Shown here piece after piece: positions 1 to 64,000 of a DNA stretch of 64,000 nucleotides (the stretch's first letter is position 1; the number at the start of each line of letters is the position of its first letter). A program made the position numbers and the translations under genes. The stretch is from Zeus faber (lineage: Eukaryota > Chordata > Actinopteri > Zeiformes > Zeidae): positions 33,778,236 through 33,842,235 of the forward strand of contig OY482849.1 of assembly GCA_960531495.1 (NCBI GenBank), given 5' to 3'. The notes beneath the pieces are model-generated. The model made no database searches and had not been told where the DNA came from. It saw only the letters and a list, made by a program, of their open reading frames with translations.

Positions 1-3
1 CAT

Positions 4-192
4 TTGGGTGCACACAATGTTCCCTGGATTTTCCAGAGCCAAATGCTCTTTATTGAATGTCAAACTTGTGTCACAGAGCAATGTTCAGCTTTTACACTAT
101 CCACAGTAACTGTACCTTTTGTGACATCTGCAGGTAAAGGCTACACAGAAACTTTATACCAGCCGGATCAAGAGATCGAGGCTCTCTTCTAG
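4..192 (+). other. Unrecognised open frame at the window edge
   Basis: A 62-codon frame, open through the left edge, ends at a stop near 190. It has several cysteines (FIECQTCVTEQC) and a hydrophilic tail. I do not recognise it. It could be the last exon of a gene lying to the left or a chance frame; nothing next to it helps decide. Confidence 0.15.
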
Positions 193-299
193 AACAGACC
201 CCTGGTGCATGTTCTTAAAACTTAATAAATACTCATCTTCTAATCACTGTCTTTGCTACCTCCGTCCAGCTGTCAAGTCCAAGTGTACATAATTCACGA

Positions 300-640
300 T
301 CAGCACCAAGGCCTGCTGAGGGAGAGGTTGAATATGATGGTGAACACTGGGGCAAGCAGGTCGGCACAGGTCTTCAGAACATGTCCGGGGATCCCGTCCG
401 GACTGGCTTCTTTCATGGTGTTCACCTGTGTCAGTGCGCTCATCTCCGGTGGCAGAACTGTGTTCTGTTGTGCTAACCACTGGGCTAATGTGAAAGCATC
501 AGCATTCGCCGTGGTGGTAGCTCTGCCTCTGCAGTCTCTAATAGTCCACAATTTCTGCCACATGTATCCGGTGTCAGACAGCTGGAACTGAGACTCCACT
601 CTTTGTCCGTACCGACACTTTGCCTCTTTCAAAGCCATCC
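300..640 (-). mobile_element. LINE ORF2 fragment (start of reverse transcriptase), minus strand
   Basis: The minus-strand translation contains the stretch SPDGIPGHVLKTCADLLAP followed by VFTIIFNLSLS. This matches the conserved early RT block of fish LINEs of the jockey/Rex type, where the usual text is close to 'GPDG-GR-L--CA-QLA-VFT-IFNLSLS'. Upstream, residues like YGQRVESQFQLSDTGYMWQ correspond to the linker before RT in the same elements. Only this N-terminal RT portion is present and no catalytic YADD box is seen. It is a dead 5'-truncated or rearranged copy abutting another LINE piece in opposite orientation. Confidence 0.65.
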
Positions 641-642
641 TC

Positions 643-1000
643 AGTCTAAGCAGGACATCAAAATATGGAAAGCCAAGGCGGTGACGGCTTTCAATGACCT
701 GAAGAAGATCTGGGACTCCAATATGGTGGGACGGGTCAAAACCTCCTTCTTCCTTGCCACGTGGAGTCTGTCCTGCTCTATGGCTGCGAGACATGGACCC
801 TCAGGGACTTCTACCTCTTAAGAAGTGCCTCAATGGCTGCTACAACCACAAGATGTGGGGTGGTACTTGCCAAGAAAAAACACGGCGGGCAGAAGACATA
901 ATATGTCGGGGTACTGAAAAAGGACAAAGACCAGCAGACCAGCCTGACCTGGCCGAGTGGAGTGTGTGCAGCAGTCTTTTGAAAGTCCAGCTGATGCAGA
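643..1000 (+). mobile_element. LINE ORF2 C-terminal fragment, plus strand, frameshifted
   Basis: The plus strand reads DIKIWKAKAVTAFNDLKKIW, then in a shifted frame VESVLLYGCETWTL and a segment like 'LNGCYNHKM'. This is the region downstream of RT in fish LINEs ('IRKA-AW-A-N-L-KIW...-ES-LLYG-ETWTL...LDGCYTRML'). At least one frameshift lies near 760. The piece faces the opposite way to the RT fragment at 300-640, so the two are either separate insertions or an inverted rearrangement of one element. Confidence 0.65.
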
Positions 1001-1251
1001 CCAACTAGTAGGAGTAGTACTAGTGGTAGAGGTAAACCCTGAATAAAGGCTTCTTCATTGGTCAATGTACAAAATCCTTCAGGGTTGTTGCAATATCATC
1101 ACATAACTTTTATATAACACTGTTAAATATTACCACATAACTATAACATATTCAATCCAAAACAATGGAGGACGGATAAATGAACATGAACTTAACCAGC
1201 TGGAGTGAACACACTGATGCAAACCATGTTCCTCTCTGTGTCGTTTAATAG

Positions 1252-1670
1252 CTTTTTTTATTTATTTTTTTTAACCTATGCTGTCGGCATGCTGGGCTTA
1301 CAACACAGAGTATGTGTGCCATTTAATCTAAGACAGAGTTAGTCTGCAAGTGGAGTTCAACTTCTCAACCTGCAATGCAACTCTTTATTCATTCTTTAAT
1401 CATCAAGAACTGCTGCAAAAACTCTGTCCTGTGGATGACCGGGGGATAACCAGAGCACAGTATTTTGTTACACAGAACCACCACCAATTCCCCTCTTTGG
1501 AGAACCATCTTACCATGTTTTGGTATTTGAACAACTAATCATCATCACTACTCCAAGAGGGGAGAATCAACACCCGAGAGACAAATGAACATAGAACCAG
1601 ACAACAGGTTACATAGAAAGTACAGAGCAGTTAGAACACAAAAAAGGAAATGGGGGCGAGTGTGGTGACC
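1252..1670 (+). repeat. Interspersed repeat, copy 1 of 2 (partner inverted at 42300-42660)
   Basis: The stretch from the T-rich tract at 1250 through 'gtctgcaagtggagttcaac' to the block around 1600 has a diverged reverse-complement partner at 42300-42660. Shared landmarks are the T/A homopolymer, 'tgctgtcggcatgctgggc' and 'agaactgctgcaaaaactc'. No coding capacity is visible. The class is unknown; the length and the homopolymer edge suggest a transposon-derived interspersed repeat. Confidence 0.6.
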
Positions 1671-1682
1671 CATCATTATCAG

Positions 1683-1800
1683 TGCAGTATAGAAAATTGG
1701 GGATGCGATACATTGAGATGCAATCGAGATGCATCGAGAATCGTTGACAGGTGAATCGTAATCGAATCGAATCATGAGGCCAATGAAGATTCACACACCT
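1683..1800. mobile_element. Terminal fragment of a non-autonomous hAT-like element
   Basis: The block contains the run 'gagatgcatcgagaatcgt' and 'gaatcgtaatcgaatcgaat', text common at the ends of non-autonomous hAT elements in fish. Only one end is recognisable, so boundaries and target duplication cannot be given. From 1800 to 2100 I see nothing but AT-rich sequence. Confidence 0.35.
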
Positions 1801-2104
1801 GACTGCATTCAGCCACCACTTGGAGGAGCAGTTCTCACCCCTGATGAAGCCACAAACCTTGGAGGAAACCCTGGAAGAAGCACTTAGTGTAGAATAAATT
1901 CTCTTGCAGGGATTGGATGGTGATGGGCAGTGGTGATCCAGTCCACTCCTGAATTAGTTTTGCTCATAATTCATTATTTTTTACCATAATTATCACAGGA
2001 TGAATTACTATAGTATACATTAAATTAGCATTGTCCTTTTTTATGCCTTATTACTTTTTACAGTGATATAATCCCACAGCACACTACTATTCTGTTAACC
2101 ACTA

Positions 2105-2430
2105 AAGACTCAGGAATCACTCGGGCAAAAGAATGACTCTTCGACTCATGAACCGAAAATAATTACTGATTAAATGAAAATCCAAGGCAAAAAAGATCCA
2201 TGTTTAATAATAAATGTGACAGATTTAGTCTTTGGATTACAACACAATAAATAACTGTGACAGAATGTAATAATTTCTGCCAGAATTCCAATTGCAACTC
2301 GGAGCCGAACCAACTCTTCGGACTCTTGTTCATTGGCCAGGAATTTCTCCCTCAGGTACGGTGGTACGTTACACCAACCAAACAAACCTAGATTCGGAAA
2401 ATCCAACGACTCTTTTGCCTGAGTGACTCA
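2105..2430. mobile_element. Small MITE with imperfect terminal inverted repeats
   Basis: The left end 'aatcactcgggcaaaagaat' and the right end 'gactcttttgcctgagtgac' are imperfect reverse complements about 300 bp apart. The interior is AT-rich and non-coding. I could not define a clean target-site duplication. Confidence 0.5.
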
Positions 2431-2463
2431 TCAAGAACCCAGTCTCAAAAAATAATTCAATTA

Positions 2464-2813
2464 TGGGGCGGTTTCACAGACAGGTTAAATCTAAATCAGT
2501 ACTCAGGTAATCCTATTTAAATTGATCCAGAATTAAAAAATACCCTTCTGAAACATTGCTTGATTTAAGATTAATTAGTTCTAGACCAGGAAGTTCTAGA
2601 CTAAGATCATGAAGTACTTGTCGGCTCCTTCTCTCTGGTCTTGGTGCTGGTTTTAGTTGAGATAATCAGGGAGACCCACATCCATTAATCCAAAGTTTTA
2701 AATTAAGTTTCTCTTAGAACGAGATAAACTCTAACCTTCCTTCTGGAAATCAGTTTTTTTTTCCACGAAGACTAGGGCAAGTCTGAGACTGAATCTGTGT
2801 ACACGAAACCGCC
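2464..2813. mobile_element. MITE with 11-bp perfect TIR GGGGCGGTTTC
   Basis: The element starts GGGGCGGTTTC at 2464 and ends GAAACCGCCCC at 2813. The sub-terminal text 'acagacaggttaaatctaaa' resembles the end of a MITE common in fish genomes. It is about 350 bp and carries no coding frame of note. The flanks are AT-rich, so the target-site duplication is unclear. Confidence 0.7.
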
Positions 2814-2863
2814 CCAATATGTTCGGTCATACCATAGTTACAAATTCTCAACTTCTTCAAGTA

Positions 2864-2899
2864 TCCTTGTGGGGCGGCCTCAATCTGCCGCTCCACAAG
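2864..2899. repeat. Near-perfect 14-bp hairpin
   Basis: CCTTGTGGGGCGGC and GCCGCTCCACAAGG are inverted copies with one mismatch around an 8-nt loop. It lies about 50 bp outside the right end of the MITE at 2464-2813 and has no obvious gene partner. Confidence 0.6.
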
Positions 2900-3221
2900 G
2901 TTCTGGTTGGAATTACTTTGATGAACAAATATGATCAAACAATACATATATAATATGATTCTATATCGATATAATGAAGTTGTTGTACATAATGAGAATT
3001 TCTGCCAACTTTTCAGTTTCACCATTTAATGTACACATTGATGATGTGTCAAATGTTTCACTTCATTTGTGACTATGGTTTAACTTCCAAATTATCCATA
3101 TTACAAGTTTCAAATCCATTCACAAACTGAGATGATAGAAAACGAACTAGAACCACAGTTAGTTCTGCTGGAGTATTCTGATATACAGTACCACGGCACT
3201 AATATTCAGTGATGAATTTTC

Positions 3222-3888
3222 TTAGGAAGGGTTCCCAAAGACAGTCTGTGGATGGGTTGCCATGGTAACTTTACACATTAGGTCCTTGGCCAGGTAGGTC
3301 CTGAAGGTCTTGTCCCGCAGGCCGTAGATGATGGGGCTGATGAATCGTGGAAGAACTAGGATAAAAAATATTAGTGATTATTAGTGGTGGTGTTAGTTGT
3401 GGCTGCTCAGGTTATTTCGTAACAATGGTTGAGGTATTTGGGGTTCTTCGGGATGCAGATGAGAGAAATACAAGCTGTATACCACAACACCGATTCTAAA
3501 TAAAAGTGATTGTTGGAAAAATATCAAAAGGGTCAAGCTTATAGAATGTCACAACAAACACATTTGCCTCACAAAAAATCCTGAATTCTTAAAATTATAA
3601 ACATAAATGTTTGTTAAAGCTTCACCAAAAACCTTGGTTTGGCTTTTTTCATATTTAAGTTCAAGTATATTTAAGAGGGAGAGGTTAAGGCCTTCTTCCC
3701 TCTCCACAGGCATGAAGGTGGCGGGGGGGAAGCTCCACCTGGTGCTTGTGGAAGGTTTTGATGAGGTTTGCATTGATGTAGTTGATGGAAATGCCCAAAG
3801 CAATGACGATCACGTTCTTGGTCACAGCTTTGGCAAAGGAGTCTCGGTACTGAATCACCAGCATCACGTTGGCTGAGGAGACGTTCAT
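3222..3888 (-). pseudogene. Odorant receptor 131-2-like relic: TM1 exon and TM7 end only
   Basis: Two receptor pieces lie on the minus strand. The first begins at a Met codon at 3888 (MNVSSANVMLVIQYRDSFA...) and runs through a hydrophobic TM1 ending in FHKHQ near 3739. This is the N-terminus of teleost or131-2-like receptors (seven-helix GPCRs of olfactory neurons). The second, about 3355-3222, reads LPRFISPIIYGLRDKTFRTY, the TM7/C-tail signature, and ends at a TAA. An AG acceptor with a T-rich tract lies just before it (3357-3356). The roughly 380 bp between them show no TM2-TM6 coding, so the locus is truncated internally. A related broken locus lies at 49070-52779 in the same orientation, suggesting remnants of a receptor cluster. 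Confidence 0.7.
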
Positions 3889-3949
3889 CGCTGGGAGGTG
3901 GATGTCACGCTGAAGCATAAAATACAAAACAATGAATTTGGTCCACGAG

Positions 3950-6122
3950 CAGAATGAGGAAGTAATCCAGGGAAAGTGGGAAAACCAGGTTGGATGGATG
4001 GAGGAAAAAGAAAGTCCACAAGTTGGTTCTTATATCACAATTTTACAGTTTTAGTCATGATAAATACTGACGCATGTATGAAACAGGTATGTTGTTCATC
4101 CATTCCCACAAATTTACAATTCAATTAAAGTAATATCAATTGTACTTGGTGAGAGGAAAATGAATCTGTAAATGAATCAACAGTTATCAATGTAACAACT
4201 TCAAAATCAGCATGGATATGCAATGATATATCAATCCTAAAAATCCAAATAGTATTTTGATATTTTACTTGCAGTTTCAAGTTGAACATCTTCTTTAAAT
4301 GCTTTTTCATGTTTTGATTTAGCGAATATTAGGAGAGTCTGCCATCCACCTTTGCAAATCAGCGGATGGCAGATCTGGAAGGGCAACATCTCATTTGAAA
4401 ATCTGAACTGATTTAAGAACAAAACTTCCCTGCATCCAACCTCTTCACAATGCTCATCTGCCTCTACTGATGAGGGCAGTTAACAAGTTAATGCATCATG
4501 CCAGGTAATAAAGCCAACTAAAGACACAACAAATCAAGAAGCACGCAAACAATGGAATTGCTGCTCAGATTCGACATGGCGGTTTAAAGTTCAATCCATT
4601 TCAAGCCTCTGTCATTGTCACTGTATTACAGCACTGCGTTCAGGTGTGCTGGGATGATGCTTTGTGGTGAATGGAAGCAGGACATGTATAGAGAAGGACT
4701 TACCTTTACCTTACCTTGGATAATACAATGACATGAAGGCCAGCATGAGCTAGCAATGATCTGCAGCATCCACTTAAGACTTTTATATGCGGTGGCCGGT
4801 GTGATGCCCACATGGGGGCAAGTGGCATCTAAGTCCGATTCATAAGCGAAGTCTGCAGAGGTCTGATGTCCTCTAGTGGCTGGTTTCAGAACAGTTATCA
4901 ACCCAGCCCATTCGCAAGTGGATGAGTAGACGATCAATGGAGAGCATAACAGACTTTGGTATTAAACAACACAGGGAGAAACATGGTTTGCCTCGGTGTG
5001 CTCACTTCAGCCGGTTCACTTCGCATTGATTGATCGTACCGCCGTTGTTTTGCATTGAATCGTTACAGCATTATAAGTGCTTTAGAAATCAATATTGCAC
5101 TCCTTTAAAAAGGGTATCAAAATGTAGCGTTATGTGGTTTATTAAACTTTAGAATTATCATAACAAATGACATAATAAATACAGGGCACCACTTCCAATT
5201 TAGGAAGAGTAGAAAATAAACAACAATAATTATTACTGATCAGTCTCATAAGGATTGGAGTTCTTGGTCTGATACATTTTCTTCTGTCCTAAATTTCCAA
5301 CGAAACACAAACAGAATAACTTATTTCGATAAATGGGATTCATTTTATTATGCTAAATAATTAAATAAAATGAAATAATAGTAAAATATATGAATAATGA
5401 AATGATAGTAAAATATATGAAAGAAAAGAAGCAAATTAATACAGGATTTTAAATAGTAACAAAGCTTTGATTCAGGGACAATAGTGAGGTAAAAAATATT
5501 TGACTACATCAAAAATAATAATGGCGAGATGCACGCAAAGGGCAATTAACTTCTCTAAGGAGGGGAAATAACTTAATTCGACATCAACTCATATCATTTG
5601 TCTTGCAGAGTCAGGTGGAGAGTTTTAGCTGATTTTCCCAAAAGCTTGGAGAAAGTGTCGTCTCTGCAACGTGCGTTTTTTTTAACTTTCAATGAGGAAA
5701 CTGAGGAACATAAATACATGATCTAAAATAAAAACAGGTAATTTTGTTTTGTTTGGAGAATGTGGGGGGGGGGGGGGGGGGGGATTTGGAGCAGCAGCGC
5801 AAATTGAGAGGAGAGGAGGCATTACAGTGGTCGTGTGGCCTCTACGCTGATTGTAGAGTAGAGATCTGTACACATGTGGTTAGGGCCTAGCAGGACCTGT
5901 CTGAGCTGTTTTGGCCTCAAGTCAGGAGAAGCCCTCGCAGTAATTTCATAGATGATAACAAAACCACAACCCTGGTGTGTTTCGGGAGTCTCAGGGGGGT
6001 TTTCTGAACAAACTCTATATTCTGCTGCGCGCCTCTGCTCTTCAGGCCAAAGACATGAAGTCTACTCTCAGTATCCCCACCGAAGGAAGGAAGTCAAACA
6101 TCCTGACTATCTTTTTGACTTA
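3950..6122. other. No gene seen
   Basis: The stretch is AT-rich and without convincing coding sequence on either strand. It holds a G homopolymer of about 19 bp near 5764-5782. The short frame at 5952-6140 next to the retroviral LTR shows no recognisable domain. Confidence 0.5.
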
Positions 6123-6586
6123 TGTAGTTTAGTTTCTTGATGGGTGTGATGTGTTGAAGAATGAAGGAGTGACCGCTGTCACTGACTTGAATAAGATAAT
6201 AGTTTTATTACACAAATCAGCATCAAACCAGACTTGCCATGGATGTCCTGGGAGAGACCCGAGCCGGATGGAATCTCTGCCAAGTGACGCTCTGCACTCG
6301 CTTTTAAAGCGGTACAAAGATAACATACCACATCTGGTTCCAATCGATAGGTGCCGCTCAGCCTATATCCTGTCCTAAATGTAAACCTTTCCTCCTCTGG
6401 TCGAGCTGGAAGAATCAACAAAATTCCTCTCCCATAGGACCTCTCAATAGACCCATTGTTGTTTTCGTTCTTCGTATGACATCGAGGCAATAAATCTAAT
6501 ACTAACATAGTTAATATTATGACCGCACTATATCTCAGCTTTGGGAGCTCAGTAACCTATTCACCTCAAACCTTCCAGACACCTCA
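6123..6586 (-). repeat. 3' LTR of the endogenous retrovirus
   Basis: On the minus strand it starts TGAGGTGTCTGG and ends ...AAACTACA. It is 464 bp and matches 22781-23244 with about three differences by eye. The adjoining polypurine tract on its inner side identifies it as the 3' LTR. Confidence 0.93.
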
Positions 6587-6599
6587 TATTCCCCCCTTC
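6587..6599 (-). other. Polypurine tract of the retrovirus
   Basis: On the minus strand GAAGGGGGGAATA lies directly against the start of the 3' LTR (TGAGG...). This is where plus-strand DNA synthesis is primed in retroviruses. Confidence 0.85.
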
Positions 6600-7590
6600 G
6601 AGACTACACAAAGTCTCGACAGAGAGAAGAGTAATTGAACATACGATGTTGATTGGCTTAACAGAAATCACTTAATAACAAACACAATTGGTTATAATAT
6701 ACCCCTCTGACCATGCTTTGTCATAGCAATACAGAAAATTTGTGGAGTGTGAGAGCGAAAAACCCATCTGGCAGCTTCATTTCTTAGAACATCCATCAAT
6801 CAATCAAGACAGGAAAATTCTCTCACGGTCCCTCTGCCCCAGGCAACCACCTAAGGTACTCCAAATCAATTAACAGAAAAAAACGAAGGGTTTAGACTTC
6901 TGTATAGGATGTTACATATGAATGCATACATTAAGAGCCTCAGAAATAAATCAAAAAATTTGTCCAAAGTCAGGCTGGTCGACCCATCGGACCTTCCAGT
7001 GGACCTTTCCCTGCCTAGCACCAATGTCCCTCAAAAACCGCAAAAAAAAGAAAATACCTGAGGTCCCAATGTATTCACTTCATCCTACTACAGACAACTC
7101 AAAGAAAACAATAGCAAATCAAAGTAATATGTCTTGCTAAAAATATCTAGCGTAGAGTACAGGATATTCATCAATAATACAGGTTACATTGTAGTAAACA
7201 AACTCCAATATTATAAAAACATTCAGGACACACATGTATGTATTAAACTGTTGCTTTTTAACACCATCAACTTTTAATGATATTTCACTCGACACTCCTG
7301 ATCATGATGTCTTCATTCAGGGTCCGCCGTCCATTTTCGAGTGTCCATGTTTGAATGTTCAAGTCCATTAGGCAGTTAGGATCTCTGGACACAGCCATCC
7401 TCTGACTGGTCCTGAAAGAAAGAATCACCAGCCAGTATCTTGCACAAACATCAAATACAGTATAATAATTTCACTTTTGCATTATACTTTAACATTATTC
7501 CAACATATGATTAACTTTTTCCTTTCCCCCCTTTGTCCATGTATTTCCCTTGTTAACAATAGTGTTGAGTAAATGATGGAATCAGATATT
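6600..7590 (-). other. Retroviral 3' non-coding region
   Basis: About 1 kb between the second copy of the env tail and the polypurine tract. I see no long open frame and no match to the rest of the element. It may hold 3' UTR signals, but none can be named. Confidence 0.6.
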
Positions 7591-7672
7591 CAAAATGGGT
7601 ATTTCTCTGCTAGTGTTAGCTCCTCCTTTATCACTATTTCCTCCTCATCTTCCCCGACGTCCTTACCACCCA
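7591..7672 (-). repeat. 82-bp copy of the env tail (partner 10073-10154)
   Basis: From 'caaaatgggtatttctctgc' to 'ccttaccaccca', this block repeats 10073-10154 in direct orientation. It codes for the end of the acidic Env cytoplasmic tail (...LTLAEKYPF). Together the two copies bracket the duplicated leader segment. Confidence 0.9.
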
Positions 7673-10058
7673 GTGTGACATACATTATCAGCTTTTTATT
7701 TTGCGCACACTTGAAATAAAGCAATGGTTACTTTTAATCATGCAATGCATTTAAAGTCCAAAGAGTATATTAGTCAATCTGATATCACCTTTAATTAGTT
7801 ATTTTTATTCTATTTATCTATTTATTTTTATTTTATTTAATTATTTTTATTCTATTTATCTATTTAATTGTATTTTATCCTTTTTATTCTTTCTTCTAAC
7901 TACTGAGAGAAAAGAGTAGAGAGGGGGCTCACCAGCCCCTCTTGTCAGGAGGAGTTAACTAAATTCCACTCTTGTGTGAAGCACCACCCCTTGCTCCACC
8001 TCTTATGTTTAGCAAAGACTTCCAGTATGGACTGGTCGTCAGCGAGTGAACATCCTGTTTTGGCTCCCGTAGGGACAGCCCAGCTCAATGCAGTTACACG
8101 CACTCGTAAATCAAAGCTGTTTTCTCTCAGCAGTCGAAACACAAAACCTCTTTTCTTGCATCAAGAACCAGAGTCTCCCTTCACCCCAACAAGACCATCT
8201 GCTCTTTTAAGCAGACAGGATTCACAGAAATCACCACCACACACACCCCAAGCACAAAAAGAAAAAGAAAAACCCACACGCCAATCAAACAAATCACAAA
8301 TCCCACTTCCAATTCAGAGCAGGAGATTTTCTTTTCTTTTCTGGATGTGTACATGTATGTGTAGGCAGACTGTGGCTCTAGTCCTTCAGAAGGCTCATTT
8401 TGTTATCAAATATATAAAGTCCTGTAAAGGTTCATATCCTTTATCAAATGCACAAACGTCCTTGGAAAAAAGGCTCATATATATTTATCAAAAGTCCTTA
8501 AAGAAAGGCTCATATATTTTTATCAAAAGTCCTTAAACAGGCTCATATATGTTTATCAACTTTACAAAGTCCGTATACAGGCTCATATATATTTATCACT
8601 AAAGGGGCAAGAAATGTTTTTCTTTATGTATTATTCAACTGCTCACCACATATATATACCTATTTAATAACACATATATTCTATATCACATACACATGCA
8701 CAAAACATTACACAAAGCTCTTCTACCTCTGCAGCCGCGGCACTTTCACACTCACACACACAAAAAGAAAAAAAGAAAAAGGTATGTCTGACCAGCAGAA
8801 CATCTAATCCCCCAGAGACTTTAACAGCGCTTAGCTTTATGTTTTAGGTCGACTCATTTATACTTTTCTAATTTCATCAAAATTTTCACTTTGGCCAGAC
8901 TTTTAAAATTTTACTTTGGCCACACTTTTAACAAATTCTTTTTAATCAGATTCTCTCATCATGCATGTTCACTAGTTCTCCAGAGCAGGTTCTGCCCTGT
9001 TTTTCCTCACTTTTCTTTACAAACTTTATTTTTTCATCTTTTGAGCCTTTAACTTGTAACTGTTTTTATTTCACTTTATCCTTTTCATCTTACTTTAGCT
9101 CAATCTTTATTTTTCATCTTTATCCTTTAACTTGTAACTCTTTTTATTTGACTTTATCTTTTTCATCTCACTTTAGGCTTTTAACTTTTATCTCTTTTTC
9201 ACTTTTCATCTTACTTTAGGCTTTTAACTTTTATCTCTGTTTCACTTTTCATATTTTTCATCTTACTTTTAGGCTTTTAACTTTTATCTCTTTTTTCACT
9301 TTACTTTCTTCTTTTTCATCTTTATTCATATAATTTTATTTTGAGTCAATTCCCCTGGCCAGGGTTATTTCCTCTTGTTTTTTCCTACCTAGATTTGACT
9401 ATATTATATCTTCATTCGGCCAACTTTCACACAGCATTTAATGTACACATGTCTTACTGTTTAACGAGATACGGGCCCTGTCTTCGTTTATCTTGCATGG
9501 TTATTTAAATAACTTTTGGCTACTAGTTCTGCCATTCTACAATTACTTTTTATTTCTACTTTCTCAACATCTTTTAAGCCTTTAACTTTTACTTTTAACT
9601 TCATTTTTCATTTCTCTCATCCCTATTCTCTATTTCAACTTTTAACTTTTAGCTTTTATTTCTCTCATCTCTATTCTCTATTTCAACTCTTAACTTTTAT
9701 TTCTCTCGTCTCTATTCTCTATTTCAACTTTTAACCTTTAACTTTTATTTCTCTCGTCTCTATTCTCTATTTCAACTTAATTCTCTTTTTCTTCACTTAT
9801 TATTCTCTTATTCCCCTTATTTACGTCTTTTACATCTTAATTAACCCCAATTTAGACGGAAACTCACTTCACACATCAACACATCATCTCCATCCCCGCA
9901 TAATCTCAGTGTAGTCTCCCTGCCAAAAACATACTGCTCCAGCCCACATAACAGCTCAATTTTGTGAGAGGTCACTCACCCTGAGAGCGGCAGTTCGCTG
10001 GAGCAGGCAGCATCGGCAGATGAGGCCCAACAGATCCTGTTCGTGACGCCACTTTGTA
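7671..10058 (-). repeat. Second copy of the retroviral 5' leader, including a primer-binding site
   Basis: These 2388 bp match 20396-22783 almost base for base; I see about three differences. At 10058 the copy ends in the last bases of the LTR, followed on the minus strand by the primer-binding site. At 7671 it ends inside the leader, about 0.8 kb before gag. It is therefore a leader segment copied to the 3' side of env, not an LTR. At its right junction a short palindrome, GAAATACCC...GGGTATTTC (10063-10087), suggests strand switching during DNA synthesis. Confidence 0.9.
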
Positions 10059-12969
10059 CTTTGAAATACCCACAAAATGGGTATTTCTCTGCTAGTGTTA
10101 GCTCCTCCTTTATCACTATTTCCTCCTCATCTTCCCCGACGTCCTTACCACCCAAGAGTGGCATCTGTACACTTTCTCCCGGCATTACAACTCCTACCCA
10201 TCTCAATATCATGGCCTTAGCAAAGGTCAACACCACCGTACAAAAACAAAACATCACACACAGTGATAAAAGAGCAGCTCCCATAACCTGAGCTACTATA
10301 GCTCCTAATGGTCCTAATTTGTCTTGCAGCCAAGCATTAGCTGACCACCCAGCTCCTTTTGATGGCCCAAACGCATCCCTTATATGTTTTAACGCATCTA
10401 TGATGTTAGTCATATTGTCAGAGCCATCAGGAATCAACGTATAACAGTCATCTCCGGTTAGATTTAAAGCCACGCAAAGGCCACCTTGTTTGGCCAAAAT
10501 ATAATCAAGAGCCATGTCGTGTTTCATCAACGTCAATCGATGACTCCTCTGTGCGTTTGACAAATAATCAAAACCTCTTATGGTCTCATTTGCAAACCCT
10601 TGTAGAGTATACGTGATATTATCAATATGATCAGCTAAGAATGTAACCCCGTACCATGGAAACAATCCTATAGCCCATTTTTCTCCTAAAGATATACTCC
10701 AATGATAAGACTCCAAATTTTGAAATTGTGCCAACTCTCTTTTCTTCCTACTTTTGGCAGTCTTTGCAGAATCACCCTCATCTGTCTTTTGTCCCTTCTG
10801 AAGGACAAAAACATCATAAGGAAGTTTCAACTGTGCCATATAGCAACATCCAGTCCATCCATACGGCAGAAATAAGTATGCTTTATCTCCACATACCCAC
10901 CAAATATCTTTGAATGTTCCTATAGTCACATCACCCGGTAAAGTTTGATTCTTTACGCTCAATGTTTTACTGTGACGACTATTTGGCGCATGAAAGGTCA
11001 CTCTATAAATTTCACCAGTTGTTCTTTCTATACCTTTTCCAAATTCCATCATGTAGATTTCACATTCTGATATCCCCATAAACATACCATCTCCTTCATG
11101 AGTGTCATTAGAACAAAAGCAGTCCATACCTTTTGCAGGTGTCACTTCCATCGCTTCAGGTGTTGCTGTTCTAATATCTTCATACTTATCAAGAAGATTT
11201 AAATATGGCAATTCTCTCAACCAGGAACACTTACGTTCAGGTCTAAATAGCTTAACCGACAGAGCCATCCATACATCATTGGCTGCTTTTTGTCTGAATA
11301 GCAGCCACGATAATGCATTACTTTGACATTCAGACGTCAAAGGTTCCGGTACTGTCTCTAGAATTGATGGCCATGTGCCCGGAGCTGGAACTTTCACTAC
11401 ACACGGACAATTGGAATTAGTAGTTATTCTAACGGAGTGAGTTATCTGTTGGAACCACAGATTTCTCTTAGCCCATGGGTCTGTTATTTGCATCGCCGAG
11501 GAATCAAACCCATATGCTTTCCACTGGGTTTCTCGCTTCTTTAAAGCATGAAGATGATCAGTCATGTCTTCTGATGTCCACTCAGGTTCAAGAAAATCAT
11601 TGACCACTTTTGTCATCGTCATCTGAGCTTTTTCTCCTGAATTACTATCAATCTCCTCAGCAATTGGCTCTCTAATTACAGAGCTCTCCTTGCTATTATT
11701 TAACTTAATTTCCAACTTCGCCATAGTCTTCTGAGTTATATTTATCCACTTCTCAGATGATGGGGATGTAGCGACAGTTGTCAGTGTCTTATCTACAGAC
11801 ATTTTAGATACCAAAGAAGTCATCAGTGTTTTATAGGTGGTGGATCTCATCCTCACAACCTCTCTTGTATGATTACCGAGAGTTACAGAAGTAGAAGTTG
11901 TCATCATCGTAGTAGTAACATCATTTTCTGCCAATGTTGGGGCTAGAGTGGTAACTGACAATGATACGTTAATACTACTAGTTATTCCCCGAGCTAAGGA
12001 AGTAGATGTCCTTGGTCCAACAGTCACCCTTGGTGTGACTAGTTGTTTTTGGGTTTCATTAGCAATCATGCTTACTTCTTTAGTAACCAGACCTTTTACT
12101 ACCAGCATTATCTTACCAGTTCTGTATCCCGCTTCCCAATAATTTTGTCTTGGGACGTATTTAAACTCTGGATCCAAATATGTGCATGTATATTCTCCTT
12201 GATCTTCCCATAGTACATTATGTACTACTAGTGAACAGTCATTTTTAACTTTAACCCCTCTCCTGTCATTCATCAACACAAACTTTCGTTGATTGCTAGG
12301 CACACTGCTAACCTCAGGTACTGCTAGCACTATGTCTTCACCGCGCGCATTTTTCCATTTGGGGGAGATATTTCCACCAGTATTCCATTTACTACATTTA
12401 CATGGAAGGTTAGCTGTATTTCCTAATTTAGTTCTAATCACAGTATTCACTGAAATTGAAGTTGTTGGAATCATCTGAGGCACAGCAGTAGTTAACTGCA
12501 ATTCCTCTGTAACATTGGTGAGTTTCAAACCTAACAAGGCAGACGTCTGCTTTGTCTCTTCAGTTGGTGGGGGAGTTGATACTTCAGTTATTAATTTTCC
12601 TATTTCTTCAAAAACTGTGGGCTCTACAATTTTACTTTCATTCAAAACCACAAGAGTCACAATTTTATATCTGTAGTCAGGCTTTCTTTGCACTCCATCC
12701 TCTCTCACAATCACAAATTTAGGATCAAAATAAGAACACTTGTAGTCTCCTTGATCTTCAATCTGGGGTCTACGTAGATAAAGACTACAGTCATCCTTCA
12801 TCTTCAGCCTTCTTCGATCATTTAGCAACACATACTTCTGTAGCGGTGACGTTCCCGACAAGTCAATTACCTTCCCATGGTTATCTTCCCACTGGACTTG
12901 AACTTCCCCTTTTTCATAATTTTCTTTGGTACACTGACATGGCAGCTGAACTGACTTTCCCAAAATCAC
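9976..12969 (-). CDS. env: Retroviral Env with two N-terminal Ig V-like domains
   Basis: A 997-residue envelope frame. Residues 1-110 and 176-292 are two tandem Ig V-like domains. Each has LPC-x-C, a core Trp, NDRR, K-(D/N)-DCSL and the hallmark EDQG(D/E)Y-x-C, followed by a DP-x-F segment. Residues 295-430 are Ser/Thr-rich and mucin-like with many N-x-S/T sites. The SU-like part (about 470-740) has CPC, CFC and a W-V-CG...LPYGW-x-GCCY block like other fish retroviral envelopes. SRKKR (740-744) is a furin-type site. TM follows with GGLCVALNLTGDDC (829-842), like the immunosuppressive loop and paired cysteines of gamma-type TM, a membrane span at about 889-917 and an acidic tail. No signal peptide is visible at the first Met. 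Retroviral env mRNA is normally spliced, so the true start may lie upstream. The last 30 or so residues come from the adjoining leader copy. Confidence 0.9.
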   Translation of the reverse strand: MILGKSVQLPCQCTKENYEKGEVQVQWEDNHGKVIDLSGTSPLQKYVLLNDRRRLKMKDDCSLYLRRPQIEDQGDYKCSYFDPKFVIVREDGVQRKPDYRYKIVTLVVLNESKIVEPTVFEEIGKLITEVSTPPPTEETKQTSALLGLKLTNVTEELQLTTAVPQMIPTTSISVNTVIRTKLGNTANLPCKCSKWNTGGNISPKWKNARGEDIVLAVPEVSSVPSNQRKFVLMNDRRGVKVKNDCSLVVHNVLWEDQGEYTCTYLDPEFKYVPRQNYWEAGYRTGKIMLVVKGLVTKEVSMIANETQKQLVTPRVTVGPRTSTSLARGITSSINVSLSVTTLAPTLAENDVTTTMMTTSTSVTLGNHTREVVRMRSTTYKTLMTSLVSKMSVDKTLTTVATSPSSEKWINITQKTMAKLEIKLNNSKESSVIREPIAEEIDSNSGEKAQMTMTKVVNDFLEPEWTSEDMTDHLHALKKRETQWKAYGFDSSAMQITDPWAKRNLWFQQITHSVRITTNSNCPCVVKVPAPGTWPSILETVPEPLTSECQSNALSWLLFRQKAANDVWMALSVKLFRPERKCSWLRELPYLNLLDKYEDIRTATPEAMEVTPAKGMDCFCSNDTHEGDGMFMGISECEIYMMEFGKGIERTTGEIYRVTFHAPNSRHSKTLSVKNQTLPGDVTIGTFKDIWWVCGDKAYLFLPYGWTGCCYMAQLKLPYDVFVLQKGQKTDEGDSAKTAKSRKKRELAQFQNLESYHWSISLGEKWAIGLFPWYGVTFLADHIDNITYTLQGFANETIRGFDYLSNAQRSHRLTLMKHDMALDYILAKQGGLCVALNLTGDDCYTLIPDGSDNMTNIIDALKHIRDAFGPSKGAGWSANAWLQDKLGPLGAIVAQVMGAALLSLCVMFCFCTVVLTFAKAMILRWVGVVMPGESVQMPLLGGKDVGEDEEEIVIKEELTLAEKYPFCGYFKVQSGVTNRICWASSADAACSSELPLSG
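12094..12969 (-). other. Tandem Ig V-like domains of Env
   Basis: The two domains share the same unusual set of cysteines (C-x-C near the first strand, a DCSL cysteine and the Y-x-C cysteine) and the same RR/K-rich segment, so they arose by internal duplication of one domain. In vertebrates this layout belongs to immune-type or butyrophilin/CD-like V-set receptors. Capture from a host receptor is my inference. Confidence 0.8.
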
Positions 12970-12976
12970 TTCAACT

Positions 12977-13333
12977 CTAGTCCTCGTATCGTTTTGCTTT
13001 TAACCCTTTTTCGAGATTGTCTTGGACTCCTGGGTCCAACTGGGTTGGTACACTTTCCTGGAGAGGTGTCACAGCCCTCTGGAGTCTTTGACAATTCATT
13101 TTCTCTGGGATTAGACTCTGTTGTGTCTGGGACATGTTGTAAATCAATGTCCCTGAAGTGTCTTTCTTGCTCAGGGACTGACAATTCATCCCTGGGATCA
13201 TCAAAAGTGTGCTCATCAACATTAAGCACACCCACATCATCGCCAATCCCTTCTTCTGGGTCTTGACCTCTGAGGTCCTCATGAACCTCTGTTGTTTCAG
13301 CAGCTTCTGTTGGCTCTCTTGAGCTTTCAACAT
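12977..13333 (-). other. Short frame with a signal-peptide-like segment, overlapping the 3' end of pol
   Basis: This 118-codon frame overlaps the integrase tail in another frame. It holds MMWVCLMLMSTLLMIPGMNC, a hydrophobic core with the look of a signal peptide and cleavage site. In many retroviruses the env leader region overlaps the end of pol, so its position fits that role. No link to the env frame is asserted here. Confidence 0.45.
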
Positions 13334-16300
13334 TTCTGCTCAGGGATCGTTGCGCCTCTTCGTTTGGCGCTCTAACACAATGCGATAAATGGTACCATGT
13401 AGGAGAACCTTCAACCTGAACCGCAGTTCCTGTACTGCGAACAACTTTGAATGGTCCTTCGCGGCGTTCGTTAAACCATTTCCTCCTAAACACTTTCACG
13501 AATACCTTGTCTCCAGGTTGCACCGCGTTCCTCTTTTGCTCATCAAGTCTCTCTAACACCTCCTCTTGTTTTTGCCTGTCAGAGACATATGTGTGTATTT
13601 TCTTATGCAGTGTAGCCATGTAGTTAACATACACTCGCATTTCATCTTCTAAAAGGGCTAAGCTTGGACCCTTTCCACTTGTGCGCAAACATGGTGTTGG
13701 CATCCGTCTACCCGTGGCTAACTCATGGGGTGTCATGCGCAAATCACGGAGCCCACTTGAACGGCACACCATTAATGCCAACGGAAGCGCCTCTACCCAA
13801 TTCAGACCTGTGTGCTGACAGATTTTAACAATGCGATTTTTCAGCACACCATTCATTTTTTCACAAACTCCTTGGCTTTGTGGATGATAAACAGCTCCTA
13901 AACGTTGTTTAATTCCCAATTTTTGCAGAATTAATTTTACTGTTCTATCCACGAACTCTTTCCCATTATCTGAGGATATCCGATCTGGAAGTCCCCACCT
14001 GCTTATGACCTCACGACACAAGAACTTGGCAACCGACTGAGCATCTTTACGCTTGGTTGGACATGCCTCAGGCCACCGTGAAAATCTATCCACGACGACT
14101 AGCATGTATCTTTTACCTCCTATTGGTCTTATCATGTCAACAAAATCCACAACCAACTCACGCATAGGACCTGTCGGAGTTGGAATGTGACCAGGTGGAC
14201 TCAACACACCCCTCCGAACGTTATTTTTAAGACAGATTGTGCATCTGCCTATGACATAATCAATTTGCTCAAGCAAGTACGGTGCCCAAAAACCATACTC
14301 TTTCGTGATCTTTCTCCTTACCTCCCCCCTTGCAACATGGGCTAACCCATGTGCTTCCTGAATCATCAGACCTAGTAGGTCAGGGGGTGCTACCATCAGT
14401 CCTTCATGATTTCTCCACAGACCAGTAGAATCTTCTGTGGCCCCTCGGGCCAACCATAATTGTTTATCGATGGCTGACGCCGCCTCTTGCATCGCGATCA
14501 CATCTCTGAGCGTGATTTTATCTTCCAAGTCCACTTCATGAGTGACCAGAAGAACCTTGCCTGCTTTGTTTGCTCCTGTAACTGCTTTAGCAGCCTCATC
14601 AGCCGCTTTGTTACCTTGTGTGACCCTTGACGTGTCCATTTTGTGTGCTGCACACTTAGCTACAGCTATTTCCTTTGGTTTCATCATTGCATGCAACAAT
14701 TTCATTATTTGGGCATGATGCTGTATCGGAGAACCATCGGTTTTCTTAAATCCTCGATTTTTCCATACTGATCCAAATAAATGACACACATTATGTGCAT
14801 ATGCCGAATCTGTATATATTGTCACTCGCTTGCCTTCGGCCAATAGACAAGCTTCAGTCAGGCCCACAAGCTCAGCAAGCTGTGCAGAAGCAGGTTGTGG
14901 TATTACTTCTGCTTTCTCAACAACAAATTCAGTTCCCTGGGCTTTGACTACTGCATAACCAGCACTCAATGTGTCTCCTATTCGATAGCAGGACCCGTCA
15001 GTCCAATACTCCACATCTGACACATGAAGTGGGAAAGCTTGCAAGTCTGATCTGAGCTTTGCATATCTCTCTACTTCCTGAATACAATCATGTGGCTCTC
15101 CATCCCCTGGTGTTGGTAAATTATCAGCTGGATTTACCGTGACGCACCTTACTAAGGTGACATCTTCCTGCTCTAAGAGCCTATGATAGTCTCTTAGCCT
15201 AGACATAGTCAATGTACATTTACCGAAGTTCAAAAGATTTCTGAGACTATGATGGGTAAGAATTGTCACTGGGTAACCCATAGTTACTGATGATGCTTTC
15301 TCATACATTAGATAAACTCCCACCATTGCTCTGTAGCACAGTGGTAGCCCCGATTCTACTTCTGAATAGGCAGTAGAATAATACGACACAGGTTGAGGAC
15401 TTGTCCCTGTACCTGTTGGCTGACAAATAACTGCACATGCATATTTGCCTCCAGTGGACGTGGCCACATACAGCAAAAAGTTCTTAGAGTAGTCTGGCAG
15501 CGCTAGCGCTGGAGCTTCTTGTAGCCTCTGTTTGATCGTTTCAAATGCCATAAGACCTTACTGGGTCCAGGTGAGGTTACAATGGAGTTGAGCATTCCCA
15601 GTCTCTTTTATCATGGCTCTCAAAGGTCCTGTTAGGCAGGCATAATCTTCTACCCAGGCTGAAGAATATCCCGCAATGCCAAGAAATGTCATCATCTCTC
15701 TGACTGTTCTAGGCTTTGGTGCCGTTCGAATGGCTTCCAAATGACTCTCAGAGATGCTTCTGTGTCCATGGGTTATTGTTTGACCCAAATAAACAACTTT
15801 TTCTTGACAATACTGTAGCTTCTTCTGAGAGGCCTTGTGACCTTTGTCTGCCAATTGCTGTAACAGTTTGATTGAATCCTCATGGCATGTTTCCTTATCC
15901 GGTGAGCAGATGACGATGTCGTCCACATACTGAATGACAGTACTTTTCAAGATCTGATCAATTCCAGCCAAGTCATCCTGCAATACTTTATTGAAAATGT
16001 GAGGGCTGTGTTTGAATCCTTGAGGGAGCCTCTTGTACTTGAAGGTTTGTCCTTTGTACGTGAACCCAAACAATCCTTGACTTTCTTCGCTCAGTGGAAC
16101 ACTGAAAAATGCTCCACACAAATCCAACACTGTGAAGTGTGTAGCCTCTGGAGGGATTTGGGCTAACAAGGTATGTGGATCTGGTACATCTGCTGGAAAA
16201 TCCTGCACCACTTCATTTATCGCTCTTAAATCATGTACCAAGCGATAGGACTCATCTGGTTTCTTTAAAGGCAATATAGGTGTATTGCTCTGAGGATCCA

Positions 16301-16583
16301 AACATATTTCCACTACACCTGCTTTTAACAGTCCTTCAATTTGTGGTTCAATCCCTTTGATTACCTCCTCCTTTAGTGGATATTGGTTCTTCCAAGGAGG
16401 TTTGGTTCCTGGTCTCAGTTCAACTCTCACCGGTTGGGCTGACTTCACAAGTCCGATGTCCGTACTATGTCGTGACCACAAACATTCTGGAATTTGTTGC
16501 AGCATCTCCTCTCTCATGCTGTCTGAGTCCAATTTAGCGCTGAACATTGACTCATGTGTCATCTGTATCACTTGTGGTTGTCC

Positions 16584-17042
16584 TTGTCCTTGAGCTGAAA
16601 TCATGATTTTCATGAACTTCTGTTCTTCACTTATCCAGATAGCAAGATTCTCCTTTATTGGTGAAAAAATGGCTTCCTCAGCTTCTGCCATCATTTCTCC
16701 TATTTGCTTCTGCTCAAATCCTTCAGCCACCATTAAAGTCACATGTGGCACACTTTTCACAATGTCAAACTCTTTCTCAAGATATTCATTGATGTTTATC
16801 TTCATAGCTGCTCCTTGTGGTCCCACAATTATGCAGCATGAGGTCAGCTGAACATGCTTCGGTTGACTACTCAACCATTCTTCTGGATCCAATTGGTCAG
16901 TTTTCTTGAAATATTTCAACGTGCAGTGATGTGGATACTCAGGGGGCTTAGCATCAGGCATATTTGCCACAATGAACTTCTCCCACATCTTGGCTGGCTC
17001 TAATAGCTCTGGACTAAGATTTCCAATCCAATATACTGAAGA
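16584..17042 (-). other. CNPase-like 2H phosphoesterase domain inside Pol
   Basis: About 155 residues between protease and RT do not belong to either. They hold two H-x-T-L motifs, HHCTLKYF and PHVTLMVAEG, 61 residues apart, the signature of the 2H phosphoesterase superfamily (LigT, AKAP7, CNPase, viral 2',5'-PDEs). The order of elements follows the C-terminal catalytic domain of vertebrate CNPase as I remember it: YW-x-G and an amphipathic helix, HCT-x-K-(Y/F), a strand like LTSCCIIVGPQGAAMKIN (CNPase: LTISALFVTPKTTGARVEL), H-(V/I)-TL plus a helix, then a strand pair ending near FMKIMISA (CNPase: RWMLTLAKN). Both His and both Thr positions are kept. Family enzymes cleave cyclic phosphates or 2',5' linkages; the substrate here is unknown. 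Confidence 0.78.
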
Positions 17043-17465
17043 AGTCTCGGTCTCTGGTGCGCTAAATAATTGGTGGTAGACATCAGGTGGCACATCCACC
17101 AGACAGCCGTCCGGTGTACACCGTATTGTGCAATTTAGTTTGCACATAGCATCTCTTCCCAAGAGTGCAATGGGCGTATGTTCTGACACCAAAATAGGTA
17201 GTGTGATTTTCCGATTTCTACAGCAGAGCTCAATTGGTTTTGTGAGAGGAATCAGCTGTTTCACACCCTCAAACCCGATTGTCCGTACCAATTGGACAGA
17301 CATGGGGAGATGTATAGCATCTTCAGGCCGAACACAGGTGAAAGCTGCTCCGCAATCTGCCATTACTTCCAATGACTTATCATTTATTTTCACCTCTATT
17401 TTTGGATCTTGCTCCGGCCCTGATACTACCAGCTGACACCTCCCTTTCGAGTCTTCTGGGCACCC

Positions 17466-19598
17466 CTAGAAACCAGGTTCCGGACCCCTGTAAGGGTTCG
17501 CTGGTCCTCTGGGTGGCTGTGGTTGTCCTCTGTAGCCTCCTTTGAAGCCTCCTCTGAAGCCTCCTCTGAAGCCTCCTCTGAACCTGTAGCAGTCACGTAC
17601 AAAATGACCTTGTTGTCCACAATTATGACACGCTCCTTGAGACTGTTGGAAATTTCCTCCTCTTCCTCTTCCTAAATTTCCTTGGCCTCTTCCTCTCCAT
17701 GTTTGTGGTTGGTCAAAAACTGGCTGTGGAAAGGAGACAGTGGGGACCACAGGTGGTAGAACCTGAATCTGTTCTTGCTGTGGTTGTGGTGGTACTTGAT
17801 TTGATTGTGACTGGCTCTGCATAACCACAGCTTGTTTCTTTTCCTTCTTCTTGTTATCCACCAACTGTATTTGGTTGAGTTTTCTGAGAGTCTCCTGGTC
17901 CTGTTCCTTCTGGTCATGCTCCTTTTTCCGATATAGCTCTACTTGATGTGCTATGTGGTCCGTATAAACACTTTTGGTCATGTTTCCAAGACCAACCACT
18001 TTGGCCAATTTGCTCCTCACTTGTAGAGGCAGCCCCTTCTGTATTTTAGCTCGGAGAATCGATTTCTCCATTTGATTCAGTTCTGGATCATTTCCTGTGA
18101 CATTTCTCCACACTTGATGAGTTCTTGACACATAAGCTCTTGGATTTTCCTGTGGGCCCAATGCCTCGATCAAGATGTTGTCCGGGTGTACGTTTGTTGG
18201 AAAAGCATCTTTCAATGCTCTCCACATTCGACCTCTGCTTGCAGCAAACAATTCTGGGTCATATACAGCAGTTGCCACGTATCTGTTAAGGCCTGCCGTC
18301 TGCAGGATCTCTTCCATAGCTGGGACTCCAATGAGGCTAGCCAGAAGTCTCTTAATATCTCCCATGGCAGGCTGTGTTCCCACCAAAACCTCTTCCAGCT
18401 TTGAGATCCATGGATGTGCTCCATCTTGAAGAGTGGGTAACTTTTCAAGTATGTTAGACATATCTGTATTCTGCCAAGGCTTGTATTCTAAATTTTGTCC
18501 TCGAATTATCACTGGACACATTTTGTTGGGTCTCTTTCCTTTTCTTGGACGTAACCCATACCTCAACGTGTCTGGCTTTTGAGGCTTTTTCTTCTGGAGT
18601 TTCTTCTCTGTTATTTGCAATTCGTGTAATTGCCTTTCCAATACTTGTTGAACTTCTGGACAGGTGGAGTCACTTATGTCCTCCAGGCATCTGTCTATAC
18701 TCCTCTCAATCTCTCTTAAAATCATGCGTCTGTCATCTCCTACCACAGTGCTGGCTGCTAATGGTTGAAAACAGGAAGGACCTTCTTTCTCCGATTCTTC
18801 ATCGCTTTCACCCTGTTCACTTTCATCCGTGTCGTCCGTTCCTGGTGACATTTTCCTCACTGGTCGATCTCCCTTTTTCTCTGCTTTAGCCAACATCCGT
18901 CTGACTGCTGGGTCATATCCTCCAATAGCTTCGTCAGAGTCACTCCCAATCTTTTCTCCTATTTCCAGACTTCTGACTCGTTGTTGGCTTCCCAGACGGT
19001 TCCTTCTCTTGGTATTGTTGGAGCTTGGATACATCTTTATGGTTGTTGTAGCCTTGCCCATTTCTATTATTTGCTCATCTTCATCTTTGCAGAGATAGTT
19101 GCCTTCCTGTGTAATCACTGGGAGCTGGGGATAAACATCAGTAAACTTCACCTCCTTCTCATAAGGCGGGGGCTTCTGTAAAGATGCTGTATGTGAGAAG
19201 GGCGTGGTAATCTTCTCCATCAATTTTTCTGTCTCCTTTTCATTCTTCTTTATTTCTTGTCTACTTTGTTCTCTTTTTTCCTTTGCAGCTTCGAACCATG
19301 TCTGTCCCTCCTTTGCAAACAGTTGCAGAACGCCAAGTTCTGTTTGTCTTTTCTCCGTGCGTCTCTTTCCTTTCTTGCCTTTCTTTTGATTTACTTTATA
19401 TGTGGACACAAGCACCTGCATTGTTTTAATCACATCCGGGTTAAGAGTTCCTTCAACTGGCCATGGTTGTTCAATGTCCGGCCAACGCTTGCTCCATTTT
19501 CCTGATATTTTTGCAATATCTTTAATAAGGGGATTGTTCTTTTGCACTACATCAATAGGAGTGATTACTTTTGTAATTTTAGTATCCATTTTTGACAT
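17466..19598 (-). CDS. gag: Retroviral Gag polyprotein
   Basis: 710 residues starting [10 protein letters not shown]; no N-terminal Met-Gly, so no classical myristoylation signal. Residues 70-130 are highly charged and coiled-coil-like. PPPY (143-146) is a late-budding motif, with YPQL nearby. An acidic Ser/Glu stretch (about 220-270) precedes a capsid-like part (about 375-560) with a segment like [20 protein letters not shown] Gln-rich linker (about 570-640) leads to one CCHC zinc knuckle, [14 protein letters not shown] (657-670), and an RGG-type tail ([15 protein letters not shown]). The knuckle packages RNA, and the RGG tail probably adds non-specific RNA binding. It ends at an amber codon with pol next in frame. 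Confidence 0.92.
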
Positions 19599-22500
19599 CC
19601 TAATGACTCTCTTATTTTCTTTTATTGTAAATCAAATTGAATTATTATAAAAATGTCTTTATAAAGCACCGTGTAATCACACTCAACCAACAACAGCTGA
19701 ATTTGCCAACCCCAAAGGAGACCAATCGCTTCCCACTTGTGAAAGCCAATTCACTTGTTCACCATCTGATGCATCTGATCACACTCATTTATGTTCAATT
19801 ATCAAAATTACATCAGTGTTCATTCTCAAAACAGCATAGATAAATCATACCCAGATAATGAAATCAATATTCACCGAACAGTATTTAAATCAAATCAGCT
19901 TTTCCATATGTGATCAATCAATTAATCAATAATACTCCATTAATTAGGCAAATGCCTTAATTGGTCAGTCTGTTGCCAAGTCTCTCACTAAATAATTGCA
20001 AATGCAATGTATGAAAAAGAACTACTACAAACGCATATGTGAAGACAAGCTAAACACATTTATTATAACTAATATTTATAGGTATATAGGTAAATGCAGG
20101 TGAGGTCTGTTGAAAGAGTTTGTGGATAAAACCGTACTGGCCTTTAATTGGTTTGGATGGATTCAGGATTCCAGAACGTTGTCATCCGCAAGCCTCAGTG
20201 TCTGTGAAGATCTGCCAGATGTCTTGTCATCTGCCCTATGGATGATTCAGTTCAGACTCATTCCATCTTTTCTGTCTTTCCCCAGCTTTCACTCAGCATA
20301 GTAAAAGAGAGGAAGAAAGAAAAAAGAAAAAGAACAACAGAAGAGTTCAATGCCTTAGGCTCACTCTAAATTCTTATACACACTGTAATACAATTCAGTG
20401 TGACATACATTATCAGCTTTTTATTTTGCGCACACTTGAAATAAAGCAATGGTTACTTTTAATCATGCAATGCATTTAAAGTCCAAAGAGTATATTAGTC
20501 AATCTGATATCACCTTTAATTAGTTATTTTTATTCTATTTATCTATTTATTTTTATTTTATTTAATTATTTTTATTCTATTTATCTATTTAATTGTATTT
20601 TATCCTTTTTATTCTTTCTTCTAACTACTGAGAGAAAAGAGTAGAGAGGGGGCTCACCAGCCCCTCTTGTCAGGAGGAGTTAACTAAATTCCACTCTTGT
20701 GTGAAGCACCACCCCTTGCTCCACCTCTTATGTTTAGCAAAGACTTCCAGTATGGACTGGTCGTCAGCGAGTGAACATCCTGTTTTGGCTCCCGTAGGGA
20801 CAGCCCAGCTCAATGCAGTTACACGCACTCGTAAATCAAAGCTGTTTTCTCTCAGCAGTCGAAACACAAAACCTCTTTTCTTGCATCAAGAACCAGAGTC
20901 TCCCTTCACCCCAACAAGACCATCTGCTCTTTTAAGCAGACAGGATTCACAGAAATCACCACCACACACACCCCAAGCACAAAAAGAAAAAGAAAAACCC
21001 ACACGCCAATCAAACAAATCACAAATCCCACTTCCAATTCAGAGCAGGAGATTTTCTTTTCTTTTCTGGATGTGTACATGTATGTGTAGGCAGACTGTGG
21101 CTCTAGTCCTTCAGAAGGCTCATTTTGTTATCAACTATATAAAGTCCTGTAAAGGTTCATATCCTTTATCAAATGCACAAACGTCCTTGGAAAAAAGGCT
21201 CATATATATTTATCAAAAGTCCTTAAAGAAAGGCTCATATATTTTTATCAAAAGTCCTTAAACAGGCTCATATATGTTTATCAACTTTACAAAGTCCGTA
21301 TACAGGCTCATATATATTTATCACTAAAGGGGCAAGAAATGTTTTTCTTTATGTATTATTCAACTGCTCACCACATATATATACCTATTTAATAACACAT
21401 ATATTCTATATCACATACACATGCACAAAACATTACACAAAGCTCTTCTACCTCTGCAGCCGCGGCACTTTCACACTCACACACACAAAAAGAAAAAAAG
21501 AAAAAGGTATGTCTGACCAGCAGAACATCTAATCCCCCAGAGACTTTAACAGCGCTTAGCTTTATGTTTTAGGTCGACTCATTTATACTTTTCTAATTTC
21601 ATCAAAATTTTCACTTTGGCCAGACTTTTAAAATTTTACTTTGGCCACACTTTTAACAAATTCTTTTTAATCAGATTCTCTCATCATGCATGTTCACTAG
21701 TTCTCCAGAGCAGGTTCTGCCCTGTTTTTCCTCACTTTTCTTTACAAACTTTATTTTTTCATCTTTTGAGCCTTTAACTTGTAACTGTTTTTATTTCACT
21801 TTATCCTTTTCATCTTACTTTAGCTCAATCTTTATTTTTCATCTTTATCCTTTAACTTGTAACTCTTTTTATTTGACTTTATCTTTTTCATCTCACTTTA
21901 GGCTTTTAACTTTTATCTCTTTTTCACTTTTCATCTTACTTTAGGCTTTTAACTTTTATCTCTGTTTCACTTTTCATATTTTTCATCTTACTTTTAGGCT
22001 TTTAACTTTTATCTCTTTTTTCACTTTACTTTCTTCTTTTTCATCTTTATTCATATAATTTTATTTTGAGTCAATTCCCCTGGCCAGGGTTATTTCCTCT
22101 TGTTTTTTCCTATCTAGATTTGACTATATTATATCTTCATTCGGCCAACTTTCACACAGCATTTAATGTACACATGTCTTACTGTTTAACGAGATACGGG
22201 CCCTGTCTTCGTTTATCTTGCATGGTTATTTAAATAACTTTTGGCTACTAGTTCTGCCATTCTACAATTACTTTTTATTTCTACTTTCTCAACATCTTTT
22301 AAGCCTTTAACTTTTACTTTTAACTTCATTTTTCATTTCTCTCATCCCTATTCTCTATTTCAACTTTTAACTTTTAGCTTTTATTTCTCTCATCTCTATT
22401 CTCTATTTCAACTCTTAACTTTTATTTCTCTCGTCTCTATTCTCTATTTCAACTTTTAACCTTTAACTTTTATTTCTCTCGTCTCTATTCTCTATTTCAA

Positions 22501-22780
22501 CTTAATTCTCTTTTTCTTCACTTATTATTCTCTTATTCCCCTTATTTACGTCTTTTACATCTTAATTAACCCCAATTTAGACGGAAACTCACTTCACACA
22601 TCAACACATCATCTCCATCCCCGCATAATCTCAGTGTAGTCTCCCTGCCAAAAACATACTGCTCCTAGCCCACATAACAGCTCAATTTTGTGAGAGGTCA
22701 CTCACCCTGAGAGCGGCAGTTCGCTGGAGCAGGCAGCATCGGCAGATGAGGCCCAACAGATCCTGTTCGTGACGCCACTT
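19599..22780 (-). other. 3.2-kb retroviral 5' leader
   Basis: The stretch from the LTR to the gag start is far longer than the few hundred bases usual in retroviruses. On the sense strand the middle third is strongly purine-rich, built from degenerate repeats such as 'aaaagttaaaagcctaaagt' and 'gagatgaaaagtg'. Short frames occur, for example 20670-20867, but none has a recognised domain and the frame is not kept in the related leader at 61.5-64 kb. 20396-22783 is duplicated at 7671-10058. Confidence 0.8.
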
Positions 22781-22783
22781 TGT
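20396..22783 (-). repeat. Original copy of the duplicated leader segment
   Basis: Matches 7671-10058 with about three visible differences. This copy lies in its natural place between the 5' LTR and gag, so it is the likely source of the other. Confidence 0.9.
22760..22777 (-). other. Primer-binding site
   Basis: On the minus strand TGGCGTCACGAACAGGAT begins three bases after the CA end of the 5' LTR. It would pair with the 3' end of a tRNA with discriminator G (...CGTGACGCCA). The tRNA species cannot be named with certainty; Arg or Ser are possible. The same site is present in the duplicated leader near 10037-10054. Confidence 0.75.
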
Positions 22784-22861
22784 AGTTTAGTTTCTTGATG
22801 GGTGTGATGTGTTGAAGAATGAAGGAGTGACCGCTGACACTGACTTGAATAAAATAATAGT

Positions 22862-22867
22862 TTTATT
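22862..22867 (-). promoter_or_regulatory. LTR polyadenylation signal AATAAA
   Basis: AATAAA on the minus strand downstream of the TATA-like box. The corresponding site is also present in the 3' LTR, where it would end the viral transcript. Confidence 0.55.
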
Positions 22868-22958
22868 ACATAAATCAGCATCAAACCAGACTTGCCATGG
22901 ATGTCCTGGGAGAGACCCGAGCCGGATGGAATCTCTGCCAAGTGACGCTCTGCACTCG

Positions 22959-22966
22959 CTTTTAAA
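22959..22966 (-). promoter_or_regulatory. LTR TATA-like box
   Basis: TTTAAAAG on the minus strand (context CGCTTTAAAAGCG). It is about 95 bp upstream of a poly(A) signal, the spacing expected for a U3/R junction in this LTR. Confidence 0.55.
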
Positions 22967-23261
22967 GCGGTACAAAGATAACATACCACATCTGGTTCCA
23001 ATCGATAGGTGCCGCTCAGCCTATATCCTGTCCTAAATGTAAACCTTTCCTCCTCTGGTCGAGCTGGAAGAATCAACAAAATTCCTCTCCCATAGGACCT
23101 CTCAATAGACCCATTGTTGTTTTCGTTCTTCGTATGACATCGAGGCAATAAATCTAATACTAACATAGTTAATATTATGACCGCACTATATCTCAGCTTT
23201 GGGAGCTCAGTAACCTATTCACCTCAAACCTTCCAGACACCTCACCTACCTGGTGTTTATT

Positions 23262-23935
23262 GTAATAACTTAAGGTGCTTTCACACATGCACTGCAACCC
23301 TGAATTGATACGGACATTACCCTGAGGAGCTGTATGTGTGAACACAAATGTCCGAATCAATTGGAACGGACCTAACCTGGCCTCTACCCAGCCAACCCTT
23401 GTGCAAAGTCTGTGTAATGTCCTATTGAGTGGTATGTGTGAACAGAGCAGGTAATTGTCTGGAACATTCACAGCGAGCGAGTGGGCATGATGATGACGTC
23501 TATCATCATACGCCAGTTATTTACCTTTGTATGGATCTTTGTACGCGGAGCATAGCTGCTGAGTACTCCCTTCTGCTTTCCTTTATATTCCTTTGCACTC
23601 TTTCATAATATTTCAGGTACATCCCAAAACATGGAGTATCAGCGCAAAAAAAGCCACAACTACTAATAAGTTGACAGCCTCATCCGCCATCTTGGATGTG
23701 CTGTAAAACTCTGCAGCGTCACTGAATCACGTCCTGCCTTCTGCACGCTCTAACCAGGCTCGGCCCTCGTCTAAACCAAACTGAGTATTTTTATGTAGTG
23801 TGAACACGTCTCACATGGACAATCTCCAGTTGTGTGCTACATGTGTGAAAGGGCAACTCCCGCCAATGTGCAGACCTGATTATCTGGACATTGTACGGAG
23901 TTCATGTGTGAATGCAGCTTTCGTAATACTGTACA
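23262..23935. mobile_element. Non-autonomous DNA element with TIRs ending in TTCACAC-type ends
   Basis: The left end 'ggtgctttcacacatgcact' and the right end 'catgtgtgaatgcagctttc' are imperfect inverted copies about 650 bp apart. The interior repeats related motifs (gtatgtgtgaac, gtgtgaacacgtc). There is no transposase. It lies directly beside the retroviral 5' LTR. Confidence 0.55.
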
Positions 23936-24204
23936 TAGCAATAATTCATAATTGTAATTTAAACTCCATATACCCAAACCAATAACTTATCCTGTGTATA
24001 GAATCACATTTGTACATTCTAAGTATTGTCTCACTGGGCGTCAATGCAGTCCAATGGAGATTGCAAACAAGACAGGAAACATGACGGCTGCACGTGTCCC
24101 AGTTTTTCAACGTTCTTTAAATAACAGTAAATATCACATTTTATTTTAAACTGCTTTTTGTAATTACCACAGTACATCTAGAGCAGTAGGTTTCCTTCAA
24201 AAGG

Positions 24205-25590
24205 GTGTCTACTCTTGCTCTACTCTACTCTACTTTACTCTTACTCTACTCTACTTTACTCTACTCTCCTCTACTCTACTCTTACTCTAATCTACCTCTA
24301 CCTCTTCTGTAACTCCACTCTACCTCTATCTCTGCTCTAATCTGCTCCACTCTGCTGCACTCTGCTCCACTCTACCTCTACTCTACTATATTCTTCTGTA
24401 CCTCTACCTCTACCTACCCCGCTCTGTTCAGCTCTGCTCTACCTCTGCTCTACTATATTCTTCCCTACCCCTACCTCTACTCAACCTCTACTCTTACTCC
24501 ACTGTACTCTACTCTCACTCCACTGTATGCTTCCCCAACTCCACTGTACTCTACTCTAACGCCACTCTACTCTGCTCCACTCCACTCTACTCTACCTCGA
24601 CTCTAACTCCAGTGTTATCTACTCTAACTCCACTCTGCTCTACTCTACTCTACTCTACTCTACTCTACTATACCTCTACTCTACCTCTACTCTACTCTAC
24701 CTCTACTCTACTATACTCTACCTCTAACTCTACTCTGCTCTACTCTGCTCCACTCTGCTCTACCTCTACTCTACAATATTCTTCCTCCATCTACCTCTAC
24801 TCTAACTCCACTGTACTCTACTCTACCTCCACTCTACTAGACTCTACCTCCACTCTAACTTCACTCTGACTCCATTATACTCTACTCTACCTCCACTCTA
24901 CTATATTCTTCCCAACCTCTACTCTACTCTACTCTACTCTACTCTACTCTACTCTACTCTACCTCTATTCTACTCTACTCTACTCTACTTCTACTCTACT
25001 CTACTCTAACTCCACTGTACTCTGCTCTAATGCCACTCTACTCAACTCTACCTCTACTCTAACTCCACTGTACTCTACTCTACCTCTACTCTAACTGTAT
25101 TGTACTCTACTCTAACGCCACGGTACTCTACTCGACCTCTACTCTAACTCCACTGTACTCTATTCTACCTCCACTCTACTCGACTCTACCTCCACTCTAA
25201 CTCCACTGTACCCTGCTCTACCTCTACTCTAACTCCATTGTACTCGACTCTATCTCCACTGTACTCTACTCTACCTTTACTCTAACTCCATTGTACTCTA
25301 CTCTAACTCCACGGTACTCTACTCGACTTCTACTCTAACTCCACTGTACTCTACTCTACCTCCACTCTAACTCCACTGTACCCGGCTCTACCTCTACTCT
25401 AACTCCATTGTACTCTACTCTAACTCCACTGTACTCTACTCGACTCTACGCTCACTCTACTCTACTCTACTCGACTCTACTCTCACTCTACCCTTCCTCT
25501 ACTCTAACTCCACTGTACTCTACTCTAACTCGACCCTACCATGCCTCGACTCTACTACTTATATTTCTCTACACTACCACTGTAGGGAAG
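24205..25590. repeat. Degenerate (TCTAC)n array, about 1.4 kb
   Basis: Nearly every base belongs to runs of ctcta/ctctg pentamers with variants such as 'taactccactgtactctac', which recur as a higher-order unit. Frames in this stretch (YSTLLYST-type) are products of the 5-bp period and not genes. Confidence 0.9.
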
Positions 25591-25721
25591 TAATGAGGAA
25601 ATCTTCCATTTTACTCAATAACTGGATGAAAATATATGATTTGTTTGTTTAATGTGTTGGTAAAAAGATGCAATATGTTATAAAACTCCATTATTTCATA
25701 TATTTGGCTTTGATCCCAACG

Positions 25722-25723
<2 letters not shown>

Positions 25724-25771
<48 letters not shown>

Positions 25772-25875
25772 AGACACACACACACTCACACACACACACA
25801 CACTCACACACACACACACTCACACACACACACACTCACACACACACACACTCACACACACACACACTCACACAC
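25724..25875. repeat. (CA)n microsatellite with regular CTCACA interruptions
   Basis: A CA tract is broken by a 'ctcacacacacacacaca' unit repeated five or six times at about 18-bp spacing, so it is a compound minisatellite. Confidence 0.85.
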
Positions 25876-26430
25876 CCTCTCAGGGATCTATCAGGTTGCC
25901 CTGCAGAGAGATGGGACTAAAGGTCACAGGCCTTATTAGTGCAAAGCTGCTGCTCGCGGCTGTTTGATGCTCTCGCTGCTAATGAGTGTGTGTTGGAAAA
26001 TAATATCAATGTTCCACAGAGAACAAGAGAAGAGTCTGTAGAGAACTAGAATCAAAGTTCAGTGTCATTAGGAAGCTGTGTACGTACGAATCAGCTCTTC
26101 CCAACAGACCTGCCCTTCAAACACACATCTGCTCCGAGGGGATCGTCGTCACGTCCATGGAGGAACTTCTCACCCTTTGAGGTTAAACTTTCATCAGCAG
26201 TCTTATCCAAGTTGTCTTGTTGTTCAAAGCTTTATTGAAACTTGTCTTTAGAATCATCTGAAAAACTTTGGAAACATCTGAATGACTCATGCATTGAAAA
26301 TTTATTTCTTTAATCCATCAACCATCCAGTGTGAAAAACAGATTAGTACCCTTCACCAAAACTCCAAATAGGATTTTTATATGAAAAGAAAGCTCCTAAA
26401 GAGCAGAGAGCTGATCTTCTCGGCTTTGTC
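25876..26430. other. No gene seen
   Basis: Unique-looking sequence of ordinary composition; no domain, repeat family or RNA gene recognised. Confidence 0.5.
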
Positions 26431-26433
26431 CAT

Positions 26434-26865
26434 TGAAAGCCAACTTTATTAGAACAGCACATTTCAAACAGAAGGGCAGCTCCAAGGGCTTTACATGAGA
26501 CATGACATCAATTCAATTACAGCAAATAGGAATAAAAGCATCAAAATAAAATGCTAAAAAAATCAATAAATGCACTGAAGTGCAATTCAAAACAGGCCTA
26601 CACACTTTGGTCGTCAGGTCTGGTCTTATAACTCAGTTACTAGTTATAAAAGGTTATAGTGCAGGTTAAAACAGGTTGATTTTCCACTGAAAAGCACTTT
26701 GAGTCTGGATTAAAAGGTAGAAATCGTTGGGGCGAGTCGGAGATCTTCTGGGAGTTTGTTCCAATGATCTGCAGCAAAATATTTGAAGGCTCTTCAGAAA
26801 GAGATTTGAATTTAAATGTGAAAACCAATACAAACAATGAATGAAGCACCATGTGGAACAGAAAC
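26434..26865 (-). mobile_element. LINE 3' end (ORF2 C-terminus plus 3' UTR)
   Basis: The minus strand reads YFAADHWNKLPEDLRLAPT, then a short hydrophilic tail. This is the typical last stretch of ORF2 in fish LINEs ('-WN-LP--LR-A-S---FK--LK--LF'). Downstream is a UTR with 'gtaaagcccttggagctgcc' and an AATAAAG near the end. Only the 3' end is present, as expected for a 5'-truncated insertion. Confidence 0.6.
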
Positions 26866-27176
26866 ATTAAATTATCATCCCTAACATTTGCAGGTGGTCA
26901 CAGAGATGTCCTGCATCTCCACCCTGAAGCCTCTGGACACACTTTACAACCTGCTGTTCACTTTATTACTCAACACGTTGGATGGTTCATCACAACCTTC
27001 AAGAGGCTGCAGAACACTGTCCCCACATTCAAGGCCTTGAAACAAAAACTCAGTTTCCCAAAGCCCAAGGCAACGTCCTTGGGCATACACATGCAGTATA
27101 TGGACACCAACACACATACACACGCACACACACACATATACAGTATATACCGTGTATAAACATCAACACACATGCA

Positions 27177-27216
<40 letters not shown>

Positions 27217-27384
27217 ATATATTCACCAACACACATACATACACACACTCACGCATTCACACAGATACAGTATATAGACACCAACACACACACACACAAA
27301 CGCGCACACACACACACACTCTTCATGCTGATGGTGTGAAGGAGGCCTTGATGTGTTTCAAACCACAAGCTGTTGGAAGCAGGA
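26866..27384. repeat. Unassigned sequence with (CA)n tracts at 27110-27325
   Basis: The first 240 bp are not recognised. From 27110, CA-rich runs alternate with 'acagtatata' islands, giving frames of the THTHTH kind that are not genes. Confidence 0.7.
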
Positions 27385-28575
27385 AAAATGGGCAAACGTA
27401 GGATCCGAGCAACTTTGACAAGGGCCAAATTGCGATGGCAAGACGACTGGGTCAGAGCATCTCCAAAACGGTACCAACCAAACGTGGTCAAAGGAAGGAC
27501 AACCAGTGAACCAGGGACAGGGTCATGGACGCCCAAGGCTCACTGTGTGTGGGGAGTGAAGTCTAGCCGGTCACAACAAGCTCCAAAAATACTCAAATGT
27601 GCGTAATCGACCTGAGGTGCTCGCGCAGGCGGCCCAAGGGGCAGCACCACAATCATGATTCTGGGTTGTATAGTATAGTTATAGAATATTATTAATTGTC
27701 CGTGTTGTACTAAATATAGATTTAAATCCTCCTAAATGAAACTAACCCTAACCTACCTCCAGTACTTACCTGAGTGATGCTCTTTACCGCGAGTACCCTT
27801 TGCACAATGACTTTGTCTGCACACCAGTACCAGATTGAGGCCGGGCTTTGGCCAAGAAGGAAGCCTGGTCAAGGGATGTCTTCATTTAAAGGCCCCCGTT
27901 GTTTTTTTCCCCCCATACCAATGCTGCTCTAGACTGTGCAAAGTGTTTCGACTGCAGTACATTTTATTTTTTACCATGGTATCGGTATCGACAAATTCGG
28001 TATCAAGAATGGTGGAATTGCATTGTTGAAAATTAAGACTGCACATACGTTGTAATATGGTACCATTTTCCTCCTGCCTGGACATAACCATTTGACCAAT
28101 AGTGGACTGCGGTCATGATTGGACATACGTGGTCAGCAGTACGGCTGTCCCAATCATTACAATTTATGCCACAGAAGAGCTACTGGAGCACAAATAGGTG
28201 ATAAAGTTAATGCTGCTATGATAGAAAGGTGTCAGAACACACAGTGCATCACAGCTTGATGTGTATGGGGCTGTGTAGCCACAGAGCGGTCAGAGTGTCC
28301 ATGCTGACCCCTGTCCACCTCTGAAAGCTCCTACAATGGACACGTGAGCGTCAGAACTGGACCATGGAGCAATGGAAGAAGGTGGCCTGGTCTGATGAAT
28401 CACGTTTTCTTCTACATCATGTGGATGGGGGGGGTTAGGTTCCGATGCAATGGAGCATCTGTGGGATGTGCTGGAACAACAAGCCCGATCCATGGGGGCC
28501 GCACCTCGCACCTTCCAGGACTTAAAGGATCTGCTGCTAACGTCCTGGTGCCATGTACCACAGGAGCCACTGCTT
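27385..28575 (+). pseudogene. Tc1/mariner transposase relic, interrupted and internally deleted
   Basis: Two blocks match fish Tc1-like transposase genes. The first, about 27395-27560, holds 'actttgacaagggccaaatt' and 'gactgggtcagagcatctcc', the N-terminal DNA-binding part. The second, about 28165-28570, holds 'gttaatgctgctatgataga', 'ctggaccatggagcaatgga' and 'gagcatctgtgggatgtgct', from the middle to the end of the catalytic part. A stretch of about 0.6 kb without similarity separates them, and inside the second block the sequence jumps across the catalytic centre near 28435. Several frame changes are present, so it cannot make a working transposase. No terminal inverted repeats were found. 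Confidence 0.8.
27606..28150. other. Insert inside the Tc1 relic
   Basis: About 0.55 kb without Tc1 similarity. It contains 'tatcggtatcgacaaattcg', text common in fish repeats, but boundaries and target duplication are not clear. Confidence 0.4.
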
Positions 28576-28784
28576 GGTCTTCAATTGCAGGACAGGTCGA
28601 GGTGCTAACGGAAGCAACATGGCGGTGCTTGTTGAGTGGAAAATGAAATGAAAAAGCCAAGCGATCCACAAGGGAATTAACCTTTTGTAAACGTGTGTAA
28701 GCGTTTGAAAGTTGGAAGAGATAAAAAATAAACAAATAAATAAATAAGTAGGGATGGAAAGCTTGATTGACTCTGATGCAACGC

Positions 28785-28900
28785 TGCAGCTTCTTCTTCT
28801 TTAGTGTTTATTGGCGGTTGGCAAAGCAGCTTAGAGGTGCATTACCGCCCCCAGCTGGACTGGAGCGGAACAGGAGATTATACAGGAAACAAGACCAAAA
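28785..28900. mobile_element. Fragment of a common fish repeat (CTTCTTCTTC... end)
   Basis: The text 'gtgtttattggcggttggca' and 'gtgcattaccgcccccagct' after a CTT tract is a frequent interspersed repeat in fish. The far end was not identified. From 28900 to 29227 nothing is recognised. Confidence 0.4.
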
Positions 28901-29227
28901 TGAAACAAAATAAAAAGAAACAAAAAACCCTCTAGACTGTTTTATCTAAATCAGCATATTTAAAAAATGTAATAATGTCATAGTATTTCTTGCCTGCTGT
29001 TTTCCTCTAGAGACCTGACAATGAGATGTCCTGGTGTTTTTCCTTCCTCAGTAATTTCTACACAAATTCATTATTCTTCATAAGAATAAACTCAGCCTTT
29101 CCTGTACCATATAAATTAATCAGATACATTTTTTGGCATTACATTTCAAGTCCTTGTTTCTTTTTACAATTTTGCCAGACTGCCAAAAAAATTAATCAGT
29201 ATTGTTTAGCTCTGATAGGTGGAATCA

Positions 29228-29500
29228 GGCTTGGGCCGATTTAGTATTAAATTGTTTATCGGCAATCGACTTGATTGATCGCGATTTACATTGACATACT
29301 TTTTATTGTAATTTTTTAAATTTTATTTGATCATGCAGGAAAAATCTGAGAATATAAAAGGTGTAAGTGCAGTTTACCTTGTTCTTAAGCAGAGAGAGAG
29401 GGAGAGAGAGAAGGGGCAGAGGCTCTCCTCCTCTCCGCTCAGAGCTTTCCAGTAACCACTGGTGATCGGGTCTCAGTTCCCCTCTACAGTCCCATACAGA
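29228..29500. mobile_element. hAT-like element end, copy 1 (inverted partner at 41765-42014)
   Basis: It starts 'ggcttgggccgatttagta' and includes a GA-rich tract and 'agtaaccactggtgatcggg'. The same segments occur as reverse complement at 41765-42014. Confidence 0.55.
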
Positions 29501-30157
29501 GACTTTTAGGGGCAGGTGGTAAAAAGAAGAAAAGGCACATGGACCCCCAGCTCTGGTTCTAGGCATTTGCTGCTCTGGGCAAACGGAGCAGCACAGCGGA
29601 GCCGCTGTGCATTGTAGCTGCGCTGAGGTTCAAGGTTCGTGAGGATGAATTTATCCTGCCCAGACAATCCTCTACTTCGATACCCATTAATTTAAAATAA
29701 AAATAATAAAGCACGCCTGATAAAATGGGCACCGTGGTGGCCATGTGCAGGTATCTGATGCTCAATATGCAAATCTGGTGATAATATAGCAATATATAAT
29801 ATCATCTCATAGAGAGAATGCAGATTTATTTTGTTTCCTTAGTTTCTTACCTGTATGGAAAATGCAAAATGTAAACCTATCTCAGAGAACAGAGTTTTTT
29901 ATTGTTTCTCCTCTGGACAGTGGAGCACGCTGGCTCCAGTGCTTGTGTTTTTATTTCGGATCTATTTATTTTCGTTTGTTTCCTACATGTATGAAACCAC
30001 ATTTTTAAACACAACAGAATGAAGGGACTCCTTGCTCCGTCCTGTTCCAAAAAATAGTTGCCATGGGACTTAATTTAAAACTGAAGTCTGAATGTTTTCC
30101 TCCTCTCTCTCCCCCTCTACCGCTATTAGACCGATAATGTTTTTTTATAAGACTACT
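29501..30157. other. No gene seen
   Basis: AT-rich sequence between two hAT-type elements. No coding or RNA gene signal; a few short hydrophobic frames are judged to be noise. Confidence 0.45.
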
Positions 30158-30165
30158 GTTAAATA

Positions 30166-33054
30166 TAGGGCTGAATGATTAATCAAATTAAAATTGACAT
30201 CGCAATTTAATAGACTGCAATTTTCAAATTGCAATGCCTGCGATTGAATAAAAAGTTGATTTAATTTGTTCTATATGTTACACGCGCTGCCCCCCAGTGA
30301 GACCGGTGCTCCGGCCCGGTCCACAGTGCGCCGTGCGGGGCATGTGGAACTCCTGTAGAGTCAAGACAGAGCCTCTTCTAGAATAATGCGTCCGTTTGTA
30401 TTATTTTTCACCTTTTTTTAAATTGAACGAGCATAAAGCTGTGCAACCCTCCGTGTATGTAATCTCTGTGTGCAACATTTTTATAAAAAATACATTTCTG
30501 CTGAAACACTGCATATTTTTGGAATGTTCATTCAGATTCTAACAATTACAAGGACTGAAGTGAAATCAGTTAATCTTGTGTGATTCAAGGTTTTTCTTTT
30601 TGCAACTCAAGAGTCAAGTAAAGATGTCATTCATCTCAATTCATGCATCAGTCCATCTCATGTCATCATGACACGTAGGCGTGGCCGACAGGAAACGGAT
30701 GTTTACATGTTGACTGTATCCCATGTTGTGTTGGTCATACTATAGAAAGATTTTATTGTTTGAGTTTAGTGAATAATATTGTGGGAGTTTCTTCCCACAG
30801 AGAAGGGTTCAGGGAGGGAGACTGAGTCTTTTTGGCCGTGGTGCGCCAACATGCGATTTATTTATTTATTGCTTTATTGCTTGCGATTTATTGTTCAGTG
30901 TCTGGCATGCAGGCCATAATTAAACATACATCTGAGGATTGGCATTCCACCCCTGGGCTGCTCATGAGCCGTGGGCCCTTCTCCCTCTGTAAAACAGACA
31001 AAACATTAAGAAAACCCCCTGCATTGATGTGGGCCAATCAGCGCCGTGTGGGCACTGATTGGTCCAAATCTTCCCACCGACAGCCAACTCCCCTCCAGCT
31101 GGTGAGCTCTGAAAAGTTGGGGACAAACCTCCTATAGTTGCCGGCCAGCCCCAAGAACAGTGTCACCTCCTTTTTGGTCTTAGGTCTTGCCATTGTTGCG
31201 ACCGCCGCGGTTTTATCAAGCTGGGGTCGGACCAAGCCTTCGCCCAAGTGGTACCCCAGATACTGTACCTCGTGTTGTCCGACAGCACACTTCTTTGGTT
31301 GGCGGTGAGCCCAGCCCGCCTCAGGGACTCCAGTACAGCACCCACATCCTGCATATGCCGCTCCCAGGTGTCGCTGTGAATAATAATGTCATCTAGGTAG
31401 GCCGCGGAATATGCTACATGCGGACAAACATCAGCGACGCTGAAGTGCAGCTATGTCTGCCCTTTGGGACGGATAGAGATGGTCACTTAACAGGGCCGCG
31501 GTATGATCGGCCGCTTGGCTCAAACTCATCCTGTTAAATGACCGCTGAGAGAGCCACGGACTCCCCCTACTTTTAAGAGGTTTATGTGATAAATCTGTGT
31601 CGCCCCCTGCCTGTCAGACTGTTCAACCTCATAATTGACCTTGCTAACCCGTCATGTGACCACAAAAGGCCCTTGCCACTTCGCGAGCAATTTAGAGCTA
31701 GATGTAGGGAGCAACACTAACACCTTGTCTCCCAGTGCAAATTGTCTGAGTCGAGCCCCCCGGTCGTATAAGAGGCGCTGACGTTCCTGAGCCTGGAGCA
31801 AATTCTTCCGTGATAATGGCCGAATCAGCGCGTGTAACTTTGCTCACAGGTCCATAACAAACTGTATTTCATTCTTACTGGTGCTAGGACCTTCCTCCCA
31901 GTTTTGTTTAATTAGGTCTCCTGCCAAAGAATAGTTCAAAGGGAGAAAATCCTGTGGAAGCCTGGGGAACCTCCCGCACCACAAACAGGGGGCCAACCAC
32001 TTGTCCCAATTCGAATCATGTTTCTCAGTGTTTTATTAAACTGCTCCACCAGGCCATCAAGTCTGGGGATGGTAAGCGCTGGTCCAAATTGAGCGGATGC
32101 CCAGTAACTCGTAAAGCTCCCTCAGTGTACATGACATAAAGTTTGTGCCCCGGTCGGTCAGGATTTCCTTTGGAATCCCGACTCGGGAGATGACCTGAAA
32201 CAGCGCTGTAATACTGCTGGGGGAGAGAACCGGCGGGCCGCGTTCCATCTGAGGACAGTCATGGCGGTCGTGGCCAGGCCGCCCGGAGTGTCCGCACCCC
32301 TGCCCAGACGTTTGCGCAGCACCGCCACGGGAGCAATCCCGCGTAGGTCCTGGGGTCGGACGTAGCTCCTACCCTGGCATTGTCCTCAGGGAAACCGCTG
32401 GGGACTAGGGACCTGGGAAACCCCGCGTGGGTCCTGGGGACGGACGCGGGTCTTAGCCTCTGGCCGGCTTCTGGTCGGTGACGGCGGGCCGGCGGCTGGT
32501 TACGGCGTGCTCCAGGGAGCTCACTCTGGCGAGGCGCTCCCCAGCTGGCAGCGGAGGTACTCCCACTCGTTCTCTATCTCCACTAGGCATTTCCACAGTC
32601 AGCGGATAGACTCCAGGGCGGCACCTTTTACTCTGCGCCTGCCCCTCCCAGATCCTGTCGTCTGCACCACTTGTGGGAGTTTCTTCCCACAGAGGCTTCA
32701 GGCAGGGAGACTGAGTCTTTTTGGCCGTGGTGCTCCAATATGGCTTGCGATTAATTTTTCAGTCTCTGGCACGCAGGCCACAATTATACATACATCTCTG
32801 AGGATATATTATTAATGTTGCAAATAGTCCTCTCGGGTACAGGAGGATTAGCGTTCCACTCCTGGGCTGCTCACAAGCCGTGCGCCCTTCTCCCTCTGTA
32901 AGAGACAAAACATTAAGAAAACTCCCTGCATTGATTTGGACCAATTCGAGGCAGCTTGGTGGCCTATAAGGAACAATCAAAAATTGCACACTAAACGGCA
33001 ATCGCAATATTGGTCAGATTTTTGGTCTTTATTTTCCCAAATCGTTCAGCCCTA
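30166..33054. mobile_element. hAT-type non-autonomous element with perfect 8-bp target duplication
   Basis: The ends are TAGGGCTGAATGATT at 30166 and AATCGTTCAGCCCTA at 33054, with GTTAAATA on both sides (30158-30165 and 33055-33062), an 8-bp duplication as hAT elements make. The arms are short (about 0.6 kb left and 0.1 kb right) because most of the interior is a Ty3-type retroelement inserted later. No hAT transposase frame remains. Confidence 0.85.
30780..32930 (-). mobile_element. Ty3/gypsy LTR retroelement fossil inside the hAT element
   Basis: Two similar LTRs (about 30780-31023 and 32672-32930) both begin on the plus strand with TGTGGGAGTTTCTTCCCACA, itself a palindrome. On the minus strand TGGTGCAGACGACAGGATC next to the right LTR looks like a primer-binding site. 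The interior has an RT-tail segment (KTKKEVTLFLGLAGNYRRFV) and an integrase segment (GIPKEILTDRGTNF, SAYHPQT). The body is much shortened and badly broken, with several breaks. It is old compared with the retrovirus at 6-23 kb, since the two LTRs differ at many sites. Confidence 0.8.
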
Positions 33055-33094
33055 GTTAAATATCATAATTTTATCTTAAAGTGTATTCTCAATT

Positions 33095-33262
33095 GGGTCA
33101 TCCTGGTGGCTCAACTAGATAAGTGTGTGTACCATATATAACAGCTGCAGTGACCCAGATTCCGACCTGCGGCCATTTGCTGCATGTCTCTCTTGCCCCC
33201 CCCCCCCCCCTCTCTGTTTCCTGTCTCTCTCCAATAAAGGTAAAAATAATAAATAAAAATGG
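33095..33262 (+). mobile_element. SINE tail (tRNA-derived, fish type)
   Basis: The segment 'gacctgcggccatttgctgc', a C tract, 'tctctgtttcctgtctctct' and 'caataaaggtaaaaataata' is the body and tail of a common fish SINE. The tRNA-like head is weak or degraded. Confidence 0.6.
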
Positions 33263-33354
33263 ATTCTCAAAGATATTAGGATTTTTGTGGGAGAACACAT
33301 GGAGAGTTTATTATTGAGAGAGAGGCTGAGCCTGTAGCCAGCATCTCAACTGAA

Positions 33355-33498
33355 CAGATGGAAGCAGAAGTAGATCCAAAAGATCCAGCTGCTGCTTTGG
33401 AACCAAGTGGTGCTGAGCAGCCCCTTTCTTCCACTGTTCTGAACATGAGACTGAAGACAGTGATGGAGGTTCAGAGGAGACCACAGAACCTTCGTCAG
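33355..33498 (+). pseudogene. Candidate upstream exon of the broken zinc-finger gene
   Basis: One frame reads SEHETEDSDGGSEETTEPSS and is followed by a GT donor (cgtcag|gtaaag). This acidic linker is typical of the exon before the finger exon in fish C2H2 genes. The same frame carries a stop upstream. From 33500 to 34240 nothing else is recognised. Confidence 0.45.
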
Positions 33499-34239
33499 GT
33501 AAAGCCTGGTTTATACCGGCTCATACACACTGGGCACCACTGTCTGGAGGAGAGACAAAAAAAAACCTCTGCTCTAGTTCTTTGAGTTAAGTTTATGTTT
33601 TTCCTTTTCCATTCAAGTAAGAAAATAAGGAGATTATATAAATCGAAATCTTTCTCTGTGAGAATATATTATGAGATTTGAATATTGAGTGGCAAGCATG
33701 TGCGGGGGAGCACATTCCCCTTTGCCCCTTGATGCCCTATTGACCCCATGGTGCCCTTTTTATCAGCCGTGTTATTTTTTGTAGATGGTGTATTATGTAA
33801 TTTATTATTAAAATTACATGATGGTGTGGTTTGAGCAGCCACACCTGACCTGGATCTAGGTAATTGGTGGATCAAGGATCAGAGTGGCTGCATACCTGTT
33901 GCTCATTGGTTGGTCTAACGAGTAGCAGATAAACCCCCATCCCCACACTCACTCAGGCGAGGAGCTTGTGTCATGACACATCTCTATCTGCTCCTGGGCT
34001 AATTCCAACTAGCCTTCTCCCTACAATGAACTGGTATGTCTACAACCCTATCTTCTGTGTCTTTGTGCCGGAGGTCCCTGAAAACACCACTTGGGTGGTG
34101 GGTGGTAGGCAAAAACCACCTGCCACCCAAACTGTGTGGGAACTGTGATCAGATTTAAATGACAATTATTGGACATTTTGATCTGATTTTGAGGATTAGA
34201 AAATTCAATGCAAAAACTTTTTACTTGCAAATGCAAAAA

Positions 34240-36773
34240 CTTTTTTTTAAAATTTGACAGACGGGCCGGGTCAGCACAAGATGCATACATATCAAACATA
34301 AACAGAAAAAAAGCATTACAGTGTTAATACACTTACCTTTTAGTGGGAACAGTGTTGTTGATCACCCATGTTTGCCAGTGCATCGGAGTCTGGTGTTAGT
34401 TTTGTTTTGGCAATTCACAGAACAGATCTGAGGTGTTCATCACTCAACTGGGATCTGTGGGGCGTTTTGTTGGTGTTCATCACACTAAAAGTCTGTTCAC
34501 ACACATACGTAGAGCCAAACAACACCAGCATCCTCTGTGCCATCTTCTGGATATTTGGAAATTTGGCTGCGCTTAATGAAGCATAAAACTCATCCAGTTT
34601 AAGAGAGTTGAACTTCTCCTTTAAGATGGTGTCACATTGGAGATCAATCAGTTCCAGTTTCAGGGTCTTGTGAGAAGGGACATGCCCAGCTAAAGTGACT
34701 TGTCAATTTTTCCAAAATCAGAGAACCGACGGCAGAATTCTTCATGCAGGTCCTCCAGTGATTTCTGTATTTTTTCACATGTTGCAGGGCCTCTTTCATC
34801 GTAACCAGTGTGGGGAAATGAGTGGATGACTTGTTTGACATTTGCTTTGAGGGTAAAGCTAGCTTGGTTTTGAAGGCTCTGACGTTTGTATACGTTTCAT
34901 GCACAAACTGGTCTTTCTCTTGTAGCTTCACGTTCAGTTCATTCATGTGTGTCAGTATGTCCACAGCAAAAGCTAAATCACAAATCCAATCTGTGTCACT
35001 CAGCTCAGGAAACTTGTCAGCATTCTCAAGTATCTCCAAAAATGGCGCAGTGCATTGCACTGCTGCCTCACAGCAAGAAGGTCCTGGGTTCGATTCCCGC
35101 CTGGGGCGCTGTTGGCACCGTGCTCCGGTGGATTATCTCCCAAATAGGAGCCTTTCTGTGTGGAGTTTGCATGTTCTCCCCGTGCTCACATGGGGTTTCC
35201 TCCACCTCACGTCAGTAAAGACCCCCCTCAAAAACATGCACCCATCATCGTCTGACCAGCGATGGACACTTATCATCTGGTCCCCGGGCGCGTCCACGAA
35301 TGCTGCCCACTGCTCCTGGCTGTGGCCCCGGAGGAAGGACAAGCCAGGATGGGTTAAATGCAGAGGAACTATTTCACCGGCCACCATCAAAAGCATGTGC
35401 GTGTGTGTGTGTGCAAGCATGTGTTGTAGTGTCGTGTGTTGTGTGACAAATAAAGACTGTTTCTACTGTTTCTTCTAAAATTGAGAATCTCGTGTTTGAG
35501 CTCCCACACTTGTTGACATACTTTCCCCAAACTTAACCAGCGGACATTAGAATGGTAAAGCAAGTCCCTGTGATCAGCGTCAGTTTCTTCAAGAAACTTA
35601 ATAAACTGACAATGGAGAAGTCCCCTCGCTCGAATAAAGTTAACAAGTTTTACATCTGGCTTCACCATGTGGTCAAGCTGCAATCTGGATTTACACAGTG
35701 CTTCCTGGTGAATTATGCAGTGTAGAAAAATTACCTCCTGCTCAGGGTTTTCCTCTTTCACCCTCCCCTGGATTCTTTTGAGCAGTCCGACGTTTTTTCC
35801 CGTCAGATTTGGCGATCCATCTGTGGTAACGTTGGCGAGCGTACTCCAAGGTAGCTTGTGCCTCTTGATGACCACTGACACACTGTCATACAAGTCCTCT
35901 CCCCGTGTTTTCCATTTTAGGGATTCCATGGCCAAAAAATCCTCCGTTATCTCAAAATTGCCATCAATCCCTCTGATAAAAATTAAAAGCTGAGCAGTGT
36001 CCTTTATGTCATTACTTTCGTCCAGTGCCAAAGAATATAATGTAAATGACTTCGCTTTTTTATTTAGCCTGCGAGCTAAGTCTTCGTCAATTAGTTCAAC
36101 ACGGCGAGTCACTGTCCTGCGTAATAAGCTAATTTTTTCAAATTTGTTCTTGCTCCCAGGACGAAAGATTCCTGCTGTCTTTATCATGCACTCTTTGAGA
36201 AATTCCCCTTCAGAGAAAGGCTTGCTGGCTTTTGCTAATTTGAATACCAGCAAATAACTTGCCTTCGTGCTTGATTCTTGGATGGCAGTTTGTCGGATAA
36301 AGGTGTTTTGCCGAGCCTGCAAGCCAGCTGCCAACCTCTGAACGGTAGCCGTCCGTTCTTGCGTTGATTGGTTGTTAGCGTATTTAGCACACAGAAAAGT
36401 GACGGCTGATGTTGTATTCCTTTAAAACCGTAATAGTTTCTTGGCAAATAAGACATGCAGCTTTTGACCGGACAGTAAAAAAGTATTTAGTTGTCCATTC
36501 CTTATTAAACACTCGGCACTCACTGTCGACTTTTCTTTTCTTTGGCCCACTCATTGTTGCAGATGGGTTCAGAGAAGTAGCAGAGTAATAACAAAGAGTA
36601 GCTCGGGCGCCGCAAAATCAAGTCGCTGCGCCTAATGCACCACCTGGTGGAAATGCCAGGCATTACAGGTCAAGGTGAAATGAATGCAGTCATAATTATG
36701 AAATCTGCACCAATCTTCGGCGGGCCGGATTAAACAGACCAACGGGCCGTAGGTTGCCCACCCCTGGTGTAGA
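34240..36773 (-). pseudogene. hAT transposase element (GTF2IRD2/ZBED-like), broken by a SINE
   Basis: The minus strand starts near 36554 with MSGPKKRKVDSECRVFNKEW and a BED-type finger (CLICQET...H-F-C). After in-frame stops in the finger it continues in a long open stretch (36334-35460): TKASYLLVFKLAKASKPFSE, RRTVTRRVELI, LALDESNDIKDTAQLLIFI, TTDGSPNLTGKNVGLL, HCIIHQEALC, NVRWLSLG. This is the hAT catalytic core as found in GTF2IRD2/ZBED-like proteins. The coding is interrupted by a SINE at 35041-35478 and resumes at LEILENADKFPELSDTDWIC, toward the dimerisation part. At the right end 'acgggccgtaggttgcccac' is the typical hAT-Charlie terminal sequence. Several stops make it inactive. Confidence 0.8.
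35041..35478 (+). mobile_element. tRNA-headed SINE, copy 1, inserted in the hAT transposase
   Basis: It starts 'tggcgcagtgcattgcactg' with an A-box-like part and a B box ('ggttcgattcc'), then the fish core 'gtgtggagtttgcatgttct', a long 3' body, a GT tract and an 'aaataaagactg' tail. A second full-length copy in opposite orientation lies at 44862-45272. It splits the transposase reading at ILNF | LEILEN. Confidence 0.8.
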
Positions 36774-36833
36774 CAGAAGTACGCACAATTGCTAAGGTTT
36801 TACACATCGTTCTGTGTGTTTGTATTTCAGTGT

Positions 36834-36895
36834 TGCCCCAAGAGCTCCAGCCGCTCGCTGTCTGTAAAGAGGAGCTTCCATCTGGTGCAAGCATC
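36834..36895 (+). pseudogene. Candidate exon of the broken zinc-finger gene
   Basis: After an acceptor-like 'tgtttgtatttcag' the sequence reads VLPQELQPLAVCKEELPSG. This resembles the short KEE-containing exon (e.g. DVQQLLV-KEE-P) found ahead of the finger exon in many fish zinc-finger genes. From 36895 to 37435 nothing else is recognised. Confidence 0.45.
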
Positions 36896-37435
36896 GAAAA
36901 CAATCTGGCAATGGGTGACTGGTGGGAGAGGCATATATAGTAGTTAGATTACAGATCGGGAACAGCTGTGTGCGCAGGTGAATGGAGTTGGACTAATGGG
37001 ACAGGTAAGGAGAGGGAGGGGAAAGTAGAAGAAGGCGGAGATCATGACACAGACAACCTCAGTCAGGTAAGTTTGTATTTTTTTTCCTACCAAGCTGTTG
37101 ACCGGCTGAATGTCAGCAGCAACTTCATCAATTGTTGATCCCCCATTTATAAAAATAAGCAAAATGATATGAACACTACATATTCCCAACACTGATTAAA
37201 CTTTATTGACATTTATAATTTGGTAAAATCATTGAGGGTTTACTAAAGTACGGTGGCCCTGAAAGCTCAGCGCACTGCAACTTAAGAAAACACATGCAAA
37301 TAGACAAAATGCAGGCAAATTAAGAAAAACACAAAGCCACATTACGGAAGTGAGCCACACCATATGCACTGATTTATCTGCAATAAAATGTATTAAACTA
37401 AATTATTTTATGTCTTTAATTATATTTTTATATTT

Positions 37436-37528
37436 CTGTTGTTGCTGCTGTTGCTGCTGTTTCTGTTGATGCTGTTGTTTCTGTTGTTGCTGCTGTTTCA
37501 GTTGTTGTTTCTGTTGTTATTGCTGTTG

Positions 37529-37560
<32 letters not shown>

Positions 37561-37795
37561 TCTGTTGTTTCTGCTGTTTCTGTTGTTGTTTCTGTTGTTG
37601 CTGCTACTGTTGTTGTTGTTGATTCTGTTGTTGCTGTTTGTGCTTTTATTGTTGTTTCTGTGGCTGCTGCTGCTGTGGTTGTTGTTTTCTGTTGTTGCTG
37701 CTGCTGTTGTTGCTGTTGTTTTTGCTGCTACTGTTGTAGTTGTTTTTGTTGTTGTTGCTGCTGCTTTTGTTGTTGCTGTGGGTTCAGAGGCATTC
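37436..37795. repeat. (TGT/TGC)n trinucleotide tract
   Basis: About 360 bp of gttgttgctgctgtt-type triplets. One frame gives an all-Leu run and the opposite strand Asn/Thr/Ser runs; neither is a gene. From 37800 to 38350 nothing is recognised. Confidence 0.9.
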
Positions 37796-38352
37796 TTTTG
37801 AAATGACCAGCGGACAACAATGTTTTTTCTTTGATTGTATTTTTTTGTAAACCGCATTGTATTTCCCTGGTATGAAATGCGCTTTATAAATAACGTGTGA
37901 CGTGACTTGACTTGACTTATACATTATAACCTGGAGCCGCAACTATTACAGACCAATCGCGCCACCCTAGACCACCGTGCCCAAATCCTCCATCTGCTTA
38001 CTTCATGCAATTAATAAATCTAAAAAACTACTTTCATATCAATCCACAGTTTTTCTTTAAACTGTTTAAACTAGTTACTGTTTTCAGCAGCTGCTGTTAC
38101 ATGTGTAGTCTCCAAAGATTCAGTCTTTGGTCCAAGTTTATTCTCTCTGCACTTGCATTCCCTGTTTGTAATATATTCCGTTTTAGTCTCACTCCTATGA
38201 CGATGACACACAATTGCACCTATTTGCAGCCAGCCGGGGATTACTGTAAATTTACCCTCTTTTTCTGTGATCAGCCTTTAATCAAGATCCTAAATTATTT
38301 GTGCCCTCTCTGACTTGTTTTATAATCCACTCATATCTTTCTTTCTCTCTTA

Positions 38353-39300
<948 letters not shown>

Positions 39301-39695
39301 TCTTAGATACCAATTAGAGAGACTGCACCACTATGCAGAATGTTGGTCCCTGAACTACTGGTACCAGGTGGGTGGTCCCCGAGCACTGCACTGAGTGCCT
39401 TTTCACATCATGAACCTATTAGAGAAACTTCCCAAAGAGTATGTGGAATGTTCAAATTGGATAACACGACCGGATGACATCAGTTCTTCCTTTTTTTAAA
39501 TGGAATTGCATTTTTTGCAGCACTCTAACCACCTTGCGTCCAAAAGGCTGAACAGACCAAGGCGATGATAGCTAGGGTTAGGTCCAGGAAAACTAGAACT
39601 ACAATTGGTCACGTGGCCACTTCCTGTCATAGTTATGGCAGTAAATGAGGGAGGAAAGGAGAGGGATGCAACCAGGAGGGTGCTGGGTTGAGTTC
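39301..39695. other. No gene seen
   Basis: Downstream flank of the zinc-finger relic with no recognised feature. Confidence 0.4.
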
Positions 39696-39697
39696 GA

Positions 39698-39724
39698 AGC
39701 AGTGGTGGTGGTGGTGGTGGTGGT

Positions 39725-39820
<96 letters not shown>
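39698..39820. repeat. (GGT)n then (GT)n microsatellite
   Basis: About 25 bp of ggt repeats run into about 95 bp of pure GT. Confidence 0.95.
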
Positions 39821-39821
<1 letters not shown>

Positions 39822-41764
39822 GGTGTCCACCAGTGAGTGTATATGACTTATCCCAATTGGTTCTGGTGTATAAGGGCGGTATTATGTTGTGGCGCCTCCA
39901 AGCAGTGGAAAGGCCATCCGGCTGCCCCCCGGCCAACCATGCCCCCATACAACCCGCCAGCAACCCGCCACCCCAGTACAACGCAGTGCTCAATGTGTTC
40001 TGTTGGCAAATGCAGTTAAAATTGCGGGGTGTATGGGTGCGAGTCCTTCAGGCAAGTCGAACCCAAATTACTCGCACCCCCCCTGCCCCGCAGACCCTGA
40101 TCTGGTGGAGTGATGTTCGGAGTAGGATGGTGTGTAAGTGTATATGTTCTAAGCTAATATGAGTGGGACAGACGAGAAGCACGCTGGGGCAGGAGCATGA
40201 CAGGCAAGATGGAAGCTGCCCGCCGCATCCCCACCCACATAGCTCACCCATCCCCCAAGCCCTAGGCCTATTGTGTGGTGTATGTACTACGTGGAGTATG
40301 AGCTTTGGCACTGGGAGACAAAGGCGAAGCACGACCAGATTGGTGCAGGCTCGCAGCAGGCCAGGGAGCTACCCCGCGGACCCCACCCCAGACCCGACCG
40401 CGTCCTAGCACACCCACCTCCCGTACCTGGTGGCAGGTACCGGGTTTCACAGAGAAACTCACATTGTCCATGTCCAACCAGGGAGTTTATCGACTTGAGT
40501 GACCGAACTGGAGTCAGATTGCTGTTGCGCATAAAGCAATAACAAGTGGACCTTTCATAACTTCATTTTTGTGGGGTGGGGGAGGTGGCTTCTCCACACA
40601 TGGTGTACACAAATGTACACATGCAGGAAAACGCCTAAATCTAAAAGCATTAAAACATTATTTTGGAGCCTCCCCTGTGCGTTTCAGGACTTCTCTCAGT
40701 AATTCCCTCTTGCAGTCCATGCCAGGGGCGTGTATGGTGTGCACAGTCTGGATTGGAGACCAAAATCTATCATCTATCAGTACGGCATGCGCGCAACCCT
40801 GAGGAACACTTGCTCGTGCGGTTCTGATGCAGAAACAAAAAGCGACACCAAATAGATTGTCTCATTGAGAGCTGGTACAATTAAAGCGCATTTATAAGGG
40901 CTGTCATGATTAGTCTTTCCAGTGATCTGTAAATAATATTTGCATGCTTATTCTGTATTTCTGTTAACACAAGTGCAACTATTAAGCAGTGATCTTGGTA
41001 TGCAGTTGTTGATTCACACAAAAGGAGCAAAGTTGGAGACCAACAGTATGATTCACCCAGTAGTTTTGTAGCTTACTACAACACAATTTAAATCTGTCTA
41101 TAGTAATTTATGTGATACTAGACGACCATTCAGTCAAAGTCAACTGATGTTTGAAATCAACGGAGTACAGACAGATGTTATTGACACCCAACCACCACCC
41201 TGGGTAACCCCTTTCCCACTGCGCCAACGTCATCAGTGGGGAAAGAAAAAACCTGGGTCCATGACCGGGGTCCGGGTCAAATGACCCTGCAATGGACACA
41301 GGTTTCAATCGGCTCCACCTCCGATCGGCTCTGATGTGAACAGGACACCCGTGTCGACCCACTCATTTTGGCCCCTTACCGGGGCGATGTGACACACGTT
41401 GAAGTTCCATGCGTTGGCCCATTAATAGACAGGAATATCCGTGTGTCATTCGATCATCTAATATTACATTTAGAATCCAAAATCAAAATCAGAAGTGATT
41501 TGACTTTTTTCCTGCACAGGGGACCATGAAATGTTTTGGGAATGGGGATCGCTCAGTGGGGAGCACAGCGGAGAATGACCACGCTCCCTGCTGGGCTCCG
41601 AGTCACTCCAGCATTGCCCCAAGCTGGTATCCGAACAGGGGGAGTGTGTCTGCTCCCAGCCGCCGAAAGACCGGCCAGTGCACTTGCGCAGCAGAAGCAG
41701 CATGGAGTATCCATGCTGCATCCATCCATGCCCGAGCACCTGCCCCACAGACCCCACTCTGACC
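39821..41764. other. No gene seen; one 10-bp inverted repeat
   Basis: Partly GC-rich sequence with no supported coding region. GGGTGCGAGT (40035-40044) and ACTCGCACCC (40070-40079) form a perfect inverted repeat. 41100-41440 looks like the edge of a non-autonomous element ('gatgtgaacaggacacccgt') but cannot be bounded. Confidence 0.4.
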
Positions 41765-42014
41765 TTCCTATCAGACCCGATCACCAGTGGTTACTCGAAA
41801 GCTCTGAGCAGAGAGGGGGAGAGCCTCTGCCCCCTCTCTCTCTCCCTCTCGTCCCCCTCCGCTCCAGTTTCAGAACACGGTAAACTGTACTTACACTGTT
41901 TCAATGCCTGGACTTTTCCTGTCGGATGAAAAAAAGGTTCGTCATCAATGTCAGTCGCAATAGATTGAGTTGATCGCCGATAGATGATTTAGTCGTAAAT
42001 CTGCCCAAGCCTAA
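41765..42014. mobile_element. hAT-like element end, copy 2 (inverted relative to 29228-29500)
   Basis: 'cccgatcaccagtggttact', a CT-rich tract and 'aaatctgcccaagcct' are the reverse complement of the corresponding parts of 29228-29500, with moderate divergence. Confidence 0.55.
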
Positions 42015-42124
<110 letters not shown>

Positions 42125-42299
42125 ACCAGCACCTGCTTTGACACCCTCCTGATTACATCCTTCCCCTTCTCTCCCTCCTTTACTGCCATAGCTCTCACAG
42201 GAAGAGACCACGTGCCAAACTGCTGTTCCAGTTTTCCTGGACTTAATTAGCTGTTTTGTCGATACATGTTGTCATCTGATGTTTCTGTGTTTATGATTT

Positions 42300-42660
42300 T
42301 TTCAGGTACATGTTGTTGTTCGGTTCTATGTTTATTTGTCTCACCCGTGGTGACTCTCCCTTCTCAGAGAGTAATGATGATTTGTTGTTTATAGACCAAA
42401 CATGGTAAGATGGTTATCCAAAGGGGGGTTGGTGGTGGTTCTGTATAACCAAAAACAGTGCACTTGGCATCCCAAAGGTCATTCACAGGACAGAGTTATT
42501 GCAGCAGTTCTTGATTATTATAGAATGAATAAAGAGTTGTATTGCAGATTGAGAACTTGAACTCCACTTGCAGACTAACGCTGTCCTAGATGCAATGGCA
42601 CAAATACTCTGTTATATGCCCAGCACGCAGACAGCACAGGTTGAAAAAAAAAAAAAAAAA
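42300..42660 (-). repeat. Interspersed repeat, copy 2 of 2 (partner at 1252-1670)
   Basis: Contains 'cacaggacagagttattgca', 'gaactccacttgcagac' and a terminal A tract, the reverse complement of copy 1 with moderate divergence. Confidence 0.6.
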
Positions 42661-44860
42661 TAGATTAAAAATGATGCAGTGCAACCTTATCTGGACGTTA
42701 CAGTTACTATTACAATGTCTGTCATTCACCATTACTTGGTAAAATGTGACCCACCATGTACTTAAGGATCATTTGGCGGAAACGTCATCATTTGAAAGTG
42801 GAGAATCAGAGCTTTCAAACAAGGTGTCACTTGTGCAAATCAAGCAAATATTTTCAAAGCTATGACTTGTTAATGACAAGGGTGTGGCAAACCGTGTTTC
42901 TGAGATAATCACCTCCAAAGTTTTACCCAGACCAGGTTCACTCAGCCAACTCCCACAATGCAAATGGGGTTCGCGGACAAACAAAGCCTCATGGCTTCTT
43001 AACATACTGCTGAGTGGGCCAATCACGAACAGCTCAACAACACAACTAATTTTGTTTTTAAATAAGCTTTAATTTAACAGTAAGAATATACAGTACATGT
43101 TTTATAAAAGTGGAATTATTTTGGAGTTTAAAAGTATGGACAACACAACAAAATGTAGAGTCTATCAATATTTCTCAGACAATCTGAAATCTGAAAAGTC
43201 ACCAACCTTAAGGGACTTCATCACATCATCAACTTCTTCGCCAGTCTCCTCCTTCTGTTCATCGTCACATTAAGTTTGAAATCCGCTGTTTGAAATGTGA
43301 GGAATATCCGATTCAGCAGCGCTGACGTTCTCTGCGTCGCAGTCGGATAACTGTTTATCTGACAGCTGACTTGGATCTATCGCACTGGTCAGATTAAAGT
43401 CCGAAATATGATACAGAGCTTCCTCCACCCACTTCACGTAAATCCATAACGATACGGAGAAGAAAGTTTTCACAGACATGTGAGCCCAAAACACCCCCGT
43501 GCTGCGCTTTAACCATCTGTTTATGGAAGTGACGTAGGTGCGTGACGCAAAGGTTCTTCTTCTTCTTCTTTCAAAACAATGGCTCCATTTGTGTAAAAGT
43601 AGTACGATTTAAAGGTTGAATTCTATCAAAATGGTTTCACTTTGTGACTTCACATCACATGGAATATGGATGAATGATCTTCATCTGGACGCTCGCTTAA
43701 AAGGAAACGATTGATCGGCGTTGTTCAGTGCTGTTCAGCGTCTCGGTAAGTGAACTGTGTTTCCACGTGTAATCTAACGGGAATATTTAACTCCACGGTA
43801 TAACATTTTTCTACCATTTATAAATCAAACTCGGTTTGACGTTGAGAGATAAAAGAGAAAGGAACACGAATCTGGTGAAATCTCATTCTTGGCCATTTTA
43901 GAAATGCGCAAGATGGCGGCTTTTGCTGTGGTGGGACACAAATACACAATTACCCACTTCATATTTCAGCCATCCAGTGAAAATTTGTAGCAGGTGGCTC
44001 CTTCCATGTTACCTACACCAACAACAATAGGGTGACTGATATTACCAAAGTAGAAAAAATGGTAAAAACAGAAAATTAATAAGGTGAATATTAAATATAT
44101 TGGTGAAGATGGCCTAGTTTTTTAAATTTTTGTAATGAATATATAACAAATGTCAAGATGTCTTTATAAAAATTTGCTTCCTGAAAATACGTTTTTTTGT
44201 GTTAAAGGATTACATATTAGACAATCTTTATTAGTCCTGTTTTATTTGACAAATTCTTTTAATTTGTAAATAGTTTTAATTTTTTTTTGGGATTTGGAAT
44301 TTCAGATTGCCATTATTAGTAATACAAGATTTGATTTTATAGATTTACTCATACTGTTTAAATGTTTTCTAGTCACTGCACATAAACCTAAAAATACAAA
44401 ATAAAACCTGGGGTCCCCCTGACAGCTCGTTCCAGGACCTGCTTTCTGAAACAAACTGCTTACAACAAACTGACTGTCCTGTCTTATATCACAGTGTCTG
44501 TGTTAGTAGGTCCATTAGAGACCCAAATGTATGTGTGTTTTGCATCATAGGTCCCCATTAAGAAACCTTGAACCTAAACCTTGAAATATTTAATTTGTTT
44601 TAAATACTTCATATTTTCTTGAAGTATTATTTTTCCAATCAATCAAAATTGAATTCATGTTCATTGCAGTTTAAAAACTCCTATATTTAACTCTAGATGC
44701 TATTTTAAATAGACATAAAATACATATATTAAAATTAAAATCGACAGGATTTCCAAAACCATGCCTGGAGGTGCACTGCACGTATCTCTGTGAACAAAAC
44801 TAATGTGTCAACAGACAGCAACAAAACTGACAGAGCCGTGGAAGAACCAAATAGAAGAAA
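42661..44860. other. No gene seen
   Basis: A minus-strand frame at 43270-43494 ends in an acidic Ser-rich stretch (SDKQLSDCDAENVSAAESD) but has no known domain. The rest is AT-rich. Nothing can be named. Confidence 0.4.
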
Positions 44861-44861
44861 G

Positions 44862-45272
44862 AAGAAACAGACTTTATTTATCACGCAACACACCACACTA
44901 CAACACATGCTTGCATACACACACGCTTTGATGGTGGCCGGTGAAATAGATTCTCTGCTTTTGACCCATCCTTGGCTTGTCCTTCCTCTGGGGGCACAGC
45001 CAGGAGCAGTGGGCAGCATACGTGGACGCGCCCGGGGACCAGATGATAAATGTCCATCGCTGGTCAGACGTTTTTGAGGGGGGTCCTTACTGACGTGAGG
45101 TGGAGGAAACCCCATGTGAGCACGGGGAGAACATGCAAACTCCACACAGAAAGGCTCCTATTTGGGAGATAACCCGCCGGAGCACGGTGCCAACAGCGCC
45201 CCAGGCGGGAATCAAACCCAGGACCTTCTTGCTGTGAGGCAGCAGTGCAATGCACTGCGCCACCGTGCCATA
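44862..45272 (-). mobile_element. tRNA-headed SINE, copy 2
   Basis: The reverse complement of the SINE at 35041-35478 over its whole length. The tRNA-like head is at the right end ('gccaccgtgcc' with B box 'gggtttgattcc' on the minus strand), the core 'agaacatgcaaactccacac' in the middle and the 'agactttattta' tail at the left. Confidence 0.8.
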
Positions 45273-47330
45273 AATAAGGAGTGTTCTATCCATCGCAAGC
45301 CTCACCCCTTACATAAGTGTAGTGGTTTCAGGGGGATGCTTCTCGGTGAACGTAAGAGGGTCCACAAAGACAATGCCATCTGCTTCCGCTGCTGTGCCTC
45401 AACAGCCCAAGAATCCTCAAGCCAAGAATTGTAACGTGGTTGTAAATTAGAGTATGACAGTGAGAGACATATTTCTGCCCTTCATCCAGGCCCAGCGCTT
45501 CAGTTGCCAAGACCTTACTCTCCATTGAAAGAGCATGGCGGGGAGGAAGAAGCCATAGCAAGTCAGGACATAACAGCTAAGTGTACTGAAATTTGTGGAA
45601 ACGGATTCAGGAGCAAATCATTCTTAAAGATATGTCTAGTGGACATCTATCCTACTGGTTGTTCCAAAGAGATCAAGAGAATGTTAGTTTTCTAGAGCAA
45701 TTGTTCCCTTACCAAGACTGAGTTCTTTGACAGGTTCAACATTCAAACATATGGCTATACTGTTCAGTCAGTTGATAGGAAAGTAACCACCAAGTTAATT
45801 GCAGAAAAATAACACCTGTGGATCCCAACACTGAAATACTGCTCGGACAAGATATCCTGCGGGTCCACAAGGTGCGCAAGCAGTTGAATGGTCCCCACAA
45901 TGCACCCTACGCACAAAAGCTGGACCTTGGATGGGTGATAGTGGGTGACGTGTGCCTGGGCAATGCACATAAACCCAATGAAGTAAGCGCTCGGACAACG
46001 TGCATTTTGGAAATGAATGTCCGACATGTTTCACCCCTTGTCATAGTCACCTCATGGTCAAGGATGATTACAGCCTAAGAGGCAATCAGAGGACAATACC
46101 GGAGAAACTAAACCAAATCACGCCAGTGAAAGCTACCACAGAAGAGAGCCTAGAAGAAGCTGTCTTCTGCCAAGGTAGAAACGACAACCAGCTCGCACCT
46201 TCCATTGAGGACAGAACCTTCTTGGAGATGATGGAAAATAAATTTGTCAAGGATGATAAAAACAACTGGGTTGCGCCTCACATTTCGCAGCCCCAGACGT
46301 TTACTTCCCAACAACGGAGACTATGCCTACAAGCGATTGCTGTCAACTCAAGGCACACAGAATTTGCTAGGTTTGAAGCGATTTGAACGCTTCTCAAGCT
46401 GGAATACTCTCACCAAGACACTTGTTCGACTTCTTCACATTAGTCGTAGCTTTACCGAGTCAACAGGAGATGACAGCTGTCATGGCTGGCATGTCCGCAA
46501 GAACGGTTTTACAGACAAAGACCTCACACAAGCAGAGCATACAGTGATCAGATGTGTGCAACATGAGGTGTACACTGATGTATACAAGTGTATAGAATCC
46601 AAGAAAGATCTTCCAACCAGCAGTCCCCTCCGAAAACTCCATCCCATCATCGATCAAGATGGTTTACTGAGAGTTGGAGGCCGAATGACTCGGTCAGATT
46701 TTCATCAAAATTAAACTAACCTTCTCCTCATCCCAGGTAAACATCATGTTGCTAGCCTGCTCATTTGCTATTACCTTGAGAAAGTGATGCATCAGGGAAG
46801 ACATTTAACCGAAGAAGCTATCCGAGCCAGTGGCTTGTGGATAGGAGGAGCCAAGAGGAGAATGAGCAGTATTGTCCACAAATGTGTGACCTGTCGCAAG
46901 TTGAGAGGAAAAGTGAAACATCCGAAGATGGCGGACTTACCAGCTGAGCGTTTGCACACAGACTCCTCATTCTCCTATGTAGGACTTGACGTCTTTGGAC
47001 CTTGGGAGGTTACAACACGACGCACAAGAGATGGGCAGCCCAATTGCAAAAGATGGGCAGTGATGTTTGCTTGCATGTCCACAAGAGCTGCTCACATAGA
47101 TGTCATAGGGTCTATGAGTTCCTCTAGTTTCATTAATGTTCTCTACAGATTCTTCTCAATCAGAGCCCTGTTAGGCAGTTGAGGTCAGACTGCGGCATTA
47201 ACTTTGTGGGCGCATCAAGAGAGCTGAAGTTGGATCCTCCAAGTCTTGGTGAGACCAGTGTTGAGAAATACCTCCTGGACCGGAAATGCACATGGGTCTT
47301 CAACCCACCAATGCAACGGTGATAACACAC
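45270..47330 (+). mobile_element. BEL/Pao LTR retroelement fossil
   Basis: Parts in order: a gag zinc-finger region (CSIHRKPHPLHKCSGFRGML ... ICFRCCAST), a protease-end region (LLGQDILRVHKVRKQLNGPH), a piece ahead of RT, an RNase H-side region (SSPLRKLHPIIDQDGLLRVG), then the integrase with zinc finger and core (GRHLTEEAIRASGLWIGGAK, CVTCRKLRGK, YVGLDVFGPWEVTTRRTRDG, STRAAHIDVI). The RT core is not seen and no LTRs were recognised. The fossil is broken in several places. Confidence 0.82.
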
Positions 47331-47494
47331 AATATGTCCTAGGAAAAATGTCTTTCTAATAGACCAACTAACTAACTCCTAAAACGTAATACAGTAAGTC
47401 GAATACTTATAGAATAAAGTAAAAATATATAGAATAAAATAAAATACAATAAAATAAAATGACCACCTACTGTATATGGCAGAGGTGGTTGATA

Positions 47495-47720
47495 TTATTT
47501 ACATTTACATTTACATTTAGTCATTTAGCAGACGCTTTTATCCAAAGCGACTTACAATTGTTCAAACACCGACGGACGCAGCCATCAGGAGCAATGAGGG
47601 GTTAATTGTCTTGCTCAAGGACACTACAGCATGCTAGCAGGAGGAGCCTGGGATCGAACCAGCGACCTTTAGATCACTAGACCACCAGCTCTACCGCCTG
47701 AGCCACCATCCCCCATTATT
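47495..47720. repeat. Fish interspersed repeat with tRNA-like tail
   Basis: Starts 'catttacatttagtcattta', continues 'gcagacgcttttatccaaag' and ends with 'gggatcgaaccagcgacctt' and 'accgcctgagccaccatccc', which resembles a reversed tRNA-type promoter. The same head is inside the zinc-finger exon at 38965-39045. Confidence 0.75.
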
Positions 47721-49069
47721 GACGCAAGACCTCTGATTCCCCTCTCCTCTGATCCAGAAGCCCCCCTCATTTTGACACCTGCCACACTTCTGACTAAGAA
47801 CGTCGGAGTTCCCTCTGTTGTGTATCCATGGTGCTCGATATCTGTAGATAACATCATGGCAGAACTCACCTGTCGCCATGTACAACGTTTTCACAATAAC
47901 AGTTTCCACCTGGCACTATTTAGCTAGGCCTTAGGTCTTACCTGGGAGGGAGGTCTAGCATCATAACATTAGTGATTTTAATTTAAATTGCCCTCTAAGT
48001 ACGTTCATAATAGGTCTGGAAATTCAATATAATAATCCAAATTATTGAGCACAGATCTGTCGTTAAGGCTTTAAAACTCTCCATATATGGAACTCCCAGA
48101 GAGCACCAATGGCCCCTCAGCCAGGAGTCCAGTCGACCAAGACGGCTGGAATTTTCCTCTGAGCTTGTCTTTAAGCCACTGTCTCTAAGCAACTCGGAGC
48201 TCTGGCATATGATATTGGTTACATTAGCATGAACGATGACTGTTTCAACTGATGGATATTGACAAAGAAAGTGTGGTATGGGTTAAGGTTGGGTTGGAAT
48301 GGTACCCTTAGACTCCCATGAAGCAGGACATTTGTATCTGTAGCAGAGTGATGTCCCAAACCTGGTGAACCCATGACCAGGGTGCAAGGGTTTGATTGTC
48401 TTGGGTTGTTGGAATTGAACTTCAACTTGTGGTGGGTTGTTGTTGAGGCCTCAAGCAATCGCTCCATTGGAAGTTCAATCAAGCAAGTTCAAGCAATCTA
48501 GATTTAGCCCGAACCTAAATCAGGGATCCTCAGGAATCACTGGCTTCTTGGAGAGCTTGGGTAGACATGTTGCGTCTCCCATGGCATTGCCAAGCTATCG
48601 AACAGTCAAATTCAGCATTTGTTTTAAGTCAATCAAGAGATCTGACGGCAGCTTGTCGATTGTTTCAGTAGAAATATAGGTTAGCATGGGGAGAAATTGA
48701 AGCTAAGGTAAAATTGCCTCTTGGACTGAGAAACACTTGGCTTGGCACACAGGATGTGGAGGTGTGTGGAATCAAAAACTAGTAAAGAGATAGATGTTAG
48801 TGCTTTGCTGTACCCACTTCGTGAAACCACTTTCCACAAAAGGGTTTCAGAGCAGTAATGCATTTGTAATCACATTGACATTGGTAAAGTATATTACTAT
48901 AAACATTGACAGAATTATAACAGCCCTCAAATAATTCATAGCACGTTGAGATTTGATCAGGAAACAAATCTTATGTTTTTCTACCATGTTTGGAGCTGGT
49001 TCTTGCTTATGACATTGGCTTCACTCTCTTGGCAGCAGAGCAGACCAGATACTTCTTCAAGTCACTACC
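47721..49069. other. No gene seen
   Basis: Several short frames but no domain. A block at 47990-48060 ('aattattgagcacagatct') has a diverged twin at 52815-52855. Confidence 0.4.
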
Positions 49070-49282
49070 TTACTTCTGGTCTCGCAGACCGTAGATGAGC
49101 GAGGTGAGCATTTGAGGCAGGAGGGTCAGAAGCACGAAGGACGTTTAAAGGATGTTGATCATTTGGTAGGGGTTTAAAGATAGCAAATACTGAGACAACA
49201 AGGAGCATAAATAGGACAGCAGAGAGGGACAGAGCTGGGCTCCATGAAGAAGGATGGTGTTCCTGGCTTTTATGGCAGAAGC

Positions 49283-49860
49283 CTGTGGAGGAGAGGAGTA
49301 CAGTAACAGTAAACTGTACATATATTCAAATAACCTAAAAATCACAAACCTTGTAGTCAGAGATTAGATGAAGAGTACATGGTACTAAATACAAGTAAAA
49401 ATATTGATTTAAAGCAAGAGATGAATGCCAAAGATATGATTTGGATTCTTATGGGCCAATTCTAGGACCCAATTTAAAACATACAAAGAAATCTCTCTTT
49501 ATCTGTTCCTTATATAATGACACTACCCTTTTACCATTAGTGGTTGCTGGGTGGATGATTCTACCCAGAATAATTTCAAAGATGCTGTCTCCATTTACAT
49601 ATCTTGCTTTCAAACAGGAAGCTCAAGAACATTCTTCTTGTAAAACAATGATGACAATTTTGACATTATTAACACAACGGGATGCTCCTATTTATTTTTA
49701 TATAGTTCACAATTTGTGGGATGGAGCACAGTTACTGAACAGCTATGGTCTTGGTTCCATTCAGACCTACTAAATGTGAAATGATCCCTTAGGACCATTA
49801 CATGGGAACTTTTCCCTCTCTGTAAGGTTTGTTTAAGTGCTGACCCTTAAGATAACGTAC
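49283..49860. other. Receptor intron
   Basis: Lies between a GT donor (49860-49859) and an AG acceptor (49284-49283) with matching phase 0. A plus-strand frame at 49441-49773 has no recognised domain. Confidence 0.5.
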
Positions 49861-49969
49861 CTTATCAGCGGCCGAAGAGATCATGGCAGCGAGCACAACC
49901 CTCAGGTAGGTGAAGATAAGAGTCGGTAACACTAATGCAGTCAGCGCAGCCTGGGGATAGTTAAACATG

Positions 49970-51851
49970 CTGGTTGGCATACAGGGGTGGACAAAATAAG
50001 GCAATTAACACATGTTTTTTGTACCCTGATTATTAACGCCTAAATAATCTTCAGCCATATATTTGGCAACAACAAAACGTTTGAATAACTAAAATGACCA
50101 AGATGCAACTAACTGTGCTCTTGTATGTTGACGTATGATTTAGATCATCTAGCTGCTTCTACCGGGCACAACTATGACTCTGCACTCAACTGGAAGAACT
50201 TCCACGGCAGAGCTCCTACAGGAGAGTGGCTTTGCATCCATCCTCCATAACAGCCATGACTAGCTTTGGCAACTGGGGAAATTCAGCGAAAGCAGCAACT
50301 TTCCACCTGAAGAACGAGAGAAATGCCAAAAGAGTGGCTGCCTCTGTCAACGGTGATTCTTCCAAGCGTACTCTCTCTTCCGAAGGAACTGATAGAACAG
50401 GTGAGTCAGTTAACTCAGCAACTGACAAAAATCATGGTGGAGGTCTGTGAGTTTATATGAATGAAAAATGGGGCAACAGTTCCACATTCACAGACTCCTA
50501 CTGCTCGGAGGATATTAAATTCTTAGCCCTCTCTCTCTCTCTCTCTCTCAGGCCCTACTATTTGCTAATGGAGTTTGGCCAAATTTTCATAACTGTTGTA
50601 TCTTTGCCATTTTAGCAAAATGCTGGGATTTGTTGTTTTTACTGATACTCATATAACACTGGCTGCAAATTATTGTGGGACAATAAACACATCAGGTTAT
50701 CATGCTTCAGAAGTTGTACAGCAACGGTTAACACAGGCGCCGACATTAGGTGGATTTCGCAAAGCTTCATTGTGCAGGTTTTCATATTCAAACAGTTCTG
50801 TGACAAGAATTCCACCTGGACAATAATGTCTTTGAGGTCGTGGGCTTCAGTATCGAAGAGAAAGAACGTGGCCCTCAAACAAAGTTCACACTCTAAAAAC
50901 AAGCTTCCCTTTTCCATGACTTACCGTGACCAAAATTCAATAAGTAATCCTTGAGTCTTCATGACATGTAAATTAGTTAAATAACTTCAACAAAATGAGA
51001 TGTTTCGTATTGGCATGGACATGTTATATCTCGATCCATTGGTATGCTATTCCAATATAATAACATTCATCATTGTCAGTATAATAGGCCTTAACCAGAC
51101 AAACTGTATAAAATGAGAAAGATATTTACAGCAATCAAAACTCCCATGATATTCCAAGAACAAGTCAGCAAATTAAACAAATATTCTGTAGTTCCCTGTC
51201 TGAAAAGAGTTCTCAAAACCTTCAAATTCCATGTCCTATAGGAACCATGCCTTCAGGCAGAGGTGGGACTTCCAGCTTCACAAAGTAAAAACATTCTTCA
51301 GGATTTGGAGCCAACTTTCTTGATTTGCTTACTAGCAACTCAGAGGTCCAACAAATGAGGGAAAGCATCTTGCTTGGTGCATGGGGTGAAGCAAAAACAT
51401 GGCAGGACTTTTGTTTTTCCGAACCTGGAATTGTTCACATCGGCAAGATTACAAACTGCCATTCAAGAAAAAAAAAATGAAACTCACCATTATGTGGCAA
51501 CACATCGTTACAAGCTTTCTAGCTCTGCAACAGGAGCAAAAGGTTTTCATGAAATGATGGGATGGAGCATAAAGAGTGTGGCCATCAATGACCTTTGGTG
51601 GTTTGGTTTGAAACATTTGCGAACAGAGACATGAGTAGTATTTGCATTCAGCCTCACATCAGGCACTTAAGTTCAATGTAAAATAATTACTTCCATAAAA
51701 ACCCCAAAACAATAAATCCCTAAAACTAAACCCAGAAGCAGAGCCAAAGGTCCCAACACTCTGCAGGACTCCCTTACAGAAAGTATCCTCCTGATATAGT
51801 GTTCCGAGTGTTCACATCCATATCTGTTCTTTCACACATAGTCACTTCTAC
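49970..51851. other. Receptor intron or lost-exon region
   Basis: About 1.9 kb in which the expected TM3-TM4 exon should lie. I read both strands and found no such coding. It has a CT microsatellite near 50528-50550 and a few short frames without domains. Confidence 0.4.
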
Positions 51852-53139
51852 CTGTCAGTGACCGAGGTGAGGATGAGAATGGAACAGCAGAAAGCGGTCT
51901 GGATTTCTCCATAAGTCGTGTAGCCAAGAACGAAATTAAACACAGTAGTTGTGACCAAGATCATATCGTTAATCAAAAGGTGGATGAACAGCACATATCT
52001 GGAAGGGAGGAGAGGAAAGGAGAGAAATGCAGAGGGGGGTTGACACAGTAATACACAGGATGCAATGATAATTCACTTATGCTGAAAATCAGAGATAGAC
52101 ACACAGAAGTTTCCCTGTCTCATACAGGATGAATTCAAGATCCTTCTCCTGTCTTTCAAATGCAACGGAAACGTCCCCAAATACCTCAAAGAACTACTCA
52201 CACCACAGGACTGTGAGAGTGGAGTTTTTAGGTTTTTACGCTTATTGCCAACTTTTTGTTTCATGTTCAAGTCTTATTATATTTAATGTCAGTTTAATTG
52301 CACATCACCATTTCTCTCTTAAGTTCATCTTTCTGGTTCAGTGTTTATTTTGTAAGTTATTGAATAAGACCGTGTCTTTGTTTATCAGGTATTGCCGTCG
52401 TAAATCTCCCTAAACCAGCTTCAAAACGGCGTAGTGGGCGGGGTTTACATCATAGGAGGCGGCGCATACCGCAGCACATCACAGCTTTTCACACTTTTTG
52501 TTGTCGTTTGTTGGATTCGCCGTGAAACGGTGGCTTTATACACCCAAGCACACACCCACGTAACCAAATGCACCAGAACAGGACAACGTACCTGCTGTCT
52601 TGATGGAACCCACTGCTCTTAAAGTAGGTGTAGACAAACAATCCATTGATGATATCAATGGCGACTGCAAGAATAATAACAAGGGAAGACTTTGCGAACA
52701 CTTCGCCAATTCCTTCTGGCCTGGATTCCCCAAACCTGGATTGATTCATTCTCAGTCTGTTGACGATCTGCACACACACAGGAGAGGCTTAGTCATGATC
52801 AATTACATCAATGATGAATTTTCCATATAATAATTCAAATAATTGAGCACAGATTGGGCTCATATCCAGGTTAGTCCACATCCAAAGGGAAAAACAGGAT
52901 TCTGTACAATTCTGATTGATAGATAGATTATTCAACACGGACGGGAAAAGTCAGTGTCACAGCAACTCACAACAAAATAATAATAAAGCAATACAATGAA
53001 AAAAGAAAAAAAAAAAGAAAATGGAAATATGGAAAAATGGAACGGCCCTTTAAACACAGCAACGATAATAAATGGAAATCTGTAGTAATGTTTTTTTCTG
53101 AGAGCAATGCATACAAATGAACAGCAACATCATCCTCAT

Positions 53140-53265
53140 TATTATTATTATTATTATTTTTTTTTTTAATTATTTTATTATCATTGTTATTATTATTAAT
53201 ATACAAACAATAACAATAACAATAATAATAATAATAAAATAAATATTATTATTATTATTATTAGT
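53140..53265. repeat. (ATT)n-type tract
   Basis: Runs of att, t and aat/taa repeats. No coding value. Confidence 0.85.
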
Positions 53266-53654
53266 CGGGGTTTTGCACAAAGTGTAGAAAATCTTTTGTT
53301 TTTGTTTATGAAAATAAATTACGTCACGTGTATGAAACTCATGGAACGGACGAACCCACAGACACCAAAGGAATATGATTTTTATTCCGACCTGCTGTCA
53401 TCCCACTGTGATCAAAATCGGTCCATATTTGTAGGAGAAGTTAGTGAAAAACTGTTTTGTATCATCTCTGCAACGGTTACATGATAGCATTGCAGATCTG
53501 ATTGCTCACAGAAACAACTGGACCATACCTATCAGGCATAGGTCAGCAATTGCTTTGAGCCTCGTCCACCAAAGGGCCTCGCAAATTTGTGTTTCCTTTT
53601 TTTAATTTTGTAAAACTCTTTAGCTAGTGAACAAAAACTATTTGGACCTATTAT

Positions 53655-53695
53655 GGTCCCAACGTGGGTGTGGGTGTGGGTGTGGGTGTGGGTGA
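53655..53695. repeat. (GGGTGT)n minisatellite
   Basis: Five to six copies of gggtgt. Confidence 0.85.
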
Positions 53696-53779
53696 GAAGG
53701 AGCAGTCCTGTCGGGAGGCTGTCTGTAAAAGCTTCCAATGTGCCACTGATCCCAGTCTTGTCTTTTGCTTTTTGAACAT

Positions 53780-54715
53780 TCAAGATTCAAGAGGTTTATT
53801 TGTCACATACATTAACAAACTTTTGTACATATATGCAGTGAAATGTCTTTGCAACGCACCCGGAGATTATGCACAATAGTTTCGAAACCGAACATAAAAG
53901 CTAAAGCTTATTTCTACCTTGCTAACTAACTGAAACTTATTGTTTAAAACGTAATGCAGTTAGTGAATAGAATAATATAAATAAAATAGAAATAAAATAA
54001 GACTCAAAAAGGTAATACAGAGTGGGGGTACAAAATAGAAGTAAAGGGAATAGAGTTATTTATATCGGATAGGCTATTTGTATATACAGATATGTGCACT
54101 AAAGTGCATGTGAATAAAGTGTGTGTGGGGATATACAGTACATTATACAACAGTACGACACAGCAATACAGTAACACCGAACAGAATAGCAATACAACGC
54201 AGTATGCAGTAACCCAGAACAGTCATACAGTAACTTTCAGTACAGTATGCTACATACAGTACAGTAAGGCAGTGGGGCCTATGTGAGTGTCTCAGTGTTT
54301 TTTGTTACTGTGACGTTCAGGAGGAGGCTGTTGTCCTGGCACCAGAGTGACACCAGACCAAATATTCGAGTGAACAGCGGGGCTAGGTGGTTAGGACAGG
54401 TCTTTAGTACTCACCCAGACATGCCATCTGGGCCCGCAGCTCTCCAGGTGTTCACACGCATCAGAGCCCTCCTGACGTCATGCACGTTTGTTGTTGCCAG
54501 AGTCAAACCACGCAAAATAGGAGTTCAGTTCGTTGGCTAGGGAGGCGTTCACACTCGTGGCTAGGGAGGAGCTGCTGTTGTAGTTCGTAATAGTCCGCAG
54601 CCCCTGCCACAAGCGTCTGGTGTCTCGTTGCTCCATCAGTCGCTCCACTCTGTCCTTGTACGTCCATTTTAGCATCTTTCACCACCTTCCACAGATTGTA
54701 CGACGCCACTTTGTA
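53780..54715 (-). mobile_element. LINE fragment (ORF2 linker, start of RT, then 3' UTR)
   Basis: The minus strand begins near 54700 with YKDRVERLMEQRDTRRLWQG and LRTITNYN, the pre-RT linker of fish LINEs. It then has the RT block AAGPDGMSG-x-VLKTCPNHLAPLFTRIF and jumps to a 3' UTR-like part. At the left end 'agaggtttatttgtcacata' and 'agtgaaatgtctttgc' are typical of LINE 3' ends (reverse strand). The middle of RT is missing and the frame is interrupted. Confidence 0.65.
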
Positions 54716-54964
54716 ATTGTCGATATTTCCGAAAATAAAACCGAACTTTCACAGTGGTAACGATGCTGTACGTTAATGTGGCGATGAAGTTTGTAGCTAC
54801 TTCCGTAAACTCGCCGACGTCACTGGAACTTGATTTGATGTCCCCGTCTACGTCAGTATGACCGTCCCGACACGGACGCACAGCTTGTAAACAGGGATCA
54901 GAGCAATGGCCCCGTGGTCCGAATTCCCGAAAGCAGGAAGCGAGACGGTCTTGAATCCGTCCTC

Positions 54965-54995
<31 letters not shown>

Positions 54996-55212
54996 ACGCA
55001 CACACGCACACGCACACACACACACAGTTGTTGAGTTCAGACTTTTACCCCTAGAGAACAGTGGATGCTCAAATGCTTTATCAAAAAGCATGTACTATAC
55101 TATTGGTGAAGAACAGTTAGAATTCTCATTTGGGTCTGTGCTTTAGTTGTGTGGTTTTGTGACCTGAAAACAGGAGCTCCAAATCCGGTAAGAGGAGTGT
55201 GCATATGCACGC

Positions 55213-55243
<31 letters not shown>

Positions 55244-56554
55244 AAGTCAGGTTTGATCGTCCTCACGGCACCCGAGCCAGAGCCGCGGAGGACTGGGGCG
55301 GGGCCGATCCGAGGACCTCACTAAGCCATTCAATGGGTAGTAGCGACGTGCAGTGTGTATAAAACACAGGGACTTAATCACCACGGGCTTCTGACCCGCG
55401 CTTACTGGGAATTCCTCGTTCACGGGAAACACACTGGGTGGGGATTGCTTCATTAGGTACACCTGGACCATGCATTCTAATCCAATACTCCGGCTAATAA
55501 TAACAATTATACAATAATTACAGCGCAATTCAAGCACATATCATTCACAAAAGAAAAAACGATTAGACACGTTATCTCATGATTACCAGTTCAGTTAAGG
55601 ACGCCCAAACTGGGACGTACCGCACGTTCACGCACTCGCACATGTCTGCGCTTATGCACGCACCATATGACTTTTCATCAGAATGAGTGACAATTATTTC
55701 AACGCAAATGTATTATTATTATTATTGTTATTATTAATAACTTATTCTAAACTCATCTCGGAATTATGAGATAAGGCGTCAATCTTTTATTTATTTTGTT
55801 AAAGCAATGGTTCCGTATATAATGACTGGTGTGCGGTTATGGACATCGTTGGGACACACTGTTCCCCAGACATAGAATACCTGGCTTTGAAATGCAGACC
55901 CTTCTTTATCACATCTCACTGGTCATGAATTAGTTTGAGCAAGGAGGAGGCATTGAAGTGTCACGACAGGGAAGAGTTAAAGTGGGAAAAAACACATGTT
56001 TGGCAAGCCGGTTATATACATCCTGTTAGTTCTTAGATATTAAGCTAAATTTCAAATTAATGGTTTAGTCTACAATGAACATTATATTTCATAGTCAGAG
56101 CCACATTTGTTTCCATGATAACACAAGTGTGTATTCCATCACAAACAATCAATTTCGTTTCATGTCATCTAGAATTGTAGTTATAGTCATAACATTAACC
56201 TTATTATTATTATTATTATTATTATTATTGTTATTATTAGATTAGTGTCATACCAAACTCAGCCTTCCTACAAGGAAAATGAAATTAAAATAAAAAGCCA
56301 GAACACAAGTTCTTCAAGTCTATAGAAGTGAAGCAAATCACCATATTCTACTTTCTGTGAATTTTAATTGTGTTTGAATTCATCCTCTTATTTCACACAG
56401 CAGCAGCTTCAACTCAGTGAATCGTTCATATATTTAAAGTCTACGTACACAGAACACAGAGAATGTAGTCGCACAGAATTATGGAATGCCCAAAAAAATG
56501 ATTCACATTATCCACATCCACTTATACGCTTAAAAAAACAAACAAACAAACAAA
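54716..56554. other. No gene seen; (CA)n at 54966-55025
   Basis: Contains a CA/CG-rich tract at 54966-55025 and ATT tracts at 55711-55737 and 56200-56237. No coding region is supported. Confidence 0.5.
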
Positions 56555-56745
56555 TGAGGTGTCTGGGAATGAGTAGCGTCCCAAGACAGTGCCCATTGTA
56601 TAAAATAATTATTATTAACAGACGATGCCAGGGGTCTCAAGAGAGAGACAGAGCCCATTGTCAGGGGTCCTGGTGATAAGGGAGGTGAAAACGTGAACGG
56701 TGACCTATGTAGGGGTATCAGATGGTCAACATTGTCTCTGGCTTA
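56555..56745 (+). repeat. Retroviral LTR fragment (U3 of the second type)
   Basis: It starts TGAGGTGTCTGGGAATGA and shares 'ggtcctggtgataaggga' and 'gtgacctatgta' with the LTR at 61321. Only the 5' two thirds are present and no internal sequence follows. Confidence 0.7.
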
Positions 56746-57029
56746 ACATAAAAACACATTAAAAAATATATATATATTGGTGCTATTAACTGTCTAAAAG
56801 AACACTTACGACGCACGTACAGTTCATCATTTATGTTCATGTTCTGGTTTCCCTCCAAATACCAGTGAAGGGGGAACTCAGCTGAAAAAAGATCTTGAGG
56901 GTGGTTCACTGCCAAATAAAAAGTTAGAGAATAACTGACTGAACAATAGATTCATTAACATGGAAACTTGGAAAGATGGAAAATTGGAAACCTGGAAAGA
57001 CTTTGGTCATCGCTGGATGTGAAAAGGCT

Positions 57030-59590
57030 CCGACAATAGAACAGAACAGAATAGAATAGAATAGAACAGAATAGAAAAAATCAATAGAATATAATATCAT
57101 AGAACAAAATAGAACAGAACATAACAGGCCAGAACAGGATGGAATAGAATAGAACAAAGTGGAATAAAATAGAATAGAACTGAATAGAGCGAATAAAATA
57201 GAACAGAGCAGAAGAAAATATGACATAATATTACAGAATAGAATGGAACACACCAGAAAAACCAGAACAGAACAGAAAAAATACAATAGAATCGAATACA
57301 ACAGGAAAAATAGAATAGAATAGAATAGAATAGAATAGAATAGAATAGAGCAGACCAGAATGTCATATAATAGAGTAGAACAGAATAGAAGAAAACAGAA
57401 TAGAACCTGTAAAGCTTGGAAACACATTGGTCATAGCTGGATGTGAAGGCTCTGACAATAGAACAGAACAGAATAGAATAGAATAGAACAGAATAGAAAA
57501 AATCAATAGAATATAATATCATAGAACAAAATAGAACAGAACATAACAGGCCAGAACAGGATGGAATAGAATAGAACAAAGTGGAATAAAATAGAATAGA
57601 ACTGAATAGAGCGAATAAAATAGAACAGAGCAGAAGAAAATATGACATAATATTACAGAATAGAATGGAACACACCAGAAAAACCAGAACAGAACAGAAA
57701 AAATACAATAGAATCGAATACAACAGGAAAAATAGAATAGAATAGAATAGAATAGAATAGAGCAGACCAGAATGTCATATAATAGAGTAGAACAGAATAG
57801 AAGAAAACAGAATAGAACCTGTAAAGCTTGGAAACACATTGGTCATAGCTGGATGTGAAGGCTCTGACAATAGAATAGAACATAATAGAACAGAAAATAA
57901 TAGAACAGAACAGAACAGAAAGGAATAGAATAGAACACAACAGAACAGAATAGAAAAGAACACAATAGAACACAACACAATAGAAAACAATAGAACAGAA
58001 TAGAACACAATAGAACAGAATAGTGTAGAATATAATTGAATAGAATATCATATGATAGAACAGAATAGAGCAGAATATGATAGAGCAGAATACAATACAA
58101 TACAATCAATAGAATAAAATAGAATCGATTAGAATAGAATAAAATCGAATAGAACAGAACAGAACAAAATACAATAGATCAGAAAAAAATAGAATAGAAC
58201 AGAGCATAGTATAACAAATAGAATATAATAAAATATAAAATAATAGACTAGAACATGATATTACAGAATAGAATGAAATAGAATATCACCAAATAGGGCA
58301 GAATAGAATATAACAGAATAGAATAGAATATATAAGAATAGACTAGAACATAACATAATAATAGAACAAAATAGTGCAGAATAGAGCAGTATTGGATAGA
58401 ACAGATTTTTAAAGAACATTATAGAGCAGACTAAAATAGAATATCATAGAACCTAATAGAATAGAATAGAACACAATAGAATAGCAAAGAAACGTATATT
58501 TAAACAGAACAGAATAGAATATAACAGAATATATTAGAAGTGAATAGAATAGAACAGAATATAGCAGAATATAATAGAACAGAATGCAATACAATACAAT
58601 TTAATATAAAATAATAGAATTGAACAGATAGAATACAATAGCAAATAATATAATACAATAGCAAAGAACAGAATAGCATATAACAGAACAGAATAGAATA
58701 GAATATAAAATAATATAAAAGAATATACTAGAACAGAATATAATAGAACATAATTGAAGGGGATATAATAGACGAAATAGAAAAAAATATGATAGAATAT
58801 AAAATAACTGAATATAAAATAATAGCAAAGAATACAATAGAATAGCATAAAATATAATAGAACAGAACAGAAAGGAACATAATAGAATATAAAATATATA
58901 ATAGAACAGAATAGAATAGAATAGAATAGAATAGAATGGACTAAAACGGAACAGAATAGATAAAACAGAAAATAATTGAATCTAACCGAATAGAATAGAA
59001 TTGCAAAGAAAAAATAGAATAGAATTGAAGAGACTATGATAGAACAGAATAGAATTGAATATAAAGAATAAAATAGAACAGAACAGAATAGAAGATAATA
59101 TAATAGAACAGAATATAATACAATAGTATAGAACAGAATAGAATAGAATAGAATTCTGGACAGAATAGAATATAATAAAATAAAATAGAATAGAACAGAA
59201 TATAATAGAATACAATTGATAAAAATAGAACACAATATAACAGCATAAAATAAAACAGAATAGATTAGAATAGAATAGAATAAAATAGAATAAAACCGAA
59301 TAGAATATAACACAATACAACCCAATATAACATAATAGAAAAGTATAGGATAGAACAGAATTGAATTGAAATGAATAGCAAAGAATAGAATAGAAAAGCA
59401 TTGAACAGAATTGAACGGAACAGAATAGGTTATAACGGAATATAAAATAACAGAATAGGATAGAACAGAATAGAAGAGAATATAATAGAACAGAATATAA
59501 TAGATTAAAATACAACAGAATAGAATAATAGAATAGTTTAGAATTAAATAGAATAGAACATTATAGAAGAGAATTGAATAGAATAGAATA
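57030..59590. repeat. Degenerate (AGAAT)n array, 2.6 kb, with a 0.4-kb higher-order unit
   Basis: Built from agaat/agaac pentamers. A block of about 415 bp, from 'gacaatagaacagaacagaa' to 'acattggtcatagctggatg', is repeated in tandem (about 57035-57450 and 57455-57865). It then decays into simple pentamers to 59590. Minus-strand frames of up to 388 codons (YSILFYSILF-type) arise from the period and are not genes. Confidence 0.92.
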
Positions 59591-59762
59591 GGTTTATTGG
59601 CCAGGGTTGCATAGTAGCTGCTGGTAGCCAGCCTCAGGCAGGCTTCCAAATAATCATCCGTCATGGTGGAACGGAATTTTCCTCTGTGAGTAAGTTCCAA
59701 ATCTGTCCATGAGCCCTGGACTTCAGCTCAATGTCAGCTCTCATCCTCCACTGCAGACCAAT

Positions 59763-60904
59763 TCAGATGTTGGTCAGATCGGTAAAAAACGCCAAGTCTA
59801 GCAGCCACTGATCGTCATTAAGTTGCTTGTATTCTGCATTTTTACTGACAAGGAGAAACTCCTTTATCTTTGGACAGAGTTCGCAAAATCTCTGCAGGAA
59901 CTTCCACAAACTAAGCCATCTCACCTCAGTGTGTAGCAAGAGGTCAGAGTAGTTGCAGTCAACCTCCTTCAGATGTGCACGGAACAGCCGTCTTTGAGGA
60001 GATTTGCTCGAATAGAACAGGTGATTTTCGTTGTCATAGCCATTATCTCTTTCATGTTTAGCATTTTTGCACATAATGCTTGTTGGTGTATTATGCAGTG
60101 GTAGTTAAGGAAGTCGGGGAAAGCATAGCCCTCCCTGCACTTGGTAAGAAATCCATTCAAGCGGCCCACCGTTACGGGCCCACCGTCCGTGGTGATTGAC
60201 ATCAATTTACACACTGGGAGCTGGGTTTTGTTGATAAAGCTTTTGAAAGACTGAAAAATGTCCTCTCCCCGCATGTGTTCTTTCATGGGCAGTATTGTTA
60301 ACAGCTCCTCTTTTGCAGTCATATCTTTAAACACCATCCGAATAAAAATATACAATTGTGCTCTATCACTTATGTCCGTAGACTCGTCTACTTGCAATGA
60401 GAAACACTCACAGTCCACGATGTCCTTCCAAAGCTGCTGTGTCAAATCGTCGCCCATTACTTCACAGCGCCGTGTAACTGTACTTCTAGATAGCTGAAGA
60501 GCTTTGATTGAAGATAATATTTCTGGATTCTTTTTAAAGTCCCGAAACAACAAGTCAGCTGCCTCAACGAAGGCCTCTTTTACCATCTCTCCATCTTGGA
60601 AGGATTTCTTACGCTTAATGATGGCGTGACTCAACGAAGCTGTGGCGCTGCCTTTTGCTTTTGGATTCAGCTGTGTGAAAAATGACTGCTGTCCCATTAA
60701 CTGCGATTTCAGTTCAGTGTTGTATTTTTTATGAACAGTTCGAAAGTGCCTTTCCACGTTTCCCTTTTTCGGGATAGCAACGGTAGATTGACAGATCAGA
60801 CAAACGCACTTCGAGTATGACATGGTGAAAAAAAAGTCCTCCTCCCATTCTGCATGGAAGTGATAAGCTTTTGGTTTCTTACTTAGTCCGGCTCCCCCAC
60901 TCAT
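59763..60904 (-). pseudogene. hAT transposase relic (GTF2IRD2/ZBED-like), frameshifted and 3'-truncated
   Basis: The start MSGGAGLSKKPKAYHFHAEW is followed by a BED-type zinc finger (CVCLICQSTVAIPKKGNVER, H-F-x-T-V-H) and the hAT core: LSRSTVTRRCEVMG, FSLQVDESTDISDRAQLYIF, SITTDGGPVTVGRLNGFL, HCIIHQQALC. A frameshift at about 59970-60075 carries the reading into RAHLKEVDCNYSDLLLHTEV and RWLSLWKFLQRF, ending at DLAFFTDLTNI with a stop. The dimerisation tail is missing and the AGAAT array begins about 170 bp further on. The protein is related to, but clearly different from, the one at 34.2-36.8 kb. Confidence 0.8.
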
Positions 60905-61009
60905 TTTTTAAATCCCTTCTTTAGAAGATATATATTGGAAGGCTAATTAGGTCACTTAGTTCGCCAAAGTTTTGCAGTAGCTCACACGTTTTCTACGTGG
61001 TGACCCATG

Positions 61010-61320
61010 TGTGAGAAGAGAGGAGATCTAAGTAGTTGTGATTGTAACCCAAGAAACAAGCAACAAGTTTTAAGCAACATTAGACTGGCCACCCTGTACA
61101 TCAGTCAGGTGGCAAATGCAAAATGGAGGATAGATGATAGGCTAAGAGAGGAGATCTAAGTAGTTGTGATTGTAACCCAATGAACAAACTTTAAAGCAAC
61201 ATTGGACTGGCCGCCCTGCACATAAATCAAGTGGTAAATGCCAAATGGAGGATAGATGATAGCTAAGAGAGGAGATCTAAGTAGTTGTGATTGTAACCCA
61301 ATGAACAAGTTGTAAGCAAC
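61010..61320. repeat. Tandem repeat, about 125-bp unit, 2.5 copies
   Basis: The unit begins 'agaggagatctaagtagttg' and contains 'tgattgtaacccaatgaaca' and 'atggaggatagatgatag'. Copies start near 61018, 61145 and 61266. The last copy is cut by the start of the second retrovirus at 61321. Confidence 0.88.
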
Positions 61321-64000
61321 TGAGGTGTCTTGGAATGTGTGTTGTCCCAAGACGCTAAGAGACGGTGCTGGAGGTCCGGAGAGAGAGAGCACATCACCAG
61401 AGGTCCTGGTGATAAGGGAAGTGAAATGTGACCTGTGACCTATGTAAGGGAACCAAATGGTAAATGTTGTCTGTGGGCAGGCATAAAAGAGCCTGCCCGA
61501 GTCTGCCCGATTATTTTACTCAAGTCAGCGCCAGCAGTCACTCCTTCTTCATCAGGGGATGGAGATGATGTGTTGATGTGTGAAGTGAGTTTCCGTCTAA
61601 ATTGGGGTGATATCCGTAAGTTGTAAAAGATGTAAATAAGGGGAATAAGAGAATAATGAACAAAGAAAGAGAGAATTAAGTTGAAATAGAGAATAGAGAC
61701 GAGAGAAATATAAGATGAAGTTAAAAATAAAAGATAAAGGCTTAAAAGATGTGGAAAAAGTAGATGTAAAAAGTAATTGTAGAATGGCAGAATTCGTAGC
61801 CAAAAGTTTTTTAAATAACCATGCAAGATTAATGGAGACAGGGCCCGTATCTCCTTAAAAAGTAAGACGTGTACATTAAATGCTGCATGAAAGTTGGCCG
61901 AATGAAAATATAATATAGTCAAATCTAGGTAGGAAAAAAGAAGAGGAAATAACCCTGGCCAGGGGAATTGACTCAAAATAAAATCATATGAATGAAGATG
62001 AAAAAGATGAAAAGTGAAAAAGAGATAAAAGTTAAAAGTCTGAAGTAAGATGAAATAGATGAAAAATGAAGCAAAAAGAGTTACAAGTTAAAGGCTTAAA
62101 AGATGAAAAATAAAGTTTGAGAAAAAATGGGGAAAAGCAGGGCTAAACCAGCCTAAAAGAATGGATGCACATCGAACATGCATGCTGAAAGCACCTGATT
62201 AAAAGGATTATTTCTTAAAAGTCTGGCCAAAGTGAAAATCTTGGTGAAATTAGAAAAGTATACATGAGTCGACGTTTAAGTATAAAGTCAAGCGCTGTTG
62301 AAGTTTTTGGAGAATCTGAATCTGAATCTGTGTTGCCGGTCAAACATGTCTTTTTCCTTTTGGGGTGTGAGTGTGCCTGTGTGTGTGTGTGTGAGAGTGT
62401 GCCCCGGCTAAAGAGGTGTGAAGAGATTTGTGTATTGTTTGTGTATATGTATAAAGGATATATAGAATACATGGGTTATTAAATAGGTATACATATGTGG
62501 TGAGCAGTTAAATAATACATAAAATAAACATTTCTTGCCCCTTTAGTGATAAATATATATGAGCCTATTTATGGAATTTGTAAAGCTGATAATAAAGATT
62601 ATGAGCCTTTCTTAAAGGACGTTTGATAAATATATATGAGCCTTTTTTTAAGGAATTTTTTATAAATATATATGAGCCTTTTTCTTTAAAGGACGTTTGA
62701 TAAATATATATGAGCATTTTTCTTTCAACGACGTTTTATACATTTGATAAAGGATATGAACCTTCACAGGACTTTATATATTTGATAACAAAATGAGCCT
62801 TCTTGAGAGAAGGACTAGAATCACCAGAGACAGTCTGCCTACACATGCATGTACACATTCAGAAAAGAAAAGAGAATCTCCTGCTCTTAATTATGGGTAG
62901 GATTTGTGGATTGTTTGGTTGGTGTGTGAGTTTTTTCTCTTTGTGCTTGGAGTGTGTGACAGTGCTTGCTGTGAGTTCTGTTGGTTAAAGGAGCCGATAG
63001 TATTGGTGAAATAGAAGGAAAAGCTGGGTTTTTGATGCAAGAGAAGAGGTTTTGTGTTTCGGCTGCTGAGTGCAAGGAATCAGCTTTGATTTATGACTGT
63101 GCGTAACTACATTAGACTGTGCTGTTCAGACGGGGAGCTAAATCAGGATGTTCGCTCGCTGACGACCAGAGCCAACTGGAAGGTGTGACTAAATTTAAGA
63201 GGTGGAGCAACGGGTGGTGCTTCATAGATGGTGCTCGATTGACTAATATACTCTTTAGATTTAAATGCGTCGTATGAATAAAAGTAAACATTGCTTTATT
63301 TCAAATACGCGAGAAATAAAAAGGCTGATAAAGTATGTCTCATTGAATTGTATTATAGTATGTATAAGAATTTAGAGTGATCTTAAGACACTAAACACTT
63401 GTGTGGTTCTTTTTTTTTTTCTTTCTTCCTCTCTTTTGCTTTGCTGAGTGAGAGCTGGGAGAACGACAGAGAAGATGCGATGTGTCTGAATTGGATCATC
63501 CAAGGGGCAGATGACAAGATATCTGGCAGTTCTTCACAGCCACTGGGAGCTTGCGGATGAGACCGAATAAGAATTCTGAATCAAGTTGAATAAGGCCAGT
63601 ACGGTTTATCTACTTACGGTTAACTCTTTTCAAGGCACCTGCATTTACCTATATGTGCGTACATCTAGTTATAACCTACATGATTGCTTGTTCTCACATA
63701 TGGGATTTCAGTAGTTGTTTTTCTTATATTGTGTTTGCAATTAGTTAGTAAGAGACTTGGCAACGGACTGACTAATCAAGGCATTTGCCTAATTAATGGA
63801 GAATTATTGATTTGATTGATCACATGCGGAAAAACTGATTTGATTTAAATACGGTTGAGTGCTGTGAATATTGGTTTCATTATCTGAGTATGGTTTACCT
63901 TGATTGAGGCTGTTTTGAGAGTGAACATTGATGGGCACTTTGATAACTGAAGATAAATGAGTATGATCAGATGTATCAGATAATGAACAAGTGAAGTTGC
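61321..64000 (+). mobile_element. 5' end of a second, related endogenous retrovirus (LTR and leader)
   Basis: It starts with TGAGGTGTCTTGGAATGTG and an LTR-like stretch to about 61550 with a TATA-type 'cataaaag' and the shared 'actcaagtcagcgccagcag'. From about 61557 it follows the leader of the retrovirus at 6-23 kb (reverse complement of roughly 22625 down to 19745) through the purine-rich repeats and the motif 'gggcagatgacaagatatct'. The window ends about 150 bp before the position where gag would start. Divergence from the first element is moderate, so this copy is older or from another lineage. The visible part looks broken in one or a few places, so the copy may be incomplete. Confidence 0.85.
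61475..61498 (+). promoter_or_regulatory. TATA box inside an 8-bp inverted repeat
   Basis: GGGCAGGC, then ATAAAAGA, then GCCTGCCC. The TATA-type sequence forms the loop of a perfect stem in the LTR of the second retrovirus. Confidence 0.6.

Follow-up and report, generated by a model that had tools for sequence, protein, structure and literature searches.

A candidate CNPase-type 2H phosphoesterase domain in the Pol protein of a young endogenous retrovirus of Zeus faber

Structure of the provirus

The window analyzed in this study is a whole stretch of 64,000 nucleotides from the Zeus faber genome (GCA_960531495.1, contig OY482849.1, 33,778,236 to 33,842,235 of the forward strand), and all positions given below refer to it. 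Its minus strand carries an LTR-bounded provirus of approximately 17.1 kb (6123-23244), and an additional stretch of Pol, here called the insert, lies inside this provirus. The features found are listed in Table 1. The reading frame of gag continues past its TAG stop into pol, which is a readthrough-type layout, and the two open pieces of pol, which were searched separately for domains, are parted by an in-frame TAA. Given this TAA, the function of Pol from this copy is regarded as putative.

In a PDB search, the best match of the RT piece was chain 4hkq, RT/RNase H p80 (E 1.2e-58), followed closely by MLV RT. The active-site triad of the protease is D-C-G (17349-17357, minus strand); the usual retroviral triad is D-T/S-G. 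The gag-TAG-pol order in one frame, the MLV-type RT and integrase C-terminus, and the gamma-type fusion subunit of Env place the provirus in a gamma/epsilon-type class, within which gamma and epsilon are not separated by these features. The youth of the copy, which had been proposed in the first-pass annotation, is borne out by the LTRs, identical at 461 of 464 positions.

Table 1. Features of the provirus in the window, with the evidence for each.
Feature	Position	Strand	Basis
5' LTR, 464 bp, TG...CA	22781..23244	-	461/464 identical to 3' LTR
Primer-binding-site-like 18-mer starting TGG, three bases past 5' LTR	22760..22777	-	sequence
Leader copy 1, 2393 bp, directly past 5' LTR	20396..22788	-	99.83% identical to 7671-10062
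gag ORF, 721 aa, zinc knuckle; ends in TAG	17466..19631	-	ORF and Pfam
pol ORF, first piece, 635 aa	15558..17465	-	in frame after gag stop; ends in TAA
Retroviral aspartic protease match, RVP	17124..17390	-	20.1 bits, just below curated cut-off 20.7
CNPase-like Pol insert (candidate), 153 residues	16584..17042	-	open frame; CNPase-specific similarity
First HxT motif, HCTL	16917..16928	-	sequence; motif scan
Second HxT motif, HVTL	16734..16745	-	sequence; motif scan
Reverse transcriptase RVT_1 match, YVDD present	15774..16265	-	E 9.4e-30; sequence
pol ORF, second piece, 863 aa: RNase H, integrase, MLV-type integrase C-terminus	12966..15557	-	Pfam
env ORF, stop to stop, 1007 aa	9976..12999	-	profile and PDB matches
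Leader copy 2, within env tail	7671..10062	-	99.83% identical to leader copy 1
3' LTR, 464 bp	6123..6586	-	461/464 identical to 5' LTR

The 2.4-kb repeats were also considered as LTRs, an assignment given up once the LTRs proved to measure 464 bp; the repeat is a duplicated leader, which begins at the primer-binding-like site past the 5' LTR and has its second copy in the env tail. This duplication could be a product of template switching or an assembly artefact. A 92-bp piece of the env tail is repeated beyond the second leader copy (96.7% identical). Elsewhere in the window, positions 61555-63999 hold a diverged, oppositely oriented relative of the leader region, whose pieces are 78-91% identical and whose body leaves the window, and at 24208-25584 units resembling CTCTACTCTAC form a long, imperfect tandem array.

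The env ORF has features of its own. Near the C end of Env, a gamma-type fusion subunit was matched by filovirus-type GP2 (E 4.8e-05) and, less strongly, by syncytin-2 (E 0.0072). At the N end, there are two tandem Ig V-set-like stretches (V-set E 6.8e-14), and no ATG is present ahead of the first of them. To our knowledge, Ig domains seem unusual in retroviral Env, and these stretches may represent a second capture.

The insert in Pol and its similarity to 2H enzymes

The insert corresponds to residues 142-294 of the first pol piece and is flanked in the Pfam search by the aspartic-protease match on one side and the RT match on the other; in the PDB sequence search, the match to solved MLV-type RTs starts about 30-35 residues past it. 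Enzymes of the 2H superfamily act on cyclic or 2',5'-linked phosphates by means of two His and two Thr/Ser. The two HxT/S-h motifs typical of this superfamily are present in the insert as HCTL (residue 39) and HVTL (residue 100), with a spacing of 61 residues. The first-pass annotation had read the position between protease and RT, the spacing of the two HxTL motifs and their retention in a young copy correctly; its in-frame insert is likewise open, with a length of 153 residues. Since the provirus is young, the open frame says little on long-term selection. A tblastn search found no second copy of the insert in the 64-kb window.

For the motif pair, we searched for HxT followed by one of LIVMFYT, with two such motifs 40-120 residues apart. 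The pair occurred in 7 of 20,000 shuffles of the insert. The window has 81 open segments with a length of 100 aa or more, and one of these, the ORF of the insert, contains the pair. These chance figures overstate the evidence, because the first-pass annotation had already chosen the motif before the test.

In the database searches, no family was matched by the insert in Pfam (up to E 10), PHROGs or NCBIfam, the curated cut-off of the CNPase family profile was not reached, and the PDB sequence search gave nothing of note. Our own HMM built from four CNP/RICH chains gave only 2.6 bits. No relative of the insert was found in phage records or in GTDB contigs, and none of the 11 loci detected by an RT pattern in the GTDB contigs was similar to the RT or the insert (tblastn, E 0.01). 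In IMG/VR, neither the insert nor the RT piece had a relative; a search there with a general pattern for gamma-type RT also gave 0 stretches, so such viruses may be absent from this collection or have been left out of it.

The insert was compared directly with four CNP/RICH chains, namely human, rat and mouse CNPase and goldfish RICH (PDB 1woj, 2ilx, 9etl, 2i3e), and with a contrast set of six chains consisting of four LigT-type enzymes and two AKAP7 proteins; all chain sequences were taken from PDB search alignments. With hhalign, the insert and the CNP/RICH profile gave one alignment of 83-84 columns at 28% identity with both motifs in register. Its score of 21.4 was reached by none of 500 shuffles, albeit by a narrow margin (best shuffle 20.7), whereas the LigT score of the insert was reached by 243 of 500 shuffles and the AKAP7 score by 79 of 500, shuffles against the AKAP7 profile going up to 23.6. 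The hhalign probability for the CNP/RICH match was 3.0-3.6% (P 0.012-0.015). When both motifs were held fixed during shuffling, 10 of 500 sequences reached the CNP/RICH score (best 26.8) and one of 500 gave at least 80 columns. Overlapping 153-aa tiles of the provirus ORFs, two of which partly overlap the insert, did not reach it in any of 50 cases (best 15.2).

In the pairwise and HMMER comparisons, too, CNP/RICH came ahead of the other families. In local alignment, the scores with the CNP/RICH chains were matched by 7, 10, 70 (mouse CNP) and 24 of 1000 shuffles, and those with the six LigT/AKAP7 chains by 109-899. The CNP/RICH profile of HMMER gave the insert its 2.6 bits and the reversed insert a higher value of 4.5 bits; 11 of the 1478 shuffles scored (2000 made) reached the insert; with LigT the count was 265 of 1485 and with AKAP7 802 of 1546, so that CNP ranked above both. 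In end-gap-free alignment, 3, 0, 4 and 2 of 1000 shuffles matched or beat the four CNP/RICH chains, and 87-503 of 1000 the six contrast chains. The agreement of the four chains is not fourfold evidence, because three of them are CNPases of close mammalian kin. The CNPase-type similarity that had been proposed is supported: it is specific to the family in relation to LigT and AKAP7, but weak in size.

Two single-sequence AlphaFold2 models of the insert had mean pLDDT values of 37.7 and 33.8, the low confidence being most likely because no alignment was used. For the model with 37.7, the best Foldseek match had E 0.1, no 2H enzyme was recognized by title among the best 50 of 349 matches, and the matches carry no meaning. 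The CNPase order of strands and helices proposed in the first-pass annotation was not confirmed by these models.

Alternative readings and possible role

We put at roughly 60% the probability that this young endogenous retrovirus of gamma/epsilon type carries, as the insert in its Pol, a compact 2H phosphoesterase domain of CNPase type. The narrower statement that the insert is a CNPase-type domain is a slightly safer one and appears probable. Confidence in it is raised because an independent report of CNPase in fish retroviruses (PMC4977317) agrees with the CNPase-specific similarity.

The insert might instead be a spacer or an RT-associated extension proper to the retrovirus lineage, in which two HxTL motifs arose by chance and which is no 2H enzyme. 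The lack of a family match in Pfam, PHROGs and NCBIfam, the higher HMMER score of the reversed sequence, the hhalign probability near 3% and the low pLDDT of both models fit this explanation, but it must account for the rarity of the motif pair and for a co-linear, CNPase-specific similarity, as well as for the CNPase reported in fish retroviruses in the excerpt of PMC4977317, and we consider it unlikely. Even less probable is a 2H domain from another branch, of LigT/ThpR, AKAP7 or viral 2',5'-phosphodiesterase type: the HxT pair is common to all 2H families, yet the LigT and AKAP7 scores were at or near noise in a comparison that extended to these two families. An equally improbable reading accepts the CNPase-like domain and holds that it was kept for binding and not for catalysis, as a mimic of host CNP that might compete for CNP partners or regulate Gag assembly. 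The similarity of the insert to CNP and the binding of host CNP to HIV-1 Gag (excerpt of PMC3832489) speak for such a mimic; on the other side, a role in binding alone would not call for the two catalytic-type motifs, both of which are retained, and Gag-Pol is normally a minor product.

If the insert is a CNPase-type 2H domain, it would be made through readthrough of the gag stop and would travel in the particle with Gag-Pol, either fused to RT or cut from it. Its paired His and Thr would open 2',3'-cyclic phosphates or cut 2',5'-linked nucleotides, and the domain could serve in RNA-end processing close to reverse transcription or in weakening a defence based on nucleotide signals or RNA cleavage. 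We regard this enzymatic role as doubtful. The wider proposal is that the lineage incorporated a 2H enzyme of CNPase type into its Pol, where it lies between protease and RT and gives each particle a phosphodiesterase beside the RT. This enzyme would act early in infection, either on RNA ends or on a signal consisting of a cyclic or 2',5'-linked nucleotide, and a host antiviral gene family would have been turned to viral use. The proposal is tentative, and the odds are against it.

If the domain is active, a retrovirus would package a nucleotide phosphodiesterase alongside its reverse transcriptase. This would point either to a need of fish retroviruses for RNA-end processing or to a defence against them that relies on 2',3'-cyclic RNA ends or on nucleotide signals. 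Host CNP is interferon-stimulated, binds HIV-1 Gag and blocks assembly, according to an excerpt citing Wilson et al. 2012 (PMC3832489). Since host CNP restricts HIV-1 assembly by this account, the capture of a CNP-family sequence by a retrovirus would become a testable arms-race question.

Prior reports and known systems

The first-pass annotation knew of no retroviral Pol with this domain, and as written this needs correction: in ray-finned fishes, epsilon-like sequences occasionally have additional ORFs for CNPase or macro domain proteins, as stated in an excerpt citing Basta et al. 2009 (PMC4977317). CNPase in fish retroviruses is a known kind of finding, and the fused position in Pol between protease and RT may be new. 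Among the literature matches listed, in a search outside which most subscription papers lie, no other description of a retroviral CNPase was recognized.

Comparison with known systems gives the following picture. The teleost epsilon-like retroviral CNPase likewise is a CNPase-type sequence in a fish retrovirus; as excerpted (PMC4977317) it is encoded in additional ORFs, whereas here the stretch is fused into Pol between protease and RT, and the two positions may nevertheless agree. Host CNPase and goldfish RICH have in common with the insert an HCT-K-F/Y first motif, an H-h-T-L second motif and a similar order between them, but their PDB chains have 214-222 residues against 153, the identity is 28% over 83 columns, and the insert stays below family thresholds. 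The 2H phosphoesterases of coronaviruses and rotaviruses are also viral 2H domains with an HxT pair; these belong to RNA viruses without reverse transcription and are found in an accessory or capping-protein context. The dUTPase of other retroviruses, which has another fold and another site in the polyprotein than the insert, is likewise a host nucleotide enzyme placed inside a retroviral polyprotein.
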